From contig NZ_CP026952.1 in assembly GCF_003065605.1 (NCBI RefSeq), forward strand, positions 2,232,001 to 2,296,000: a stretch of 64,000 nucleotides of DNA. Direction: 5' to 3'. Below are positions 1 through 64,000 of this stretch, one piece after another. The stretch's first letter is position 1; every line of letters begins with the position of its first letter. The DNA is from Aeromicrobium chenweiae (GTDB lineage Bacteria; Actinomycetota; Actinomycetes; Propionibacteriales; Nocardioidaceae). The translations under genes and the position numbers were made by a program. The notes beneath the pieces were generated by a model, which was not told where the DNA came from, did not search any database, and saw only the letters and a program-made list of their open reading frames with translations.

Positions 1-42
1 TAGTCCTTTCGGGCCATGGCTCGGTCCCGTTACCGTGGGCGG

Positions 43-507
43 ATGAACTCGTTGCTGAAACACCCCGTCCGCGCGGTCGCCGTGGCCGCGCTCCTGTCGC
101 TCGCGACCATCTCCCCCGCCGCGGCGGTCTCGTCCTCGACGTACGAGTCGCAGGTCATCAGCCGGACCAACCACGTCCGCGCGGACCACGACCGGGTGAA
201 GGTCAAGGCGCAGTCGTGCGTGGACCGCTGGGCCGAGGGGCAGGCCCGCTGGATGGCCAAGCACGGCAACCTGCAGCACCGCAAGGGACGCCTCGCGAAG
301 ATCCTGAAGGACTGCAAGCTGACCGGCGTCTCGGAGAACATCGCGTACGGCTACGGCTCGGGCAACAAGACCGTGAACGCCTGGATGAAGTCGAGCGGCC
401 ACCGCCACAACATCCTGGCGAGCAAGATGCGCTACGTCGGCGTCGGCGCGGTCAAGGACTCCGACGGCGTGTGGTGGGTCGCGCAGGTCTTCGGCACGAA
501 GAAGTGA
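43..507 (+). CDS. Secreted CAP/SCP-domain protein
   Basis: Predicted extracellular protein of the CAP (SCP/PR1) superfamily. A Sec signal peptide (basic start, hydrophobic stretch, then SPAAA) is followed by one CAP domain. The family hallmarks are visible: an N-x-x-R helix near the start of the domain, the GVSENIAYG segment, and the W-x-x-S-x-GHR-x-NIL motif near residues 114-125. The ATG at 43 gives a normal signal peptide; an ATG at 16 would add nine basic residues and lies too close to the window edge to judge. Bacterial CAP proteins are often linked to the envelope or to calcium, but their molecular activity is mostly unknown, so no substrate is proposed. It appears to be a single-gene unit. 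Confidence 0.85.
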   Translation: MNSLLKHPVRAVAVAALLSLATISPAAAVSSSTYESQVISRTNHVRADHDRVKVKAQSCVDRWAEGQARWMAKHGNLQHRKGRLAKILKDCKLTGVSENIAYGYGSGNKTVNAWMKSSGHRHNILASKMRYVGVGAVKDSDGVWWVAQVFGTKK

Positions 508-731
508 TCGGCGGGGCTCGGGCGTTCATCCAGATTTTGCATGTTCGCGACGCGAACCCCCTCCACAACGGCGTTTTCGTGCCCTAGGCTCATGGCCAGT
601 TGCACGACGTTGGGCCGTACGAATGAATGAGTTTCACTTACGGGTGTCTAGTTCTTCTCGAAGGTTGGATGTACGTCGCGACCGCCTCTCGCGGCAGGCG
701 CGGGGGGTTTCTCGCCCATGAGGAGCAGGAC

Positions 732-935
732 ATGGCAACAGGCACGGTCAAGTGGTTCAACGCCGACAAGGGCTTCGGCTTCATCGCCCCCGACGACGGC
801 AGCGAGGACGTGTTCGCGCACTTCTCCGCGATCCAGACGAGCGGCTACCGCTCGCTGAACGAGAACCAGAAGGTCGAGTTCGACGTGGAGCAGGGCCAGA
901 AGGGTCTGCAGGCGGCGAACATCCGTCCGCTCTGA
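732..935 (+). CDS. cspA: Cold-shock domain protein, CspA family
   Basis: Small 67-residue single-strand nucleic-acid chaperone that melts RNA secondary structure in the cytoplasm. The whole protein is one cold-shock domain: RNP1 KGFGFI at residues 13-18 and RNP2 VFAHF at 27-31, with the usual GTVKWFN start. The start at 732 is fixed by an AGGAG ribosome site seven bases upstream and by family length; longer in-frame openings are not family-like. A leader of roughly 100 bases or more precedes it, as is common for cold-shock mRNAs, and a hairpin terminator follows 10 bases after the stop. The gene stands alone. Confidence 0.95.
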
Positions 936-945
936 CACCACGCAG

Positions 946-976
946 CGAACCCCCGGAGCATCGCTTCGGGGGTTCG
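946..976 (+). terminator. Hairpin terminator after cspA
   Basis: CGAACCCCCGGA and TTCGGGGGTTCG form a 12-bp stem with one mismatch around a 7-base loop, starting 10 bases after the cspA stop. There is no clear U-tract, as is usual in high-GC actinobacteria. Confidence 0.75.
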
Positions 977-996
977 TCGCGCTCGGGCGGACCGGA

Positions 997-1173
997 CTAG
1001 AGGTGTCCGCCCTCGTCCCACGCGCGCCGGGCGAACTCGTCGCCCGGGGTCGACGGCAGGAAGCTGACGTCGCCGGCCGGTCGCGGGCTCGGCGGTGCGA
1101 GGCGGTGGGCCGGGAAGAGGCGGGAGGCCTCGGCCAGCAGGCTCGGGTCGATGTCGAAGGACGTCTCGTCCAT
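997..1173 (-). CDS. Small hypothetical protein (58 aa)
   Basis: A 58-residue acidic ORF starting MDETSFDIDPSLLAEASRLF and ending DEGGHL. It is supported by a GAGGGAGA ribosome site about six bases before the ATG, by high GC at third codon positions, and by position: it follows another small ORF on the same strand, with a perfect 18-bp palindrome 30 bases upstream of its start. No known domain or transmembrane segment is visible. The C-terminal half (FLPSTPGDEFARRAWDEGG) looks like a short structured region. Function unknown. Confidence 0.5.
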   Translation of the reverse strand: MDETSFDIDPSLLAEASRLFPAHRLAPPSPRPAGDVSFLPSTPGDEFARRAWDEGGHL

Positions 1174-1202
1174 GGCAGTCTCCCTCGGTAGGCAACGGAT
1201 GA

Positions 1203-1220
1203 CATGAGGATATCCTCATG
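1203..1220. promoter_or_regulatory. Perfect 18-bp palindrome, candidate operator
   Basis: CATGAGGATATCCTCATG is identical on both strands. It lies between two small minus-strand ORFs, 30 bases upstream of the 58-residue ORF, where an operator would be expected. It does not match the LexA or NrdR boxes seen elsewhere in the window. The cognate regulator is unknown. Confidence 0.5.
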
Positions 1221-1238
1221 TTTGCCACCCGGGGACCC

Positions 1239-1385
1239 CTACCGAGAAGTAGTTTTCGCGGTCTCCACCGTGGTGACGGCCGTCGGCGCGCTCGGGTCGG
1301 GCACGGAGACGTTCGTCGTCAGCACGCTCGCCGTGAACAGCGTCAGCAGCCCCGTGGCCACCAGCAGCCCCATGGGCTTGCTCAT
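1239..1385 (-). CDS. Small membrane-anchored or secreted peptide (48 aa)
   Basis: 48-residue ORF with one hydrophobic helix at residues 5-21 (GLLVATGLLTLFTASVL) preceded by a lysine, then a Thr/Val/Pro-rich tail. This is the layout of a signal peptide or a single-span small membrane protein. A GGGAGGGAG ribosome site lies just before the ATG. It is upstream of, and probably cotranscribed with, the 58-residue ORF unless the palindrome between them separates the units. No family recognised. Confidence 0.45.
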   Translation of the reverse strand: MSKPMGLLVATGLLTLFTASVLTTNVSVPDPSAPTAVTTVETAKTTSR

Positions 1386-1486
1386 GCCGACTCCCTCCCC
1401 CGTCGTCCTGCCGCTCACAGAGCGGCACGCACGACAGTAGCGGCGCCAGGCACCCCCCGGGGCCTTTCCGCCAAAATAAAATAATT

Positions 1487-1593
1487 CGCCGACGAGTCAC
1501 GTACGGACAGCGAGGAGTCACGTACGGATCCGTGCGTGACTCCTCGGCGTCCGTGCGTGACTCGTCGGCGTCCGTGCGTGACTCGTGGGCGTC
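1487..1593. repeat. 21-bp repeat array, inverted and direct copies
   Basis: Five copies of a roughly 21-bp unit: two in one orientation (1487-1508, 1509-1530) followed by three in the other (1531-1551, 1552-1572, 1573-1593), whose core is CGTGCGTGACTCSTCGGCGTC. At the switch of orientation, 1511-1546 forms a nearly perfect 36-bp palindrome. The array begins 12 bases after the stop codon of the sugar dehydrogenase gene, so its transcript would fold into large alternative hairpins. It may act as a terminator or 3' stabiliser. There are no spacers, so it is not a CRISPR array. Confidence 0.8.
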
Positions 1594-1604
1594 TGTGAGG
1601 GCGG

Positions 1605-2723
1605 TCAGACGGTGACGCGGAAGATGCGGTCGTCGCCCTTGGTGGGGTCGCCGCGGCCGTCGGTGTTGCTCGTGGTCACCCACAGGGCACCGTCCGGGGC
1701 GACGGCGACCGTGCGGATGCGCCCGTGGTCGCCCGCGAAGTGGGCTACGGGCTTCCCGGCGCTCTCCCCGTCGAGCGGGACCGCGAACAGGCACTCGCCC
1801 TGCAGCGCCCCGACGTACGCCGTCGACTTCGTGATCGCGACCCCGGACGGCGAGCACTCGTCGGTCCCCCACGTCACCTTCGGGTCGATCAGGTCGCCGT
1901 CACCGCCCTTGCCCTCCACCTGCGGCCAGCCGTAGTTGCCGCCGCGCTCGATGAGGTTCAGCTCGTCCGCGCTCTTCTCACCGAACTCCGCCGCCCACAG
2001 CCGGCCGTCCTGGTCCAGGGCGAGGCCCTCGATGTTCCGGTGCCCGTACGACCAGGTCCGGTTGCCGAACGGGTTGCCGGTCACGGCCTTGCCGTCCCGG
2101 TCGATCCGCAGCACCTTGCCGGCCAGGGAGTCGCGGTCCTGCGCGAGCTCACCGTTGCCTGAGTCCCCCGTCGAGACGTAGAGGGATCCCTCGTCGTCGA
2201 ACAGCAACCGGCCGCCGTGGTGCCGCGACCCGATCGGGATGCCGGTGAGGATCGGCTCGGGATCGCCCACCGAGTCCCCGTCGAGACGCATGCGGACGAC
2301 CCGGTCGTCCGACGCCGTCGTCATGTACGCGAACAGCGTGCTGTCGTCCCCCGGCGCGAGCGCGATGCCGAGCAGACCGCCCTCCCCACCGGGGACTCCG
2401 TTGGAGCCGGCCACCGAGCCGAGCGTCGTGGTCGTGCCGTCGACCGAGACCCGGACGATGCTGCCGTCGTCGCGCTGCGAGACCAGGGCGTCGCCTCCGG
2501 GGAGGAACGCGATCCCCCACGGCACGTTCAGCCCGGTCGCGATCGTGGACGCGATCTGCGGTGTGCCCGCAGCGGGTGCGGCCGACGTCGAGGGGTCGGG
2601 GGCGGTGGTCGCGGGAGCGGTCGAGGACACCTTCGGCCTCGGGTCGTCCCGATCCCGGCTGCACCCGAGCAGCGTGACGGCGCCGACTGCGGCGAGACCG
2701 GTCAGGAGTGAACGTCGTTCCAT
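1605..2723 (-). CDS. PQQ-type sugar dehydrogenase (GSDH family), lipoprotein
   Basis: Predicted membrane-anchored aldose/sorbosone-type dehydrogenase that would oxidise sugars outside the membrane with a quinone cofactor. A twin-Arg-like MERRSLL start leads into a hydrophobic stretch and a lipobox (LLGC, Cys about residue 21), then a Thr/Pro/Ala-rich linker. The rest is the six-bladed propeller of the GSDH family: VPWGIAFLPGG, GEGGLLGIAL, HHGGRLLFDDEG followed by STGDSG, YGHRNIEGLAL, and AAEFGEKSADELN with GGNYGWP. The 372-residue length is normal. Substrate and quinone cannot be read from sequence. The gene is monocistronic, with the 21-bp repeat array just after its stop. Confidence 0.85.
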   Translation of the reverse strand: MERRSLLTGLAAVGAVTLLGCSRDRDDPRPKVSSTAPATTAPDPSTSAAPAAGTPQIASTIATGLNVPWGIAFLPGGDALVSQRDDGSIVRVSVDGTTTTLGSVAGSNGVPGGEGGLLGIALAPGDDSTLFAYMTTASDDRVVRMRLDGDSVGDPEPILTGIPIGSRHHGGRLLFDDEGSLYVSTGDSGNGELAQDRDSLAGKVLRIDRDGKAVTGNPFGNRTWSYGHRNIEGLALDQDGRLWAAEFGEKSADELNLIERGGNYGWPQVEGKGGDGDLIDPKVTWGTDECSPSGVAITKSTAYVGALQGECLFAVPLDGESAGKPVAHFAGDHGRIRTVAVAPDGALWVTTSNTDGRGDPTKGDDRIFRVTV

Positions 2724-2780
2724 GAACAGATCATGCCCGCTTCCGGCACGTCGTGCCGGGTCCCGGCGGCCGAGGCCGGA

Positions 2781-4217
2781 TCAGGCGATGCCGCTGCGCA
2801 TCTGGCCGAGACGCGTGCGGTACTCGGTGAAGGGCACCCGGTCGACGTTCAGCGGCGGCTCGAGCTCCCGGATCACCTGTCGCTCCAGATCACGCAGCTC
2901 CGCGCGGTCCTCGCCGACCCAGCTGGAGACGGACAGGTGCTCCAGCATCCAGTCGGTCATCACCTCGTCGTCCAGGGTCGCCATCCTCAGGTGCCCTCGC
3001 AGCACCGTCGCCAGGTTCATCCGGAACGTCGACGCGCGAGCCAGGCCGTGCAGCTGCACACGGTCGATGTGCTCGCGCAGGGTGGTCACCGGCTCGGCGG
3101 CCGGGAGCCGTCCGGAGCCCCCGACCTGTCCGACGAAGATCAGTCCCGCGCGTACCGGCAGCCGGAGGCAGCGGTTGAGCTCGCGCGCGCCGACGGGGTC
3201 CACGATCCAGCCGTACAAGCCGGGCGTCTCGGGCAGGCCGGAGAGATCCGACGCCGGGACGGCCTGGCTGGCATCTGCCAGCTCGTGCGCGACCGACGCC
3301 ACGGGAGAGATCTGGACGACCGGCGCGAGGTCCGGCGCCTCGGCGGGCTCCGCGTCGGGCGGGTCGACCGACTCCGCGTCGGGCGCGGCGGTGCTCACCG
3401 AGATCGCCAGGCCGACGTCACCCGACGACACCACGGCGCCGGCATCCTGCAGGTCCGCGAACAACGGCCCGACGAACGCGTTCGGTGCCTCCACCCGGAC
3501 GTACGTCCCGTCGAGGCAGCCGAGCATGGACTCCAGGCGCGCGACGACCCAGCGCGCCCACACCACGCGGTACTCCGGATCGAGGTCGGCGAGTGTGCGC
3601 GAGTCCGGGGAGATCCACTCGTGGGGGGCGACGAGCCCGTGCTCGGCGGACAGCAGGAACCACTCGGTGCCGGACGTCTCCGCGTCGAGGCGACTGCGCT
3701 GGAACGCGACGTCGCGGTAGATCTCCTTGGCCGGGGCCGGGACGTTGACCCGCTCCCCCACGCTGCCCAGCAGGATGACGTCGGGCACCGCCATCGTCTG
3801 CGCCCCGCCGGACTCCTCGCCCGGGGGCCCGTCCGCGGTGCGGACGGGACGTTGGCCACCGACCTCGGACGGCCGGTCGCCCGGCGACGTCTTGTGCGCG
3901 CCGTTGCCGGACATCTTGATCCGGCTCGCGGACGGTGGCGGCTGGTCCGGGTCGGGGTCCTCGCCGCGTTCGTCGAGCGGGATCGGCGAGTACTCACCTC
4001 GCGCCACGCGCCGGAAGACCGGCGAGCGCTGCGCGAACTGCACGTGCTTCGCGCGGCCCCCCTCGGTCAGCCCGATGAGGTGGGCGCGGATCGTCGCCTC
4101 GTTGACGTCCGGGTAGTTGCTGGAGAACCAGTCCCGGACGTCCTCGTACCGAAACACCTCCGGCATGGCATCGGCACAGCGGTGCATGATCTGCCACACA
4201 GGTCTGTCGTACTTCAC
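2781..4217 (-). CDS. Three-domain protein: winged helix, DUF6884-like, GIY-YIG-like nuclease
   Basis: About 478 residues in three modules. Residues 1-75 resemble the DUF7669-type winged helix (VWQIMHRCADAMPEVFRYED, then IRAHLIGLTEGG). Residues about 135-260 resemble DUF6884, with the signature APAKEIYRDVAFQRSR and FLLSAEHGLVAP. The last 160 residues look like a divergent GIY-YIG nuclease: GLYGW, then FVGQVGGS, an Arg in TLREHI, and a C-terminal LERQVIRELEPPLN with the conserved Glu and Asn. A low-complexity linker joins modules one and two. GTG at 4217 is preferred because GGGAG lies seven bases upstream; an ATG at 4373 would add a non-domain tail. The gene diverges from thioredoxin. A role in recognising and cutting foreign or modified DNA is inference. 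Confidence 0.7.
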   Translation of the reverse strand: MKYDRPVWQIMHRCADAMPEVFRYEDVRDWFSSNYPDVNEATIRAHLIGLTEGGRAKHVQFAQRSPVFRRVARGEYSPIPLDERGEDPDPDQPPPSASRIKMSGNGAHKTSPGDRPSEVGGQRPVRTADGPPGEESGGAQTMAVPDVILLGSVGERVNVPAPAKEIYRDVAFQRSRLDAETSGTEWFLLSAEHGLVAPHEWISPDSRTLADLDPEYRVVWARWVVARLESMLGCLDGTYVRVEAPNAFVGPLFADLQDAGAVVSSGDVGLAISVSTAAPDAESVDPPDAEPAEAPDLAPVVQISPVASVAHELADASQAVPASDLSGLPETPGLYGWIVDPVGARELNRCLRLPVRAGLIFVGQVGGSGRLPAAEPVTTLREHIDRVQLHGLARASTFRMNLATVLRGHLRMATLDDEVMTDWMLEHLSVSSWVGEDRAELRDLERQVIRELEPPLNVDRVPFTEYRTRLGQMRSGIA

Positions 4218-4376
4218 GACCCAACTCCCGTCTCTCACCGATGAAGAGCACGCAGGTGCCCGGATATGACGGGAACCGGGCGAGCAATGTCCACACCCCC
4301 CCCGGTGCCACGGGAATGCGGGCACCCCGGGAGTCGTTGAGAGTGGGGTACGGAGTTTTCCAGCGAGAGGCAATCA

Positions 4377-4754
4377 ATGAGCACCGTCACCCTGACCAAG
4401 GACACCATCGACGAGACCCTCGGCGCCGAGGGCATCACCCTCGTGGACTGGTGGGCATCGTGGTGCGGCCCGTGCCGTCAGTTCGCCCCGGTCTTCGAGG
4501 CCGCGAGCGAGACGCACCCGGACGTCACCTTCGGCAAGATCGACACCGAGGACCAGCAGGAGCTCGCAGCTGCCGCGCAGATCACCTCGATCCCGACCCT
4601 CATGGCATTCCGTGACGGGGTCCTGGTCTTCTCCCAGCCCGGCGCCCTCCCCGCGGCCGGACTCGAGCAGGTCATCCAGGCCGTGCGCGACCTCGACATG
4701 GACGACGTCCGTCGCCGCGTGGCCGAGGCCGAGGCCGCCGAGGCGCAGGCCTGA
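4377..4754 (+). CDS. trxA: Thioredoxin
   Basis: Cytoplasmic dithiol/disulfide oxidoreductase. The WCGPC active site is at residues 29-33, the buried Asp region is at VDWWA, and the cis-Pro loop is TSIPTLMAF. At 125 residues it is slightly longer than the usual 105-110 because of an acidic, Ala/Glu-rich C-terminal extension. It starts at the edge of a divergent intergenic region shared with the GIY-YIG-like gene, behind GAGAGG, and is followed 11 bases later by a monooxygenase-fold gene, so the two probably share a transcript. Confidence 0.92.
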   Translation: MSTVTLTKDTIDETLGAEGITLVDWWASWCGPCRQFAPVFEAASETHPDVTFGKIDTEDQQELAAAAQITSIPTLMAFRDGVLVFSQPGALPAAGLEQVIQAVRDLDMDDVRRRVAEAEAAEAQA

Positions 4755-4765
4755 GGCGCGGCGGA

Positions 4766-5086
4766 ATGATCTTCATCGTCGTCAAGTTCCGCACCAAGCC
4801 TGACTGGACCGATCGCTGGCTCGAGCTGGTCCGCCCGTTCACCGAGGCGACCCGCGCCGAGCCCGGCAACCGCTGGTTCGACTGGTCCCGCAGCGTCGAC
4901 GACCCCCACGAGTTCGTGCTCGTCGAGGCGTTCGACGACGATGCCGCGGAGGCCCACGTCACCAGCGCGCACTTCCAGGAGGCCATGCAGACCATGCCTC
5001 AGGCGCTCGCCGAGACGCCTCGCATCGTCAGCCAGACCGTCGACCAGGACGGCTGGAACGAGATGGGCGAGCTCACCGTCTCCTAG
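4766..5086 (+). CDS. ABM-fold (YgiN-like) quinol monooxygenase family protein
   Basis: 106-residue protein of the antibiotic-biosynthesis-monooxygenase superfamily, a small ferredoxin-like fold that acts as a dimer. Typical features are the MIFIVVKFRTKP first strand, EPGNRWFDWSRS in the second strand, FVLVEAFDDDAAEAHVTSAHF (family EXW..HxxSxHF region), and a short C-terminal strand. Members oxidise small quinols or simply bind ligands, and the substrate here is unknown. It is probably cotranscribed with thioredoxin, 11 bases upstream. Its stop codon overlaps that of the convergent lytic transglycosylase gene. Confidence 0.8.
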   Translation: MIFIVVKFRTKPDWTDRWLELVRPFTEATRAEPGNRWFDWSRSVDDPHEFVLVEAFDDDAAEAHVTSAHFQEAMQTMPQALAETPRIVSQTVDQDGWNEMGELTVS

Positions 5087-5772
5087 TCGGCGGCTGCGGC
5101 GTACGCCGAGGCGATCCGCGCGATCTTCTCGGCGTACGCCCGACTGTTGTTGTAGGTCAGGACCGCCCGCGACCAGCCGCGCGACGTGCTGAGGTCACCG
5201 CCCGCGTGGCACAGGTACCGGCCCGCCGAGAGCGCGGCGTCGTCGATGTCGTGCGGGTCCGCCTTCGACCCACCTGCCGAGGTGCCCCAACTCGCCCACG
5301 TCGTGGGGATGAACTGCAAGGGCCCGACCGCGCGGTCCCACCGCGTGTCACCGTCCAGCGTGCCGCCGTCGGTGTCGCGGATGGCCCGGTTGCCGCCCGT
5401 GCCGTCCAACGGCACCCCGAGGATGCGCGGCGAGGCGACGCCGCGCTCGTCGAGCGTCGCGCCGCCGAACGCACCGTGGCTGCTCTCGGCCGACCCGATG
5501 CCCGCGAGCGTGTTCCACGCCAGGCCGCACCGCGGGTGCGTGCGCTGCAGCGTCTCGGCCGCGCGGACGTACGCGCGCAGCGCCCGCGTGGGGATGCCGG
5601 TCTCGCGGGCCGTGCGGCGCACGGTTCCCGGCGCGGGGCTGGCCGCGGGTGCCGGACGCTCGACGACCGGCATCCTCGCCGTCCGGTCCTCGCCGCCCCT
5701 CGTCGCCAGGACCAGCACGGCCGCAGCCACGAGTGCCCCGACCAGCACGAGCAGAACAGTGGAGCGCCTCAC
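5083..5772 (-). CDS. Membrane-anchored lytic murein transglycosylase
   Basis: Predicted peptidoglycan-cleaving enzyme acting outside the membrane. A single hydrophobic helix (residues 5-22) is followed by a Pro/Ala linker and an SLT/MltB-like domain. The catalytic Glu is at about residue 96 in GIGSAESSHGAFGG. VGPLQFIPTTWASWG, the helix ALSAGRYLCHAGGDL and the AVLTYNNSRAYAEKI end are all family motifs. The GTG start at 5772 overlaps the TGA stop of the upstream nuclease gene (GTGA), so translation is coupled. The 229-residue length is usual for actinobacterial members. The pairing with a secreted nuclease suggests joint action at the cell surface, which is inference. Confidence 0.88.
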   Translation of the reverse strand: MRRSTVLLVLVGALVAAAVLVLATRGGEDRTARMPVVERPAPAASPAPGTVRRTARETGIPTRALRAYVRAAETLQRTHPRCGLAWNTLAGIGSAESSHGAFGGATLDERGVASPRILGVPLDGTGGNRAIRDTDGGTLDGDTRWDRAVGPLQFIPTTWASWGTSAGGSKADPHDIDDAALSAGRYLCHAGGDLSTSRGWSRAVLTYNNSRAYAEKIARIASAYAAAAD

Positions 5773-6575
5773 CCGTCCAGTGTCCGGGCCCCACCCAAGC
5801 CGGCCGCCTCGAGCTCGGGACCGCCGCCGAGCGGCACGGCGTACCTGCGCGGCAGGCCCTGACGGGGGCACCGCACCAGCACCCGGCGCATCGCGTCGCG
5901 CTCGGCCGGGGTGACCCACAGGCCGTACGCGCTCTTGACCGCGATCTGCCGGGCCACGTAGCCGCACCGGAACGCCTTGCGCGGGGGCAGCCACGTCGCC
6001 GCGTCACCGCTGCCCTTGGACGCATTGGTGTGCATGTCGGTCGCGCGGAGCTCCAGCACGTCGTTCGCGAACTGCTCACGCCTCGCAGCACTCCACTGCT
6101 GGGCGCCCTTCTGCCACGCGTCGGACAGCGCCACGACGTGGTCGATCTGCACCGTCCTGGACGTCGTGGTGCCGCGGACGAACTCGACGACCTCGCCGGA
6201 GTACGGGGACGTGAGGGTGCCGGACAGGACGAGGCACCCGTCGGTGCCGGCCTTCAGGGTGATGTCGCGCAGGTCGCGGCGCAGCACGTCGTTGCGCTGG
6301 TCGCAGCCGTTGCGGTCCAGGTCGCGCCACGACCGGCCGAACCGCTCACGGGAGTACCCGGTCTGCGGCGCTCGGCCCTTGACGGTCAGCTTCTCGAGCG
6401 CCTCGGCCGCCGTGCCGTGCGTCGCCGTCGGCTCGGCGGCTGGGGGCGCCTCGGTGGTCGGCGTGCTTCCCGCCGGGTCGCTGCCGTCACCGCGCCCGTA
6501 CGAGCTGCCGATGAGCACCAGCGCCGCCACCGCGATCAGGAGCACCACGGGACGACCTCGACGTGCACGTCCCAC
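5769..6575 (-). CDS. Secreted or anchored HNH nuclease, DUF1524 (GmrSD C-terminal-like)
   Basis: A 268-residue protein with one N-terminal hydrophobic helix (residues 9-26), a Ser/Thr/Pro-rich spacer, and a DUF1524 ββα-metal nuclease domain. Visible motifs are KGRAPQTGYSRERFG, DRNGCDQRNDVLRRDL, the catalytic IDHVVALSDAWQKGAQQW (His146) and the NASKGSGDAATWLPP metal/HNH end. The GTG at 6575 has a GAGAGGTC ribosome site; the ATG at 6620 would bury the signal helix behind 15 extra residues. It is the first gene of a coupled pair with the lytic transglycosylase. Extracellular DNA or RNA degradation is inferred from the family. Confidence 0.87.
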   Translation of the reverse strand: MGRARRGRPVVLLIAVAALVLIGSSYGRGDGSDPAGSTPTTEAPPAAEPTATHGTAAEALEKLTVKGRAPQTGYSRERFGRSWRDLDRNGCDQRNDVLRRDLRDITLKAGTDGCLVLSGTLTSPYSGEVVEFVRGTTTSRTVQIDHVVALSDAWQKGAQQWSAARREQFANDVLELRATDMHTNASKGSGDAATWLPPRKAFRCGYVARQIAVKSAYGLWVTPAERDAMRRVLVRCPRQGLPRRYAVPLGGGPELEAAGLGGARTLDG

Positions 6576-6629
6576 GAATGACCTCTCTCGGCATGGCTCG
6601 ATCCCCGGCAGAAGTCTCACATGCCGAGC

Positions 6630-7448
6630 TCAGACGGTGACGAACGACCTCATGCCGATCGAGCCCATGTCGATGGAGCTGTTGAAGAACGAGATGTCCT
6701 CACCGTCCTCGAGCAGGCTGAGCGCGGCGACCATCGGGCGGTAGTGGTCGTCGGTCGGCACCGCGATGCGCGCCTCGGCCCACGAGCCGTACGGGTCGAG
6801 CAGCTTGCCGATCTCGCGGTCGCGCAGCGCCACGGCGGTGTCGGCGTCGAACTGCTGCGCCCAGTCCCAGGCGGCGCCGCCGTCCCAGCGGGCACGCCCC
6901 AGGGCATGGACGATGTTGCCGCTGCCGATGAACAGCACGCCGCGGCGGCGCATCGCCCGCAGGCGGCCGTAGAGCTCGTACAGCCGTGGCAGCGGCATCG
7001 AGTAGTCGATGCTGATCTGCAGGACGGGCACCTCGGGCTTGGGTGCGATGAACTTCAGGATGCTCCAGGTGCCGTGGTCGAGCCCCCACTGCTTGTCGAG
7101 CTCGGCCTCGTACTCGACGAGCTGACGAGCCAGCAGCCGCGCGACGTCGGTGTCGCCCACCGAGTCGTACTGCACCCGCGACAGCTCCTCGGGGAAGCCG
7201 CCGAAGTCGTAGATGATCGGGTTGCGCGGCGCGTCCGTGATGTGGGTCTGGCCCGGGGTCAGCCAGTGGGCGCTGACCACCACGATGGCCTGCGCCTCGG
7301 GCAGCTCCTGGCCGAGGCGGCTCCAGGTGCGGGTGTACGCGTTGTCGGAGATCGCGTGCATGGGGTTGCCGTGGCCCACGAACATCACCGGCATCAGCGC
7401 GCTGGGCTGCAGGCGGTTGTCCAGGTCGGTGATCGAGTACGTGGCCAT
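6630..7448 (-). CDS. ygiD: DODA-type extradiol aromatic ring-opening dioxygenase (LigB family)
   Basis: Cytoplasmic non-heme-metal dioxygenase resembling 4,5-DOPA extradiol dioxygenase (YgiD). Metal-ligand motifs are present: FVGHGNPMHAI near residues 24-34, VVSAHWLTPG near 60, the LDHGTWSILKF helix near 125, and GSGNIVHALG. The 272 residues match the family. The start codon is preceded by a short AT-rich region. The natural substrate of most bacterial members is unknown, so the gene name denotes family only. It lies upstream of, and on the same strand as, the secreted nuclease, but the 54-base gap makes shared transcription uncertain. Confidence 0.88.
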   Translation of the reverse strand: MATYSITDLDNRLQPSALMPVMFVGHGNPMHAISDNAYTRTWSRLGQELPEAQAIVVVSAHWLTPGQTHITDAPRNPIIYDFGGFPEELSRVQYDSVGDTDVARLLARQLVEYEAELDKQWGLDHGTWSILKFIAPKPEVPVLQISIDYSMPLPRLYELYGRLRAMRRRGVLFIGSGNIVHALGRARWDGGAAWDWAQQFDADTAVALRDREIGKLLDPYGSWAEARIAVPTDDHYRPMVAALSLLEDGEDISFFNSSIDMGSIGMRSFVTV

Positions 7449-7482
7449 GCCGCATCCTTCAGTAGTTGATGCTTCAACTATA

Positions 7483-8031
7483 TCACCACTGCGGACCGGG
7501 CTGCTGCCGGAAGCGCTCGTGCACGCGGTCGATCTCGGCGATGGCGCGGTGCAGGCCGCTGTCCGGGCCCGCGGCGCGGAGCTTCTGCTCGAGCTGCAGG
7601 CGGTCGCGCGCCCGCATCGCGGCCCGCCGCGCGACCAGGAGCGCGTGCACGTCCTCGCGCGGCACGAGATGCCGGTTGCGGAGGTCGGTGACGAACCGGC
7701 TGACGACGCTCACCTGCATCCGAGCCTCCGCCCCGGAGGTCGGCAGCTGCGCCTCGGTGAGGAACCCGGGCAGGCAGCGCAGGACGCCGCCGAGGCCGAA
7801 GACGGTCCAGACCGCGCCGTCGCGCAGGAACTCACGCTCCGCGGCGAGCAACGTGGCGTCGTCGGGGCCGAGCCACTCGATCATGTCGTCGACGTCGAGG
7901 AAGTCGTAGAGCCGCAGGCGCACCCGCGCGTACCGCCGCACGGTCTCGGCCTTGCGTCCCTCGGCGAGACGCACGAAGAAGTTGTCGATCAGCGGCCAGC
8001 CCGGTTCCTCGAAGTCCATGTCTGCACTCAA
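7483..8031 (-). CDS. Hypothetical protein, paralog of the gene at 18288-18803
   Basis: All-helical 182-residue protein of no recognised family. The opening PLIDNFFVRLAEGRKAETVR is like the short helical repeats of core-binding regions, but no catalytic motif follows. Residues 10-130 line up with the 171-residue product at 18288-18803: LIDNFFVRLAEGRKAET to LDRFFEQQSRGASLATQ, VRLRLYDFLDVDDM to VRDRLMEFLAEADM, and WTVFGLGGVLRCLPGFL to FGVFGLEELLVCLVRFV. A shared FGL core and a variable Arg-rich tail define a small lineage family. It is downstream of the serine hydrolase on the same strand, 16 bases apart. Confidence 0.7.
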   Translation of the reverse strand: MSADMDFEEPGWPLIDNFFVRLAEGRKAETVRRYARVRLRLYDFLDVDDMIEWLGPDDATLLAAEREFLRDGAVWTVFGLGGVLRCLPGFLTEAQLPTSGAEARMQVSVVSRFVTDLRNRHLVPREDVHALLVARRAAMRARDRLQLEQKLRAAGPDSGLHRAIAEIDRVHERFRQQPGPQW

Positions 8032-8047
8032 CCAGCGGGGTCGGACA

Positions 8048-9205
8048 CTACTCGTCGAGCGCCGCCAGCACGTCGGCGGTGAAGCCGTCGAACGTCACCC
8101 GGTCCGGCGTCGCCGGGCGAGCACCCAGGCGTACCGCCACGACCCCCTCGCTCGGCACCACGGCCACGTACTGGTTGCCGTAGCCGAACGCCCAGAACGC
8201 GTCGTCCGGGACGTTCGGTGCGAGCCTGCCGTCGTACGGCGCCTTGTCGGTCGCGAACCCCGCCTGGCGCAGCACCTCGACCACCCGTCCCTCGGCGTTG
8301 ACCCACCACAGGAGGCCGTACGCCGCGTTGAGCCGGGACGACGGCCGGGTCGCCTCCCGCACGAAGTCCGCCGACAGCAGCTGCCTGCCCTTCCACGCAC
8401 CGTCGTTGAGCATCAGGTGCCCCACCCGAGCCAGGTCGAGGCAGGTCGACGTCATGCCCGAGAACGTCAAGGCGTTGCCGGCCGGGTCACGTCCCCACGT
8501 CGTGGCACGCATGCCGAGCGGCCCCAGCAGTCGCTGCTCGGCGTTCGCTACGACGTCGCCGGAGCCCTCGAGCCCGTCCAGCACCGCCTCCAGCGTCTGC
8601 ACCGCCGTGTTGTCGTAGACCCAGGCCTCGCCGGGCGCACGATCCTGGCGGACGTCGACGGCGAACGACGTCGTGTCCGGCTCGCTGCGGATCATCTGCG
8701 TGTCCGTGGCGTCGTCCCAGTGCCGGCCGGACGTCATCGCGAGCAGGTCCCGCACGGTGATGTCCCCCGCGGCGGTCCGCCGCCACTCGTCCACCTGCTG
8801 CGCGGCCGGGGCGTCGAGGTCGAGCAGGCCGTCGTCGACGTACGTCCCGACCAGCAGGGAGGTCAACGACTTGGCGATCGAGTACACCTTCTGCTGCGCC
8901 TGCGGGTCTCCCCCGTTCCAGTACGCGTCGTGGACCAGCCGCCCGTCCTTGACGACTGCGACACAGGTCGAGCCGTTGGCGGCGAGATCGGCGTCGAGGG
9001 CCTTCCAGTCCCCCTGCTCGGCGCGTGCCCAGGTGGCGCCCGGGTAGGCGACGTCCGGCGTCGCACTGGTGGTCGGGGCGGACGGCGTCGTGGTGCGCGT
9101 CCTCGTCGGCTCCGTCCGCGGCGGCTCGCTGCCGCCTGGGTTGCCGCCCGCGCACCCGGCCAGCACCATCAGGACGACACCGGATGCGGCGAGGCGGGTC
9201 CTCAT
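8048..9205 (-). CDS. Serine hydrolase (class C beta-lactamase/PBP-like), lipoprotein
   Basis: 385-residue penicillin-binding-like hydrolase. The lipobox LAGC at residues 15-18 is followed by a Thr/Pro spacer. The catalytic SxxK is SIAKS (Ser109, Lys112) and the Tyr motif is YDNT near residue 205. Long helices and an FGYGNQYVAVVP segment fit the beta-lactamase/esterase fold. Members act as D-amino-acid peptidases or esterases, and an antibiotic-resistance role is not implied. The start at 9205 overlaps the stop of the DUF3253 gene (ATGA). The very long antisense-like extension upstream to 10741 is rejected because SNF2 occupies it on the other strand. Confidence 0.87.
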   Translation of the reverse strand: MRTRLAASGVVLMVLAGCAGGNPGGSEPPRTEPTRTRTTTPSAPTTSATPDVAYPGATWARAEQGDWKALDADLAANGSTCVAVVKDGRLVHDAYWNGGDPQAQQKVYSIAKSLTSLLVGTYVDDGLLDLDAPAAQQVDEWRRTAAGDITVRDLLAMTSGRHWDDATDTQMIRSEPDTTSFAVDVRQDRAPGEAWVYDNTAVQTLEAVLDGLEGSGDVVANAEQRLLGPLGMRATTWGRDPAGNALTFSGMTSTCLDLARVGHLMLNDGAWKGRQLLSADFVREATRPSSRLNAAYGLLWWVNAEGRVVEVLRQAGFATDKAPYDGRLAPNVPDDAFWAFGYGNQYVAVVPSEGVVAVRLGARPATPDRVTFDGFTADVLAALDE

Positions 9206-9480
9206 CCGCCCACCGTGCCCGGTCCGTCCGTCACGGCCCGGCGGATGCGGATCGGCCCGCGTGCGGTGCCGAGATCGACCACCTCGCCCTTCTGGGTGAT
9301 CACCACCTCGCCGCGGGAGACGAGCCGTCCGGCAGCGTCGCGCACCGGATCCATCAGCGGGCGCCAGTCGTCCGGCGCCAGGTCGCGCGCGACGTCGGAC
9401 GGGCAGATCGTCGCGGTCGGAGCCCGGCTCGCCAGCATCGTGAGGATGCGCTGCTCGAGGTCGTGGTCGGTGTGAGGCAC
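9202..9480 (-). CDS. DUF3253 winged-helix-like protein
   Basis: 92-residue DUF3253 protein. Family signatures are LEQRILTMLASRAPTATICP, SDVARDLAPDDWRPLMDPVR, and GEVVITQKGEVVDLGTARGP ending in IRIRR. The fold is a small winged helix, but DNA binding has not been established for the family as far as I know. A GTG at 9480 gives the usual length; a TTG at 9525 would add 15 residues. It overlaps the serine hydrolase start by four bases, so expression is coupled, and it diverges from the SNF2 gene. Confidence 0.78.
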   Translation of the reverse strand: MPHTDHDLEQRILTMLASRAPTATICPSDVARDLAPDDWRPLMDPVRDAAGRLVSRGEVVITQKGEVVDLGTARGPIRIRRAVTDGPGTVGG

Positions 9481-9590
9481 CCGTCCAGCGTCCCGTGCGA
9501 CGACCCGCTCCACAAATGGTGACAATTCCCACCCGGTGTCTGCGCCCGCGACTTGGAGTCGTGGGTGAGAATGGAGGGATGCCCACTGCG

Positions 9591-12170
9591 ATGGATCTGC
9601 GCCTGTTGCTGCGCTTTCCGGTCGAGTTCGTCGCGGCCGACGACCCGGCTGACTCGCGGTTCGTGTTCCACACCCCCGACGGGGACCGGACGGCGACGGC
9701 CAACGAGGCCGTCGGGCCGCTCAGCCAGGGCATCCGGGTGATGTCCGCGGACAAGTCCGTCCGCGCGTGGGCCACGCCCGCGATCCTCGCGCTGCGCATC
9801 ATGGCGCGCGGCGCTCTCGGCTCCCCCGACGCGACCGAGCTCAACCAGCTGCAGAACGCCGGCGCCGCGGTCGGCCCCAACGCCGGAGCCGGCCAGGCCT
9901 CCATCAACGCGTTCCTCAAGGCGCTCGCGGTGGACGCCCCGGCAGCGGCATCGACCCCCCAGGTGCGCCAGCCGTACGTCTCGCCGCACGCCGCGCCGCA
10001 GCGCGCCCGCGAGACGACGTTCTCGTGGACCCTCATCATCTCGTTCCTCGAGGAGCCGACCCCCAGCCAGGCGGCGGTCGTCCGCCTGCGGGTGCACCCG
10101 CGCTCCGGGTCGTTCGCCGCATTCGGCGCGAACGACCTGTTCAACGGGTCGTCGCACCCCATGGCCCAGGACGCCAAGGAGCCCACCGCGGCGATGCTGC
10201 GCCGGCTCGAGCCGTGGTGGGCGGCCGCCGCCACGCTGCGCGACCCGCACGCACGCGGCGCCGTCACGGTCGGCCCGGACGACCTCGCCCGGCTCGGTGA
10301 CCGCGCCCTGGCCCCCACCCTGATGGCCAACCGCATCGAGGTGCGCTGGCCGCCGGAGCTGGTGCGCGAGCTGTCGACGACCGCCGTCATCCAGCGCAAG
10401 GAGACGCCCGGGTCGGACCGGCCGTCCGCGTTCACCCAGGGACAGCTCTTCTCGTTCGACTGGCAGGTCGCGCTGGGCAGCGACGTGCTCTCCCATGCCG
10501 AGCTCGACCAGCTGGCGCAGTCGCAGACCGGGCTGCTGCGGCTGCGGGACCGCTGGGTCTTCGTCGACAAGGCCAGCCTCGGCAAGGTGCTCGCCGAGCG
10601 CAGCCGGGACATCACCGCGATCGACGCGCTGCGCGCTGCCGTCACCGGTGAGCTCGAGGTCGACGGTCGACGCACCGACGTCGACACGGTCGGCTGGCTC
10701 GAGGACGTCCGCCGACGCCTCGCGGTGCAGGACCGGGACATCCAGCCGGGCCGCCAGCCCAGCGACCTCGAGGGACACCTGCGCGACTACCAGCTGCAGG
10801 GCCTGCAGTGGATGACCCAGCTGGTCGACCTCGGCCTCGGCGGGATCCTGGCCGACGACATGGGTCTGGGCAAGACGGTCATGCTCATCGCCCTGCACCT
10901 GCAGCGTGCCGTGGAGACGACCGCACCGACCCTCGTCATCTGCCCCGCCTCCGTGCTCGGCAACTGGGAGCGGGAGATCAAGCGCTTCGCCCCCGGCGTG
11001 CCGGTGCACCGCTACCACGGGGCGCGCCGCAGCCTGCAGGACGTCAAGGACGGCTTCCTCGTCACGACGTACGCCACGATGCGCGCCGACGCCGAGGCGC
11101 TCGCGGAGCACGAGCCGGGCTGGGGACTCGTCGTCGCCGACGAGGCGCAGAACATCAAGAATCCGCATGCCCGGACGGCGCGCGCGATCCGGGACATCCC
11201 GGCCGTCGCCCGCCTGGCGCTCACCGGCACCCCGGTGGAGAACAACCTGTCCGAGCTGTGGGCGATCCTGGACTGGACGACGCCCGGGCTCCTCGGGACG
11301 TACGAGCAGTTCCGTCGCACCTGGTCGCGCGCGATCGAGTCGCGTCGCGACACCGAGCGGGCCACCGGGTTGTCCCACCTCATCCGGCCGTTCGTGCTGC
11401 GCCGCCGCAAGTCCGACCCGGGCATCGCGCCGGAGCTGCCGCCGAAGATCGAGACCGATCACCGCGTCAACCTCACCCGCGAGCAGGTCGGCCTCTACGA
11501 GGCGGTCGTGCGCAGCACCATGGCACAGATTGAGCAGGCCCAGGGCATCCAGCGACGCGGCCTGGTGGTCAAGCTGCTGACCCAGCTCAAGCAGATCTGC
11601 AACCACCCCGCACAGTTCCTCCGCGAGCCGGAGGCGCGCCTGACGGGTCGCTCGGGCAAGCTCGCCGTCTTCGACGAGCTGGTCGAGCAGATCGTGTCCG
11701 AGGAGGGCGCGACGCTGGTGTTCACCCAGTACGCCCAGATGGGGCGTCTGCTGACCCGGCACCTCGACGAGAACAAGATCGGCAACCAGTTCCTGCACGG
11801 CGGCACCACGGTGCGCGGCCGCGAGAAGATGGTGCACGCGTTCCAGAGCGGGCAGGTGCCGGTGTTCGTGCTGTCGCTGAAGGCAGCCGGCGTCGGCCTC
11901 AACCTCACCCGCGCCGACCACGTCATCCACTACGACCGGTGGTGGAACCCGGCCGTCGAGGACCAGGCCACCGACCGCGCGCACCGCATCGGGCAGACCA
12001 AGAACGTGCAGGTCCACCGCCTGATCAGCGAGGGCACGATCGAGGAGTCGATCGCCGAGCTGATCCGCTCCAAGCGGTCCCTGGCCGACGCGGTCGTCAA
12101 CGGTGGCGAGGGCGCCCTGACCGAGCTCTCCGACGCGGCCCTGGCCGACCTGGTCCGGCTGAAGCGCTAG
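9591..12170 (+). CDS. SNF2-family DEAD/DEAH-box helicase
   Basis: About 859-residue Swi2/Snf2-type ATP-dependent translocase. The first half is an uncharacterised region. The motor starts near residue 400: Walker A ADDMGLGKT (about 421-429), DEAQNIKNP motif II (about 516), LTGTPVENNLSELWAILDW, then VLRRRKSDP. The second lobe has FTQYAQMGRLL, SLKAAGVGLNLTRADHVIHY and DRAHRIGQTKNVQVHRLI. No SWIM zinc finger is visible, unlike the second SNF2 at 26.2 kb. ATGs at 9579 and 9591 are both possible: GGAGGG abuts the first and lies 12 bases before the second. Likely a chromatin or RNA-polymerase remodeler; the target is unknown. Its stop is 19 bases from the convergent phosphatase gene. Confidence 0.9.
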   Translation: MDLRLLLRFPVEFVAADDPADSRFVFHTPDGDRTATANEAVGPLSQGIRVMSADKSVRAWATPAILALRIMARGALGSPDATELNQLQNAGAAVGPNAGAGQASINAFLKALAVDAPAAASTPQVRQPYVSPHAAPQRARETTFSWTLIISFLEEPTPSQAAVVRLRVHPRSGSFAAFGANDLFNGSSHPMAQDAKEPTAAMLRRLEPWWAAAATLRDPHARGAVTVGPDDLARLGDRALAPTLMANRIEVRWPPELVRELSTTAVIQRKETPGSDRPSAFTQGQLFSFDWQVALGSDVLSHAELDQLAQSQTGLLRLRDRWVFVDKASLGKVLAERSRDITAIDALRAAVTGELEVDGRRTDVDTVGWLEDVRRRLAVQDRDIQPGRQPSDLEGHLRDYQLQGLQWMTQLVDLGLGGILADDMGLGKTVMLIALHLQRAVETTAPTLVICPASVLGNWEREIKRFAPGVPVHRYHGARRSLQDVKDGFLVTTYATMRADAEALAEHEPGWGLVVADEAQNIKNPHARTARAIRDIPAVARLALTGTPVENNLSELWAILDWTTPGLLGTYEQFRRTWSRAIESRRDTERATGLSHLIRPFVLRRRKSDPGIAPELPPKIETDHRVNLTREQVGLYEAVVRSTMAQIEQAQGIQRRGLVVKLLTQLKQICNHPAQFLREPEARLTGRSGKLAVFDELVEQIVSEEGATLVFTQYAQMGRLLTRHLDENKIGNQFLHGGTTVRGREKMVHAFQSGQVPVFVLSLKAAGVGLNLTRADHVIHYDRWWNPAVEDQATDRAHRIGQTKNVQVHRLISEGTIEESIAELIRSKRSLADAVVNGGEGALTELSDAALADLVRLKR

Positions 12171-12189
12171 ACGCGCCCCGGCGCATTAC

Positions 12190-13449
12190 TCAGCGCAGGC
12201 ACTTCTTCAGCTGGGACACCCGGTAGAAGTAGCCGTTGCCGGCCTCCGACGCCTGGCACGAGCCGCCGAGCTTCACCGGCTGCTCGTTGTAGCGGACCGT
12301 CACCAGCACCGACCCCGACGCGTTGCGGTACGCCGCCCACTCGACGTTGCCGGCCATGCGCCCCGCGACGTACCCCCGCCACTGGTTGGAGCCGTACGTG
12401 AACGTGGACCGGGCCTGCTGCTGGCTGCGCGGCAGCTTCGTCAGCGCCGCGAATGGCATCGTGACCTCGCCGTGGGAGTGGCGGAACACCGCCGCGGTCC
12501 TGCCGCCGTCGATGCGCCGGTCGAGCCGGGAGAAGAAGTCGTCCAGCACCGGGTCGGCCTGCTTGAACGAGCTGCGCTCGCCTGCCACCCCCGGTCCGTA
12601 CCGGTAGAAGTTCTGCGCGTCCTTGACCTCTGCGAGCTTCTTGGCCGCCGCCAGCGGGACGTAGTCGCGGAACGTCACGTTGGTGTCGTGGCTCATGCCG
12701 GCGCCGATGCAGTACAGCAGGTAGACGTCGAGCGCGGCGTCGACCGGGTCCTTGATCGTCGAGACGTACGACGGGCGGTAGAGCCGCAGGAGCACCTGCT
12801 TCGCGGCCTTGCGCACGCTGGAGCGGCGCTCGACGCGGGCGATCGCGGCGCGGCCCTTCTTCGAGGCGCCGTCCTCGATGAGCAGCTGCTTGTCGGTGAC
12901 CCGCTTGGCGTGGCGGAGCTTCGGGAACGCCTTGTCGAGGCTGACCTGCATGTAGTGCGCGCTCTGCTTGGTGCGGTAGACGGGCGAGGTGGTCATCGCG
13001 ACCGTGTCGCCCGCGCCTTGGACCCCGGCGAAGAAGTCTCCGTACAGCGACGCCGTCCGCCGACCGATGCCGCGCCACTCGTCCTTGCCGATCGAGCTCA
13101 GCCGTCCGTACCCGAGCTTGCGCTCGGCCTTCTGGAACGCCCGCAGGTCGTTGTCGAACCGCTTGCCCCGGGTCGTCAGCTTGCCCTTGCGGGACGCCTT
13201 CGACCACACGGCCAGCGCCCGCTTCTCGGCCTTGCTGTTCGTCATCGCCCGGGACCCGTGCCGTCCGACCGTCTCGAGGAAGAACATGTCGTACCCGGCC
13301 GGCGGCGCGACGATCTTCGTGCTCGCGGGGTTCCCGTACGTCGTCTGGTTCGAGTAGTACCGCGCATTGCTGACGTCCGCAGTCGCGGACGCGAGCGGGA
13401 GGCCCACCGCCAGGACGGTGAGCGGGACCAGGAGCCGCCGGAATCGCAT
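12190..13449 (-). CDS. Secreted histidine acid phosphatase / phytase-like
   Basis: 419-residue exported phosphatase of the branch-2 histidine phosphatase superfamily, resembling multiple inositol polyphosphate phosphatases. A signal peptide (residues 1-25, SATAD) precedes the phosphohistidine motif VGRHGSRAMT (RHG at 63-65). The C-terminal acid motif is FRHSHGEVTMPF, in the place of the family's HD/HAE. Further phosphate-pocket Arg residues lie in TSPVYRTKQSA. Cys residues near both ends of the C-terminal third could form disulfides. The start at 13449 is chosen to give a standard signal sequence. Inositol phosphates are the likely substrate class by homology only. Its gene is convergent with SNF2. 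Confidence 0.85.
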   Translation of the reverse strand: MRFRRLLVPLTVLAVGLPLASATADVSNARYYSNQTTYGNPASTKIVAPPAGYDMFFLETVGRHGSRAMTNSKAEKRALAVWSKASRKGKLTTRGKRFDNDLRAFQKAERKLGYGRLSSIGKDEWRGIGRRTASLYGDFFAGVQGAGDTVAMTTSPVYRTKQSAHYMQVSLDKAFPKLRHAKRVTDKQLLIEDGASKKGRAAIARVERRSSVRKAAKQVLLRLYRPSYVSTIKDPVDAALDVYLLYCIGAGMSHDTNVTFRDYVPLAAAKKLAEVKDAQNFYRYGPGVAGERSSFKQADPVLDDFFSRLDRRIDGGRTAAVFRHSHGEVTMPFAALTKLPRSQQQARSTFTYGSNQWRGYVAGRMAGNVEWAAYRNASGSVLVTVRYNEQPVKLGGSCQASEAGNGYFYRVSQLKKCLR

Positions 13450-13517
13450 CGTTCCACTGTAGGCCGCAGTCACGCTGTCGCGGAGTGCTGAAGGCCGAGT
13501 TTCCTCAGCGCCGTCCC

Positions 13518-13543
13518 TCAGCGCCGCAGCGGCGGGTGCAGCG
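13518..13543. repeat. 26-bp direct repeat, distal copy (att-like)
   Basis: Exact 26-base match to 15267-15292, which is the 3' end of the NUDIX gene, including its stop codon. Same orientation. Together the two copies bracket 1.75 kb carrying two genes, as expected for integration at a gene's 3' end. Confidence 0.8.
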
Positions 13544-13566
13544 GTGTTGCCAGGAACAGCGCGAGC

Positions 13567-14256
13567 TCAACGGCGAGTCGTGGACGAGGTCCGACCCCAC
13601 GTCGAGGAGATGTCAGAGGTCCGCACTTGGTAGTAACGCTTCGACGAGCGCTTGAACTTGTAGGTGGCGACGCCCTTCGAATTCGTCTTCCGGGTCTTGA
13701 TTTTCTTCCACTTGCCGGACGCCTTGCTCTTTGCGTAGATGCCGACCTTCACTCCCTTCCACGGCCGATAGGTGTCAGACGTCGAGTAACGCGTCGCCGT
13801 CGCCTTGATCGTGACCTTCTTGCCGGACCGCGACGTTTTGAGTCCCAGACGCGAGTTGAACCGCACCGCGATCGTCCGGGTGTTCTGGCCCACGTCGTTG
13901 TAGTCGTAGTCCCACGCGGAGCTCGGCTCGACCGTGAACGTGCCCACGTTCTCCCACGAGTAGAAGTCCCAGTTGTCTGTGGTGGCACCGTCGAAGATGA
14001 AGATCGACGCGAACCCGGTGCGCGGGTGCACCACGTCCCACGACGCGTACTGAGTGTTGGACTCCCGACAGTCGCTCTTCAGACTGGCCTTGATCCGCTC
14101 GAACGGCGCGTCGACGCGGACCTTGGACGGCAACGAGATCGAGCACGAACCGTACGCCGCCGCGGGACTGGCTGCTCCGACCGACAGCACGCCCATCATC
14201 AGGGCGATCACCGGAACAAACGTGGACAGTGCGCGACGGCGCGGACCGAGCTTCAT
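13567..14256 (-). CDS. Secreted hypothetical protein with Ig-like or jelly-roll features
   Basis: 229-residue exported protein. The signal peptide is residues 1-35 (VIALMMGVLSVGAASPAAAYG). The mature part is beta-rich and very basic: a first domain with two Cys (SCSISLPSKVRV, SDCRES), followed by repeated K-x-T-I-K-A-T-A and Y-A-K-S-K strands that resemble bacterial Ig-like or calcium-independent sandwich modules ending KGVATYKFKRSSKRYYQVR. A strong GAGGAG site precedes the ATG. It sits inside the 26-bp-repeat-bounded islet and is slightly AT-richer by eye than its neighbours. No enzymatic motif is seen, so the function is unknown; adhesion or matrix binding is possible. Confidence 0.75.
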   Translation of the reverse strand: MKLGPRRRALSTFVPVIALMMGVLSVGAASPAAAYGSCSISLPSKVRVDAPFERIKASLKSDCRESNTQYASWDVVHPRTGFASIFIFDGATTDNWDFYSWENVGTFTVEPSSAWDYDYNDVGQNTRTIAVRFNSRLGLKTSRSGKKVTIKATATRYSTSDTYRPWKGVKVGIYAKSKASGKWKKIKTRKTNSKGVATYKFKRSSKRYYQVRTSDISSTWGRTSSTTRR

Positions 14257-14385
14257 GCTTCTCCTCACGTGTCTGCCTGCTTCTGGAGGACAGGTCAGCG
14301 GCCGGCGAACGGCCCACACCTCAAGTAGAGACGATGCTCGCCTTCGACGAAGGAGAAATCGCGAAAACTGCTAGCGCGGCAGGCA

Positions 14386-15183
14386 TCAAGCGGTGGGGAA
14401 CCTGCGTGCCAGATCGGCGTGCAGCATCTCTCTGTCCGTCGCACCGAGGGGGCCTGGCCGGTTCAGTCTTTTGGCCACGTTACGCAGGGTGAGCGCCGGG
14501 ACGCCCCCCACAACGAGAGACGACACCGGCAGGTCGGCCCCGAGGAAGCAGTAGGCCGCGCTGACAGGCGTCTCCGGGCGCGGACCGTCCCTGACCGCTG
14601 CCGACACCGCTGCAACCTGCCTCTGCATACTGGCCGACAGCGACGGGCGCCTGCGCCCGTCGATCAGGAACACGTCCTCAGAACGGGCGGCACGGACCTT
14701 CCGTCCGTTGTACTTCTTGGGGTCGATGACGTGAACACCCGACGGCGCGATCGCCAGCATGTCGATGTCCCCTTGCTCGCGTCCCGTGCCCCGGCGTCGA
14801 TTGAACAAGAACAAGACGTCCTCGCCAGTCGCCCTTCGCAGCTTCTCGGCCGCTTCCCGCTCTCCTGCGGCGCCAATCGCGAAGGCCTCAGTCGTCCTCG
14901 GGGTTGGAGTGATGAGCAGCAGAAAACCGCCAACCCACGGGTGCGCCGCACGTATTCGCGCGGCACGTGCCGTCGCGCGGCGCTCGTGCTCGCGTTGCAG
15001 AGAGGCTCCGGGGACGCCGATGTCGACCGTCTCAAGGGCGTCCTCCGTCTTGAGACATGGGGAACACAGAACCATGCGCCGCGACGGGTCCCACCCCGCG
15101 CGGGTGCCTCGCGGCAGAAAGGTTCCGCACAGACACTCGCCGTCGCGGCGAAGCTCCATCAGCCTGACGTCACCATGCGTCAT
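14386..15183 (-). CDS. NERD-domain (nuclease-related) protein with zinc motif
   Basis: 265-residue cytoplasmic protein. The N terminus holds a four-Cys zinc site (Cys17, 19, 40, 43) in ECLCG and VLCSPC, with PRGTRAGWD between. The NERD domain spans about 104-200: GAAGEREAAEKL, then GDIDMLAIAPSGVHVID with the acidic metal ligands, and PKKYNGRKV with the catalytic Lys. This is the PD-(D/E)xK nuclease core. GGAGGGAG precedes the ATG at 15183. It lies in the putative islet between the 26-bp repeats, next to the NUDIX 3' end. NERD proteins are linked to DNA processing and, in some contexts, defence; which applies here is unknown. Confidence 0.8.
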   Translation of the reverse strand: MTHGDVRLMELRRDGECLCGTFLPRGTRAGWDPSRRMVLCSPCLKTEDALETVDIGVPGASLQREHERRATARAARIRAAHPWVGGFLLLITPTPRTTEAFAIGAAGEREAAEKLRRATGEDVLFLFNRRRGTGREQGDIDMLAIAPSGVHVIDPKKYNGRKVRAARSEDVFLIDGRRRPSLSASMQRQVAAVSAAVRDGPRPETPVSAAYCFLGADLPVSSLVVGGVPALTLRNVAKRLNRPGPLGATDREMLHADLARRFPTA

Positions 15184-15266
15184 CGCGGTCTCCCTCCCAC
15201 TGCCTTCGGCAGATTCTGGAGCATCTCGGAGCACCGCGGGGCAGAAACCAGACGGTCGGTCGCGAT

Positions 15267-15292
15267 TCAGCGCCGCAGCGGCGGGTGCAGCG
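15267..15292. repeat. 26-bp direct repeat, proximal copy inside NUDIX 3' end
   Basis: Encodes the last eight codons and stop of the NUDIX gene on the minus strand and is identical to 13518-13543. It marks the proximal border of the 1.75-kb segment. Confidence 0.8.
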
Positions 15293-15950
15293 TCGTGACG
15301 TCACCGAGGGTGTAGGTCTTGGCCGGTCGACCTCGTCCCTCGGAGACGACGTCGCCGGTCTCGCGCACGAATCCCTCGACCGACTGGACCTTGCGCTGGA
15401 AGTTCGCGGGGTTGAGCTGCTTGCCCCAGACGATCTCGTAGACGCGCCGCAGGTCGCCGATCGTGAAGACCGGGCGGCAGAACGACGCCGCGATCGGTGA
15501 GTACTCCAGCTTGGAGCGGGCCCGCTCGATGGCGTCGGTGAGCATCTCGTGGTGGTCGAACGGCAGGTCGGCCGCGAGCAGCTCGTCGACCGGCAGCCAG
15601 ATCGCGTCGGCGTCGGTGCCCGTCGAGCCGTCCGGCAGGTTGGGCAGCACGGCGAGGTACAGGACCGCGAACGTCCGGGCACGGGGGTCGCGGTCGGGCG
15701 CGCCGTAGGTCCCGACCTGCTCGAGGTAGTCGACCTCGAGCCCGGTCTCCTCGCGCAGCTCCCGCCGGGCGGCGGTCTCCAGGTCCTCGTCGACGTGGAC
15801 GAAGCCGCCGGGCAGCGCGAGACCGCCGCGGTTCGGCTCGGCCGCACGCCGGATCGCCATGACCTTGAGCTGGCGGTCGCGGATCGTCAGCACGACCACG
15901 TCGACCGCGACGTACGCCGACGGGCGCTGGGGTGGAGTTTCCGTCGTCAC
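15267..15950 (-). CDS. NUDIX hydrolase with C-terminal winged helix (NrtR-like)
   Basis: 227 residues. Residues 10-140 are a NUDIX domain with the box from G48 to G70 (key residues in DEDLETAARRELREETG), and 150-225 form a winged helix (PVFTIGDLRRVYEIVWG, NFQRKV, GRPAKTYTL). This two-part layout is that of NrtR, an NAD-metabolism repressor that senses ADP-ribose; some members retain ADP-ribose pyrophosphatase activity, and the catalytic EExG here is intact, so both are possible. The GTG start at 15950 lies four bases after the stop of the macro-like gene, giving a tight operon. Its 3' end serves as the border of the neighbouring islet. Confidence 0.85.
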   Translation of the reverse strand: MTTETPPQRPSAYVAVDVVVLTIRDRQLKVMAIRRAAEPNRGGLALPGGFVHVDEDLETAARRELREETGLEVDYLEQVGTYGAPDRDPRARTFAVLYLAVLPNLPDGSTGTDADAIWLPVDELLAADLPFDHHEMLTDAIERARSKLEYSPIAASFCRPVFTIGDLRRVYEIVWGKQLNPANFQRKVQSVEGFVRETGDVVSEGRGRPAKTYTLGDVTTLHPPLRR

Positions 15951-15954
15951 CGGC

Positions 15955-16722
15955 TCACCAGCCCTTCGGCCTCACGACGTTCTCCGGCGCATCGGCGAAC
16001 AGTGGCGCGACGTCGGCGTCGCTGAAGCCCGCGTGCCCGCAGCCGACCCGGGTCAGCCAGAACACCCGCTCGGGGTGCTCGGCCGCGAATTGGACGAAAC
16101 GCGTCGCCGCAGCACCGAGCACGTCGAGACCCTGCATCGTCGGGATCGCGTAGCTGTTGCCACGCAGCCCCTCGCTGACGCCCCGCTCCGCGCCGAAGCG
16201 CTCGACCGCGAGTCGCGCGGCACCGCCGGTGTGGCCGCCCGTGGCGCCGCTGCCGAAGACGAACACGTCGCCGGGCTCCAGCGAGGTCACGGCGTCGGGG
16301 GTGGTCCGCGGGCTGCTCTCCTCGCCGGAGGGGACGCCGTACACGGCTTCGAGGAGCGGACCGCAGTCGCGGGCGTACTCGGCCATCGCCTCCAGCGTCG
16401 TGTCAAGCACGTCTGCCGTCACACCGTCGGGATGCAGGCGCGCACTGAGGAAGACCGCGCCCTCGTCGCCCAGGATGACCTTCGCCCAGATCATGGCGCT
16501 GTTCAGGTGGTTGATCTCGGCCCAGGCCTCGGTCGACACGCCGGTCGCGATCCGGGCGAAGACGTGGACGTGCGGTCCCGGGTCGTCCACCACGCCCACG
16601 TAGATCTGCGTGCCCTGCACGTCGACCGGCCAGTCCCCGTCGTCGTCCACGGCGAGGTGGTCGGCACCGCAGGCCTCCTTGAGGGCGGCTTCGGCCACAT
16701 CTCTCAGATCGTTGTCGCTCAT
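15955..16722 (-). CDS. YbjN-like domain fused to macro-like (A1S_2505-type) domain
   Basis: 255 residues in two modules. Residues 1-125 match the YbjN/secretion-chaperone-like fold (QIYVGVVDDPGPHVHVFARI, INHLNSAMIWAKVIL), a likely protein-interaction part. Residues 150-255 resemble the macrodomain-like family that databases call A1S_2505 phage tail module: GDVFVFGSGATGGHTGGAAR, GVSEGLRGNSYAIPT, VFWLTRVGCGHAGFSDADVAPLF, ending ENVVRPKGW. The glycine-rich loops fit nucleotide or ADP-ribose binding. The ATG at 16722 has AAGGAG nine bases upstream. It is first gene of an operon with the NrtR-like NUDIX and is divergent from the ADP-ribosylglycohydrolase, which supports an ADP-ribose role by context. 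No activity has been shown. Confidence 0.75.
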   Translation of the reverse strand: MSDNDLRDVAEAALKEACGADHLAVDDDGDWPVDVQGTQIYVGVVDDPGPHVHVFARIATGVSTEAWAEINHLNSAMIWAKVILGDEGAVFLSARLHPDGVTADVLDTTLEAMAEYARDCGPLLEAVYGVPSGEESSPRTTPDAVTSLEPGDVFVFGSGATGGHTGGAARLAVERFGAERGVSEGLRGNSYAIPTMQGLDVLGAAATRFVQFAAEHPERVFWLTRVGCGHAGFSDADVAPLFADAPENVVRPKGW

Positions 16723-16820
16723 GTGCACCATCTCCTTCTCCACCAATGTGTCAGACGGGTCCGCCACTAATGGTGCAAGTGAGTATTAACGTGGTCGGCA
16801 GAGGAAACGAGGCGATCGCC

Positions 16821-18287
16821 ATGATGACCCATTCGGACAACCGGGCAGCGGGGGTGCTGCTCGGACAGGCATGCGGTGACGCACTCGGCGTCCCGTACGA
16901 GTTCGGGCCGGCGCTTCCGGAGTCTACGGTGCCGGAGATGATCGGTGGCGGCCCGTTCGGCTTCGACCCCGGCGAGTACAGCGACGACACCGCCATGGCG
17001 GTGTGCATCGCCGAGGTGGCGGCGACGGGCGCCGACCTGACGTCCGACGAGGCACTGGACAACATCGCCGAGCGGTTCCTCGAGTGGGGGGCGACCGCCA
17101 AGGACGTCGGCAACCAGACCCGGGCGATCTTCGCCGCCACGACTCGTCGGGACGGCCCGCGCGGCCGGGCGATGCGCGCCGCGTCCGCGGAGCACGCAGC
17201 TGCCCATCCCGGGCGCGTCGGCAACGGTGCCCTCATGCGGACGTCCGCGGTGGCCCTCACCCGCCTGGACGACCGGGACGCCACCGCGGCCGCCGCCCGC
17301 GCCGTGGCCTCCCTCACCCATGCCGATCCTCTGGGCCTCGAGTCGTGCGTCCTGTGGACCGAGGCCATCCGGGTGGCCGTGACCACCGGGGAGCTCGACC
17401 TGCTCGGCGGTCTCGACCTCCTCGACGCCGGCAGCCGCGACCGGTGGCGCGCCTGGATCCGGGAGGCGACCGACGTCGACCCGCGGACGTACCCGAGCAA
17501 CGGCTTCACGGTGTACGCACTGCAGGCCGCGTGGGCGGCCATCACCTGGACCCGCACGCCCGAGCTGGACGCCGAGGCGGGGACGTTCCCGGCACAGCAC
17601 TTCTCCCTCGCCCTGATGAACGCGGTGCGCACCGGCGACGACACCGACACGGTCGCCGCGATCGCCGGAGGCCTGCTCGGCGGCCACTGGGGCTGGTCGG
17701 CGATCCCCGCGCACTGGTCACGGCGGGTGCACGGCTACGGCGGTCACCGTGCCCGCGGCCTCGTCACGCTCGCGCTGCGGACCGCGGACCGGGGGACGTC
17801 CGGCGACCAGGACTGGCCCCTGGGCCCCTCCATGACGTCGTCGAGCTACCTCCACGCGCCGGAGCACCTCGCCGTCCACCCGCACGACGACGGCGTCATG
17901 CTCGGCACGTACCGCTCCCCCGCCCGCGACCACGACGCCGTGGTGTCGCTCTGCCGGGTCGGCACCGCCGACTTCCCCGGAGTGGCCGACCGGGTCGAGG
18001 TGCGGCTCATCGACTCCGACGTGCCGGAGGACAACCCGCACCTCGACTTCGTGCTCGCCGACGCGGCTGCCGTCATCAAGGAGCTCCGCGACGAGGGCAA
18101 GACCGTGTTCGTGCACTGCGTCGCCGCCCACCAGCGGACGCCTTCGGTGGGTGTCGCGTACGCCCGGCTGCTCGGAGTGCCGCCGGACCAGGCCCAGGCC
18201 GATGTCCGCCGCGTGCTGCCGGGGCTGCGGGGGCACGGCAGGCTGTGGGAACACGCGGCCCGGGTCCGCGAGGCGGAGCGCGACTGA
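16821..18287 (+). CDS. ADP-ribosylglycohydrolase fused to dual-specificity-type phosphatase
   Basis: 488 residues. Residues 1-330 are a DraG/ARH-fold hydrolase: GVLLGQACGDALGVPYEFG, the metal motif YSDDTAMAV (54-57), NGALMRTSAVAL, and the second metal motif DTDTVAAIAGGLLGG near 274. After a linker, residues 360-488 form a Tyr/dual-specificity-phosphatase-like domain with the CX5R loop at about 433-439 (HCVAAHQRTPS) and a DSD acidic loop. The ATG at 16821 has CGAGG eight bases upstream. It faces the macro/NUDIX operon across 98 bases. Removal of ADP-ribose and of a phosphate from one substrate, for example a phosphorylated ADP-ribose, is a reasonable inference. All key residues appear intact. 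Confidence 0.85.
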   Translation: MMTHSDNRAAGVLLGQACGDALGVPYEFGPALPESTVPEMIGGGPFGFDPGEYSDDTAMAVCIAEVAATGADLTSDEALDNIAERFLEWGATAKDVGNQTRAIFAATTRRDGPRGRAMRAASAEHAAAHPGRVGNGALMRTSAVALTRLDDRDATAAAARAVASLTHADPLGLESCVLWTEAIRVAVTTGELDLLGGLDLLDAGSRDRWRAWIREATDVDPRTYPSNGFTVYALQAAWAAITWTRTPELDAEAGTFPAQHFSLALMNAVRTGDDTDTVAAIAGGLLGGHWGWSAIPAHWSRRVHGYGGHRARGLVTLALRTADRGTSGDQDWPLGPSMTSSSYLHAPEHLAVHPHDDGVMLGTYRSPARDHDAVVSLCRVGTADFPGVADRVEVRLIDSDVPEDNPHLDFVLADAAAVIKELRDEGKTVFVHCVAAHQRTPSVGVAYARLLGVPPDQAQADVRRVLPGLRGHGRLWEHAARVREAERD

Positions 18288-18803
18288 TCACGGATCGGCC
18301 CGCCCGCCGCGGATGAGTCTCAGTGCGGGGCGATCGGCCGCCGGTGGCTCCTTGCGCGACGACCCCAGCGCGACGCGGGCGGCCTCGACCGCCGCCTCCG
18401 TCTCGTACGCCGCACACCCCAGGAGGTCGCGGTCGAGGAGCCCGGACCGCTGGAGCCAGGCGGCGAGCCGTCCGGCCAGCATGACCTGCGCCCGGGCGTC
18501 GGTGACCGGCTCGAGCAGCCAGTCGTCGTCGACGAACCGGACCAGGCAGACCAGGAGCTCCTCGAGCCCGAAGACGCCGAAGAAGCCGTCCCCTCGCGCC
18601 CGGGTCGCGGCCAGCTGGGCGTTCTCCCGCAGATCGAGGCATCTGCTCATGTCTGCCTCGGCGAGGAACTCCATCAGCCGGTCGCGCACTCGGTCGTTGC
18701 GCATCTGGGTCGCCAGGGACGCACCCCGTGACTGTTGCTCGAAGAAGCGGTCGAGCGCCGGGAGCGCCTGCTCGCGGCGGTCCCTCTGTGACGGATGGTT
18801 CAT
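18288..18803 (-). CDS. Hypothetical protein, paralog of the gene at 7483-8031
   Basis: 171-residue helical protein whose stop codon abuts that of the ADP-ribosylglycohydrolase gene on the other strand. The FGVFGLEELLVCLVRFV core and the LDRFFEQQ start align with the product at 7483-8031. The C-terminal 45 residues are Arg/Pro-rich and unrelated. The start at MNHPSQ (18803) is preferred over far-upstream openings that run through the neighbouring tail. No known domain. It has no obvious tie to the ADP-ribose locus apart from position. Confidence 0.65.
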   Translation of the reverse strand: MNHPSQRDRREQALPALDRFFEQQSRGASLATQMRNDRVRDRLMEFLAEADMSRCLDLRENAQLAATRARGDGFFGVFGLEELLVCLVRFVDDDWLLEPVTDARAQVMLAGRLAAWLQRSGLLDRDLLGCAAYETEAAVEAARVALGSSRKEPPAADRPALRLIRGGRADP

Positions 18804-18900
18804 GTCCCCGACGCTAGGCCTCGCGAGTCGCCTGTCCGACCCCGCGACGGAAGGCTGTGGACCCATCGGCAGCCCGGTTCCGGCTGTGGAGGACGACCGT

Positions 18901-19092
18901 GTGCCAGTGTGTCGCCATGGCATCTCGACCCCACGCCCTCACACGTTCATCCGCCGGGGCACCGAGCTCGACGGAGCGTACGAGGACACCCTGAGCGACG
19001 AGCTGCTCGGCACACTCGGGGCGTTCGTCGGCGCGATCATCGTCGACCGCACCACCGGTCGTACGCGCGAGGAGGCAGCGCTCAGCCGCTGA
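18901..19092 (+). CDS. Possible small protein (63 aa)
   Basis: ORF with a GTG start (18901, or 18907) behind GGAGG, running to a TGA. The body RRGTELDGAYEDTLSDELLG and TLGAFVGAIIVDRTTGRTRE has strongly GC-ending codons and a plausible amphipathic/hydrophobic pattern, unlike most shadows. It lies opposite the out-of-frame tail of the broken DUF222-HNH gene, so one of the two readings must be non-coding. No homolog family recognised. The 326 bases from 18804 to 19129 hold nothing else I can support. Confidence 0.35.
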   Translation: MPVCRHGISTPRPHTFIRRGTELDGAYEDTLSDELLGTLGAFVGAIIVDRTTGRTREEAALSR

Positions 19093-19129
19093 CCACCGCG
19101 CTCGGGCGGGTCCTGCTGCGGCGACAGCC

Positions 19130-20424
19130 CTACGCTGCGCGAGGTCGTTGCCGAATGAACCTCGCGTGCCGCCTCGGCACCTGGTCGGGGTCGACTCTCG
19201 TCGGCGGGACCACCTCGACCACGCCGTCGGGCGCCATCTGGGCGGTCCACTCCCCTCGTGCAGCAGATGGTGATGGAAGTGGCAGAACAGCGCGGCATTG
19301 GCGAGATCGGTCGGGCCGTCCTCCGACCAGAACGTGAGGTGGTGCGCCTCGCACCAGGCGGGCGGTCGGTCGCACCCGGCCCAGTCACAGCCGCCGTCCC
19401 GGGCCGCCAGGGCCAGCCGCTGGTAGCGGTCGTAGAGCCGCTTCGACATGCCGAGATCGACGACCCGGGAGTCCGAGTCGAGGTACAGCGTCACCAGGTG
19501 GGCGTTGCAGGCCAGGCGCTGGGCGGTGGCGACCGAGACCTCGGTCCCTGACGACGTCGTGGCCGTGCCGAGCCCCGAGCGGAGCTTGTCGAGATCGACG
19601 TTGATCGTGACGGTCGCGGCCAGGCCCCCGGCCTGGGGCAGCGCGTCCTCGCGCATGTGCTCGATCAGCTCGAGGAACGCCAGGCCGAGTCGCTGTGCAT
19701 GGGGCAACGCCACCAGGTCGTCGACGGTCATGCCGTGCCGTGCGGCGTTCTCGGCGTTCCTGCGTGGTGCCGCGATCCCCTCGACCGCGGCACGGAGGGT
19801 GTCGGCGAAGTGATCGGGAATCACGAAGCTCCCGCGGGTTGTGCCGTCGCCGCGACCGCGCATCATCAGACGAGTCGCATTCCACGCCCGCTTCTCCTGC
19901 TCCTCGAGCTGCTTGCCGAGCACCTCGTCCGCGCCGTCGGGGTCGATCACCTCGATGACCCGGTTCGCCAGGCGCTTGAGGTCGTCCAGGTTGTACTGGC
20001 CGGCCAGCGCGATCAGGTGTGCCTCGGCGTCGCCGCGCTCCTCGTCACCACACCAGTCCGGCAGGGCATCGATCGCACGCATGATGACACCGGCCTTGTC
20101 GGTCGGTATCGATCCCGCAGCCCAGGCGGCGCGCGTGGCCTCGGTGTTGCTGGACGTCACCCGTGCCAGCCCCACGAGCCGGGCGGCCTCCGCCTTGGCG
20201 ACACCCGTCAGCTCGGCCAACCAGGCCGAGCTCGAGGCTGCGCCGTCCTCCTTGGGCAGCCCCCGCGCCTCCGCCGCTCCGACCAGACGTGAGGCCAGGG
20301 CGTCCAGGCTCGTCCGTGCGCGTTGGGCGGCCACCGCCACCTCGCGCAGCTCGGGGTCGGTCAGCGCCCACGGCTCGAGGGCAGCAGCATCGTCGCTGAG
20401 ACTGGACAGCTGATCGATGAACAT
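19130..20424 (-). pseudogene. DUF222-HNH endonuclease (13E12-type), frameshifted near the C terminus
   Basis: DUF222 helical domain (residues 1-300) followed by an HNH nuclease core: CDWAGCDRPPAWCEAHHLTF and LFCHFHHHLLHEG. At 19252-19255 a run of four C (four G in the coding sense) shifts the frame. With five, translation would continue EWTAQMAPDGVVEVVPP and end at 19130, the normal family ending. As it stands the frame continues 140 unrelated residues to 18814. The catalytic core precedes the break, so activity may survive. ATG at 20424; a LexA-type box lies 21 bases upstream. In Mycobacterium tuberculosis 13E12 genes belong to the LexA regulon. The shift could be a real mutation or a homopolymer sequencing error. 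Confidence 0.75.
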
Positions 20425-20444
20425 GAGCACCTCGGCGAGGACTA

Positions 20445-20456
20445 GAACGTATGTTC
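20445..20456. promoter_or_regulatory. LexA (SOS) box before DUF222-HNH gene
   Basis: GAACGTATGTTC, the GAAC-N4-GTTC core of the actinobacterial SOS box, 21 bases before the ATG at 20424. Confidence 0.8.
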
Positions 20457-20622
20457 GATTCTACCTCGGCACGCTCCGCCACCACAAGACCTGCGAGCAC
20501 CTTATTTGCTGCAATGGCAGTTTAATTCGGCAGTCCCCGTCCGATCGTGTCTCGCCACTCCCAGCCTAGACCCGACCGGCGACATGCCTTGTGAGCAGCG
20601 CTCCAGGACCCTGATCGAGCGC

Positions 20623-22194
20623 TCAGACGGCCTGCGGGTACGCCACGAAGAGGACGATCGCCAGCACGGCGCCGGCGAGGTACACCGCCGCCATGAACAG
20701 CGCGCCGAACCGCGGTCGCAGCCGCGAGATCCCGCGCAGCGCCAGGGCGGCAGCGGCGGCGGGCATCAGCACCCAGCCCAGCCCCCACCCGTTGCTGAAG
20801 ACATCCTGCGGCCAGGCGCCGCCTGCGCCGTCGACAAGGGTGGCGACCGCGAGGACGTACCAGGGGAACAGCATCGGGATCGATCCGCGCAGGGCGGCGC
20901 CGGCCGCCTGCCGGAGCCCGGCGCGCATGGGAGCGTCCACGAGGCTCTCCGACCGCGGCTGCCCGACGGGCGGACCACCCAGCGAGGCGAAGAACGTGCG
21001 GCGACGCAGCAGGAGGTACACCGCTGCAACGGCGACCGCGAGCATCCACCACGGGGTGCCGGAGACGTCGCGCCAGGCCGACGGCTTGTGCTCCTGCGAC
21101 ACGAACGCCGTGGTCGTCCAGACCAGGCCGGGCACCAGGGCGACGATGAACGCGCTCAGGACGAGACCGACCGCGTACGACTCGAGCTTGCTCCACCGGG
21201 TGACGAGCCGGCCCGACCCCCTCGCCGACTCCGGCGAGGGGACGCTCGCGGGAGCGCCCACGAGCCCGGTTGCGGGTCCGGTCTCGGGGACGACCGACAG
21301 CGGCTGCGGCGACAGGTCCGCCGCGCCGAGCGCGGTCAGCATCTGCTCGACGGACTGGTAGCGATGGTCGGGGTCGATCGCCATCGCGCGCTGGACGACG
21401 CCGGCCAACGAGCGCGACACCTCCGGCGCCAACGAGCGCGGATCGGGCCGCGGGTGGTTGCGGTGGGCCATCAGCTGGCCGGCCATCGTGCCCTCGAACG
21501 GCTGCTTGCCCGTCAGGCACTCGTACAGCAGGCAGCCCACGGAGTAGATGTCGCTGCGCTCGTCCGACCGTCCGTCGAACTGCTCGGGCGCCATGTAGTG
21601 CGGAGTGCCCGCGACGGTCGCCGTCGCGTCGGAGGCGGCCCGCGCGATGCCGAAGTCGACGATCTTGATCGCGCCGTCCGGCGTCACGAGGACGTTCGCG
21701 GGCTTGATGTCCAGGTGCAGGATGCCGGCGTGGTGGCAGGCCGCGAGCCCCTCGAGCACGCCGCGGACGACGGTGACCGAACGCAGGCTCGGGCCCTGCG
21801 CCGCGAGGAGGTCGCGCAGGGACGTGCCCTCGACGAGCTCCATCACGAGGTGCGGCGTGATCTCGCCGTCGCCGTCGGCCATGTGGACCAGGTCGTGCAC
21901 GGTCACCACGTGCGGGTGAGAGACGCGCGCCAAGGTCGCGACCTCACGACGGATGCGGGTCATCGCGCGCGGGTCGTCCGCGACGAAGTGGGAGAAGCGC
22001 TTGATCGCGACCTCGCGTTGCAGCTGCCGGTCGCGGGCCCGGAAGACGACGCCGTGGTTGCCGGCGCCGATGCGTCCCAGGAGCTCGAACCGCTGCTCGA
22101 CCGGGACGGTGCCCGTGGCGCTCCGAGCGCGAGGGGCCGACGGTGACGCGGGGACCGGGATCGGCACTTCTGACGTGGCGAGAGGATCTGGCAT
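20623..22194 (-). CDS. Membrane Ser/Thr protein kinase (Pkn2/Hanks type)
   Basis: 523-residue kinase with four predicted membrane helices in the C-terminal third (about residues 345-523). The kinase domain is at about 35-300: the Gly loop is GRIGAGNHGVVF, Lys65 is in VAIK, the catalytic loop is HLDIKPANV (160-168), then DFG at 180-182 and MAPEQF. The HRD Arg is replaced by Leu, a non-RD layout. AGGAGG nine bases before 22194 fixes the start. The FHA gene lies upstream on the same strand with an 80-base gap, so kinase and phosphothreonine reader are probably cotranscribed. No PASTA or extracellular sensor repeats are seen, only membrane segments. Confidence 0.88.
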   Translation of the reverse strand: MPDPLATSEVPIPVPASPSAPRARSATGTVPVEQRFELLGRIGAGNHGVVFRARDRQLQREVAIKRFSHFVADDPRAMTRIRREVATLARVSHPHVVTVHDLVHMADGDGEITPHLVMELVEGTSLRDLLAAQGPSLRSVTVVRGVLEGLAACHHAGILHLDIKPANVLVTPDGAIKIVDFGIARAASDATATVAGTPHYMAPEQFDGRSDERSDIYSVGCLLYECLTGKQPFEGTMAGQLMAHRNHPRPDPRSLAPEVSRSLAGVVQRAMAIDPDHRYQSVEQMLTALGAADLSPQPLSVVPETGPATGLVGAPASVPSPESARGSGRLVTRWSKLESYAVGLVLSAFIVALVPGLVWTTTAFVSQEHKPSAWRDVSGTPWWMLAVAVAAVYLLLRRRTFFASLGGPPVGQPRSESLVDAPMRAGLRQAAGAALRGSIPMLFPWYVLAVATLVDGAGGAWPQDVFSNGWGLGWVLMPAAAAALALRGISRLRPRFGALFMAAVYLAGAVLAIVLFVAYPQAV

Positions 22195-22274
22195 GCGGCT
22201 GATCCTCCTGCTCGGGACGGGCGAAAACCTCATCATGGCGGTACGTCGTGCATCTCCATTGTTCCCCGTCGTGC

Positions 22275-23273
22275 CTAGCGCCGCGACACGCCCTGCAGGT
22301 GCACGGTGCCCGCGGAGTCGATGGACGCGGTGACGCGCACGCCCGCCAGACCGATCACTGAGCCCTCCTCGAGCGTCGTCCAGTCGTCCCCGTCGATGCG
22401 CCGGCCGTCGATCGTCGTGCCGTTCGTGCTGCCGAGATCCTTGACCTGCCACTGGACGCCCTGCAGGCGGATGGCGAGGTGGCGGTAGGACACCTCGGGC
22501 TCGGCGAAGGTGATGGGGCTCTCGGGCAGCCGGCCCAGGACGGCGCCGGCGCGCTGGATCGTGTACGTCCGACCGTCGCGCTGCAGCCGCAGCCCGCTGG
22601 AGACGTTCATGGTCGGTGCCGCGTCGTCGAGGTCACGGACCAGCGCCGGGTAGTTCACCGTCGCGTCCGGGTCGAAGGCCGGCTGGACCTTGGCCGGACG
22701 GAGCGCGGGCTCCTGGGCGACTGGCTGGTGGGCGACGGGCTGGTGGGCGACAGGGGTCGCGGCCGGGACGGCGTCCCAGCCGACGGCCGGCTTCGGCTCG
22801 CGCTGGGCGGGCTCGGCCCGACCGCTGCCGCGCGCCGGCGGGATCCAGCCCGAGCGCAGGCCGGGGTCGACCTCGACGGTGACGTGCACCTGGCGGGGCA
22901 CGGCCCATCCGGAGCGCTCGGCATGGGCGGCGTACAGCCGGGCGCCGTCCTCGCCGAGACGATCGAGGTCACCGTCGGGGTCAAGGCGCTCAAGGTCCTC
23001 GGGGGCCACGCGCACGGTCAGGTCGCCGAACGCCAGCCGCTCACCGCTCGGCATGACGACGTGCTGCGCGGTCAGGGCGCGGACGAATCGGCGGCGCAGC
23101 ACCGCGGACGACCCGGTCGGGTACGACACGAGCTTGGCGGCGACCTCGGTGGCGGCGGCCTTCTTCGAGCTCGTCCCGAAGATGCTCTGCGCGACCCGCA
23201 ACGCGACGTACACGACGGCGACGAAGATGACGACGATCAACAGGTTGACGGTCAATGCGGAGAGAGTGCCCAT
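22275..23273 (-). CDS. FHA-domain membrane protein
   Basis: 332 residues. An N-terminal membrane helix (residues 7-30) is followed by a basic segment, a middle region with a repeated PVAHQ motif, and a C-terminal FHA domain (about 248-330): AGAVLGRLPESPITF, EVSYRHLAIRL, KDLGSTNGTTIDGRRI. FHA modules bind phosphothreonine, making it a reader or substrate of the adjacent kinase. The ATG at 23273 overlaps by two bases an ATG on the other strand; the ribosome site here is weak. It diverges from the 243-residue gene over 85 bases when the downstream GTG start is used for that gene. Confidence 0.88.
   Translation of the reverse strand: MGTLSALTVNLLIVVIFVAVVYVALRVAQSIFGTSSKKAAATEVAAKLVSYPTGSSAVLRRRFVRALTAQHVVMPSGERLAFGDLTVRVAPEDLERLDPDGDLDRLGEDGARLYAAHAERSGWAVPRQVHVTVEVDPGLRSGWIPPARGSGRAEPAQREPKPAVGWDAVPAATPVAHQPVAHQPVAQEPALRPAKVQPAFDPDATVNYPALVRDLDDAAPTMNVSSGLRLQRDGRTYTIQRAGAVLGRLPESPITFAEPEVSYRHLAIRLQGVQWQVKDLGSTNGTTIDGRRIDGDDWTTLEEGSVIGLAGVRVTASIDSAGTVHLQGVSRR
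22711..22751. repeat. Short in-gene tandem repeat in FHA linker
   Basis: Imperfect 15-bp units with the core CTGGTGGGCGACGGG, coding for the PVAHQ/PVAQE repeats in the linker of the FHA protein. Likely prone to copy-number change. Confidence 0.6.
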
Positions 23274-23358
23274 GGCATCATCGTCAGGGTCGTCAGCCGC
23301 CCGAGTCGAGCTGGCGCGGAACACGTTCCACACGGTCAGAGTCAACGGAGGAGCCCCG

Positions 23359-24090
23359 GTGCTGCACATCGCCTGGTCGGCCGGCGAGCAGTACGCCGGC
23401 GAGGCCTCGCTCGAGGTCGGCGCCGCATTCGTCCTCGCCCGGCGGATGAACCTGCCGGAGCAGCAGCCACTGGTCGCCGAGACGATCGACGGGTCGACGT
23501 ACGTCTTCGTCCGGTTGCCTTACGTCAGCGATCCTGCCCTGGTCATCACCGCGACGGCCAACCAGCCGGTCGTCCACCGCGGCCAGCGCGACAACGGCGC
23601 GATCGTCGAGCTCGCCACCCCGCTCGGCGGCTCCACCACTCCCGCCCCCGGGCAGAAGATCTCCCTGACCGACAGCGGCTCGCGGGTGCAGCTGAGGTTC
23701 CCCGAGCTCACGTTCAGCGTCGTCGTCACCTTCGACGCCCCGGCGGCCCCCGCCCCGGACTCCGGCACGATGCAGCTGAACCTCGACTCGCTGCAGCACT
23801 CCGACGCCTGGCTCGTCGGCGCGATCGCGGTGGCCCTGTCCCCCGACCACGGCGTCGTCGCCCACGGCGACCTCAAGCAGGCGTTCGCCCGGTGGCGCGG
23901 CATCGAGGTGCCGAGCGACGGCTGGTTCGACCGCAACGCGCTGCGACCGGCCATCGAGTCCCGCGGCCTCGACATGCCCGGTCCGCGCCTCAACAAGATC
24001 GTCTACCTCGTCGAGCGGTGCCGCCGGACGTCGGAGTTCCCGGCTCGACTGCTCGACGACGTCCGTGCGCGGCTGCGCGCGGGCGGCTGA
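23359..24090 (+). CDS. Hypothetical protein next to FHA/kinase genes
   Basis: 243 residues. The first 130 are beta-rich with a segment (ALVITATANQPVVHRGQRDN, then GAIVELATP) that recalls an FHA-like or beta-sandwich fold. The last 95 are helical (SDAWLVGAIAVALSPDHG to the C-terminal RLRAGG) with a possible small wHTH. GTG at 23359 has GGAGGA five bases upstream and gives a clean N terminus; the ATG at 23272 would overlap the divergent gene. It is followed 12 bases later by a TPR-like gene. No catalytic motif is visible. Context suggests a kinase substrate or adaptor, which is inference. Confidence 0.65.
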   Translation: MLHIAWSAGEQYAGEASLEVGAAFVLARRMNLPEQQPLVAETIDGSTYVFVRLPYVSDPALVITATANQPVVHRGQRDNGAIVELATPLGGSTTPAPGQKISLTDSGSRVQLRFPELTFSVVVTFDAPAAPAPDSGTMQLNLDSLQHSDAWLVGAIAVALSPDHGVVAHGDLKQAFARWRGIEVPSDGWFDRNALRPAIESRGLDMPGPRLNKIVYLVERCRRTSEFPARLLDDVRARLRAGG

Positions 24091-24102
24091 GAGAATCGAG
24101 CC

Positions 24103-24684
24103 ATGAACTGGGACGAGCTGTGTGACGCTCTCGACGACATCGACGACGAGCCGCAGCGGGAGCAGCGCCTGTCCGAGTACCGCCGCATGCTGGCCACCTT
24201 TTCCCCCGGCCAGGAGGGACGCGCCGAGACGCTGAGTCGCATCGCCGACGAGCTGGCCGCGGACGACCGGCTCGACGAGGCGCGGTCCACGTACGAGGAG
24301 GTGGCCGACGACGGCGGGCGCACGATCCTGAGCCCGCTCGCCGGCCTGCTGGACATCGCCCTGCGGCAGGAGGACGAGGCCCGTGTCGACGAGCTGCTCG
24401 CCCTCCTGCTGGCCAGGAGCCGCGCCGACCAGCTCGTCGTCGGTGACTACGAGTGGATCGCCGAGGCGCTCGAGGAGTCGGGCCGCCTGCGCCAGGCCCT
24501 GCGCTGGTTCACCATCCCGCTGCGCGACATCCAGCCCGGCGACATCGACCTCATGCCGGAGGTCGTCCTGGAGGGCCGCTGGCGCGTGCGCCGGGCGCTC
24601 GGCCTGCCGATCGACGCGTACGACGACGCCCGCGACGTCTGGCACGAGATCAATGACGACGCGGCCGCCGCCGCTACACCGTGA
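24103..24684 (+). CDS. TPR-like helical hypothetical protein
   Basis: 193-residue acidic, all-helical protein. Repeating helix pairs (LSEYRRMLATFSPGQEGRAE, DRLDEARSTYEEVADDG, SGRLRQALRWFTIPLRDI) match the tetratricopeptide/SEL-like pattern, so protein binding is likely. It is cotranscribed with the preceding 243-residue gene (12-base gap). Its 3' end overlaps by 11 bases the convergent oxidoreductase gene. Possible adaptor in the same kinase module; not otherwise recognised. Confidence 0.7.
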   Translation: MNWDELCDALDDIDDEPQREQRLSEYRRMLATFSPGQEGRAETLSRIADELAADDRLDEARSTYEEVADDGGRTILSPLAGLLDIALRQEDEARVDELLALLLARSRADQLVVGDYEWIAEALEESGRLRQALRWFTIPLRDIQPGDIDLMPEVVLEGRWRVRRALGLPIDAYDDARDVWHEINDDAAAAATP

Positions 24685-25594
24685 TGACGATCTTGCCGCG
24701 GGTGTGACCCTCCTGGCTGAGGTCCCAGGCCTTCTGGGCATCCTTCAGCTCGAACGTCGCCGCGATGTTGACCTTCAGCGAGCCGTCGTCGAACAAGGTG
24801 GCGAGCTCGTCGAGGTCGTCGACGTCCGGGTTGACGAACACGTAGTGGCCACCCATCTCCTTGACACCGGGGTCGATGATCGAGGCGATCCGGCCGGGTG
24901 ACGACTCGGCCAGGAGGTCCGGGCTGACGTCGAGGTCTCCACCGTGGAGGTCGACCACGGCGGTGACGCCGTCGGGCACGAGCTCGCGCACCCGGTCGAC
25001 GAGCCCCTCGCCGTAGAGGAGCGGCTCCGCGCCGAGATCGCGCAGGTAGTCGTGGTTGGCCTCCGATGCCGTGCCGATCACGCGCGCACCGAGCGACGTG
25101 GCGATCTGCACCGCGAACGAGCCCACCCCGCCGGAAGCGCCGTGGATGAGCACGATGTCGTCGGCCCCGACGTCAAGGACGTGGACGAGGCACTGGAACG
25201 CGGTGAGTCCGGCCAACGGGATCGCCGCCGCCTCGGCGAAGCTCGCGTTCGCGGGCTTCTCGGTCACCGTGCGGAACGGACACGCGACCTTCTCGGCGTA
25301 CGTGCCGCCGTGCACGGCGTCCTTGCGGACGTACCCAAAGACCTCGTCGCCGGGAGCCAGGGTCGTGACAGCGGGCCCGACGGCCTCGACGACGCCGGAC
25401 ACGTCCCAGCCCGGCGTGACCGGGAAGAACGTGTCGAGGGCGCCGTCGAGCCCGCCGGCGGCGATCTTCCAGTCGACCGGGTTCACCGAGGACGCCTTCA
25501 CGTCGACCAGGACCCAGTCGGGGCCGACCTTGGGGTCGTCGACCTCGGTGAGCGTCAGCTCCTCGCCGTACGCGCCGAAGGTCGCTGCCTTCAC
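24674..25594 (-). CDS. NADP-dependent medium-chain oxidoreductase (quinone reductase-like)
   Basis: 306-residue zinc-free MDR-superfamily enzyme. N-terminal GroES-like domain (VDVKASSVNPVDWKIAAGGL, TPGWDVSGVVEAVG), then a Rossmann domain with the nucleotide loop HGASGGVGSFAVQIA and the NADP-region ARVIGTAS. It probably reduces quinones or unsaturated carbonyls in the cytoplasm. The GTG start at 25594 overlaps the TGA of the YtxH-like gene, so translation is coupled. It is last in an operon after the SNF2-SWIM and YtxH-like genes. Substrate unknown. Confidence 0.87.
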   Translation of the reverse strand: MKAATFGAYGEELTLTEVDDPKVGPDWVLVDVKASSVNPVDWKIAAGGLDGALDTFFPVTPGWDVSGVVEAVGPAVTTLAPGDEVFGYVRKDAVHGGTYAEKVACPFRTVTEKPANASFAEAAAIPLAGLTAFQCLVHVLDVGADDIVLIHGASGGVGSFAVQIATSLGARVIGTASEANHDYLRDLGAEPLLYGEGLVDRVRELVPDGVTAVVDLHGGDLDVSPDLLAESSPGRIASIIDPGVKEMGGHYVFVNPDVDDLDELATLFDDGSLKVNIAATFELKDAQKAWDLSQEGHTRGKIVITV

Positions 25595-26151
25595 GCGTTG
25601 TCCCTGCGCTCGTCGCTGAGCGGCTGGTCGGCCACGTCGACGTCGACGAACTCGTCGATCGACTCCTCGATGTCGGGGCCCGACGTGTAGACGACCTCGT
25701 CCTCCAGCGCGACGTGCTCATCGGCCAGCAGCGGGTTGACGGAGTCGTCGGTCGCGGTGGGGCTCGGGGGCGGGGTGGGGACGGGGCCGGGCTTGGGAGC
25801 ATCGCTCGAGCCGGACGAGCTGTGCTTGGGCGCGGGGGCGTCCTCGCCCGAGGACGACGAGTCGTCGTCGGAGCCGGACGATCCCTTCAGTCCGGCGTCG
25901 CGGAGGACGTCCTCACCGCGCGCGACGGCGCTCTTGACGCGGGGGTCCTCGGTCACCTTGGTGGCCGCCTCACGGACGAGGTCCTCGGCCTGGGCGGTCG
26001 CCTGCTGGACGCGGGGATCGGCCTTGACCTGCTGCGCCGCCTCGCGGATCTGCTCGTAGCGCTCGCGGCCGGCCTTGGCCCCGAGGACGTATCCGCCTCC
26101 GAAGGCGGTCAGGAGGGTCAGCTTCTTGATGGGGTGCTTGAAGATGCGCAT
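25591..26151 (-). CDS. YtxH-like envelope protein with disordered tail
   Basis: 186 residues. The first helix (LTLLTAFGGGYVLGAKAGRE) is a short hydrophobic segment as in YtxH-like proteins, followed by amphipathic helices with repeats of the type ADPRVQQATAQAEDLVREA. A Ser/Pro/Asp low-complexity region follows, then an acidic tail with VYTSGPDIEESIDEFVDVD. ATG at 26151. The upstream SNF2 gene stops 28 bases away and the oxidoreductase overlaps downstream, so all three lie in one operon. Function unknown. Confidence 0.75.
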   Translation of the reverse strand: MRIFKHPIKKLTLLTAFGGGYVLGAKAGRERYEQIREAAQQVKADPRVQQATAQAEDLVREAATKVTEDPRVKSAVARGEDVLRDAGLKGSSGSDDDSSSSGEDAPAPKHSSSGSSDAPKPGPVPTPPPSPTATDDSVNPLLADEHVALEDEVVYTSGPDIEESIDEFVDVDVADQPLSDERRDNA

Positions 26152-26179
26152 GGCGGGCACGTACCCACGACTCGCAGCC

Positions 26180-29100
26180 TCACGCACCGAGCAGGCCGCG
26201 GATGTCGTCGCTGCTGAGCGCCCCGGACAGCGCGGCGCCGTCGTCCATCACGGCGTCGAAGAGCGCAGCCTTGCGCGCCTTGAGCTCCATCACCTTCTCC
26301 TCGATCGTGTCGGCCGACACCAGGCGGTAGACCATCACCGGACGCACCTGCCCGATGCGGTGGGCGCGGTCGACCGCCTGGGCCTCGGAGGCCGGGTTCC
26401 ACCACGGGTCGAGGACGTACACGTAGTCCGCCTCGACCAGGTTGAGGCCGAAGCCACCGGCCTTGAGGCTGATGAGGAAGACCGACGTCTCCCCCGCCCG
26501 GAACGCATCGACCGCCGCCTGCCGGTCGCGGGTGCTGCCGTCGAGGTACGAGTAGGTGATGCCGGCGGCGTCGAGCCGGGCGCGGACACGGGACAGGAAG
26601 CTCGTGAACTGGCTGAACACGAGCGCACCGTGGCCCTCGGCGGTCACCTCCTGCAGGTGCTCCACGAGGACGTCGATCTTGGCCGATCCCACGTCGTCGT
26701 GCTCCTCGTCGACCAGTGCCGGGTCGAGGCTCAGCTGGCGCAGCTTGGTCAGTGACCGCAGCACTTCGAACCGGTTGCCGTCGGCGTCCTCGGCGAGCAG
26801 GCCCAGGACCTTCTGCCGCTCACGCTGCAGGTGCGTCTGGTAGATCCGGGCGTGCCGAGGACTGAGGGCGACCTCCAGGACCTGCTCGGTCTTGGTCGGC
26901 AGGTCGGACGCGACCTCCTCCTTGGTGCGCCGGCGCATGAGCGGGCGGATGCGTCGCTGCAGCAGGGCGAGGCGCTGAGGATCGCCGCCCTCGATCGGCT
27001 TCTGGTAGTGCTCGACGAACCGCTTCGGGTCAGGGAAGAGCCCCGGCGCGACGATCGAGAGCATCGACCAAAGATCCATCAGGGAATTCTCGAGCGGCGT
27101 GCCGGTGATGGCCAGCTTGAACGGCGCGTCGAGGCGGCGGGCGCACTGGTAGGTCTTGCCCTGGTGGTTCTTGACGAACTGCGCCTCGTCCAGCACCAGC
27201 CCGGCCCACGACCGGGCCGTGTAGGCGTCGTTCTCGATGCGGAACAGGGCGTACGAGGTCACGACCAGGTCGGCGCCCTCGACCGCCTCGGCCAGCTCGG
27301 TGCCGCGGCGTGCCCGGGAGTGGGTGATGGCCGCGACCTTCAGCCCGGGGGCGAACCGGTGCGCCTCCCGCTCCCAGTTGGCAACCACGCTGGTCGGCGC
27401 GACGACGAGATAGGGGCCGGAGCCGCGCTCGACCTCGCGGACCATCAGCGCGAGCGTCTGGAGCGTCTTGCCCAGGCCCATGTCGTCGGCCAGGATGCCG
27501 CCGAGACCGTGATCGGCGAGGAAGCACAGCCAGGCGAAGCCGTCCTGCTGGTAGGGGCGCAGCTGGGCGTCGATGCCTTCGGGCACCTCCGGACGGCCCA
27601 GGTCGCCGATCTGCTGCAACGAGCCGACGGCCTTCTGCCACGACGCGGACTGGCGGTCGACCGTGCCGAGGTTGACCAGCTCGTCCCACAGGCCGGCGTG
27701 GTAGCGGTTGACCCGCAGCTGCTCGCTGCGCCGGTCGGTCAGCTGGCGTGCCTCGTCGATGAGCTCGCGCAGCCGCAACAGCTCGGGACGGTCGATCAGC
27801 AGGTAGGTGCCGCTGGGCAGCACCAGGTGGGTCTCCCCCGCCGTGAGCGCCGCGAACAGCTGCTCGAACGGCACCCTCTCCCCGTCGATCGTCACCGTGA
27901 CGGCCAGGTCGTACCAGTCGCTGCGCCGGTCGGGCCCGTCGTCGAGGGTGACGTGGACGACCGGATCGGACTCGCTGAGCCGGTACTCCGGTGGCGTGCC
28001 GATGACGTGGACGTCGACGCCGAGGTCCTCGAGCGCGGGCAGCAGCTGCTGGCTCAGCACCGCGGCCTGGTAGCCGCCGACCGTGACCCGCGGGACCACC
28101 TTCGTACGTCCGGCGGCATCCACCTCGGTCAGCGCGAGGCCGACGTCGGGCGGAGCCAGCTGGGCGACCAGCTCGCGCTCGACCCGGGTGTCGCGGAACG
28201 GCTCGGTGCCCGCCCCGAGCGGAACCCGCGCGGTCGAGTCGTCGATCGCGTACGCGAAGCCCCACCGCAGCTCGGCCGAGAGGCCGTCGTGGGTGACCGT
28301 GACGGACAGGCGCGGCGGCGCGATCTCGGGCACCGGGATGCGTGGGTCGACACTCACGAGATCGACCGCGCGGGCGATGCGCGGGTAGTAGTCGCGCAGG
28401 AACTCCTCGGCGTCCTGCGGCGGGATGTTCACCGACCGACGGCTGGCCAGCAGCATGCGCAGGGTGTCCGCGATCGTGTGGTCGAACCGCGCGAGCCGCA
28501 GCCGCGTGGGGTGCTGGGCGTCCCAGGACGCGATGCCGTGCGCCGGCTGGCCGATCAGGCTCGCGCGGCCCTCGTCCCAGTCGTCCGAGAGCGACTCGTC
28601 GTCGAGGGTTGCCCGCACGTGGAGGTCGCCGGAGTGGTCCTGCACGATCTCCAGGCCCGCGGTGACCGGCTCGGGGAGGATCTCGACGGACGACTTCGCG
28701 GGCCCGATGAGGGTCACCCCCGACGCGACGACCTTGTCGAGCGCCGCCCACGCGTGCGGGGTCAGGTCGGCGAGGTCGACGTCGTTCGAGGAGCTGCCGT
28801 AGCCGTAGGCATAGGACGTCTCCTGCACCGCCGCGCGCAGCTCACCGAGCGCCGCGGCCTGACCGGAGTCGATGCCGGCCAGTGCTGCCTGCTGGACCTC
28901 GCCCCAGCTCGCTCCCGACTTGACCCACCCGCCACGGGCGCCCCGGCGCATGGGCCGGGCCGACAGCATCCGCAGGCCGTACGTGCCGCCGCCGGTCAGG
29001 TCGATCTGCAGCGCCCACTCGGTGACGCGGCGGGTGCCGGACCCGCGGGCCGCCAGCGGCCCCAGGGTCGTCTTCCACGACGGCTGGATGATCTGCGGCG

Positions 29101-29539
29101 GGCGCGGCGCCGCTTGCGGGACGACGTCGGGCTCGTCCTCGACGGTCTCGGCCGGCTCGATCGAGCTGCGCACGGCCAGGATCAGGGCGACCGCGTGCTT
29201 GCAGTCGATCATCACCGGGCACGAGCAGCTCGCGGAGATGCGGATGCCCGCGGGGGCCTCGCTGACCCTCACGGTCGTCGAGTACGCCTCCGTGCCGCTG
29301 CCCCGGACCTCGCCGCGTGCGACGCGACCGTCGTCCTCGACCTCGCGGACGGTGACCCGGCCCGCGTGGGCGTACGGCTTGCCCCGGCTGATCGCCCCGG
29401 GGTCGAAGGCGCGACGAAGCTCCGTCTCGGTGAGGGAGGCAATCGTCGTCACCCTGTCGAGATTAGTCGGGGGCCCCGACACCAGCTCCTGCAACAGACG
29501 ACGGCTGTCCTCCCACCCCAGCCAGGTCGGCACGTCCAT
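26180..29539 (-). CDS. SNF2 helicase with SWIM zinc finger
   Basis: 1119 residues. The N terminus carries a SWIM finger (SASCSCPVMIDCKHAVALIL, CxC...CxH) and a long mixed region. The helicase starts near residue 650: Walker A ADDMGLGKTLQTLAL, DEAQFVKN, LTGTPLENSLMDLWSML, MRRRTKEEV. The C-terminal lobe has SLKAGGFGLNLVEADYVYVL and DRAHRIGQVRPVMVYRLVSA. GGAGGGGAGG before the ATG at 29539 supports this start, though a GTG about 33 codons later (TTIASLTETELRRAFDPG) is the more family-like N terminus. SWIM fingers bind DNA or protein; the target is unknown. It heads the operon with the YtxH-like and oxidoreductase genes. Confidence 0.9.
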   Translation of the reverse strand: MDVPTWLGWEDSRRLLQELVSGPPTNLDRVTTIASLTETELRRAFDPGAISRGKPYAHAGRVTVREVEDDGRVARGEVRGSGTEAYSTTVRVSEAPAGIRISASCSCPVMIDCKHAVALILAVRSSIEPAETVEDEPDVVPQAAPRPPQIIQPSWKTTLGPLAARGSGTRRVTEWALQIDLTGGGTYGLRMLSARPMRRGARGGWVKSGASWGEVQQAALAGIDSGQAAALGELRAAVQETSYAYGYGSSSNDVDLADLTPHAWAALDKVVASGVTLIGPAKSSVEILPEPVTAGLEIVQDHSGDLHVRATLDDESLSDDWDEGRASLIGQPAHGIASWDAQHPTRLRLARFDHTIADTLRMLLASRRSVNIPPQDAEEFLRDYYPRIARAVDLVSVDPRIPVPEIAPPRLSVTVTHDGLSAELRWGFAYAIDDSTARVPLGAGTEPFRDTRVERELVAQLAPPDVGLALTEVDAAGRTKVVPRVTVGGYQAAVLSQQLLPALEDLGVDVHVIGTPPEYRLSESDPVVHVTLDDGPDRRSDWYDLAVTVTIDGERVPFEQLFAALTAGETHLVLPSGTYLLIDRPELLRLRELIDEARQLTDRRSEQLRVNRYHAGLWDELVNLGTVDRQSASWQKAVGSLQQIGDLGRPEVPEGIDAQLRPYQQDGFAWLCFLADHGLGGILADDMGLGKTLQTLALMVREVERGSGPYLVVAPTSVVANWEREAHRFAPGLKVAAITHSRARRGTELAEAVEGADLVVTSYALFRIENDAYTARSWAGLVLDEAQFVKNHQGKTYQCARRLDAPFKLAITGTPLENSLMDLWSMLSIVAPGLFPDPKRFVEHYQKPIEGGDPQRLALLQRRIRPLMRRRTKEEVASDLPTKTEQVLEVALSPRHARIYQTHLQRERQKVLGLLAEDADGNRFEVLRSLTKLRQLSLDPALVDEEHDDVGSAKIDVLVEHLQEVTAEGHGALVFSQFTSFLSRVRARLDAAGITYSYLDGSTRDRQAAVDAFRAGETSVFLISLKAGGFGLNLVEADYVYVLDPWWNPASEAQAVDRAHRIGQVRPVMVYRLVSADTIEEKVMELKARKAALFDAVMDDGAALSGALSSDDIRGLLGA

Positions 29540-29668
29540 GGTCCTCCCCTCCATCTGCCTCCAGCATCGAGCGCTGGCGCCGGCCGCACCACGGCTCCGC
29601 GAGAGGCTGTGGACGCGGGCCGCGGCAGGTGCCGCCTGTGGACGGAGACGAACCGCCGGTGTCGCCTG

Positions 29669-30367
29669 TCACCCCCACGTGGTCTCCCCCTCACGCTCGA
29701 CGAAGCGGCCCGAGGCGTGCCCCGGGCCCTCCGTCGCGAGCCGGACGATCGAGTCGGTGCCCTCGGTGATGCTCTGCGGACCGCTGTGGCCGTTGAGGTC
29801 GGTGGCGGTGTAGCCGGGATCGGCGGCGTTGATCCGGATGTCCGGGAACGCCTTGGCGTACTGGGTCGTCAGCATGGTCAGCGCCGCCTTGGACGCGGTG
29901 TAGGCCGGCACGATTGCTTGGGACTCGGGTCGGGACGGGTCGTGCGTGGTCTCAAGGGATCCCATCCCGCTGCTGACGTTGACGATGACGGGATCTGCCG
30001 ACTTCTGCAGCAGCGGCAGGAACGCCCGGGTCGTCCGGACGGCTCCCGCGACGTTGACGTCGAGGACGGCCAGGGCGACGTCGCCGGTCAGGCCGCTCGG
30101 ATCTCCCATGGGCTCGGTGATGCCGGCGTTGTTGATGAGCACGTCGAGGACGCCCTCGTGCTCGGCGACGTCGGCTGCCGCGCGTGTCACGGACTCCTCG
30201 TCGGTGACGTCGATCTGGACGAACCGGGCGCCGACGGCGTCGGCCGCGGCACGTCCGACTTCTTCGTTGCGTGCTCCGACGAGGACGGTGTGTCCCTGCT
30301 CGATGAGGCGGCGGGCGGTCTCGTGGCCGAGGCCCTTGTTGGCTCCGGTGATGAAGGTGATGGTCAT
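29669..30367 (-). CDS. Short-chain dehydrogenase/reductase
   Basis: 232-residue SDR. Nucleotide loop TGANKGLGHETA, DVTDEESV, NNAGITEP, catalytic Ser in VNVSSGMGSLETT and YTASK (YxxxK) are all present. It resembles the TyrS/carbonyl-reductase branch of SDRs that is often controlled by a neighbouring XRE/MmyB regulator, as here: the regulator gene diverges 101 bases away. Substrate unknown; NADPH dependence is inferred from the basic residue in GARNEE. Confidence 0.88.
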   Translation of the reverse strand: MTITFITGANKGLGHETARRLIEQGHTVLVGARNEEVGRAAADAVGARFVQIDVTDEESVTRAAADVAEHEGVLDVLINNAGITEPMGDPSGLTGDVALAVLDVNVAGAVRTTRAFLPLLQKSADPVIVNVSSGMGSLETTHDPSRPESQAIVPAYTASKAALTMLTTQYAKAFPDIRINAADPGYTATDLNGHSGPQSITEGTDSIVRLATEGPGHASGRFVEREGETTWG

Positions 30368-30468
30368 GGACCCATCGTCAGCTGCCCGGTGCGCCTGCAA
30401 CAGGGACGTGTCGACGGTAGGACCGGTGGTACCTCCCCCGCAGCGGCTCGCCGCGCAAGACTGGGGGC

Positions 30469-31338
30469 ATGACCGACGAGCTGACCACCTTCGGCGCCAC
30501 GCTTCGCTCCTGGCGGGACCGTCTCGCTCCCGCCGCGGCGGGGCTGCCACTTCGCCGTGGACGCCGGACGCAGGGGCTCCGACGCGAAGAGCTGGCCGAG
30601 CTCGCCGGCCTCTCCGTCGACTACGTGGTGCGGCTGGAGCAGGGCCGAGCCACCGCTCCTTCCGCGCAGGTGGTCAGCGCCCTGGCTCGTGCGCTGCAGC
30701 TGACGTCGGCAGAGCGTGACCACCTGTACCGGCTCGCCGGCCTCGCGCCGCCGAGCGACCTGGAGATCTCCGACCACGTCCCCCGTGGCGTGCAGCGAGT
30801 GCTGAGCCGCCAGGGCGACTCCGCCATTGCCGTGTTCGCAGCGGACTGGCGGCTGATCTCGTGGAACACCGCGTGGGCCGCTCTGGTCGGCGACCCGTCC
30901 ACGGTCCCTCGCGACCTGCGCAACTTCGCGCTCGACACCTTCCCGGTCGGCGACGTCGGCCGGGCGCTGGCCCAGTGGCCGGTCGTCGCGTTCGCCGAGG
31001 ACACGGTCGATGCCGCAGTGGTCTCGGACCTGCGCCGGGCGTCGGGCCGGTTCCCCGGGAGCCGGCGGCTCAACGACCTGATCCGGATGCTGTCGGAGGG
31101 CAATGAACGCTTCGCAGCGTTGTGGACCCGCGGCGAGGTCGGCGCCCACCGCGAGGGCCAGAAAATCGTCGAGCACCCCGGCGTCGGCCCGATCACCGTC
31201 GAGTGCGACGTGCTCACGGACGGCGAGGCCGAGCTCAAGATCGTCATCTTGTCCACCGCACCCGGCACCGAGGACGAGACGCGCATGAAGCTCGCGATCC
31301 TGTCAGGGGTGCGGGAGCGCGCCGCCGCCGACCGCTGA
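30469..31338 (+). CDS. XRE-type regulator with MmyB ligand domain
   Basis: 289 residues. HTH at about 28-80 (GLRREELAELAGLSVDYVVR, LEQGRATAPS) and a C-terminal MmyB-like PAS-fold sensor (FAADWRLISWNTAW, LTDGEAELKIVILSTAPGTE). This class is common in actinobacteria and usually represses the divergent SDR/oxidoreductase gene. The 101-bp gap between it and the SDR likely holds the operator. Ligand unknown. Its stop is nine bases from the convergent recD stop. Confidence 0.88.
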   Translation: MTDELTTFGATLRSWRDRLAPAAAGLPLRRGRRTQGLRREELAELAGLSVDYVVRLEQGRATAPSAQVVSALARALQLTSAERDHLYRLAGLAPPSDLEISDHVPRGVQRVLSRQGDSAIAVFAADWRLISWNTAWAALVGDPSTVPRDLRNFALDTFPVGDVGRALAQWPVVAFAEDTVDAAVVSDLRRASGRFPGSRRLNDLIRMLSEGNERFAALWTRGEVGAHREGQKIVEHPGVGPITVECDVLTDGEAELKIVILSTAPGTEDETRMKLAILSGVRERAAADR

Positions 31339-31347
31339 CCGGTCCGG

Positions 31348-33141
31348 TCAGGCGCCGGACGACTCCAGGGCCCGGGCCAGCCGCTCGGCCAGGCCGCTCG
31401 CCCGCAGCACCCGGGTGTCGATCGCTGCCCGTACCGCGTCCTCGGACCCGATCAGTGTCAGCGACTCCTTGGCGCGGGTCAGGGCGGTGTAGAGCAGCTC
31501 GCGGGTCAGCAGCCGCGACTCGTCGTCGGGCAGCAGCACCGACACCCGGTCGAACTGGCTGCCCTGGCTGCGGTGCACGGTCATCGCGTACGCCGTGTGC
31601 ACCGTGCCGAGCCGGGACGGCGCGAACCGGCGACGCTCCTCGTCGGCGATGACCACGGCCAGGCCGTCTCCGGCGGGGACCGTGATGCCCGTGTCGCCGT
31701 TGTAGAGCCGCAGACCGCGGTCGTTCTCGGTCACCAGCACCGGCCGGCCGGGGTACCAGGGACGCCCGAGCGTGTAGCCGGCGTCGGTGTCGAGCCAGCG
31801 TTCCACCTGGTCGTTCCAGGTCGTCGCGCCGTACGGGCCCTCGCGATGCGCACAGAGCAGCCGGTGCCCGTCGAGCACCCGCAGTGCCTCCTCGACCCGG
31901 CCCTCCTGGGCGGCGGTCAGCATCGCCTGGGCGTCCGGCAGCACGAGCGCGCGGATCGTCTCGGCCAGCCCGTCGTCACCCGGGACGAGACGCACCGCGT
32001 CGTGCCCGGCGCGCAGGATCTCGATCGCGGTGTCCGCGTCGCCGTCACGCACCGCGAGCGCCAGGTCCTTGATCGCCCCGCCGAAGCGGTGTCCGGACTC
32101 CAGGTGCGACACCGGGGACGACGGCCCGCTCCCCCAGCCGGCGGCGAGGTCGCGCAGGACGGTGCCGGCCTCGATGGACGCCAGCTGGTGCGGGTCGCCG
32201 ACCAGGATCAGCCGGCTGTCGGGGCGGACGGCCTCGACCAGCCGGGCCATCAGCGTGAGCGAGACCATCGAGCTCTCGTCGACCACGACGACGTCGTGCG
32301 GCAGGTGCCGGCGCCGGTCGTGCCGGAACCGGGTGCCGTTGTCGGGCCGGAAGCCCAGCAGCCGGTGCATCGTGGACGCCGTCAGCGCCTTCAGCCAGGT
32401 CCGCTCGTCGTCGGTGAATCCCTCGGCATCGGCGACGGCCGCGACGGCCTCCTTCATCCGCGCGGCGGCCTTGCCGGTCGGCGCCGCGAGGGCCACCCGC
32501 AGCGGCGGTCGTCCGGCCGCGGTCGCCTGGGACGCGAGCACGGCCAGCAGCCGCGCGAGCGCCGTGGTCTTGCCGGTGCCCGGCCCGCCGGTGAGCACCG
32601 ACGTCCAGCCGCGCGCGGCCCGCTCACCGGCGGCTCGCTGCTCGGCGTACCCCTCGCCGGGGAACAGCCGGGCGAGATCGGCCTGCAGCAGCGTCTCGTC
32701 CGGCTCCGGCGGCGGGCGCTCGCCGCGGTCGAGGAGGTCGCGGCAGAGGTCGACCTCGAGCTCGAAGTAGCGGTCGAGGTAGAGCAGTCGACCCTCCGCG
32801 CGCATCACCGGGACGTCGGCGTCGACCAGCGGGCTGGCCACCACCTCGGCGTGCCAGGTCTCGGGATCGGGCCAGGGCAGCTCGTCGTCCTCGCTGCGCA
32901 GGTCGGTGACCAGCTCGGCAAGGTCGATGCAGGTCGAGCCGTTGCGGACGGAGCGGATGGCCAGCGCCAGGGCGAGCCGCACGGTCTCGGAGGTCTCGTG
33001 CACCAGCTCGGCGACCCGCTCGGCGATGCGGATGTCAGACGCCGCCAGGAGCTCGGGACGGTTGAAGTCCGCGAGCAGGCCGGTCGCCCCGAGCGCGATG
33101 CGCCGGTCGCGCGGGTCGTCGAAGGTCAGCGTCTCGGTCAT
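31348..33141 (-). CDS. recD: Exonuclease V subunit RecD
   Basis: 597-residue SF1B helicase, the 5'-3' motor of RecBCD. Walker A GGPGTGKTTALARLLAVL, VVVDESSMVSLTL, GDPHQLASIEAGTVL, and the C-terminal UvrD-like motif YAMTVHRSQGSQFD with ELLYTALTRAKESLTLIG. Its ATG overlaps the recB stop (ATGA), so it is translated from the recC-recB-recD transcript. Works with RecB and RecC in double-strand-break repair and degradation of linear DNA. Confidence 0.95.
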   Translation of the reverse strand: MTETLTFDDPRDRRIALGATGLLADFNRPELLAASDIRIAERVAELVHETSETVRLALALAIRSVRNGSTCIDLAELVTDLRSEDDELPWPDPETWHAEVVASPLVDADVPVMRAEGRLLYLDRYFELEVDLCRDLLDRGERPPPEPDETLLQADLARLFPGEGYAEQRAAGERAARGWTSVLTGGPGTGKTTALARLLAVLASQATAAGRPPLRVALAAPTGKAAARMKEAVAAVADAEGFTDDERTWLKALTASTMHRLLGFRPDNGTRFRHDRRRHLPHDVVVVDESSMVSLTLMARLVEAVRPDSRLILVGDPHQLASIEAGTVLRDLAAGWGSGPSSPVSHLESGHRFGGAIKDLALAVRDGDADTAIEILRAGHDAVRLVPGDDGLAETIRALVLPDAQAMLTAAQEGRVEEALRVLDGHRLLCAHREGPYGATTWNDQVERWLDTDAGYTLGRPWYPGRPVLVTENDRGLRLYNGDTGITVPAGDGLAVVIADEERRRFAPSRLGTVHTAYAMTVHRSQGSQFDRVSVLLPDDESRLLTRELLYTALTRAKESLTLIGSEDAVRAAIDTRVLRASGLAERLARALESSGA

Positions 33142-36100
33142 CGGGCGGCTCCGTCCATCAGGTCCGACAGCGCCTCGACGAGTGCCGCGGGCGGGTGCCA
33201 GGCGAACACGCCGTACGGATGGTCGCCGTCGCGGGGCGTCTCGGGCCCGGCCATGCCGCGGACGTACAGGTAGAGGATGCCGCCGAGGTGCCGCTGCGGG
33301 TCGTAGCCCGGCTGCCGCCAGCGCAGGTAGCGGTGGATGACGACAGAGTAGAGCAGTGACTGCAGCGGATAGGTCCCCGAGTTCATCGCGGCGGCGAGCC
33401 CCGTGGGGCTGTAGCCGTCGAGGGTCAGCGGCTCGCGGAAGTCACCCAGCCAGTTGGTCTTGTAGTCCACGACCAGGACGCGGCCGTCGGGCAGTCGCAG
33501 GGTGAGGTCGATCGAGCCGGACAGATAGCCGCGCAGGCCCTGACCGGCCAGGCCCGGCGACCGCAGCCGGTCGGCGAAGGCGCGCATGGGGTCGTCGGTG
33601 GCGAGGTGCTGCTCGAGCAACAAAGCGATGTCGCCGAGGCGCGGCTCGTCCGCTGCGGCGCGCGCGTCGGCGTTGTCACCGCCGGCCAGCGGCAGCTCGA
33701 AATCGAGCTCGCGCAGCTGCCGGGTGGCCAGCAGCGTCTCGAGCGTGAGGTCGTCGGCGAGCGGGCCCAGCGGCGTACGGCAGACCGCCACGAGCGCGTC
33801 GGCCAGCTCGTCGGGGTCGGCGTCGACGCCCCAGTAGGCGAGCTCGTGCCTCACCCGGCCGAGCAGCTCCTCGCGCAGGTCGGGAGTGGTCACGTCGAGC
33901 TGTTCGAGGACGCCGTGGACGAGGCTGCCGAACGCGGCTCCCATCGGCAGGTCGGCCATCGGTGACGGCACGGACGCGCCCGGTGACGGCACGACGGGCA
34001 GGACGACCTCCTCGGCCTCCTCGTCGGTCGTGCCGATGTCGGGCACCTCGCTGTCGACCGTCGGTACCGCGTGGTCGTCACGGGTCAGCCCGGTGTACGA
34101 CGTACGGCGCCAGGTGGTGTCGACGACCCGGTCGAACGACCGGATGGCCAGGTCTCCGACGGGCTCCTGCGCGACCAGCGGCGTCCGTCCGCGCGGTGCC
34201 GCGCGCTCGACGACGGGGCCGCCGAGGGACTCCCACTCCTTCAGCCGCTGCAGCGCCTCCTCGTCGCTCGGGGCCACCGCAACGTCCGGCACGGCCGCCT
34301 CGAGATGCTTGCGGCCGAACAGCAGCCGGGTCAGCGCCGAGTGGTGGGCGTTCGTGCTCGGCGCCCACCACGCGACGACCTGCGACTGCGCGCGGGTCGC
34401 CGCGACGTACAGGAGGCGCAGCTGCTCGGCGCAGTCCTCGGCCTTGGCGGTGCGTTCGCTCGCCGAGAACGTGTTGCTGCCCTTGCCGCCGATGTCGAGC
34501 ACACGTTCGGTGCCGGCGTGGAAGCGCGGCACGTCGACCGGCGGGATCCAACGGTCGAACAGGAACGGGAGGTAGACGACCGGGTACTGCAGGCCCTTGC
34601 TCGCGTGCACCGTGACGATCTGCACCGCCGCGGCGTCACTGTCGAGGCGGCGCGTGCGCTCGGTGGACCCGGCGGACGCGTCGTCGCGCTGGGCCCGCAG
34701 CCAGGCGAGCATCGCGCCGGGGCCGAGGCGCTCGACCTCCGCTGCCTCGTGCAGGGCCTGGGCGATGTGCCGCAGATCGGTCATCCGGCGCCGGCCGTCG
34801 GGACGCTGCAGGACCCGGCGGGCCAGCTCGCCCTGGCCGGACGTCGCCTCGAACACCGCCGCGATGCCCCGGTCGCGCAGCAGGTCGGCCTGCTCCCGGA
34901 CGCGGGTCGCCAGCTCGTCGGTGAGCGCGTCGCCGGAGGCCGCGAGCTCGGCGGCGGAGTGACCCATGAAGTCGGTCAGTCCCGCAGCCCGGACGCGGGC
35001 GCTGCTCTGCGGACGCTCCATCGCCTCCAGGAGCGTGAGCCAGGCATCGCCGGCGGCGCTGCGGAAGACGTTCGTGCCGCCTGCGAGGACGGCCGCGACC
35101 CCGTGCTCGGCGAGCACGCGCTGGACGTGACCGGCCTGCGGGTGGGAGTAGACCAGCACCGCGATGTCGCCGGCGGTCAGCGGACGACCGTCGAACCGGG
35201 TGCCGCCCGCGAGCGCGGCGGTGATGTCGCCGGCGAGGTCCTCGGCGATCAGGTTGCGGGCCGCGGGCGCGCTGATCTTGGCCGTCGGCGCGGCGCCGAC
35301 GTCGTACCGGGTCAGCACGCGCAGGCGGAACGGGTCGGTCGGGGTGTCGCCGGTCAATCGACTGCCCTGCTGGTCGGCGCCGACCGGGTGGACGACGATC
35401 CGCTCGTCGCCGAGTGCAGCGCCCTCGAAGGGGACGAGCAGCGACGTCACCAGGGCCGCATCGCTGCGCCAGTTGGTCGACAGCGTGGCCTGCTCCGCAG
35501 CGGTGCCGGCAGCGTCGAGGTAGGTCACGACGTCTCCCCCGCGGAACGCGTAGATCGCCTGCTTGGGGTCGCCGATCAGCACGAGCGTCGCGTGCCCGCC
35601 GAAGGCTCGCTCGAGCACCTGCCACTGGACCGGGTCGGTGTCCTGGAACTCGTCGACCAGGACGACCTTCCACCGGCGGCGCATCTGGTCGCGGGCCGGG
35701 GCGTCGTCGCCCTCGAGCGCGACGGCGAGGCGGCTGAGCAGGTCGTCGTAGCCGAGCAGCCCGAGCGCCCGCTTGCGGCGGTCGAGCTCGTCGCGGACGG
35801 CGAGGGCGAAGCCGACACGGGTGCCCGCGAGCGTGGACGGATCGGCCTCGTCGGGCAGCAGCCGCGCCTGCGGGTCGCCCACGACGCTGCGTGCGAGCGA
35901 GAGGGCGTCCCCGATGGAGAACGGGGCGGGGTCGGCGTTGCGGAACCGCTGCAGGTAGAGGTCGTCCACGACCTGCACGAGCACGTCGTCCAGGCTCTCG
36001 ACGAGCTCGGCGTTCGCGTCCGCGTCACCCGCGGTGCCGAGGCTGCGCAGGACCAGCTGACAGAACTGGTGGGTCGTGGCGATGGTCGCGCCGTCGAAGT

Positions 36101-36437
36101 CGGCCAGCGCGGCCCGCAGCCGCTGCCGGCGCGCGGCCACGACCTCGTCGCTGCCCTCCACCAACAGGGCGATGACCTCGTTGCGGTCTCCCTTCGCGGT
36201 CACCGGGTCGGCGAGCTTGCGCTCGGCCTCGACGAGCTGCTCGCGGACGCGTTCGCGCAGCTCACGGCTGGCCGCTCGGCCGAACGTGATGATCAGCAGC
36301 TCGTCGAGCGACGCGACGCCCTCGGCGACGTACCGGGTGACGAGGGCACCGACGGTCCAGGTCTTGCCGGTGCCGGCGCTGGCCTCGAGCAGCGTGGTGC
36401 CCTGCGGCAGCGGGTCGCGGATGCTGAACGCCCTCAC
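33138..36437 (-). CDS. recB: Exonuclease V subunit RecB
   Basis: 1099-residue UvrD-type helicase plus nuclease. Walker A LLEASAGTGKTWTVGAL near residue 20, the motif II region VVLVDEFQDTDPVQW, GDPKQAIYAFRGGDV, and helicase motif VTVHASKGLQYPVVYLPFLF. The C-terminal PD-(D/E)xK nuclease has LVVDYKTNWLGDF. The GTG at 36437 overlaps the recC stop; the open frame extending to 37208 is recC shadow. In E. coli RecB carries the 3'-5' motor and the nuclease of the complex, and the same is expected here. All helicase and nuclease motifs appear intact. Confidence 0.95.
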   Translation of the reverse strand: MRAFSIRDPLPQGTTLLEASAGTGKTWTVGALVTRYVAEGVASLDELLIITFGRAASRELRERVREQLVEAERKLADPVTAKGDRNEVIALLVEGSDEVVAARRQRLRAALADFDGATIATTHQFCQLVLRSLGTAGDADANAELVESLDDVLVQVVDDLYLQRFRNADPAPFSIGDALSLARSVVGDPQARLLPDEADPSTLAGTRVGFALAVRDELDRRKRALGLLGYDDLLSRLAVALEGDDAPARDQMRRRWKVVLVDEFQDTDPVQWQVLERAFGGHATLVLIGDPKQAIYAFRGGDVVTYLDAAGTAAEQATLSTNWRSDAALVTSLLVPFEGAALGDERIVVHPVGADQQGSRLTGDTPTDPFRLRVLTRYDVGAAPTAKISAPAARNLIAEDLAGDITAALAGGTRFDGRPLTAGDIAVLVYSHPQAGHVQRVLAEHGVAAVLAGGTNVFRSAAGDAWLTLLEAMERPQSSARVRAAGLTDFMGHSAAELAASGDALTDELATRVREQADLLRDRGIAAVFEATSGQGELARRVLQRPDGRRRMTDLRHIAQALHEAAEVERLGPGAMLAWLRAQRDDASAGSTERTRRLDSDAAAVQIVTVHASKGLQYPVVYLPFLFDRWIPPVDVPRFHAGTERVLDIGGKGSNTFSASERTAKAEDCAEQLRLLYVAATRAQSQVVAWWAPSTNAHHSALTRLLFGRKHLEAAVPDVAVAPSDEEALQRLKEWESLGGPVVERAAPRGRTPLVAQEPVGDLAIRSFDRVVDTTWRRTSYTGLTRDDHAVPTVDSEVPDIGTTDEEAEEVVLPVVPSPGASVPSPMADLPMGAAFGSLVHGVLEQLDVTTPDLREELLGRVRHELAYWGVDADPDELADALVAVCRTPLGPLADDLTLETLLATRQLRELDFELPLAGGDNADARAAADEPRLGDIALLLEQHLATDDPMRAFADRLRSPGLAGQGLRGYLSGSIDLTLRLPDGRVLVVDYKTNWLGDFREPLTLDGYSPTGLAAAMNSGTYPLQSLLYSVVIHRYLRWRQPGYDPQRHLGGILYLYVRGMAGPETPRDGDHPYGVFAWHPPAALVEALSDLMDGAAR

Positions 36438-39400
36438 AGCACGTCCACCCTCTCGAACTGGAGCATCGGGTCCCAGAGGCGTTGCGCCAGCACCGCGAAC
36501 GTGGCGCTCGCGTCGTCGGCGTCGAGCAGCGTCTCCAGCGGGGCGCCCAGGCCCCACACGACGCCGTGGTGGGCGTCGTTGCTGTCGCCGGGGATGGTCT
36601 GGTTGTTGCCGAAGCTGCGCTCGTCCCACTCCTTGCGCGCCGCCTCGAGGGCGTCGGAGTGGGTGAAGTGCTTGCGCTGCTCGGCGTACGCCAGCGAGGT
36701 CTTCAACGGCAGCGGCAACGGCTCGCAGAGGCCGAGGTCGCGCAGGGCGACGAGGTCGGCGAGGTGCTGGCGGGCGAGCTCGTTGATGGGCCCGATCTCG
36801 GCGTGCCGGCCCATCTTGCGGTAGCGACCGATTGCGTGGGCGACCCAGGGCACGTCCGGCTCCGAGGACGCCAGGGCGAGCAGGTTGAGCCAGGACGCGA
36901 CCCGATGCTTGGCGGCGAGGCTGGAGTAGGTCACCGCGACGACGTGGTCGCCGTGGACGTCGGTGACGCTGCCGACCACGCGCCGGCCGTCGTCCAGCAG
37001 GACGTCGATGTCGACCGAGCGGGCCGCACCGCTGCGCAGCTCGGTGGTGCGCTGCACCAGCGGCGTCACGGCGCCGACGACCTCGTCGAGCAGCTGGCGG
37101 CCGATCTGGCCAGGCGGGATGATGCCGCGCCGGTACTCGGCCTGCCGCGCCTCGTTGGGGTCGGCGCCGGACAGCGCATCGCGCAGCACCCGGTCGCCGA
37201 CCGACCACTTCTGCAGGGCGTCCAGCTCGATGGGGACCTCGTCGGCCACGGGGTCGATCTCGCTGAGCACGCCGACGTCGAGCCGCTGGCGCAGGAACGC
37301 CTTGACCGGGTGCGCCAGGAAGTCGGCCAGATCGCGCAGGGACACGTCGTCGTTCGGTGGCGGGTCGAGCCGACCCGGCAGGAACGGCGCGGGGGCGTCC
37401 GGCCGCGCGACGACGGTGGCCCGGGCGCCGGCGAGAGCGGCGGGGTCGAAGCTGAACGGCCGGCCCGGCACCAGTGCGTCGGGCAGCACGTTGCGCCGGT
37501 CGAAGGGCTGCAGCGGGTGGTGCACGACGACCCGCTCGCGCACGTCCTCCTGGTCGGCGGTGCGGTCGAGCTGGTCGACGAGCTCACCCAGCGGGACGGC
37601 GGGCGGGCGGGGCTGGCCCGTGCGCTCGTCCGCGCCGGTGTAGGTGATGACGAGCGTCTCGGTGGCGGCCATGACCGCGTCGAGCAGGAGCTGGCGGTCC
37701 TCCGTGCGGACGTCGCGCTCCCCCGTCATCGGGTCGCGGGCCAGGACGTCGTCGCCGTGCACCGCGCCGACGCGGGGGAACTCGCCGTCGTCCAGGCCGA
37801 TCATGCACACGACCCGGTGCGGGACCGATCGCATCGGCACCATCGTGCAGACGGTCAGGGTGCCGGTGCGGAAGCTCGACCGGGTGGGCCGCGAGCCCAG
37901 GCGCCCGGCCAGCATGTCGCTGACCTCGGCGAGCCGCAGCGGCGTGGTGGAGTCGGTGCCGCTCTCGGCGATCCGGGCGAGCTCGCGCTCGAGCTGGGAC
38001 AGCTGCCAGCTGTCGCGCATGCTCGTCGAGGCGAGCGAGGTGACGCCCTCGGTGAGGGTCTGCACCCAGACCGGCAGCGACTGCTCGGTCATCATGCGGT
38101 CGACCGTCGTGCGCAGGCGGTGCATGAGCTCGGCGAAGCGTCCCGCGAGGTCGAGGTCGCCGCTGCTGACGTCGTCGAGCGGCAGGACCGTGTCGATCCA
38201 GCGACCGCGGTGCTCGGCCACCGCGCCGCCGAGGAGCACGCGGTCGAGACCGAACTGCCAGGTGTTGGCCTTGAGGTCCTCCAGGCCGAATGACGCTCGG
38301 TGCGCGCCGTCGAAGGCCCACCGCACACCGGAACGCTCGACCCAGCGGGTGACCCGCTCCAGGTCGTCGTCCGACAGCGCGAACCGGTGACGGACCGGCG
38401 CCATCGCGACGAAGTCGAGGACCTCGGTCGCGGTGATGCGTCCCTTCGTCGCCAGGTCGAGCACCGACCGGGCGACGCCGGCGAGCGGGTTGACGTCAGC
38501 GGTGCCGCGGTCGGCCAGGCGTACCCGCAGCTCGTGCGCCGGGTGGCCGCCCTCGACGACCCCGGCGAGCCCGAACGCAGCACTGATCAGCGGGGCGTAC
38601 GTGTCGATGTCCGGGCACATCACGAGGATGTCGCGCGGCTCGAGTGTCGGGTCGTCCTCGAGCAGGCCGACGAGCACCTCGCGCAGCACGTCGATCTGGC
38701 GCGCCTTGCCGTGGCACGCGTGGATCTGGACGCTCCGGTCGGCGTCGGTCAGCACCCGCTCGGCTCCGCCGCTCCGGTCGTGGACGATGTCGTCCTGGAG
38801 CCAGCCGAGCAGGGTCTGCGGAAGTGCGCGGGTGGCCGGCAGGTGCTCGTGCTGCACCCCGTCCAGCCCTTGCAGCGTGCGCTGCACCTCGCGGACGTCC
38901 CGCCCCAGCGAGATGAGCAGCGGGTTGGGTGCGTCGGTGGGCGCGGGATCATCGCTGCGGCGCGCCGCCCCGGCCGAATCCGTCAGCGAGTCCCACAGGG
39001 CGGGCGACGGGTGCGGCAGCCACAGGTGGACGTCGCGGTGCTGCGCTAGCGCGTCGAGCAGGCGCACCTCCCCCGCAGACAGGCGCGTGTGGCCGAGCAG
39101 GGAGACACGGGACGGCAGGTCGTACGTCTCGGGGCGCTCGACGAGGCCCTCGACGGTCTCGGCGAGTCGTACGTCCGGGGTCGGCGCGTCGATCGTTGCG
39201 GTGAGCCTGCGCCACAGCTCGGCCTGCCAGCGCACGTCCGGCTCGAGCGGTGTGCCCGCGCCGTCGTCGTCGCGTCCCTCGTTCCAGGCGGTGATCAGCT
39301 CCGGACGCTGCACGGCGTACGAGGCGAACAGCCCGGCGAGACGGCGGGCGACGCCGTAGCGACGGTTCTGCCGCAGCTCGCGCTCGACGCCGGTGTGCTC

Positions 39401-39760
39401 GTGGCCGAGGTGGCGCGAGAGCGCCCGGCACCACGGCTCCCCCATGGACGCGTCGATGATGTCGAGCAGCGGCCAGACGAGCCGGTCGGGGTCCCACGGG
39501 TCCTCGTCGACGATGCCGAGCAGCTCGGCGACCAAGGAGTGCGGCGACGCGAACCGGATGCCGGCGCACACGCCGTCCTGGCGTCCGGTGCTCACACCGA
39601 GCCGGTGCCCCAGCTGCTGGGCCAGCCACCGCTCCACGCCGCGGGCGGGGACGACGACGATCTCCTCCGCGAACGGATCGGGCAGCGGCTCCGCGAGCAG
39701 CTCGGCGAGCCCGCCGACGAGCGTGTCGAGCCGCTCGGCGCGGTGGACGTGGAAGGTCAC
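36434..39760 (-). CDS. recC: Exonuclease V subunit RecC
   Basis: 1108-residue Chi-recognition and scaffold subunit. It has UvrD-like folds without Walker residues, as in the family. Recognisable segments are VPARGVERWLAQQLGHRLG near residue 38, LFGHTRLSAGE-like LLGHTRLSAGEVRLL, VCMIGLDDGEFPR, and YRRGIIPPGQIG. The GTG at 39760 is first in the recC-recB-recD operon, and the stop overlaps the recB start (GTGA). The promoter should lie in the 43-base gap toward the DUF222-HNH gene or further back; no SOS box is seen there. Confidence 0.93.
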   Translation of the reverse strand: MTFHVHRAERLDTLVGGLAELLAEPLPDPFAEEIVVVPARGVERWLAQQLGHRLGVSTGRQDGVCAGIRFASPHSLVAELLGIVDEDPWDPDRLVWPLLDIIDASMGEPWCRALSRHLGHEHTGVERELRQNRRYGVARRLAGLFASYAVQRPELITAWNEGRDDDGAGTPLEPDVRWQAELWRRLTATIDAPTPDVRLAETVEGLVERPETYDLPSRVSLLGHTRLSAGEVRLLDALAQHRDVHLWLPHPSPALWDSLTDSAGAARRSDDPAPTDAPNPLLISLGRDVREVQRTLQGLDGVQHEHLPATRALPQTLLGWLQDDIVHDRSGGAERVLTDADRSVQIHACHGKARQIDVLREVLVGLLEDDPTLEPRDILVMCPDIDTYAPLISAAFGLAGVVEGGHPAHELRVRLADRGTADVNPLAGVARSVLDLATKGRITATEVLDFVAMAPVRHRFALSDDDLERVTRWVERSGVRWAFDGAHRASFGLEDLKANTWQFGLDRVLLGGAVAEHRGRWIDTVLPLDDVSSGDLDLAGRFAELMHRLRTTVDRMMTEQSLPVWVQTLTEGVTSLASTSMRDSWQLSQLERELARIAESGTDSTTPLRLAEVSDMLAGRLGSRPTRSSFRTGTLTVCTMVPMRSVPHRVVCMIGLDDGEFPRVGAVHGDDVLARDPMTGERDVRTEDRQLLLDAVMAATETLVITYTGADERTGQPRPPAVPLGELVDQLDRTADQEDVRERVVVHHPLQPFDRRNVLPDALVPGRPFSFDPAALAGARATVVARPDAPAPFLPGRLDPPPNDDVSLRDLADFLAHPVKAFLRQRLDVGVLSEIDPVADEVPIELDALQKWSVGDRVLRDALSGADPNEARQAEYRRGIIPPGQIGRQLLDEVVGAVTPLVQRTTELRSGAARSVDIDVLLDDGRRVVGSVTDVHGDHVVAVTYSSLAAKHRVASWLNLLALASSEPDVPWVAHAIGRYRKMGRHAEIGPINELARQHLADLVALRDLGLCEPLPLPLKTSLAYAEQRKHFTHSDALEAARKEWDERSFGNNQTIPGDSNDAHHGVVWGLGAPLETLLDADDASATFAVLAQRLWDPMLQFERVDVL

Positions 39761-39803
39761 GCCCTGAGCCTATGTCCCGGGCGTGACATGACGTCGGCCA
39801 TCC

Positions 39804-41099
39804 TCATGCCGCCGCGACGTCGGCTCTGAATCTGCTGTTGCGCAGGGGCCTGCGACGGGGGTCCAGCGACGCGGGAGGGATGTAGTCGGGATAGCCGTCA
39901 CTGGCGAACTCGATGTCCCAGTCCTGCGCGTGCACGACCCGGTGATGGTGCGCGCAGATGAGGACGATGTCCTTCAGATCGGTCGCCCCTCCGTCGGCCC
40001 AGCGCTTGCGGGCGTGGTGACCGACGCACCAGGCCGGCGGCCGGTCGCAGCCGGGAAAGGTGCAGCCACGGTCGCGCCGCTCGGCGGCACGCCGCTGGGC
40101 CCGGTTGAACAGCCGCTGCTCGCGTCCGCAGTCGACCGGCAGCGGCTTGCCGTTGAACACCATGGGGAGAAGCCCCTGCTCGCAAGCCAAGCGCCTGACC
40201 TCGGTGGCCGAGATGCGGCAGCCGGTGGACAGGGTGCCGGCCTTGATGCCGTCGATGAGGCTCTTGAGGTCGATGTTGACCGTGACGGTGACGCCCACGC
40301 CGGCCACGTCGGGCAGCTTGTCGCCGGGCAGGTGCTCGATCAGCGTCATGAATGCGACGGCCATCTGCTGGCCGTACGACGGTTTGTCGTCCAGCACAGC
40401 CAGCGCGGGGTCGTCCTCGGCCTTCTTGACCTGCGGGGCGTTCAGGGCCTCGAGGCAGTTCTTGAGCATCTCGCCCTGCGCCTCGGGGATCACGAACTCG
40501 CCCTTGTAGGTGCCGTCCTTGCGGTCTGCCATCCAGAAGTACGACTTCTTCAGCGCCTCGGTCTCGCGGTTGCGGATCGTCTCGTCCTCGTGGGCGTCGA
40601 CGTCGTCGGGTGCGAACGTCTCTGTGATCCGGTCGGCCCTGCGGCTGAGGTCCTTGAGCGACATCTTCTTGGCATCGTCCAGCAGCTGGGTCTCGCAGCC
40701 TTCGCGCTGCGCCGGGGACGGCTCACTCGGCAACGCCTTGAGCTTGTCGGCGATCAGCTCGGCCTGCGCCAGTGTCACCTCGCCCTTGGCCAGCGCATCC
40801 TTGGTGGCGGACACGGACTCGATCTTCTTAGCCTGCTTCACCAGCCGCCCTGCTGCGAGAGGGTCACCGCCGAACGCACCGGCCAGCATCGCCCCGGTCG
40901 ACGTCGCACCCACCGTGGACGCCGCTTTCGACCGGTCGGCGGCTGCGGCGGCTGCTAGCTGGTGCGCCTTGACCCTCGCCTCGAGCCGCGCCAACGACTC
41001 GCACGCGGCGATCTGCTCGGCCGGCGTCATCGCGTCGTACGCGTCGAGGCGGACGGCATCGAGTGCCTCGCCAGTGACCCGCATCGACTGTTCGAACAT
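39804..41099 (-). CDS. DUF222-HNH endonuclease (13E12-type), intact
   Basis: 431 residues. DUF222 helical region (1-300) followed by an HNH core (CTFPGCDRPPAWCVGHHARK, VLICAHHHRVVHAQDWDIEF) and a short basic tail. It keeps the full family ending, in contrast to the broken copy at 19.1-20.4 kb. The ATG at 41099 lies inside a LexA box (41094-41105); an ATG at 41084 is an alternative that would leave the box upstream. Member of an SOS-linked family of unknown target, possibly a mobile homing-like nuclease. Confidence 0.87.
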   Translation of the reverse strand: MFEQSMRVTGEALDAVRLDAYDAMTPAEQIAACESLARLEARVKAHQLAAAAAADRSKAASTVGATSTGAMLAGAFGGDPLAAGRLVKQAKKIESVSATKDALAKGEVTLAQAELIADKLKALPSEPSPAQREGCETQLLDDAKKMSLKDLSRRADRITETFAPDDVDAHEDETIRNRETEALKKSYFWMADRKDGTYKGEFVIPEAQGEMLKNCLEALNAPQVKKAEDDPALAVLDDKPSYGQQMAVAFMTLIEHLPGDKLPDVAGVGVTVTVNIDLKSLIDGIKAGTLSTGCRISATEVRRLACEQGLLPMVFNGKPLPVDCGREQRLFNRAQRRAAERRDRGCTFPGCDRPPAWCVGHHARKRWADGGATDLKDIVLICAHHHRVVHAQDWDIEFASDGYPDYIPPASLDPRRRPLRNSRFRADVAAA

Positions 41100-41105
41100 G
41101 TGTTC
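41094..41105. promoter_or_regulatory. LexA (SOS) box over the start of DUF222-HNH gene
   Basis: GAACATGTGTTC (GAAC-N4-GTTC). It overlaps the ATG at 41099, so either the true start is at 41084 or the message is leaderless with LexA sitting on the start. Confidence 0.8.
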
Positions 41106-41342
41106 TAGTTAACCAAGATGTGGCGTCGCAGTCAAGTAATCGACCGATATTTTTTCCTGCAATTTCAGTGAACTTCGAAGTCGCGAAACTGTCGCTCCGG
41201 GCCTAGGCCCGTCCTCGGACAGGGCTCGGTGGACCCGCGCCACCCTAGGATCGTTGCGGCCGGCACACGAGCTGATCACGTTCTGACCCAACGATGGACC
41301 TCAGACCTGCTCGACCCGTAACCACAAAGTGGCCGGCGAGGT

Positions 41343-41846
41343 CTACTCGCACACTGAGCCGTCGTTATCGCGGTCCTGATACCAGTCATACTCCGGGTCG
41401 GTGCCCTGCCGGTAGTTCCCGTAGCCTGCTGCGTTTGCCTCTCCGCAGGTATCGAACCGGGGATCTGTCGACTCGGTCTTGTCCTCGGCGGGTGCCGCAG
41501 GTTTCGGCGCGGATGCCTTCGCCTTCTTGACCGCCTTCGCGACTGCAGCCTGGACGAGGCGATTGCGCTTCGCCTTTTCAGCCGCCACAGCTGTTTCCAC
41601 GGCGAGGTCTATCGCCGCTTGGTCGGCCTCGCCTGCCTTCGCAGTCGCCGCCTCAACCTGGGCGTCGGCCCGCTCAACGCGGGCGTCTGCCCGCGCTTCC
41701 GCTTTCTGGGCCAGAGCACGTGACTCATCTTGAGCCTTTGCAACGGCGTCTTCGTCTGATTGTCCGCCCCCAGTCCCTATACCGACGAACAGTCCCAACA
41801 GCCCCGAAGCGGCGGCGATCTTGGGTTTAGTAGTCCAGTTAGTCAT
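41343..41846 (-). CDS. Excalibur-domain exported protein
   Basis: 167 residues. A short N-terminal hydrophobic helix (AAASGLLGLFVGIGTGGG), a long Ala/Glu/Lys/Arg-rich coiled-coil region (residues 30-110), and a C-terminal Excalibur calcium-binding motif (FDTCGEANAAGYGNYRQG, DRDNDGSVCE, the DxDxDG loop with flanking Cys). Excalibur domains sit at the envelope of Gram-positives and bind Ca2+. Lower GC than the neighbours by eye. It diverges from the HNH gene at 41960 over 113 bases. Function unknown. Confidence 0.8.
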   Translation of the reverse strand: MTNWTTKPKIAAASGLLGLFVGIGTGGGQSDEDAVAKAQDESRALAQKAEARADARVERADAQVEAATAKAGEADQAAIDLAVETAVAAEKAKRNRLVQAAVAKAVKKAKASAPKPAAPAEDKTESTDPRFDTCGEANAAGYGNYRQGTDPEYDWYQDRDNDGSVCE

Positions 41847-41959
41847 CTCGACCCTCCGGTGATCTCGCGCTAATCGAAGGTACTGCGGAGCCCGGCGTCA
41901 TGGACTGTTTCGCGAGAATGCGCGGGTTGATGACCTTTCCGCGTGAGAAGCTGACCTTC

Positions 41960-42844
41960 GTGACAGACAGTCTGCGCGAGCTTGAACTTCGTCGCCTGAT
42001 CATGAATGCGTTGTCGGAAGTCACGTCGGATGCCGGAACCGTGACGCGCGCACAACTCTCCAGTCTTGACATCGGATTCGAAACCCGGCGCCTCATCGAT
42101 CAGTCCCGCGGCATCTGGAACCCTCGTGATCTGCAGGCCACGTTGTCGGTCTTATCCACCCCATCTGGGCCGTACGACGACGCTGCTCTCGATGGCTCAG
42201 TGTTCCGGTACGACTACCGCGCCGGAACGACAGACGGAGATAACCGCAAACTCAGGCGCGCATATGAACTCAGTTTGCCGATCATTCTGCTCCGGAAGGT
42301 TGGCGCCAGGGAGTTCCTGCCACTTTTCCCTGTGTACGTCATCGCCGACAGATTCGAGGAACGCCACTTCCTCCTCGGGCTCGACGAGAGCCTGCGGTCG
42401 CTCTCTGACCCTTCGAACCCCACACCAACTGAGCGCCGTTACATCTCTCGGCTGACACAGCAGCGACTTCACCAACCAGAGTTCAGGGCCAAAGTGCTGC
42501 TGGCGTATGACACGCGGTGCGCAGTCTGCCTGCTCAAGCACGGACGGCTGCTGGACGCGGCACACATCATCGGCGACCGCGAGGACCGCGGCGATCCCGT
42601 GGTGACGAACGGGCTCACGCTGTGCAAGATTCACCACGCGTCGTACGACTCAAACATGCTAGGCATCTCGCCGGACTACACGGTGCACGTCAACCGAGAT
42701 CTGCTCGAGGAAGTGGACGGTCCCATGTTGAAGCACGGTATCCAGGAGATGGACAAGCGGCCGCTGACGATCCCTGCGCGCCGTGCCGACCAGCCTGACC
42801 GCGAGCGGCTGGCAACTCGCTACGACGAGTTCCTCGCCAGCTAA
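41960..42844 (+). CDS. McrA-like HNH endonuclease (candidate modification-dependent)
   Basis: 294 residues. The first 160 (GIWNPRDLQATLSVLSTPSG, YDDAALDGSVFRYDYRAG, LPIILLRKVGAREFLPLFPV) resemble the SRA/SPRA-type modified-DNA-reading domain found in type IV enzymes of the McrA class. The C terminus is an HNH nuclease: CAVC, LLDAAHIIGDREDRGDP, NGLTLCKIHHASYD. GTG at 41960 has GAGAAG nine bases upstream; ATGs at 41930 and 41900 are alternatives. AT-richer than average with no restriction partner nearby, as for solitary type IV genes. Cleavage of methylated or phosphorothioated DNA is inference. Confidence 0.72.
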   Translation: MTDSLRELELRRLIMNALSEVTSDAGTVTRAQLSSLDIGFETRRLIDQSRGIWNPRDLQATLSVLSTPSGPYDDAALDGSVFRYDYRAGTTDGDNRKLRRAYELSLPIILLRKVGAREFLPLFPVYVIADRFEERHFLLGLDESLRSLSDPSNPTPTERRYISRLTQQRLHQPEFRAKVLLAYDTRCAVCLLKHGRLLDAAHIIGDREDRGDPVVTNGLTLCKIHHASYDSNMLGISPDYTVHVNRDLLEEVDGPMLKHGIQEMDKRPLTIPARRADQPDRERLATRYDEFLAS

Positions 42845-42852
42845 TCCACCGC

Positions 42853-43833
42853 TCAGCCCATGAACACGTCAGCGAACAACTCGGCCGACCGCAGACGCTC
42901 CTCCACCCGCGGGCTCTGGTGGGCGACGATGAGTTCGTCGGCCTTGGTCTGCTCGGCGAACTCGGTGACCAGCTTCTGGACGACGTCGGGGGTGCCGGCG
43001 GCGCTGTAGGTCATCATCTCGCGCAGGTGCTGGCCCTGCGGGGACGCGAGCACCTGGTCGGCCTGCTCGTCGGTGTACTTGGTGCCGGGGCGTACGAGCA
43101 GGGCCACGCGGCTGCGCGCGACTTCGACCTGCTGGCGCTCGGCGTCGGCCTGGTCGTCCGACGCGATCACGTTGAAGGCCGCCATGACGTACGGCTTGTC
43201 GAGCTGCTCGGACGGCTTGAACTCGCGGCGGTACAGCGCGATCGCGTCGTGCAGGGCGGCCGGGGCGAAGTGGGACGCGAACGCGTACGGCAGGCCCAGC
43301 GCCGCTGCGAGGCCGGCGCCGTACAGCGAGGAGCCGAGGATGTAGAGCGGGACGTTGGTGCCGTTGCCCGGGTACGCCGTGACGTCCGGGATCCGCGACT
43401 CGCCGCGCAGGTAGCCCTGCAGCTCGAGGACGTCCTCGGGGAACGTGTCCGACGAGGTGGCGTTGCGGCGCAGCGCGTGCATCGTGTTCTGGTCGCTGCC
43501 CGGCGCGCGGCCCAGGCCGAGGTCGATCCGCCCAGGGTGGAGCGTCTCGAGCGTGCCGAACTGCTCCGCGATCGTCAGCGGCGAGTGGTTCGGGAGCATC
43601 ACTCCCCCGGCGCCGAGCCGGATGCTGCTGGTGTGGGCGGCGACGTGGGCGATCAGCACCGAGGTGGCCGACGAGGCGATCGCGGCCATGTTGTGGTGCT
43701 CGGCGTACCAGACCCGCTTGTAGCCGGTCTGCTCCGCGGTCCGGGCCAGCGCCACCGTGCCGGCGAGCGACTCGGCCACCGTCTGGTCGCGAGCAACGGT
43801 CGCAAGGTCAAGGATCGAAACCGGCACAGACAT
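42853..43833 (-). CDS. LLM-class flavin-dependent oxidoreductase
   Basis: 326-residue luciferase-like monooxygenase family TIM barrel that uses reduced flavin or F420. The start [20 protein letters not shown] and the segments [31 protein letters not shown] and [17 protein letters not shown] are typical of the MsnO8/YhbW-like branch. ATG at 43831-43833. Substrate unknown. It is separated by 114 bases from the membrane protein gene downstream on the same strand; no operon signal is clear. Confidence 0.88.
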
Positions 43834-43947
43834 GAAACACCCTTCGTCGACGAGCCGACGGCATTCAGCGCCGCCTTCTACACAAGGACAACTGTCCGGA
43901 CCGTAAATGTCATCCCGGACGCCCCGTTACGAATGTCTCGTCGCGCG

Positions 43948-44988
43948 TCACATGCTGGCGGCGTCCTGCACCTCGCCGACGAGCTCCTCGATGATGTCCT
44001 CGAGGAAGAGGACACCCGTCGTGGCCCCGTCCTGGTCGAGCGACCTCGCCACGTGGCCTCCCGTGCGCCGCATGAGCGCCAGGGCGTCCTCGAGGTCCAC
44101 CTCGCGGAACGTGGACGTCAGCCGCCGGATGCGCTTGACCGGCACCGGGGACGTGAACGCGTCGCCCGAGCTCAGGTCCATGACGTCCTTGAGGTGCAGG
44201 TAGCCGATCAGCTCGTGGTCGGTGCCGGCCACGACGTAACGGGAGAACCCGTGCTCGGCGACCGCGTGCTGCACGTCAGCGGGTGTCGCGCCGATCGGCA
44301 GGACGACCATGTCGGCCATCGGCACCTCGACGTCGGCGACCTTCTTGGCGCTGAACTCGAACGCGGCCGTCAGCGTGCCGGACGTGTCGTCCAGGACGCC
44401 CTCGCGGGTCGACTGCTCGACGATGTTGGCGACCTCGTCGAGGGTGAACGTGCTGCTCGCCTCGTCCTTCGGCTCGACCTTGAACAGGCGCAGGACGCCG
44501 TTCGCTACGGCGTTCAGCGACCAGATCACCGGCTTGAAGAACCGCGAGACCATGACCAGCGGCGGAGCCAGGATCAGCGCGGCCCGGTCCGGGACCGAGA
44601 ACGACAGGTTCTTGGGCACCATCTCGCCGAACACGACGTGCAGGAACGTCACCAGTGCGAGCGCCACGATGAACGCGATGACGCTGATCGACTCCGCGGA
44701 CAGGGACGTGACGCCCAGCGGGATCTCCAGCAGGTGATGGATGGCCGGCTCGGACACGTTCAGGATGAGCAACGAGCACACCGTGATGCCGAGCTGGCTC
44801 GTAGCCAACATCAGCGTTGCGTGCTCCATCGCCCACAACGTGGTCTTGGCGGCCTTGCTGCCCGCCTCGGCCTTGGGCTCGATCTGGGAGCGACGTGCGG
44901 AGATGACCGCGAACTCGGCGCCCACGAAGAACGCGTTGCCGGCCAGCAGGACGACGAGCCAGATGACTCCGGGAAGGTACTCGCTCAT
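43948..44988 (-). CDS. CNNM/CorC-type membrane protein with CBS domains (second gene)
   Basis: 346 residues. A DUF21/CNNM membrane domain with about four helices (VIWLVVLLAGNAFFVGAEFA, LGVTSLSAESISVIAFIVAL) is followed by a CBS pair (about 195-340: VADVEVPMADMVVLPIGATP, GFSRYVVAGTDHELIGYLHL). It lacks the CorC_HlyC C-terminal domain that the partner gene has. The ATG overlaps the stop of the preceding gene (ATGA). Related proteins affect Mg2+/Co2+ transport; here the pair may act as a heterodimer, which is inference. Confidence 0.86.
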   Translation of the reverse strand: MSEYLPGVIWLVVLLAGNAFFVGAEFAVISARRSQIEPKAEAGSKAAKTTLWAMEHATLMLATSQLGITVCSLLILNVSEPAIHHLLEIPLGVTSLSAESISVIAFIVALALVTFLHVVFGEMVPKNLSFSVPDRAALILAPPLVMVSRFFKPVIWSLNAVANGVLRLFKVEPKDEASSTFTLDEVANIVEQSTREGVLDDTSGTLTAAFEFSAKKVADVEVPMADMVVLPIGATPADVQHAVAEHGFSRYVVAGTDHELIGYLHLKDVMDLSSGDAFTSPVPVKRIRRLTSTFREVDLEDALALMRRTGGHVARSLDQDGATTGVLFLEDIIEELVGEVQDAASM

Positions 44989-46346
44989 GAAAGGTCCTCA
45001 CGCAGCTGCTCGACGATCTGGTCGTGCGTCCCGGCCGGTGCCAGGTCGGCCTCGACCTCCTCGGGGACGAACCGGAGCCGCTCGATGCGACCGCCGTTCA
45101 CCCGCTCGACGCGCAGGACGCCGTCCTGCGTCGGCACCTCGTCGCCCAGCTCGGCGACCCGGTCGAGCGAGTCGGTGACGAAGCCGCCGACCGTGTCGTA
45201 GTCGCCGCCTTCGGGGACCCGGACGCCGGCGCGGTCGAGCACCTCGTCGGGTCGCAGGGCAGCGTCGAAGACCACGGTGCGTCCGGTCCGGCGGACCTCG
45301 CTGCGGGGGCGGTCGTACTCGTCCTCGAGCTCGCCGACGAGCTCCTCGACCAGGTCCTCGAGCGTGACGACGCCCTCGGTGCCGCCGAACTCGTCCAGGA
45401 CGATCGCGATCTGGTAGCTCTGGGTACGCAGGACCCCCAGGAGCGAGTCGACGCCCATCGACTGCGGCACCCGCAACGCGGTCGTCAGCAGGTCGCTGAC
45501 CGGCACGGTGGCCTGGTCGGGCAGCGGCACCGCGAACGCCTGCTTGACGTGGACGACGCCGCGGACGTCGTCGGAGTCCTTGCCGATGACCGGGAAGCGG
45601 GAGTACCCGCTGCTGCCGGCCACCGTGATGACGTCCGCCGCGGTGGCGTCGATGTCGACGGTGACCATCCGCACGCGCGGCGTGAGGACGTCCGCGGCGG
45701 AGCGCTGGGAGAACCGGAGCGTCCGGCCCAGCAGGGTGGCGTGGTCGTCGTCCAGCACCCCGGCCATCGCCGAACGACGGACCAGCGAGCTGAGCTCCTC
45801 GGCCGTGCGCGCGCCGGACAGCTCCTCCTTCGGCTCGACACCCAGGGACCGGATCACGCCGTTGGCGGTGTTGTTGAACAACAGGATGAGCGGTTTCAGC
45901 ACCGTCGTGAACACGATCTGGAACGGCACCACGATCTTCGCCGTCGCCAACGGGACGGCGAGGGCGAAGTTCTTCGGGACCAGCTCGCCGATGATCATCG
46001 AAAAGAGGGTGGCCAGCAGGACGCCGACGACGGCGCCGACTCCAGTGACGGCACCGTCCGGGAGCCCGGCGGCACCGAGCGGCTCGCGCAGCAGCGAGCT
46101 GACGGCAGGCTCGAAGGTGTAACCGGTGAGCAGCGTGGTCAGCGTGATGCCGAGCTGCGCGCTCGACAGGTGCGTCGAGGTGATCTTCAGCGCGCTGATG
46201 GTGGGGCCGAGTCGCTTCTCGCCCCGCTCCTGGCGGGCCTCGAGCTCGTTGCGGTCCAGGTTGACCAGCGCGAACTCGGACGCGACGAACAGGCCGGTTC
46301 CCACGGTCAGGGCCAGACCGATGGCCAGCATGGACCACTCGTTCAT
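44985..46346 (-). CDS. CNNM/CorC-type membrane protein with CBS and CorC domains (first gene)
   Basis: 453 residues. CNNM membrane domain (LAIGLALTVGTGLFVASEFA, GAVVGVLLATLFSMIIGELV), CBS pair (ADVLTPRVRMVTVDIDATAA, GYSRFPVIGKDSDDVRGVVH), and C-terminal CorC_HlyC domain (LDEFGGTEGVVTLEDLVEEL, then GDYDTVGGFVTDSL). ATG at 46346 is preferred: GGAGGTGA lies nine bases upstream, while the GTG two codons earlier is too close. It is coupled to the following gene by a four-base overlap. Mg2+/Co2+ efflux is the family's usual role. Confidence 0.88.
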   Translation of the reverse strand: MNEWSMLAIGLALTVGTGLFVASEFALVNLDRNELEARQERGEKRLGPTISALKITSTHLSSAQLGITLTTLLTGYTFEPAVSSLLREPLGAAGLPDGAVTGVGAVVGVLLATLFSMIIGELVPKNFALAVPLATAKIVVPFQIVFTTVLKPLILLFNNTANGVIRSLGVEPKEELSGARTAEELSSLVRRSAMAGVLDDDHATLLGRTLRFSQRSAADVLTPRVRMVTVDIDATAADVITVAGSSGYSRFPVIGKDSDDVRGVVHVKQAFAVPLPDQATVPVSDLLTTALRVPQSMGVDSLLGVLRTQSYQIAIVLDEFGGTEGVVTLEDLVEELVGELEDEYDRPRSEVRRTGRTVVFDAALRPDEVLDRAGVRVPEGGDYDTVGGFVTDSLDRVAELGDEVPTQDGVLRVERVNGGRIERLRFVPEEVEADLAPAGTHDQIVEQLREDLS

Positions 46347-46495
46347 GTGCACTCACCTCCCAGCGTCAGGTCGCGACACGAACGTGTGAGAGGTGAGCAG
46401 GTACTCGCAGGGGGAGGGTCATCCATAGTGGTCGCAGTTTACTGAACCGCGGCAACGTCGGAGGGGGTCGGCACCCCCACTCCCCCACGAACGAG

Positions 46496-46533
46496 CCCGG
46501 CCCGGGCACTCCGTGAGGAGCACCCGGGCCGGG
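46496..46533 (-). terminator. Hairpin terminator after nrdJ
   Basis: Perfect 11-bp stem CCCGGCCCGGG / CCCGGGCCGGG around a 16-base loop that itself can pair, 17 bases after the nrdJ stop. Confidence 0.8.
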
Positions 46534-46550
46534 GACGACGAGCTACGTGA

Positions 46551-49469
46551 TCAGCTGCAGCCGCTGGTGCTTCCGCAGCCCTCGCACACGTGGCAGGAGC
46601 CGGCGGGACGCATCTTGGTTCCGCAGGTCATGCACAGCGGCGAGTCGACCGCGGAGCCGGTGATGGCCTCGAGGAGCTCGGCGCTCGTGTGGGCCTGCGC
46701 AGGCGCGGGCTTGGAGCTGGCTGCCTCGTTGCTGTCGCCGGAGACCGACGTCGTCTCGACCTTGGCGGTGGCGACCGCCGGGGCGGCCGGGGCGACCTTG
46801 GGCTCGATGGTCTCGACCGTCTCCTCGACGAGCTCGGCGGCGGTGGTGCCCGCCGAGATCGGCTGGTGGGAGCCGGTGTCGAGGTAGCGCTGACGCTCGT
46901 CGGCCGAGAAGATGCCGAGAGCCGAGCGGGTGTCGAAGTCCAGGTAGTCCAGGGCGAGTCGACGGAACGTGTAGTCCATGATCGACTGGCTCATGCGGAC
47001 GTCCGGGTCATCGGTCAGACCGGCCGGCTCGAACTTCATGTTGGTGAACTTGCTGACGAACGTCTCCAGCGGCACGCCGTACTGCAGCGAGATGCTGATC
47101 GCGATCGAGAAGGCGTCCATCATGCCGGCCAGGGTCGAGCCCTGCTTGCCCAGCTTCATGAAGATCTCGCCGAGCGAGCCGTCCTCGTGAGCACCCGAGG
47201 TCATGTAGCCCTCGGCGCCACCGACGGAGAACGACGTCGTGATGGCCTGGCGCGACTTCGGCAGGCGACGACGGATCGGCTTCTCGACGATGACTTCCTT
47301 GATGACTTCCTTGACCTCGGTCGAGCCGGAGGACTTGGCCTCCTTGCCGTCCGAGAGCGGCTGGCCGACCTTGCAGTTGTCGCGGTAGACCGCGAGCGCC
47401 TTCAGGCCGAGCTTCCAGCCCTGGAAGTAGACGTCCTGGATCTCCTCGACCGTGGCGGTCTCGGGCAGGTTGACCGTCTTGGAGATCGCGCCGGACAGGA
47501 ACGGCTGGCAGGCAGCCATCATCTTGACGTGGCCCATGGGCTTGATCGAGCGCTGGCCCATCGCGGTGTCGAAGATCTCGTAGTGCTCGGTCTTGAGACC
47601 GGGCGCGTCGACGACGTGACCGTTCTCGGCGATGTACTCGACGATGGCCTCGATGGTCTCGCCGGTGTAGCCGAGTTTCTTCAGGGCAGCCGGGATCGTC
47701 TGGTTGACGATCTGCATCGAGCCGCCACCGACGAGCTTCTTGAACTTGACCAGCGAGAAGTCCGGCTCGATGCCGGTCGTGTCGCAGTCCATCATGAAGC
47801 CGATGGTGCCGGTCGGGGCCAGGACGGAGGCCTGGCTGTTGCGCCATCCGTTCTTGGAGCCGATCTTCAGGTTCTCGGCCCACTGCTTGGCAGCCTCGCG
47901 GTGCACGGCGATGTCCATGCCGTGGACGGTGCGGATCTCGTCGTTGGCGGCCTGGTGCTTGCGCATGACGCGCTCGTGCGCCGAGGCGTTCTGGGCGAAG
48001 CCGTCGTACGGGCCGACGACGCCGGCGAGCTCGGCCGAACGGCGGTAGGACGTACCGGTCATCAGCGAGGTGATCGCACCGGCGAGGGCGCGGCCGCCGT
48101 CGGAGTCGTACGCCAGGCCGGACGCCATGAGCAGCGCGCCGAGGTTGGCGAAACCGATGCCGAGCTGGCGGTACGCACGCGTGGTGTCACCGATCGCCTC
48201 GGTCGGGAAGTCGGCGAAGCAGATCGAGATGTCCATCGCGGTGATGATGAACTCGGTCGCCTTGACGAACTTCTCGGTGTCGAACGAGCCGTCGTCCTTG
48301 AGGAACTTCAGCAGGTTGAGCGAGGCGAGGTTGCAGCTGGAGTTGTCCAGGTGCATGTACTCCGAGCACGGGTTCGACGCGGTGATGCGGCCGGCCTCGG
48401 GCGAGGTGTGCCAGTCGTTGATCGTGCCGTCGTACTGGATGCCCGGATCGGCGCACGCCCAGGCGGCCTGCGCGATGTCGGACCACAGCTTGCGGGCGTC
48501 GACGGTCTCGATGATCTCGCCGGTGGTGCGGGCGCGCAGACCGAACTCGTTGCCCTCCTCGACCGCGTGCATGAACTCGTCGTTGACGCGGATCGAGTTG
48601 TTGGCGTTCTGGTACTGCACCGAGGTGATGTCGACGCCACCGAGGTCCATGTCGTAGCCGGCGTCGCGCAGGACACGGATCTTGTCCTCCTCGCGGGCCT
48701 TGGTCGCCACGAACTCCTCGATGTCCGGGTGGTCGACGTCCAGGACGACCATCTTGGCCGCACGACGCGTGGCGCCGCCGGACTTGATGGTGCCCGCGGA
48801 CGCGTCCGCACCGCGCATGAAGGAGACCGGACCGGACGCGGTGCCACCCGAGGAGCGGAGCAGCTCCTTGGACGAGCGGATGCGCGACAGGTTGAGGCCG
48901 GCGCCGGATCCACCCTTGAAGATCAGACCCTCTTCCTTGTACCAGTTGAGGATCGAGTCCATCGAGTCATCCACCGCGAGGATGAAGCAGGCGCTGACCT
49001 GCTGGGGGCTGGACGTGCCCACGTTGAACCACACCGGGCTGTTGAAGCTGAAGACCTGGTGCAGGAGCATGTGCGTCAACTCGTGCTCGAAGAGCTCGGC
49101 GTCCGCGTCGCTCGCGAAGTAGCCGTGCTCCTTGCCGGCGGCGACGTACGTCAGGACGACGCGGTCGAGCAGCTGCTTGAGGCTCTGCTCACGCTCGGGG
49201 CTGCCGACGGCGCCGCGGAAGTACTTGGTGGTGACGATCGTGGAGGCGTTGACGCTCCAGAAGTCGGGGAACTCCACACCGCGCTGCTCGAAGACGTTCT
49301 CGCCGGTCTTCCAGTTGGTCTGGACGACGTCGCGACGCTCCCAGGTCACGGCGTCGTACGGGTGCACCCCCGGCGTGGTGAAGACGCGCTCGATCTTCAG
49401 GCCCTTGCCCGAAGTCTTGGCGCCAGCCTTGCGAGAGGACCCCGTGGGGCCGCTGACCGTTTCCGTCAT
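46551..49469 (-). CDS. nrdJ: Class II (B12-dependent) ribonucleotide reductase
   Basis: 972-residue adenosylcobalamin-dependent reductase that makes dNTPs without oxygen. Catalytic barrel motifs are GGSGAGLNLSRIRSS, the thiyl segment PCSEYMHLDNSSCNLASLNL, and SVLAPTGTIGFMMDCDTTGI. The C terminus holds the conserved extension with a zinc site (CMTCGTKM, CHVCEGCG). The CAGGAG site precedes the ATG at 49469. It is 115 bases downstream of nrdR on the same strand, so NrdR and the two upstream boxes likely control both. A hairpin terminator follows. No B12 riboswitch is evident in the leader. Confidence 0.96.
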   Translation of the reverse strand: MTETVSGPTGSSRKAGAKTSGKGLKIERVFTTPGVHPYDAVTWERRDVVQTNWKTGENVFEQRGVEFPDFWSVNASTIVTTKYFRGAVGSPEREQSLKQLLDRVVLTYVAAGKEHGYFASDADAELFEHELTHMLLHQVFSFNSPVWFNVGTSSPQQVSACFILAVDDSMDSILNWYKEEGLIFKGGSGAGLNLSRIRSSKELLRSSGGTASGPVSFMRGADASAGTIKSGGATRRAAKMVVLDVDHPDIEEFVATKAREEDKIRVLRDAGYDMDLGGVDITSVQYQNANNSIRVNDEFMHAVEEGNEFGLRARTTGEIIETVDARKLWSDIAQAAWACADPGIQYDGTINDWHTSPEAGRITASNPCSEYMHLDNSSCNLASLNLLKFLKDDGSFDTEKFVKATEFIITAMDISICFADFPTEAIGDTTRAYRQLGIGFANLGALLMASGLAYDSDGGRALAGAITSLMTGTSYRRSAELAGVVGPYDGFAQNASAHERVMRKHQAANDEIRTVHGMDIAVHREAAKQWAENLKIGSKNGWRNSQASVLAPTGTIGFMMDCDTTGIEPDFSLVKFKKLVGGGSMQIVNQTIPAALKKLGYTGETIEAIVEYIAENGHVVDAPGLKTEHYEIFDTAMGQRSIKPMGHVKMMAACQPFLSGAISKTVNLPETATVEEIQDVYFQGWKLGLKALAVYRDNCKVGQPLSDGKEAKSSGSTEVKEVIKEVIVEKPIRRRLPKSRQAITTSFSVGGAEGYMTSGAHEDGSLGEIFMKLGKQGSTLAGMMDAFSIAISISLQYGVPLETFVSKFTNMKFEPAGLTDDPDVRMSQSIMDYTFRRLALDYLDFDTRSALGIFSADERQRYLDTGSHQPISAGTTAAELVEETVETIEPKVAPAAPAVATAKVETTSVSGDSNEAASSKPAPAQAHTSAELLEAITGSAVDSPLCMTCGTKMRPAGSCHVCEGCGSTSGCS

Positions 49470-49583
49470 GGATGCTCCTGTGTGTGCGGTGGGTGTACGT
49501 GCTGTGTTGCCGGGTGTTTTCAGACGTTCGGACGTGCAGCGGGGTCACTTGGTTCAACAACCCCGGGTGGCTGGATGTTTCGT

Positions 49584-50084
49584 TCAGCCGTCGTGCTTGT
49601 GGGTGGAGTCGCGTGACTCCTCGGCCAGCTCGCCGTCGGCCGCCGCGACCATCAAGGTCGCGATCTCGGCGGCGAAGTCGTCGACCGACTCGAACGACTT
49701 GTAGACGCTGGCGAACCGCAGGTAGGCGACCTCGTCGAGCGCCTTGAGCGGCTCGAGGATGGCCAGTCCCACCTCGTGGGCCGGGATCTCCGCGGCGCCT
49801 CGATCGCGCAACGCGTCCTCGACCTGCTGGCCGAGGCGCGCCAGGTCGTCGGCCGAGACCGGGCGACCCTTGCATGCCTTGGCGACGCCGGCGATGGCCT
49901 TGTCACGGACGAACGGCTCGGTGGCACCGGACCGCTTGGCGATCATGAGCTGCATCTGCTCGATCGTGGTGAAGCGCTTCTCGCACTCCGCGCAGACGCG
50001 GCGACGCCGGATGGCGCCACCCTCGTCGGCCACGCGGCTGTCGAGCACCTTCGTGTCGGTGTTCTTGCAGAACGGGCAGTGCAT
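49584..50084 (-). CDS. nrdR: Ribonucleotide-reductase regulator NrdR
   Basis: 166-residue ATP/dATP-sensing repressor. N-terminal zinc ribbon [17 protein letters not shown] with the second pair in [14 protein letters not shown]; the ATP-cone is about 45-140 ([30 protein letters not shown]). GGAAGGAG precedes the ATG at 50084. NrdR binds tandem boxes before nrd genes, and two such boxes lie in its own promoter. It is cotranscribed with nrdJ. At about 166 residues it is slightly longer than the usual 150-160 because of an acidic tail. Confidence 0.95.
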
Positions 50085-50193
50085 GAAGGCGCTCCTTCCG
50101 GTGGCTTCCTTGGGGACGAAACTGTGGACCGACCTGTGCACTCGACGCTCAACCTGTGCACCGAGGGCGACATCTGTGGACCAACATGTGGAG

Positions 50194-50225
50194 AACTACA
50201 TCGGTGTAAGTACTAGATGTAGTGG
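50194..50225 (-). promoter_or_regulatory. Tandem NrdR boxes
   Basis: On the minus strand, CCACTACATCTAGTACT (50209-50225) and TTACACCGATGTAGTT (50194-50209) fit the acaCWATATaTWGtgt-type NrdR consensus. They lie just downstream of the -10, where binding would block transcription of nrdR-nrdJ. Confidence 0.65.
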
Positions 50226-50227
50226 TA

Positions 50228-50256
50228 ACCATACGCCGCGGGTACGACGCATGCAA
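50228..50256 (-). promoter_or_regulatory. Promoter of nrdR-nrdJ
   Basis: Minus strand: -35 TTGCAT (50251-50256), 17-base spacer, -10 TATGGT (50228-50233). The NrdR boxes follow directly. Confidence 0.65.
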
Positions 50257-50452
50257 TCGACTCTGGCAAACAGCGGTGACATTTCTGGGGTATGTCCCGG
50301 CGTCCCGGCAACTGCGCAGGTCAGAGGTAGTGCGAGTCACACCAGTCACAGGAAACGGGCGTGTCGCGACACCGCTGACGGGCCGCTCGCAGGGGTCGGC
50401 GAAGCCGTTCCTGGCGCCGTGGGGACGGCACCAGGACGCGTCGCTGACGCAG

Positions 50453-51310
50453 CTACTGGGTCGCGGCCCAGCGCAGGAACTGCGCGGCCTGGAACAGGTC
50501 GTCGAAGTCGCCGGCCAGCTCGAGCAGCAGGTCGTTCGTCCACACGGCCAGGCGACCGACCGTCCAGGAGCCGACGCCGGCCGCGGGGATCTCGATGCCG
50601 TACACGGACTCGGCGATCTGCCGCTTCTCGTCGAGGGTGAGGATCGGCAGGAACCGGTACGGCTCGGCGACCGCGAGCGTCTTGGTCAGCAGCGTCGGGC
50701 CGAACCCCGGCATCGCCTGGGCGAACGTGCCCTGGGCGAGGTCGGTGAACCGGTCCTCGAGGTCACCGGGTCCACGCAGCAGGTGCTGGATCGTGGCCCG
50801 GACGTGCCGCGCCGCCTCCAGCTCGCCCATCAGCGTCCACGCCTTGTCGAGCTCGGTGGTCGGTCCCGGGTTCCCGCCCGTGGGGTCGTGCACGAACTGC
50901 TGCAGGTCGTAGTTCGCTGCGCGGTCCAGGCCTGACTCGGAGAACACCCACTGGTACTTCTTCCAGTGCGCGGCGACCGTCGGGTCGGGGGTGTACGGCA
51001 CGGTCGCCATGAACTCGTGCTTGCGCAGCAACGCCTGCTGCACGCTCTCCAACGGGGCGTCCGCGGCGGTCGGGAACTGCTTGCGCGCCACCACGATCGG
51101 CAGCACGGATGGCTTGGCGGGTGCCGCCGCTCGCGTGCGGGCCGCGGGCCGCGAGCGGGTCGGCGCCGGCTTGGGCGCCTCGACCGGTGCTCCGTACGTG
51201 AAGACGAAGTCGCAGTCGTCGCAGCGGGCCTCCTTGCGGCCGTCCGGCAGGGTGCGGATCAAGAAGACGTCGTCCTCACGGACGCACAAGGGACAGACGA
51301 TCAAAGCCAC
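50453..51310 (-). CDS. Zinc-ribbon hypothetical protein
   Basis: 285 residues. N-terminal four-Cys zinc ribbon (CPLC, CDDC within the first 35 residues), a Pro/Ala/Arg-rich linker, then a helical domain (WVFSESGLDRAANYDLQQFV, LEAARHVRATIQHLLRGPGD, RFLPILTLDEKRQIAESVYG). The second part resembles the nucleotide-free helical regions of some restriction or DNA-binding proteins but carries no catalytic motif that I can see. GTG start at 51310 with a weak ribosome site. Stands alone between nrdR and a GlsB-type gene. Confidence 0.65.
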   Translation of the reverse strand: MALIVCPLCVREDDVFLIRTLPDGRKEARCDDCDFVFTYGAPVEAPKPAPTRSRPAARTRAAAPAKPSVLPIVVARKQFPTAADAPLESVQQALLRKHEFMATVPYTPDPTVAAHWKKYQWVFSESGLDRAANYDLQQFVHDPTGGNPGPTTELDKAWTLMGELEAARHVRATIQHLLRGPGDLEDRFTDLAQGTFAQAMPGFGPTLLTKTLAVAEPYRFLPILTLDEKRQIAESVYGIEIPAAGVGSWTVGRLAVWTNDLLLELAGDFDDLFQAAQFLRWAATQ

Positions 51311-51415
51311 ATCACCAATCTATGCCTGTCCCCCACATCACCGGAGTCCGGCCACGGGGGCCTCCGGCGAGGTCCGTCTGCTAGCCCCGCTCACTGCCCG
51401 GGACACCGCCGAGAG

Positions 51416-51456
51416 CGCGACGGACCGCCCCTCGAGAGGAGGAGCGGTCCGTCGCG
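51416..51456 (-). terminator. Hairpin terminator after GlsB-type gene
   Basis: Perfect 13-bp stem CGCGACGGACCGC / GCGGTCCGTCGCG, 12 bases after the stop of the membrane protein gene. Confidence 0.8.
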
Positions 51457-51467
51457 TACGGGCGAGG

Positions 51468-51725
51468 TCAGGCCTTCTTGCGACCCGTGATCGCGTTGTA
51501 GGCGACGAGCGCGATGATCGCGCCGATGATCGAGCCGATGATGCCGGCTGCCGTCAGGTCGGTCGGGCCGTCGCTCAGCAGCGAGCCGAGGAAGCCACCG
51601 ACGAGCGAGCCGACCATGCCGAGCACGATCGTGCCGATGATGCCGAAGTCGTCCTTGCCGGGCACGACGGCGCGAGCGATGAATCCGGCGATGAGGCCGA
51701 CGATGATGAATCCGATGATTCCCAT
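51468..51725 (-). CDS. GlsB/YeaQ/YmgE-type stress membrane protein
   Basis: 85-residue protein with three hydrophobic helices rich in Gly (MGIIGFIIVGLIAGFIARAV, GTIVLGMVGSLVGGFLGSLL, AAGIIGSIIGAIIALVAYNA). The family is induced by envelope or general stress, with unknown mechanism. Strong GGGAGGGA before the ATG at 51725. Monocistronic with its own terminator, and divergent from dps over 143 bases, which hints at shared stress control. Confidence 0.85.
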   Translation of the reverse strand: MGIIGFIIVGLIAGFIARAVVPGKDDFGIIGTIVLGMVGSLVGGFLGSLLSDGPTDLTAAGIIGSIIGAIIALVAYNAITGRKKA

Positions 51726-51868
51726 GGGGTTCCCTCCCTGGTGATGTCGTTGCCGCGGGTGCGCCTCGTCGGCGCGCGACAACGGTCAAAGACACTAACG
51801 GGCACAGAGCAAATCTGCACGTCTGCGCGTCCGGGTGTGAAACCCCGTCAGATGGGTACGCGGCTGCC

Positions 51869-52441
51869 ATGGCTACTTCCACTCCGAAATTCACGATTCC
51901 CGGCCTCAGCAACGCTGAGGGCAAGAAGCTCGCCGGCATCCTGCAGGAGCGCCTCAACGCGCTGAACGACCTGCACCTGACGCTGAAGCACGTGCACTGG
52001 AACGTCGTCGGCCCGCACTTCATCGCCGTCCACGAGATGATCGATCCCCACGTGGACGAGGTCATCGCCATGGTCGACGAGACGGCGGAGCGCATCGCGA
52101 CGCTCGGCGTCTCCCCGCTCGGCACGCCCGGCGCGATCGTCAACGGCCGCACGTGGGAGGACTACTCCCTCGGCCGCGCCACGACGAACGAGCACCTCGG
52201 CGCCCTCGACGAGGTCTACATCAACCTCCTCCAGGACCACCGCAAGGCGCAGGAGGCCGCTGACGAGATCGACCCGGTCACCGGCGATCTGCTCGTGGGC
52301 CACCTGAGCAAGCTCGAGCTGTTCCACTGGTTCGTGCGCGCACATCTGGAGAGCACCGGTGGTGCACTCTCGACCGCGAACGCCAAGTCTGAGAAGACCG
52401 CCGCGAAGGCAGCCCACGAGGCGGCCGACGTCACCAAGTAG
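51869..52441 (+). CDS. dps: Dps-type ferritin, DNA protection during starvation
   Basis: 190-residue ferritin-like protein. Ferroxidase residues lie in LKHVHWNVVGPHFIAVHEMI and HVDEVIAMVDETAERIATLG; the C-terminal Lys/Ala-rich tail (NAKSEKTAAKAAHEAADVTK) is like DNA-binding tails of other Dps. Oxidises Fe2+ with H2O2 and packs DNA in stationary phase. ATG at 51869 with weak ribosome site. A strong hairpin terminator follows. Divergent from the GlsB-type gene. Confidence 0.93.
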   Translation: MATSTPKFTIPGLSNAEGKKLAGILQERLNALNDLHLTLKHVHWNVVGPHFIAVHEMIDPHVDEVIAMVDETAERIATLGVSPLGTPGAIVNGRTWEDYSLGRATTNEHLGALDEVYINLLQDHRKAQEAADEIDPVTGDLLVGHLSKLELFHWFVRAHLESTGGALSTANAKSEKTAAKAAHEAADVTK

Positions 52442-52456
52442 AACCCCTGACGGCGG

Positions 52457-52485
52457 GACCCCGACCCACACGCTGGGTCGGGGTC
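52457..52485 (+). terminator. Hairpin terminator after dps
   Basis: Perfect 12-bp stem GACCCCGACCCA / TGGGTCGGGGTC with a five-base loop, 16 bases after the stop. Confidence 0.85.
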
Positions 52486-52513
52486 TCGTCATGTCCGGGG
52501 CGTTGAGAACGAC

Positions 52514-52741
52514 TCAGCGGCGGCCGCGCGGACGCGGCTTGGGACCGGAGCGGCGCTCCCCCGGCGCCTTGTAGGTGCCCTCGGCGACACGCGCCATGAG
52601 CAGCTGCTGGTCACCCTTCTCGGCCTCGCGGACGAACTGGTGCGCGCGCTCGCCGCGCAGCACCGCCGCCTCGACGCCGTGGTGGGAGATGACGACCTGC
52701 TTGTCGCGCACCGTCCACTCGTACCCGCTGGGGCGGCTCAT
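52514..52741 (-). CDS. Small conserved-type hypothetical protein (75 aa)
   Basis: 75-residue basic protein, MSRPSGYEWTVRDKQVVISH, with a helix HQFVREAEKGDQQLLMARV and an Arg/Pro-rich end (PGERRSGPKPRPRGRR) typical of nucleic-acid-binding tails. The start overlaps the stop of the glutamine amidotransferase gene (ATGA), so it is translationally coupled. Function unknown. Confidence 0.7.
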   Translation of the reverse strand: MSRPSGYEWTVRDKQVVISHHGVEAAVLRGERAHQFVREAEKGDQQLLMARVAEGTYKAPGERRSGPKPRPRGRR

Positions 52742-53418
52742 CGGCCGACGCCCAGGTAGTGCAGCGCGGCATCCGTGAGGCCGTTGGCGAGGTTGCGGGC
52801 CCGCGGCGCGTTGGCGTACGCCTGGCGGATCAGGTCCTTGGGGTCCTCGCCGGTGTCACCGAAGTAGGCGTCGTTGACCCAGCGCTCGTACGTCTGCGGG
52901 GTCACCTCGGGGTGGAACTGCCACGCGATCGCCCGCGCACCGAAGGCGTCGTCGATGAAGCACTGCGGACCACGCCACGACGTACCGAGCACCAGGGACG
53001 TCGGCCCGGGCGCGAACACGTCCTTGTGCATCTGCCCCCACGGTCCCTCCGGGCACAGGACCGGGTCGGTCGTGTCGACGCGATCCCACCCCAGCTCGGG
53101 GCGGTCGGAGCGCCACGACGTGCCGCCGAGGGCGCGCGCCATGATCTGGGCGCCGTAGCAGATGCCCATCACCGGCGTCCGGTTCGCGAGGGCGGACCGG
53201 ACGAGCTTGATCTCGTCCGTCACGGGCACGATCCACCGGTCGTCGTGGGCGGACTTGTCCGAGCCGAGCAGCAGGATCAGGTCGCTGCCGCCGAGGGCGT
53301 CGTACGCCGTCAGGTCGTCACGGTCCAGCTCGATGATCTCGCCACCGTGCTCGATGAGCCTGTCGACGACGTAGCCGCCGTCCCTGTCGGCCGCATCGGC
53401 GACCACGTGAATCCGCAT
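52738..53418 (-). CDS. Class I glutamine amidotransferase-like protein
   Basis: 226-residue type 1 glutamine amidotransferase. The nucleophile elbow is GICYGAQIMA (Cys) and the His-Glu pair is WQFHPEVTP. It resembles GMP-synthase-type or GuaA-like stand-alone amidotransferases of actinobacteria. Start at 53418 gives MRIHVVADAADRDGGYVVDR. Acceptor partner unknown. Coupled to the following 75-residue gene. Confidence 0.87.
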   Translation of the reverse strand: MRIHVVADAADRDGGYVVDRLIEHGGEIIELDRDDLTAYDALGGSDLILLLGSDKSAHDDRWIVPVTDEIKLVRSALANRTPVMGICYGAQIMARALGGTSWRSDRPELGWDRVDTTDPVLCPEGPWGQMHKDVFAPGPTSLVLGTSWRGPQCFIDDAFGARAIAWQFHPEVTPQTYERWVNDAYFGDTGEDPKDLIRQAYANAPRARNLANGLTDAALHYLGVGR

Positions 53419-53450
53419 GACCCCATTGTCCCCCACCCAGGACATGACGA

Positions 53451-53490
53451 AGCCCGGCGTGGTCACCTTCCCTTGTGACCTCGCCGGGCT
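53451..53490 (-). terminator. Hairpin terminator after LysM gene
   Basis: AGCCCGGCGTGGTCAC and GTGACCTCGCCGGGCT form a 16-bp stem with one mismatch, 21 bases after the stop of the LysM gene. Confidence 0.8.
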
Positions 53491-53511
53491 GCGTCGTGGT
53501 GACGGCGCGGA

Positions 53512-53895
53512 CTACTTGTCGTAGACCGGCACCGCGATCTCCGAACCCATCTGCAGGGCGGAGGCGTTGGGGAGCGAGTTGAGCTCGATGATGTCGTCCA
53601 CGGTCTGGCGGATGTCGCCGTTGGGGTTCGCCTCGGCGGCGATCTCCCACAGCGTGTGGCCGGCCATGACGCGGACGGAGGTGGTGGCCTCGGGTGCGCC
53701 GGCCTCGCCGGTGGCTGTCGACGACGGGCCGAACATGACGGCCAGCACCGCGATGGCGATGACGGCGGCGGCCAGGATGACGGCCTTGCCGCGGCGGGTC
53801 AGCCGGACGTGCGCGGCTGCCGGCTTCGGCGCGGGGACGATGCGCAGCGGGCGCATCTCGCGGGCGTTGAACTGGTTGAACGTGATGGTGCTCAT
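53512..53895 (-). CDS. SOS-linked LysM membrane protein (ChiZ/DivS-like candidate)
   Basis: 127 residues: cytoplasmic basic part (1-37), one membrane helix (38-55), Ser/Thr linker, C-terminal LysM domain (73-124, VRVMAGHTLWEIAAEANPNG). LysM proteins near lexA in mycobacteria (ChiZ/Rv2719c) and DivS of corynebacteria are SOS-induced division inhibitors with this layout. Here a LexA box lies 85 bases upstream, with a second, imperfect copy behind it. lexA is 2.2 kb away, separated by yihY and an SDR gene, so the classical neighbour is displaced. The division-inhibitor function is inference. Confidence 0.82.
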   Translation of the reverse strand: MSTITFNQFNAREMRPLRIVPAPKPAAAHVRLTRRGKAVILAAAVIAIAVLAVMFGPSSTATGEAGAPEATTSVRVMAGHTLWEIAAEANPNGDIRQTVDDIIELNSLPNASALQMGSEIAVPVYDK

Positions 53896-53979
53896 GGGTG
53901 CCTCCGTGGGGGAAGTGAGACGGTGTGTGGTCTTGGTGGTTCGAGCGAACGCTGCTCTCGATGTCATTCGATGGGTACG

Positions 53980-54007
53980 AACAGGCGTTCGATCGAACAC
54001 ATGTACG
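53980..54007. promoter_or_regulatory. LexA (SOS) box pair before LysM gene
   Basis: GAACAGGCGTTC (53980-53991) is a perfect GAAC-N4-GTTC. A second copy GAACACATGTAC (53996-54007) has one change. The spacing of 16 bases allows binding of two LexA dimers. Confidence 0.75.
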
Positions 54008-54174
54008 ACAATAGGGGCCGCCTCCGACAAAAGGAAGCATCTGTCGAACACAATTTCGAACAGGCCTGCGCACTTACTGTGATTGCAGCGAAAAGTCGCC
54101 TCCCGTTTTGCCGGGGTGCTCGGCCAGGACGCGCTCGGCGGGCACCTGTCCCCCGGCGCCACTACGTTCGACGC

Positions 54175-55164
54175 ATGAACGCGAAGAGCACGATCCTCAC
54201 CGCCTGGAAGCAGGCGTCCGCGCAGCAGGCACCGCTGCTGGCGGCAGGAGTGGCGTTCTACACGTTCTTGTCCCTGTTCCCCGCCCTGATCGCGTCCGTG
54301 CTCGTGTACGGCCTGGTGGCGTCCCCCGAGACCGTGGCGCGACAGTCGAAGGAGATCACCGACGCACTGCCTGCCGACGCGGCGTCGCTGGTGGTCGGCC
54401 AGCTCGACTCCCTCACCCAGACGTCACCCGGGTCGCTGGGCCTCGGACTGGTCGTCGCGGTGGCGCTGGCCTTCTACAGCGCGTCCGGCGGCGTCGGCAA
54501 CCTGGTCACGGCGATCAACGCGATGTTCGGCATCCGTGACAACCGGAACTTCTTCAAGAAGAAGCTGCTGGCGCTCGGCCTCACGGTGGGTGCCATCGTC
54601 TTCTTCCTCGTGATGATCGCCTTGGTCGCGGCGGCCCCCGCGTTCTTCAACCTGATCGACATCGTCCCCGGTGTCCGGATCGTGCTGGAGGTCCTGCGCT
54701 GGGGCCTGCTGCTGGGCGCGCTCGTCGTCGCGATCGGCGTGCTGTTCCGCATCGCGCCGGACCGCTCGGAGCACACCGCCCTGGTGACGAAGGGCGTCCT
54801 CGTGGCCAGCCTGATGTGGGTGGCGGTGTCGCTCGCCTTCTCCCTCTACGTCGACAACTTCGGCAGCTACGGCAAGACGTACGGCGCGCTCGCCGGAGTC
54901 GTCGTGCTGCTGCTGTGGCTCTGGATCGGCCTCTACGCGATCCTGCTCGGCGCGACCGTCGAGGCGGTCCGCGAGAAGGTCGTCACGGCGGAGACCGTCG
55001 CCGAGGACGCCGAGATCGCCGATCTGCGCGGCGCGGAGGCCAACGGCGACGAGGTCCCGGTCGAGATCACCTACGACGAAGAGGTGGAGGACGTCCCGGC
55101 CGAGACGAAGACGCCCGTCTTCAAGCGGCTTCGCAACCCGTTCCGTCGAGCCCCGCGCGACTGA
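54175..55164 (+). CDS. YihY/BrkB-family membrane protein
   Basis: 329 residues with six predicted membrane helices (for example LAAGVAFYTFLSLFPALIAS, GLLLGALVVAIGVLFRIAPD, GVVVLLLWLWIGLYAILLGA) and an acidic cytoplasmic C terminus (EITYDEEVEDVPAETKTP). Typical for the YihY family, long annotated as RNase BN by error; the true activity is unknown, probably transport or envelope related. Divergent from the LysM gene over 279 bases, which include the SOS boxes. Convergent with the SDR gene, six bases apart. Confidence 0.87.
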   Translation: MNAKSTILTAWKQASAQQAPLLAAGVAFYTFLSLFPALIASVLVYGLVASPETVARQSKEITDALPADAASLVVGQLDSLTQTSPGSLGLGLVVAVALAFYSASGGVGNLVTAINAMFGIRDNRNFFKKKLLALGLTVGAIVFFLVMIALVAAAPAFFNLIDIVPGVRIVLEVLRWGLLLGALVVAIGVLFRIAPDRSEHTALVTKGVLVASLMWVAVSLAFSLYVDNFGSYGKTYGALAGVVVLLLWLWIGLYAILLGATVEAVREKVVTAETVAEDAEIADLRGAEANGDEVPVEITYDEEVEDVPAETKTPVFKRLRNPFRRAPRD

Positions 55165-55170
55165 CGTCGG

Positions 55171-56007
55171 TCAGCGCAGCCCGGCCTTCTTGAGCCGGCG
55201 CGCGCCCACCTTGCGCAGCAGCGGGTCGGCCCACAGCGCGAGCGACGGGGACAACGTCGCGGTGCGCCCGATCGCCCCGCGCCACACCGGGATCGTCTTG
55301 TAGATCCGCCGGGTCCCGAACATCCCGACGAGCTCCTGGGCGACCTGGGTCGGCGTCAGCATGACGCCCGCGGCGAGGATCTCGCGCGCGCCGCCGTTGA
55401 CGTCGAAGCCCTCGACCATCTTGGTGTCGACGCCGTCCGGGCAGAGCGCGTGGACGCGGATCCGGTCGGCGTGCAGCTCGGACGCCAGCGAGGTGGTCAG
55501 CGACAGCACGGCAGCCTTCGTCGCGGCGTACACGCTCAGGCCCGGCACCGGCGCGTGCGCGCTGAGCGAGGCCATGATCCCGATCTCGCCGCCCCGGATC
55601 CCCTCCGACGACTGGTTGCGGAACACGTCGGCCGCAGCTCGTACGCCCCACATCACGCCGAGGACGTTGACGTCGACCATCAGGCGCACCTGCTCGACCG
55701 ACAGCGAGGTGAGGTCACCGTCCATTCCGACGCCGGCGTTGCAGACCCACGCGCCGAGGGGCGCGATCTCCCGGGCCCGCTCGGCGATCTCCCGGTTGGC
55801 GGCTGGGTCGGTGACGTCGAGCCGCAGCCCGGCGGCCGCCCCGATCTCGCGTGCAGTGCGCTCCGCGCCGTCCCCGTCCACGTCAGTGACCAGGACCTCG
55901 TACCCCAGGCGCACCAGCTCGATCGCGATCGCGCGACCGATGCCCCGCGCACCTCCCGTGACGACGGCTGAACGAGGACTGCCGGGCTTCACGGGGGTCT
56001 TGTGCAC
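55171..56007 (-). CDS. Short-chain dehydrogenase/reductase
   Basis: 278-residue SDR. TGGARGIGRAIAIEL, DVDGDGAERTA (acidic end of strand 2, so NAD or NADP ambiguous), CNAGVGMDG, ASLSAHAPVPGLSVYAATKA with YxxxK. A C-terminal extension rich in Arg/Lys (PLLRKVGARRLKKAGLR) is usual in a branch of actinobacterial SDRs. GTG start at 56007. Divergent from lexA, with the SOS box in between. Substrate unknown. Confidence 0.87.
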   Translation of the reverse strand: MHKTPVKPGSPRSAVVTGGARGIGRAIAIELVRLGYEVLVTDVDGDGAERTAREIGAAAGLRLDVTDPAANREIAERAREIAPLGAWVCNAGVGMDGDLTSLSVEQVRLMVDVNVLGVMWGVRAAADVFRNQSSEGIRGGEIGIMASLSAHAPVPGLSVYAATKAAVLSLTTSLASELHADRIRVHALCPDGVDTKMVEGFDVNGGAREILAAGVMLTPTQVAQELVGMFGTRRIYKTIPVWRGAIGRTATLSPSLALWADPLLRKVGARRLKKAGLR

Positions 56008-56044
56008 CGACCCAACCTAGGGGGCGGCCGCCGCGACACGCCAT

Positions 56045-56058
56045 CGAACATATGTTTG
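56045..56058. promoter_or_regulatory. LexA (SOS) box of lexA
   Basis: CGAACATATGTTTG, near-consensus GAAC-N4-GTTT, 33 bases before the lexA start. The GTTT half matches the mycobacterial lexA box type, so autoregulation is expected; it may also affect the divergent SDR. Confidence 0.85.
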
Positions 56059-56091
56059 AACATCGGGTGTGATCCGCGTTAACCTCTTGCC

Positions 56092-56832
56092 ATGACCGAT
56101 GATCGCAACGCAGACGTCACCGAGCTCCCCGACGGGCCCGCCGACTCCACCGGACTGACCGCGCGCCAGCGCAAGGTGCTCGAGTTCCTGCGCGACGAGA
56201 TCGAGACGCGCGGCTACCCGCCCAGCATGCGCGAGATCGGTGCCGCGGTGGGCCTGACCAGCACGTCGTCGGTCGCCCACCAGCTCCGCGCCCTCGAGGG
56301 GCTCGGGTACGTCAAGCGCGACCCCAACCGTCCCCGGGCGCTCGAGATCTTCCTGCCCGACGTCATCGCGGCCCGGCGCTCGATGAGCGCTGCGCCGGAG
56401 CCGTCCGACGCCGCTGACTCCCCGTTCGACGAGACCGGCATCAACGACGCCGCCCCGTCCGCGGTCAACATCCCGATGGTCGGTCGCATCGCGGCCGGCG
56501 GTCCGATCCTGGCCGAGGAGCGGGTCGAGGAGATCTTCCCGATGCCCAAGTCCCTGGTCGGCGACGGCACGCTGTTCATGCTCGAGGTCTCCGGCGACTC
56601 GATGATCGACGCGGCCATCTGCAACGGCGACTACGTCGTCATCCGCCAGCAGCCCAACGCCGAGAACGGTGAGATCGTCGCGGCGATGCTCGACGGCGAG
56701 GCCACGGTCAAGACCTTCCAGCGCAAGAACGGCCAGGTCTGGCTGCTCCCGCACAACGACGACTACTCCCCCATCGACGGCACCCACGCCACGATCCTGG
56801 GCAAGGTCACCGCGGTCATCCGCCGCGTCTGA
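56092..56832 (+). CDS. lexA: SOS repressor LexA
   Basis: 246-residue autoproteolytic repressor. Winged helix at 20-85 ([40 protein letters not shown]), acidic linker (100-125), peptidase S24 at 126-246: cleavage site Ala135-Gly136 in GRIAAGGPI, catalytic Ser170 in [10 protein letters not shown] and Lys207 in [11 protein letters not shown] standard actinobacterial LexA with a longer linker. Autoregulated by its own box. It probably controls the LysM gene and the two DUF222-HNH genes in this window. The tandem hairpin repeats follow the stop. Confidence 0.97.
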
Positions 56833-56850
56833 ACCCCGACCCCCGCGGGG

Positions 56851-56991
56851 GCGGTGGATCCTCCACCGTTTGAAGCCGATTTCGGGCCCAGACGGTGGCA
56901 TACGCACCGCCGCACCCCGGGCCCCGCTGGCGCGGTGCATCCTCCACTGTCTGAAGCCGATTTCGCGCTCAAACGGTGGCGTATGCACCGC
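56851..56991. repeat. Two tandem 60-bp palindromic elements (REP-like) between lexA and galE
   Basis: Copies at 56851-56910 and 56932-56991, 81 bases apart start-to-start. Each begins GCGGTG(C/G)ATCC and ends GCACCGC; arms of about 23 bases pair with four mismatches around AGCCGATTTCG. Convergent genes lexA and galE end on either side, so each copy could terminate transcripts in both directions. Confidence 0.85.
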
Positions 56992-57013
56992 GCCCGCACG
57001 GGCCTGGCAGGGG

Positions 57014-57979
57014 TCAGCCGGCGTGGGCCTGGCGGGCGTCCCAGGCGCTCTTGACCATCTCGGCGACCGAGTGGCGCATGGTCCAGTCCAGGTCGCGCGA
57101 GGCGAGCTCGCCGGACGCCACGATGCGGGCCGGGTCGCCGGGACGCCGGTCGGCGATCTCCGGCTCGAACGCGATGCCGGTCGCCTCGGCCACCGCCGTC
57201 ATGATCTCCCGCACGGAGACGCCGTCGCCGCTGCCCAGGTTGTAGACCGGCTCCAGGGTCTCGCCGGCGAGCAGCTTCTGTGCCGCGACGACGTGGGCGT
57301 CCGCGAGGTCGGCGACGTGGATGTAGTCACGGACGCACGTGCCGTCCGGCGTCGGGTAGTCGTTGCCGTTGATCCGCGGCGTCCGGCCCTCGAGCAGTGC
57401 CTCGATGACCAGCGGGAAGAGGTTGTGCGGGCTGGTGTCGTACAGGTCGGGCACGGCGGAGCCGACGACGTTGAAGTAGCGGAGCGACGTGTGGTGCAGC
57501 GGGAACGCCCGCGCGGAGTCGCGCAGCAGCCACTCCCCGATCAGCTTGCTCTCGCCGTACGGGGACTCCGGCGCCGTCGCCGTCGCCTCGGTGACCAGCT
57601 CGACGTCCGGCGTGCCGTACACCGCCGCGCTGGAGGAGAACACGACCTTGTCGACGTCCGCCTCGTGCATGGCCTGCAGGAGGCTGACCGTTCCCTGCAC
57701 GTTCTGCTCGTACGTGTGCAGCGGACGCTGCACCGACACCCCGGCGTACTTGAAGCCCGCGAGGTGCACGACGGCCTCGACCCGGTGCTCGACCATCGCC
57801 TTGGCGACGACCGCGGTGTCCAGGATGTTGCTGTCGATCAGGACGACGTCGTCGGGGACGAACTCGCGGTGACCGCTGGAGAAGTCGTCGACCACGACGC
57901 AGTCGAGACCCGCCAGACGGAACGCGCGGACGATGTGTGAGCCGATGTAGCCGGCGCCGCCGGTGACGAGCACAGTCAT
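57014..57979 (-). CDS. galE: UDP-glucose 4-epimerase
   Basis: 321-residue extended SDR interconverting UDP-glucose and UDP-galactose. The NAD loop GGAGYIGSHIV, catalytic SSSAAVYG and YGESK (YxxxK), and YNLGSGDGVSVREI near the end are all present. ATG at 57979. Downstream of the large secreted gene (25-base gap) on the same strand, so it may be cotranscribed; a link between galactosylation and surface proteins is possible but not shown. Confidence 0.93.
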   Translation of the reverse strand: MTVLVTGGAGYIGSHIVRAFRLAGLDCVVVDDFSSGHREFVPDDVVLIDSNILDTAVVAKAMVEHRVEAVVHLAGFKYAGVSVQRPLHTYEQNVQGTVSLLQAMHEADVDKVVFSSSAAVYGTPDVELVTEATATAPESPYGESKLIGEWLLRDSARAFPLHHTSLRYFNVVGSAVPDLYDTSPHNLFPLVIEALLEGRTPRINGNDYPTPDGTCVRDYIHVADLADAHVVAAQKLLAGETLEPVYNLGSGDGVSVREIMTAVAEATGIAFEPEIADRRPGDPARIVASGELASRDLDWTMRHSVAEMVKSAWDARQAHAG

Positions 57980-58004
57980 GGTCACCACCCTCTCAGGTCG
58001 CGGC

Positions 58005-59939
58005 TCACCCCTTGAAGCGGAGGGTCCCGACGTTGTAGCCCTTGCCGGCCTTGACCTTCACCGAGTGCCGGCCGGTGAACGTGCGACCGATGCCGCGCCA
58101 CGAGTCGGAGTTGACCGAGATCGTCCACTTCCCGCTCGGCAGGCCCGCGATGTAGAAGACGCCCTTGCTGTCGGTCACGTCGGTGCGGATCACGCGGGTG
58201 CCGGACGACGAGGACAGCCGGACCATGAGTTCCTTGTTCGTCTTGCCCTTGGCCCGGGTGACGCGTCCCTTGACGACAGCGCCCTGGCGGTTGCGCGAGG
58301 TCTTCTTGGTCACCGACTTGCCGGTGCCCGAGACGTCGAGCGTGTTGATCGTGCCAGCGCCACGTGCCTTGCAGTAGCCGCGGTACATCCAGCCCTTGAA
58401 GCCCCTGGGGATCGAGTTCTGCTTGCCGGTGGCCGGGTTGGGACGGGCGGTGCGGGCGATGCGCTCGAAGCCGCTGTTCGCGTTGCCGGACAGGTTGCGC
58501 AGGCGCTTGAACGCCTTCCAGGTCTCCGAGCGACGGTCCAGCCCCTTGAAGTACAGGTTGTTGTTCGAGAACTTGCTCGGGTACCAGTCCGAGCAACCCG
58601 TGCGTCGGCCGACCTCGACCCAGTACAGGCCCGGCGCCACGTTCGTGAACGTCCGGCTGCCCTTGCTGTCGGCCTGTCCCTCCGCGACGACCGGCGCGTC
58701 GAGGATGCCGACGCCCGGGACCTTCTCGCGCAGCCGCACCCAGCGATCGCCCTGGGCCGTGGGCTTGTACGCCGGCGAGAACGACGCCTTGACCTTGACG
58801 GTGTTGTTGCTCTGCCCCGCCGGGAGCGCCTTGCCGGCCAGCGGCGAGCTCAGCGTGATGAGGTTGGCGCGGCTCCGCTTGTAGCTGGTGGCGTCGTAGC
58901 AGCTGCCGTAGCGGGTGCCGCTCTTGCCGTACCAGGCCTGCGTCTTGCTGTTGCGGGCGCCGACCATGTAGCGGTTGGCGCTGGACGAGGTCATCGGCAG
59001 GAACGTCACCCGGTACGCCCCGCTGCTCGATGCCGAGGTGCGACCGAAGATGTTCGCGCAGTACGGGAGGTCGAACTCGCGGGTCACCCGGGATCCGCCG
59101 CCGAAGCTCGCCGGCGGGGACGCGACCGTGACGTCCGCACCCGCCGCGGTCGTGCCCGAGACGGACGCGTAGCGGAAGTCGGCGACGTAGTCGCTGGTCC
59201 GCGTGGCCTTGACCGCGGTGCCATCGCGCAGGTGCGCGCCGCCGCCGGCAGGCCGACCGCTGGAGCCCCGCCAGTACCAGGAACGCCGGATGCCGTCCTG
59301 GTCCGTGCCGCTGAGGCGCAGGCGGTACGGCGCGCTGGCCGTGTTGCGCGCACCGAGGCTGACGTTCAGCGAGTAGCGCCCGCCGTTGCCGCTGATGTCC
59401 TGGCCCTTGACGATCTTGGTGTTGCCGCCGCGCAGCACCGAGATCAGGTCGACGCGCAAGTTCGACGCGAGCACCGGGCCGTACCCGGTGACGGTGCCGC
59501 GGATCTGCTGGCGCGAGACGAGCGTCTCGGTGCGGATCTTGCGGTAGTAGTGCGTGATGTTGCGGGGCTTGTCCTCGTCGACCTTGACCGACACGTTGCT
59601 GACGGACCGGTAGTCACGTCCCGCGACGGCCGGCGCGTTGTGCGGGTTGACCCGCGCGTTGGTGTGCATCGCGATCGCGACACGCGCCGACGACCGTCCC
59701 TTCACCTTGTACTTGCGGACCCGCGGCTTGCCGGTGTCGTCGGTGAACGACAGCTTGCCCTTGCAGGTCGCCTTGGACGCGCACTTGACGGACACGCTTC
59801 CGGTGCCGCTCGAGGAGATCGCGATCCCCGTGGACTTGACCGAGAGCTTGTAGCTCGCTGCTTCGGCCGGCCCGGCTGTCAGGAAGGCGGCGACCACTGC
59901 GACTGCAGCGGAGGCGATGACGGGTGTGCGCAGTCTCAT
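58005..59939 (-). CDS. Large secreted protein with carboxypeptidase-regulatory-like C terminus (copy B)
   Basis: 644-residue exported, basic protein. Signal peptide at 1-28 (AFLTAGPAEAASY). No enzyme motif. Long beta-rich tract with paired Cys segments (KCASKATCKGKL, CANIFG, GSCYD, TGCSDWYPS, GYCKARGAG). The last 90 residues form a carboxypeptidase-regulatory-like beta-sandwich (GRVTRAKGKTNKELMVRLSS, GLPSGKWTISVNSDSWRGIG, then GYNVGTLRFKG). Full-length paralog of the gene at 60023-61936: shared TAQGDRWVRLREKVPG, VVAEGQADSKGSRTFTNVAP versus VVAERAANGAGNGVFTNVAP, and GRRTGCSDWYP. Possibly an adhesin or S-layer-like protein; not identified. Confidence 0.8.
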   Translation of the reverse strand: MRLRTPVIASAAVAVVAAFLTAGPAEAASYKLSVKSTGIAISSSGTGSVSVKCASKATCKGKLSFTDDTGKPRVRKYKVKGRSSARVAIAMHTNARVNPHNAPAVAGRDYRSVSNVSVKVDEDKPRNITHYYRKIRTETLVSRQQIRGTVTGYGPVLASNLRVDLISVLRGGNTKIVKGQDISGNGGRYSLNVSLGARNTASAPYRLRLSGTDQDGIRRSWYWRGSSGRPAGGGAHLRDGTAVKATRTSDYVADFRYASVSGTTAAGADVTVASPPASFGGGSRVTREFDLPYCANIFGRTSASSSGAYRVTFLPMTSSSANRYMVGARNSKTQAWYGKSGTRYGSCYDATSYKRSRANLITLSSPLAGKALPAGQSNNTVKVKASFSPAYKPTAQGDRWVRLREKVPGVGILDAPVVAEGQADSKGSRTFTNVAPGLYWVEVGRRTGCSDWYPSKFSNNNLYFKGLDRRSETWKAFKRLRNLSGNANSGFERIARTARPNPATGKQNSIPRGFKGWMYRGYCKARGAGTINTLDVSGTGKSVTKKTSRNRQGAVVKGRVTRAKGKTNKELMVRLSSSSGTRVIRTDVTDSKGVFYIAGLPSGKWTISVNSDSWRGIGRTFTGRHSVKVKAGKGYNVGTLRFKG

Positions 59940-59982
59940 TCGGGTCCCCGAAACTCAAGTTGCGTGCAGACAGATCCTCCGC

Positions 59983-59991
59983 AGGCTATCA
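59983..59991 (-). promoter_or_regulatory. Shared element before secreted paralog B
   Basis: TGATAGCCT on the minus strand, 44 bases before the ATG. The same nine bases occur 37 bases before paralog A. Likely a common -10 region or site, not tested. Confidence 0.4.
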
Positions 59992-60022
59992 AACTTCGCG
60001 GAAGGGTCCAGGGTCCCGACGA

Positions 60023-61936
60023 TCAGCCCTTGAAGCGCAGCGTCCCCACCGAGTACGACTTGCCGCGCTTGACCGAGACCGCGTGCTTGCCCGCGAAGGT
60101 GCGCCCGATGCCGCGCCAGGAGTCGGTGTTGACCGCGATGGTCCAGCGGCCCGAGGGCAGTCCCACGACCGAGAACCGGCCGCTGCCGTCGGTGATCGTG
60201 GTGCGGATGACCCGCTTGCCGTCGATGGACGACAGGCGCACCATCATCTCCTTGTTGGTACGACCACCGGTGCGCGTGATGCGCCCACGGACCGTCGCGC
60301 CCTTGGCGGACGTGATGCCGACGCGCTTCTGGCCGTTGCCGGTGCCACGGATGCTGACGGTCTTGTAGGCGCCGGCGCCACGGGCACCACACACGGAGCG
60401 GTACATCCAGCCGGCGCGACCGGACGGCTTCTTCTCCTGCGCCTTGCCGGCCGGGTTCGGTCGCACGTGGCGGGCGGTGCCCTCCAGGCCGGAGTTCTTG
60501 CCGCCCGGGAGCGAGCCGAGGGTGCGGAAGGACTTCCACCGCTCCGACGCGCGGTCACCGCCCTTGAAGTACGCGCGGTTGTTCGAGTAGCGGCTCGGGT
60601 ACCAGTCCGAGCAGCCCGTGCGGCGGCCGATCTCGACCCAGTACGTGCCGGGCGCCACGTTGGTGAACACGCCGTTGCCGGCCCCGTTGGCGGCGCGCTC
60701 GGCCACGACCGGGGCGTCCAGGATCGGCATGTTCGGGACCTTCTCGCGCAGACGCAGCCAGCGGTCGCCCTGGGCAGTCGGCTTGAACCCCGAGAACGTG
60801 CCGTCGACGTACAGCGAGTTGCCGTTGGCGCCGACGCTCGCGTCGCGCGTGGTCGGCGTGGAGCCGTTGAGGGCGATCAGGTTGCTGCGGGAGTACTTGT
60901 AGTTCTGCACGTCGAAGCAGCTGCCGAAACGCTCGCTGGTCCTGCCGTACCAGGCGTCGACCGATCCCCTGCGGGCCGAGATCATGTAGCGCTTGTCCGC
61001 CGACGTCTTGTCGTAGGGCAGGAAGTCGATCCGGTAGCGGCCGTCGCGCGCGGCGGTCTCACCGAAGACGTTCGCGCAGCCGACGTAGTCGAGCTCGCGG
61101 CGCACGCTCGCGCCCCCGAAGGTGCGGGGGTTCCCGACCGCGGTGATGCTCGTGCCGGTCGGCGCGTCGCCCTGGATCGAGGAGAAGTGGAAGTCGGCGT
61201 TGAAGTCGCTGTTCTTGGTCGCCTGGACCGCGCTGGCCTCGTTGATGTAGCGGCCGCCGCCGGTGAACTTGCCGTCCGTGCCCCGCCAGAACCACGAGCG
61301 GGCGATGCCGTCCTGGTCCTTGCCCGTGATGCGCAGGCGGTACGTCGCCGAGGGCGAGTTGTTGGCGCCGAGCGGGATCGTGAAGCTGTAGCCGTCGCTG
61401 AGGTCGTTGTCGAACTTCTTGACCAGGGTGTTGCCACCGCGCACGACCGTCAGCAGCTCGACCCGCAGCTGGCTGACCTTGCTGCCGCCGACGCCCTTGG
61501 CGGTGCCGGTGATCTGCTGGCTGGGCTTGTACGTCTCGGTGGTGACCTTGGAGTCGTGGGTGCGCTTCTTCGGGGACGTCTCGGCGATGCGGAGCGTCAC
61601 GCCGGTCTTGCGCTTGTACTCACCGTTGACCGACTGGCCGCCGTTGTACGGGTTCGCGGTCGAGCTGTCGTTGAGCGACACCCGTGCGTACGCGGTCTTC
61701 TTGCCCCGGACGCTGTAGCTCGTGACCTTGGTCGAGCCCAGCACACGCAGCTTGCCCTTGCAGGTGTGCTTGCTGCGACACGCGATCGCGACCTTGCCGT
61801 CGCCCTTCGACGAGATCGCGATGGTCTTGGACTTCAGCGTCGCAGTGGTGCCCGCCGCGTCGGCCGGGGTGGCGATGAGCAGGCCGGCGACGAGCGTCAC
61901 GAGCGCGGGGCCGAGCAGGACGATGCGGTGCTTCAT
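60023..61936 (-). CDS. Large secreted protein with carboxypeptidase-regulatory-like C terminus (copy A)
   Basis: 637-residue paralog of the next gene. Signal peptide 1-28 (GLLIATPADAAGTTATLKSK). Same Cys-bearing segments (CRSKHTCKGKLRVLG, CANVFG, GSCFDVQNYKYSRSNL, TGCSDWYPSRYSNN) and the same C-terminal sandwich (KEMMVRLSSIDGKRVIRTTI, SWRGIGRTFAGKHAV, SYSVGTLRFKG). It differs in the middle third. Downstream of the DinG-family gene, whose 3' end overlaps its probable promoter. A tandem duplication; function unknown. Confidence 0.8.
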   Translation of the reverse strand: MKHRIVLLGPALVTLVAGLLIATPADAAGTTATLKSKTIAISSKGDGKVAIACRSKHTCKGKLRVLGSTKVTSYSVRGKKTAYARVSLNDSSTANPYNGGQSVNGEYKRKTGVTLRIAETSPKKRTHDSKVTTETYKPSQQITGTAKGVGGSKVSQLRVELLTVVRGGNTLVKKFDNDLSDGYSFTIPLGANNSPSATYRLRITGKDQDGIARSWFWRGTDGKFTGGGRYINEASAVQATKNSDFNADFHFSSIQGDAPTGTSITAVGNPRTFGGASVRRELDYVGCANVFGETAARDGRYRIDFLPYDKTSADKRYMISARRGSVDAWYGRTSERFGSCFDVQNYKYSRSNLIALNGSTPTTRDASVGANGNSLYVDGTFSGFKPTAQGDRWLRLREKVPNMPILDAPVVAERAANGAGNGVFTNVAPGTYWVEIGRRTGCSDWYPSRYSNNRAYFKGGDRASERWKSFRTLGSLPGGKNSGLEGTARHVRPNPAGKAQEKKPSGRAGWMYRSVCGARGAGAYKTVSIRGTGNGQKRVGITSAKGATVRGRITRTGGRTNKEMMVRLSSIDGKRVIRTTITDGSGRFSVVGLPSGRWTIAVNTDSWRGIGRTFAGKHAVSVKRGKSYSVGTLRFKG

Positions 61937-61972
61937 GGAATCCCCGGGACTCTGTAGGTGGGCAACCAGGGA

Positions 61973-61981
61973 AGGCTATCA
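61973..61981 (-). promoter_or_regulatory. Shared element before secreted paralog A
   Basis: TGATAGCCT, 37 bases before the ATG, overlapping the stop codon of the DinG-family helicase gene. Confidence 0.4.
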
Positions 61982-63928
61982 GCGGACGCTCTCCGCCGAG
62001 GCGTTTGCGGCATCATCGAGGCGTCGCAGTGCCGCGAGCGCCACCTCGCGGTCGGTCGTGCGCCACATGTCGGGCAGGGACGCGGCGAGGAAGGACCCGT
62101 AGCGCGCGGTCACGATGCGCGGATCGAGGATCGCGACGACCCCCTTGTCGGTCGAGCGCCGGATCAGGCGCCCGGTGCCCTGTGCGAGCAGGAGGGCGGC
62201 GTGGTTGGCCGCGACGGTCATGAACCCGTTGCCGCCGCGCTTCTCCACGAGCCGCTGCCGTGCGCTCATCAACGGGTCGTCCGGACGCGGGAACGGGATG
62301 CGGTCGATGATGACGAGCTGGCACGTATCACCGGGCAGGTCGACGCCCTGCCACAGGCTCAGCGTGCCGAACAGGCACGTGCTCGGGGTCTCGGCGAACC
62401 GCCGGGCGAGCTCGGGGAGCTGCGCGTCGCCCTGGCACCAGATGTCGATGTCGGGGAGGCGCTCACGGACCTCCTCCGCGGCCTTCTCGGCTCCGCGGCG
62501 GGACGAGAACAGCCCGAGCGTACGACCGCCGGCGGCCTCGATCAGCGAGGTGATCTCGGCCAGCTGGGCCTCCTCGAGACCGTCCCGGCCCGGCGCCGGC
62601 AGGTCACGCGCGACGTAGAGGACGCCCTGCTTGCGGTAGTCGAACGGCGAGCCGACGTCGAGCGCGGTCCACGGCGGGTCGTCCCCCCAAAGGCCCAGCG
62701 AGCGGGCGACGGGCTCGAAGCCGCCGCCGAGCTTGAGCGTCGCACTGGTCAGGATCACGGTCTTGTCGCCGAAGAGCTTCTCGCGCAGCGCCCAGGAGAC
62801 GTCGATCGGCGCGATGTGCAGCTGCTTCTCGCCCCGACGGTTGTCGGTCACCCAGAGCACCTCGGTCTCGCCCTTGGCGGCCATGCGCTCGGCGATCTTG
62901 CGGACGTCGTCGACCATGCCGCGGGCCTGCAGCTTGGCGGCGTCGGGCTCGCCCTTGTCCTTCTCCTTCGGGAACGCGGACAGACACGCGCGGGCGTTGT
63001 CGCGCACGAACGCCAGGACCTCCTGCAACGGCTGCGGCGGGACGTCGATGCGCCCCTCCTCCGTGCGGGCCAGGACGTCGGCGAGCGCGTCGGCCGCGTC
63101 GGACAGGTCGTCGGCCTCGTGGCCGTCCACCTGGGCGCGGGCGCGCCGGGCGGCCCGCTCGACGATCGACGGATCGAGCTCGTCGGTGGACGCCTGGGTC
63201 ACCCGGGCCGCGAGCTCGTGCGCCTCGTCGACGACCACTGCGTCGTACTCGGGCAGCATCGGCACCCCGTCGATCGCGTCGATCGCGAGGAGCGAGTGGT
63301 TCGTGACGACGACCTGCGCGTTGTGGGCGTCCTCCCGGGCGAGCTCGGCGAAGCACTGGAGCGCGTGCGCGCAGCGCGAGGCGCCGAGGCACTCGCGGTG
63401 GTTGACGCTCACCTGCCGCCACGCGCGCTCGGTGTGCGAGGGAGCGGAGTCGCGGTCGCCGGTGTGGCTGCCGGTCGCCTGCTCCTCGGCCCACTCGCGC
63501 AGCTCGAGGACCTCCGCGCCGAGCGATCCCTCCGGGACGTCGATGAGCGTGCCCTGGTCGTCGGGGGCTCCCTCGCGCACGCGGTGCAGGCACGCGTAGT
63601 TGCTGCGGCCCTTGACGACGGCGTGGTGCGGGACCTTGTCCATGGTCGCGCGGGCCGCCTCCTTGAGGGCGGGGATGTCGCGCTCGACGAGCTGGTGCTG
63701 CAGGTTGAGCGTCGCGGTCGCGACGATGACGCGCTTGCCGTGCAGGAGGCTGGGCACGAGGTAGCCCAGCGACTTGCCGGTGCCGGTGCCGGCCTGGACC
63801 AGCAGGTGCTCCCGGCTGTCGAGCGCCTTCTTCACCGCTTCGGCCATCTCGATCTGACCGGGTCGGTCGGCGCCTCCGACCGCCTCGACCGCGGCGTGGA
63901 GGACGTCACGGATCTTGGCGGAGGGCAT
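61979..63928 (-). CDS. dinG: DinG-family ATP-dependent helicase
   Basis: 649-residue XPD/DinG-type SF2 helicase. Walker A LLVQAGTGTGKSLGYLVPSL, DEAH box VVVDEAHELA, and the Fe-S type Cys cluster in NYACLHRVRE, CLGASRCAHALQCFAELARE. C-terminal lobe has GLFSSRRGAEKAAEEVRE, LWQGVDLPGDTCQLVIIDRI, GTGRLIRRSTDKGVVAI. Unwinds forked DNA, R-loops and D-loops in E. coli. In E. coli dinG is SOS-induced, but I see no LexA box in the 72 bases upstream here. The real start may be at 63928, with ATG. Confidence 0.92.
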   Translation of the reverse strand: MPSAKIRDVLHAAVEAVGGADRPGQIEMAEAVKKALDSREHLLVQAGTGTGKSLGYLVPSLLHGKRVIVATATLNLQHQLVERDIPALKEAARATMDKVPHHAVVKGRSNYACLHRVREGAPDDQGTLIDVPEGSLGAEVLELREWAEEQATGSHTGDRDSAPSHTERAWRQVSVNHRECLGASRCAHALQCFAELAREDAHNAQVVVTNHSLLAIDAIDGVPMLPEYDAVVVDEAHELAARVTQASTDELDPSIVERAARRARAQVDGHEADDLSDAADALADVLARTEEGRIDVPPQPLQEVLAFVRDNARACLSAFPKEKDKGEPDAAKLQARGMVDDVRKIAERMAAKGETEVLWVTDNRRGEKQLHIAPIDVSWALREKLFGDKTVILTSATLKLGGGFEPVARSLGLWGDDPPWTALDVGSPFDYRKQGVLYVARDLPAPGRDGLEEAQLAEITSLIEAAGGRTLGLFSSRRGAEKAAEEVRERLPDIDIWCQGDAQLPELARRFAETPSTCLFGTLSLWQGVDLPGDTCQLVIIDRIPFPRPDDPLMSARQRLVEKRGGNGFMTVAANHAALLLAQGTGRLIRRSTDKGVVAILDPRIVTARYGSFLAASLPDMWRTTDREVALAALRRLDDAANASAESVR

Positions 63929-64000
63929 GGGACGAGGTTATCTGCGTGACCCGTGGATCAGAGAATCCCGTCCACAGCGACAGGACGTCATCCCGCGCGT

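Follow-up and report, generated by a model that had tools for sequence, protein, structure and literature searches.

Organisation of the locus

The window, a stretch of 64,000 nucleotides from the genome of the soil bacterium Aeromicrobium chenweiae, carries three genes, designated A, B and C, whose features and coordinates are collected in Table 1. Gene B is transcribed before gene A, with a gap of 4 bases between them. The mechanical open reading frame of B spans 15955-16767, with the ATG at 16722, which follows a GGAGA-like site (judged by eye), as its likely start; the frame of C opens at 16746, with the ATG at 16821 as its likely start, and the two start codons thus defined are divergent. 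The coordinates and gene order of the sequence-only reading, including the short A-B gap and the 98-bp divergent intergenic region, hold, and its placing of all three genes in ADP-ribose biology is borne out by Pfam and NCBIfam domains and by fold prediction.

Table 1. Features of the A-B-C locus (positions in the window)
Feature	Positions	Strand	Basis
Gene A: NrtR-like Nudix + winged-helix regulator	15267..15950	-	PF00293, PF21906 and AraR_C matches; Nudix box intact
Gene B: TY-Chap1 chaperone + A1S_2505 domain of predicted macro fold, 255 aa	15955..16722	-	Pfam, NCBIfam, AF2 model
B residues 2-130: TY-Chap1 / YbjN / type III chaperone fold	16333..16719	-	
B residues 137-255: A1S_2505 half, minimal macro fold (predicted), Gly at putative macro Asn position	15958..16314	-	
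Divergent control region common to B and C, 98 bp	16723..16820	.	Direct reading
Gene C: N-terminal ADP-ribosylglycohydrolase + C-terminal CX5R phosphatase, 488 aa	16821..18287	+	PF03747, weak DSPc, PDB relatives
HCX5R phosphatase signature of C	18114..18137	+	Direct reading, homologue alignment

The B/C intergenic region is partly alike across three Aeromicrobium loci (blocks compared by eye); neither an operator nor a promoter-like site was recognised in the window's copy. A GTCA-N3-TGAC palindrome, a motif picked after looking at the intergenics, scored high in six of nine divergent intergenics against 2000 mononucleotide shuffles (p 0 to 0.041) and was absent from those of the window and of the congeneric genomes G048 and G044 (p 0.78-0.88). 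The neighbouring NERD gene (14386-15234) was considered as a fourth member of the cassette and rejected on its distribution in the genus: a NERD match lies within about 6 kb of an SNF2 helicase in 12 of the 21 other NERD-bearing genomes, C went unmatched in 10 of the 12, and no NERD match was found in G048 or G044, both of which carry B. A Pfam scan of seven proteins at or adjoining the trio found no ART or sirtuin.

Gene C encodes an ADP-ribosylglycohydrolase fused to a phosphatase

The ADP-ribosylglycohydrolase (ARG) part of C matches ADP_ribosyl_GH (PF03747, 8.7e-49), and the best PDB relatives of the protein are ADP-ribosylhydrolases (6dre, 2cwc, DraG and ARH3). Its C-terminus matches the PDB tyrosine phosphatase 5z5b (2.2e-4) and, weakly, DSPc (9.2e-4; 19.5 bits, below the Pfam cut-off of 33.5). 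In a 23-row alignment made up of the window's C and 22 of the 120 homologues listed, E27, S54 D55 D56 T57, D274 D276 T277 and D398 were invariant, as were H432, C433 and R439 of the HCX5R signature, in agreement with the earlier description of C as a DraG/ARH enzyme fused to a CX5R phosphatase. C retains the ARH metal-site motifs, the roles of whose residues we take to be those of ARH3. Relatives of C are numerous, with at least 4263 matches at E 1e-3 among the best 7998 candidates scored.

Gene B fuses a chaperone to a predicted macro-fold domain

The N-terminal half of B is a TY-Chap1/YbjN chaperone (PF22551, 6.9e-17) and the C-terminal half an A1S_2505 domain (NF049995 in NCBIfam, 3.2e-36) of 119 residues. 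In the AF2 model of B (mean pLDDT 93.9, pTM 0.57) the A1S_2505 half is predicted to have the three-dimensional fold of a macro domain, with 8-16% identity to macro domains among the structural matches listed; the macro assignment thus comes from structure prediction. No sequence-only link from A1S_2505 to canonical macro domains gave a signal in any comparison, and this link was set aside. B matched neither PF01661 nor any other Pfam macro family; hhalign of A1S_2505 against 24 canonical macro proteins gave a probability of 0.2%, under both controls (0.4 and 0.5%), in what is a weak test given the shallow diversity of the A1S alignment; and a Foldseek search with the lone domain returned nothing past 1e-3 (best 2.3e-3). 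Because it has no Pfam match and no profile similarity, B is here called a macro-fold protein rather than a member of PF01661. Since PF01661 has no match in the three genomes that carry B (the host G000, G044 and G048), the C-terminal half of B is the only macro-type domain these searches found there. The sequence-only reading had called this gene a macro-like fusion; the predicted fold and the A1S_2505 family agree with that description, but a Pfam macro match was not obtained and the TY-Chap1 half had been missed.

Fusions of TY-Chap to A1S differ from other A1S domains at two positions, as counted in an alignment of domains from 120 listed of the 398 homologues found. The residue after FGS is Gly in 10 of 11 TY-Chap fusions and Asn in 111 of 113 other A1S domains, and the residue after GCG is His in nine of the 11 fusions and Ile in 109 of the 113; the window's B carries both changes. 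The Gly fusions form a single clade of 11 sequences, the window's included (support 99/90; bootstrap not settled), which points to one event rather than eleven, and P0011, the sole fusion with Asn, branches outside it. Among the homologues listed, A1S occurs elsewhere fused to ARG, Nudix, DUF1810 and PF10021 (precomputed Pfam), the last of which we take to be PARG-like, and to vWA (judged by eye). B also matches PHROG 2072, whose function is given as unknown in PHROGs.

As judged from motif order rather than from superposition, the Gly of B probably occupies the position of the macro Asn, in which case B would lack the Asn of active macrodomains. In SCO6735 this residue, Asn27, lies before the glycine loop and is needed for activity, and its counterpart is described as conserved in almost all active macrodomains, TARG1 having Ser (PMC9411070). 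N24 mutants of the chikungunya macro domain are reported to lose hydrolysis and to keep ADP-ribose binding (PMC12632316). The Gly of B does not by itself imply inactivity, since human TARG1 is an active hydrolase in spite of having Ser in place of the Asn.

Gene A is a Nudix-winged-helix regulator distinct from the NAD regulator

Gene A combines a Nudix domain (PF00293, 6.7e-21) with NrtR_WHD (PF21906, 2.7e-13), the architecture of NrtR already proposed for it, and also matches AraR_C; its PDB relatives are AraR 5bs6 and 3gz5, and against NCBIfam NtrR it scored 139 bits (1.7e-40; cut-off 400). The only match of A in a defence library was to PDC-S07 (2.8e-7), in the Nudix part, and B, C and the NERD protein had no match there.

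Gene A and all four of its close genus copies have a strict Nudix box; the G044 copy comes from the same genome as locus L002. The box occurs in 4 of the 39 NrtR-like genes found across 80 loci that hold a relative of C (the best of 519 confirmed), and in none of the 20 housekeeping NrtR-like copies fetched. As the majority of the ARG-linked regulators at the 80 loci are without it, the box is a mark of A's own subgroup. An NrtR-like match was present in 37 of 37 good-quality genus genomes, and a copy more than 45% identical to A in five genomes only (G000, G048, G044, G029 and G046); in G046 the copy sits between Band_7 and TrkA_N genes with no ARG neighbour.

Besides A, the host genome has a second NrtR-like gene (G000:C1:2503446), which adjoins nadA and an FAD oxidoreductase, nadB by position. 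No NAD biosynthesis genes adjoin A, and the candidate role of A as the NAD regulator was rejected because the separate gene adjoins nadA while A adjoins the ARG-phosphatase.

Distribution and genomic position

Full-length B was found in 3 of 49 genus genomes (G000, G048 and G044), across which identity to the window is 84-94% for A, 78-85% for B and 79-88% for C. C matches, some of them fragmentary, occur in 16 of the 49, and C has an NrtR-like neighbour in five of these 16, some of the rest being fragmented; the five are the three with B, G029, and G003, where a second, distant NrtR-like copy (34%) stands beside an ARG fragment. The slot beside C holds the TY-Chap and macro fusion in the three genomes with B, TY-Chap alone in G029 and A1S alone in G035, and is interchangeable, or modular, within the genus. 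A large version was seen in G017, where HAD_SAK, FGase, DSPc, vWA, TY-Chap3+1, NERD-helicase, OsmC, A1S and C form one large cluster; the neighbourhoods of G035, G017 and G046 were read with a home-made gene caller.

A core SNF2 helicase is present in 47 of the 49 genomes. A1S matches occur in seven; six of these have A1S on the same contig as the helicase, in every case at most 5 kb from it. C is on the helicase's contig in 11 of its 16 genomes, less than 12 kb away in nine and less than 35 kb away in two. A-B-C are accessory genes, patchily distributed at a variable locus. In a phylum sample of 396 genomes A1S occurred once, in the window's own genome. Among 50,697 phage records, queried with the stand-alone A1S relative P0038 and with C rather than with full-length B, 421 matched P0038 and 26 matched the ARG part of C. 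B was matched by 29 of 72,556 plasmid records, none across more than 80% of its length.

Neighbourhoods of the relatives of C were examined in the 80 named loci mentioned above, all actinobacterial, and counted from six-frame open reading frames; the home-made gene caller had missed C in 7 of the 80. Of the 39 loci with an NrtR-like gene, 37 have it upstream and divergent, and 36 of these 37 genes lie less than 2 kb from the called start of C. No NrtR-like gene was detected in the other 41, at some of which the contig ends; 9 of the 81 stretches (80 loci and the window) extend for under 4 kb before C. ARPP, a Pfam family named after its association with ARG and rhodanese-phosphatase, was found in 12 of the 80 loci (Pfam confirms it in four proteins) and TY-Chap in eight (TY-Chap1 confirmed in three of the eight; the match in L035 is weak). 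An A1S domain occurred in one locus, and the TY-Chap and macro fusion likewise in a single external locus, that of A. stalagmiti, the same genome as G044. The relatives of B P0007 and P0009 are likely linked to the C relatives P0131 and P0142 on shared contigs. Of the conserved neighbourhood that the sequence-only reading proposed to look for, the pairing of Nudix regulator and ARG-phosphatase recurs in relatives, with the regulator upstream and divergent in 37 of 80 loci; the A1S domain was seen in one of the 80, and within the genus the regulator accompanies C in five of the 16 C-bearing genomes.

Relation to described systems

Section 3.8 of Iyer et al. 2022 (PMC9503650) sets out ARG-centric systems that combine an ARG and a phosphatase with a Nudix or WYL regulator, off by default, with TY-Chap, vWA or SseB chaperones and, optionally, with macro and NADAR domains. 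According to its text, a rhodanese/CX5R phosphatase is present in a little over 55% of these systems, an HTH regulator, Nudix or WYL, in over 42%, and a peptide-binding chaperone in many; they are without a coupled ART or sirtuin, and actinobacteria are among their hosts. The trio has the corresponding parts, namely an ARG core, a fused CX5R phosphatase, a Nudix-HTH regulator and a peptide-binding chaperone of the TY-Chap1 type, with the optional macro component. Because these authors describe ARG, phosphatase, Nudix-HTH and TY-Chap together, the pathway is not undescribed, as the sequence-only reading had supposed. Compared with the main text of PMC9503650, the present locus is a variant of that kind of system in which TY-Chap1 and the macro-fold domain are one polypeptide. 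It differs further in that ARPP was not found at the window's locus, that the macro half of B probably lacks the usual Asn and that the Nudix box of A is intact. The main text makes no mention of A1S, and the fusion may still be drawn in the figures or supplements.

The single components can also be set beside other known proteins. The predicted fold of the A1S_2505 domain is like that of TARG1, DarG and SCO6735 (ALC1-like), but A1S_2505 has no detectable profile similarity to canonical macros, and the fusion clade of B has the Asn and GCG-loop changes. A shares the Nudix and winged-helix architecture of NrtR repressors such as MsNrtR, whose Nudix motif is reported to be degenerate, with no apparent hydrolase activity (Gao et al. 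2019, PMC6800001); that of A is intact, and A lies beside an ARG-phosphatase, not beside nadA. C has the PF03747 domain and metal-site motifs of Tri1, DraG and ARH3, yet it bears a fused phosphatase and scores well under the NCBIfam cut-offs (Tri1, 99.8 of 490 bits; DraG, 80.9 of 337 bits).

Proposed function

What the analysis establishes is which domains are present, how the genes are ordered, which folds are predicted, in what state the motifs are, and how patchily and where the genes occur; the substrates, the regulation, the trigger and the reader role are our inferences. The reading we favour, with moderate confidence, is that the locus is an accessory ARG-centric cassette for ADP-ribose removal, in which C erases the mark, B holds and reads it, and A is a ligand-released repressor. 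The target of C, a modified macromolecule and most likely a protein, would lose its ADP-ribose to the glycohydrolase domain, and the CX5R phosphatase domain would take a phosphate off either the released product or the target itself. The chaperone half of B would hold an unfolded or modified peptide, and its macro-fold half would recognise the ADP-ribose mark and present the client to C. A would repress the divergent B-A and C promoters until ADP-ribose, or a product close to it, sets it free; hydrolysis of this inducer by the intact Nudix centre of A may then end the response. The likely trigger would be ADP-ribosylation by an enzyme of a phage or competitor. This comes close to the sequence-only suggestion that a toxin's modification is reversed and to the published proposal that phage-made ADP-ribosylation is removed, which is itself a prediction of Iyer et al. 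2022 (PMC9503650); we recognised no experimental test of an ARG-centric system, by activity or phage assay, in the open-licence literature searched.

A more specific form of this reading, which we put forward only tentatively, is that B is an ADP-ribose-reading chaperone, a peptide holder joined to a macro-fold that lost hydrolysis and kept binding. It would pass ADP-ribosylated, possibly misfolded clients to the ARG-phosphatase, while A, as a repressor that hydrolyses its own inducer, would make the response to foreign ADP-ribosylation self-resetting.

The strongest competitor is a housekeeping role in metabolic repair, with damage control of stray ADP-ribosylated molecules and NAD breakdown but no part in conflict. 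Certain ARG enzymes are said to act on O-acetyl-ADP-ribose (PMC9503650) and NAD synthesis is controlled by core NrtR (Gao et al. 2019, PMC6800001), both of which would suit such a role; the patchy distribution of B and C in the genus, the position of the cassette at a variable locus, the separation of A from the NAD regulator and the sharing of ARG and A1S domains with phages make it unlikely. Still less probable is that the cassette handles a soluble derivative such as ADP-ribose-1''-phosphate, the phosphatase taking the 1''-phosphate and the other domains recycling ADP-ribose. The sequence-only reading had derived this compound from KptA-like chemistry, which finds no counterpart here: KptA (PF01885) has no match in the host genome (99.99% complete) and among the 49 genus genomes is matched in two, G006 and G026, both of which lack the A-B-C cassette. 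The peptide-chaperone half of B, and the TY-Chap or vWA partners elsewhere, point to protein clients. That the genes are a decaying, functionless remnant of a larger ARG island would accord with the Gly at the putative macro Asn position and with a gene set small beside that of G017, but is very improbable given frames of A, B and C that are open in all three genomes, ARG and phosphatase motifs invariant in 23 rows and a Gly form whose 11 sequences make up a single supported clade.

If the locus is an ARG-centric cassette for ADP-ribose removal, it offers a compact three-gene test case for host answers to phage ADP-ribosylation, which in the literature found are predicted rather than shown. 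A1S_2505, a family named 'phage non-structural protein' in NCBIfam, gains a predicted macro fold, and the Asn or Gly state would predict which of its members should bind ADP-ribose without cleaving it.

Gene neighbours and domain fusions around the cassette

Near the SNF2 helicase, a core gene close to the cassette site, a NERD gene was found in 12 of the 21 other Aeromicrobium genomes with a NERD match, mostly without C, the ADP-ribosylglycohydrolase (ARG)-CX5R phosphatase fusion, and the NERD gene in the window therefore looks like background of the locus.

Features of the window and of related loci
Feature	Location	Source or context
NERD nuclease-domain gene	window 14386-15234	directly downstream of A (NrtR-like Nudix and winged-helix gene)
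Large ARG island	L115 3741-17469	G017
Two ARG-phosphatase genes, adjoining NrtR-like gene	L036 4146-7434	Mycolicibacterium vaccae
N-formylglutamate amidohydrolase (FGase, PF05013), adjoining ARG-phosphatase	L113 9884-10756	
Close copy of A, Nudix box intact	L119 6185-9100	G046; flanked by Band_7 and TrkA_N genes
Stand-alone A1S gene, annotated hypothetical	L168 2995-3375	Escherichia phage U1G (Schitoviridae), near record start

One side of the island in genome G017 carries HAD_SAK, FGase, ARG-phosphatase, DSPc and vWA genes, and the divergent side carries TY-Chap3+TY-Chap1, NERD-UvrD, OsmC, A1S and alpha/beta hydrolase genes. FGase and ARG-phosphatase are joined in a single fused protein in homologue P0146; the main text of Iyer 2022 (PMC9503650), on ARG-centric systems, makes no mention of FGase. 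Aeromicrobium genome G047, like M. vaccae, holds two ARG-phosphatase copies, with ~11 kb between them. The TrkA_N neighbour of the A copy in G046 is of potassium channel type, and an ARG match was absent from that genome.

The A1S_2505 domain, the predicted macro-fold half of B, is fused in homologues P0016, P0034, P0068, P0087 and P0115 to vWA (a by-eye call), DUF1810, ADP-ribosylglycohydrolase, Nudix or PF10021, which suggests that DUF1810 may also be part of ADP-ribose biology.
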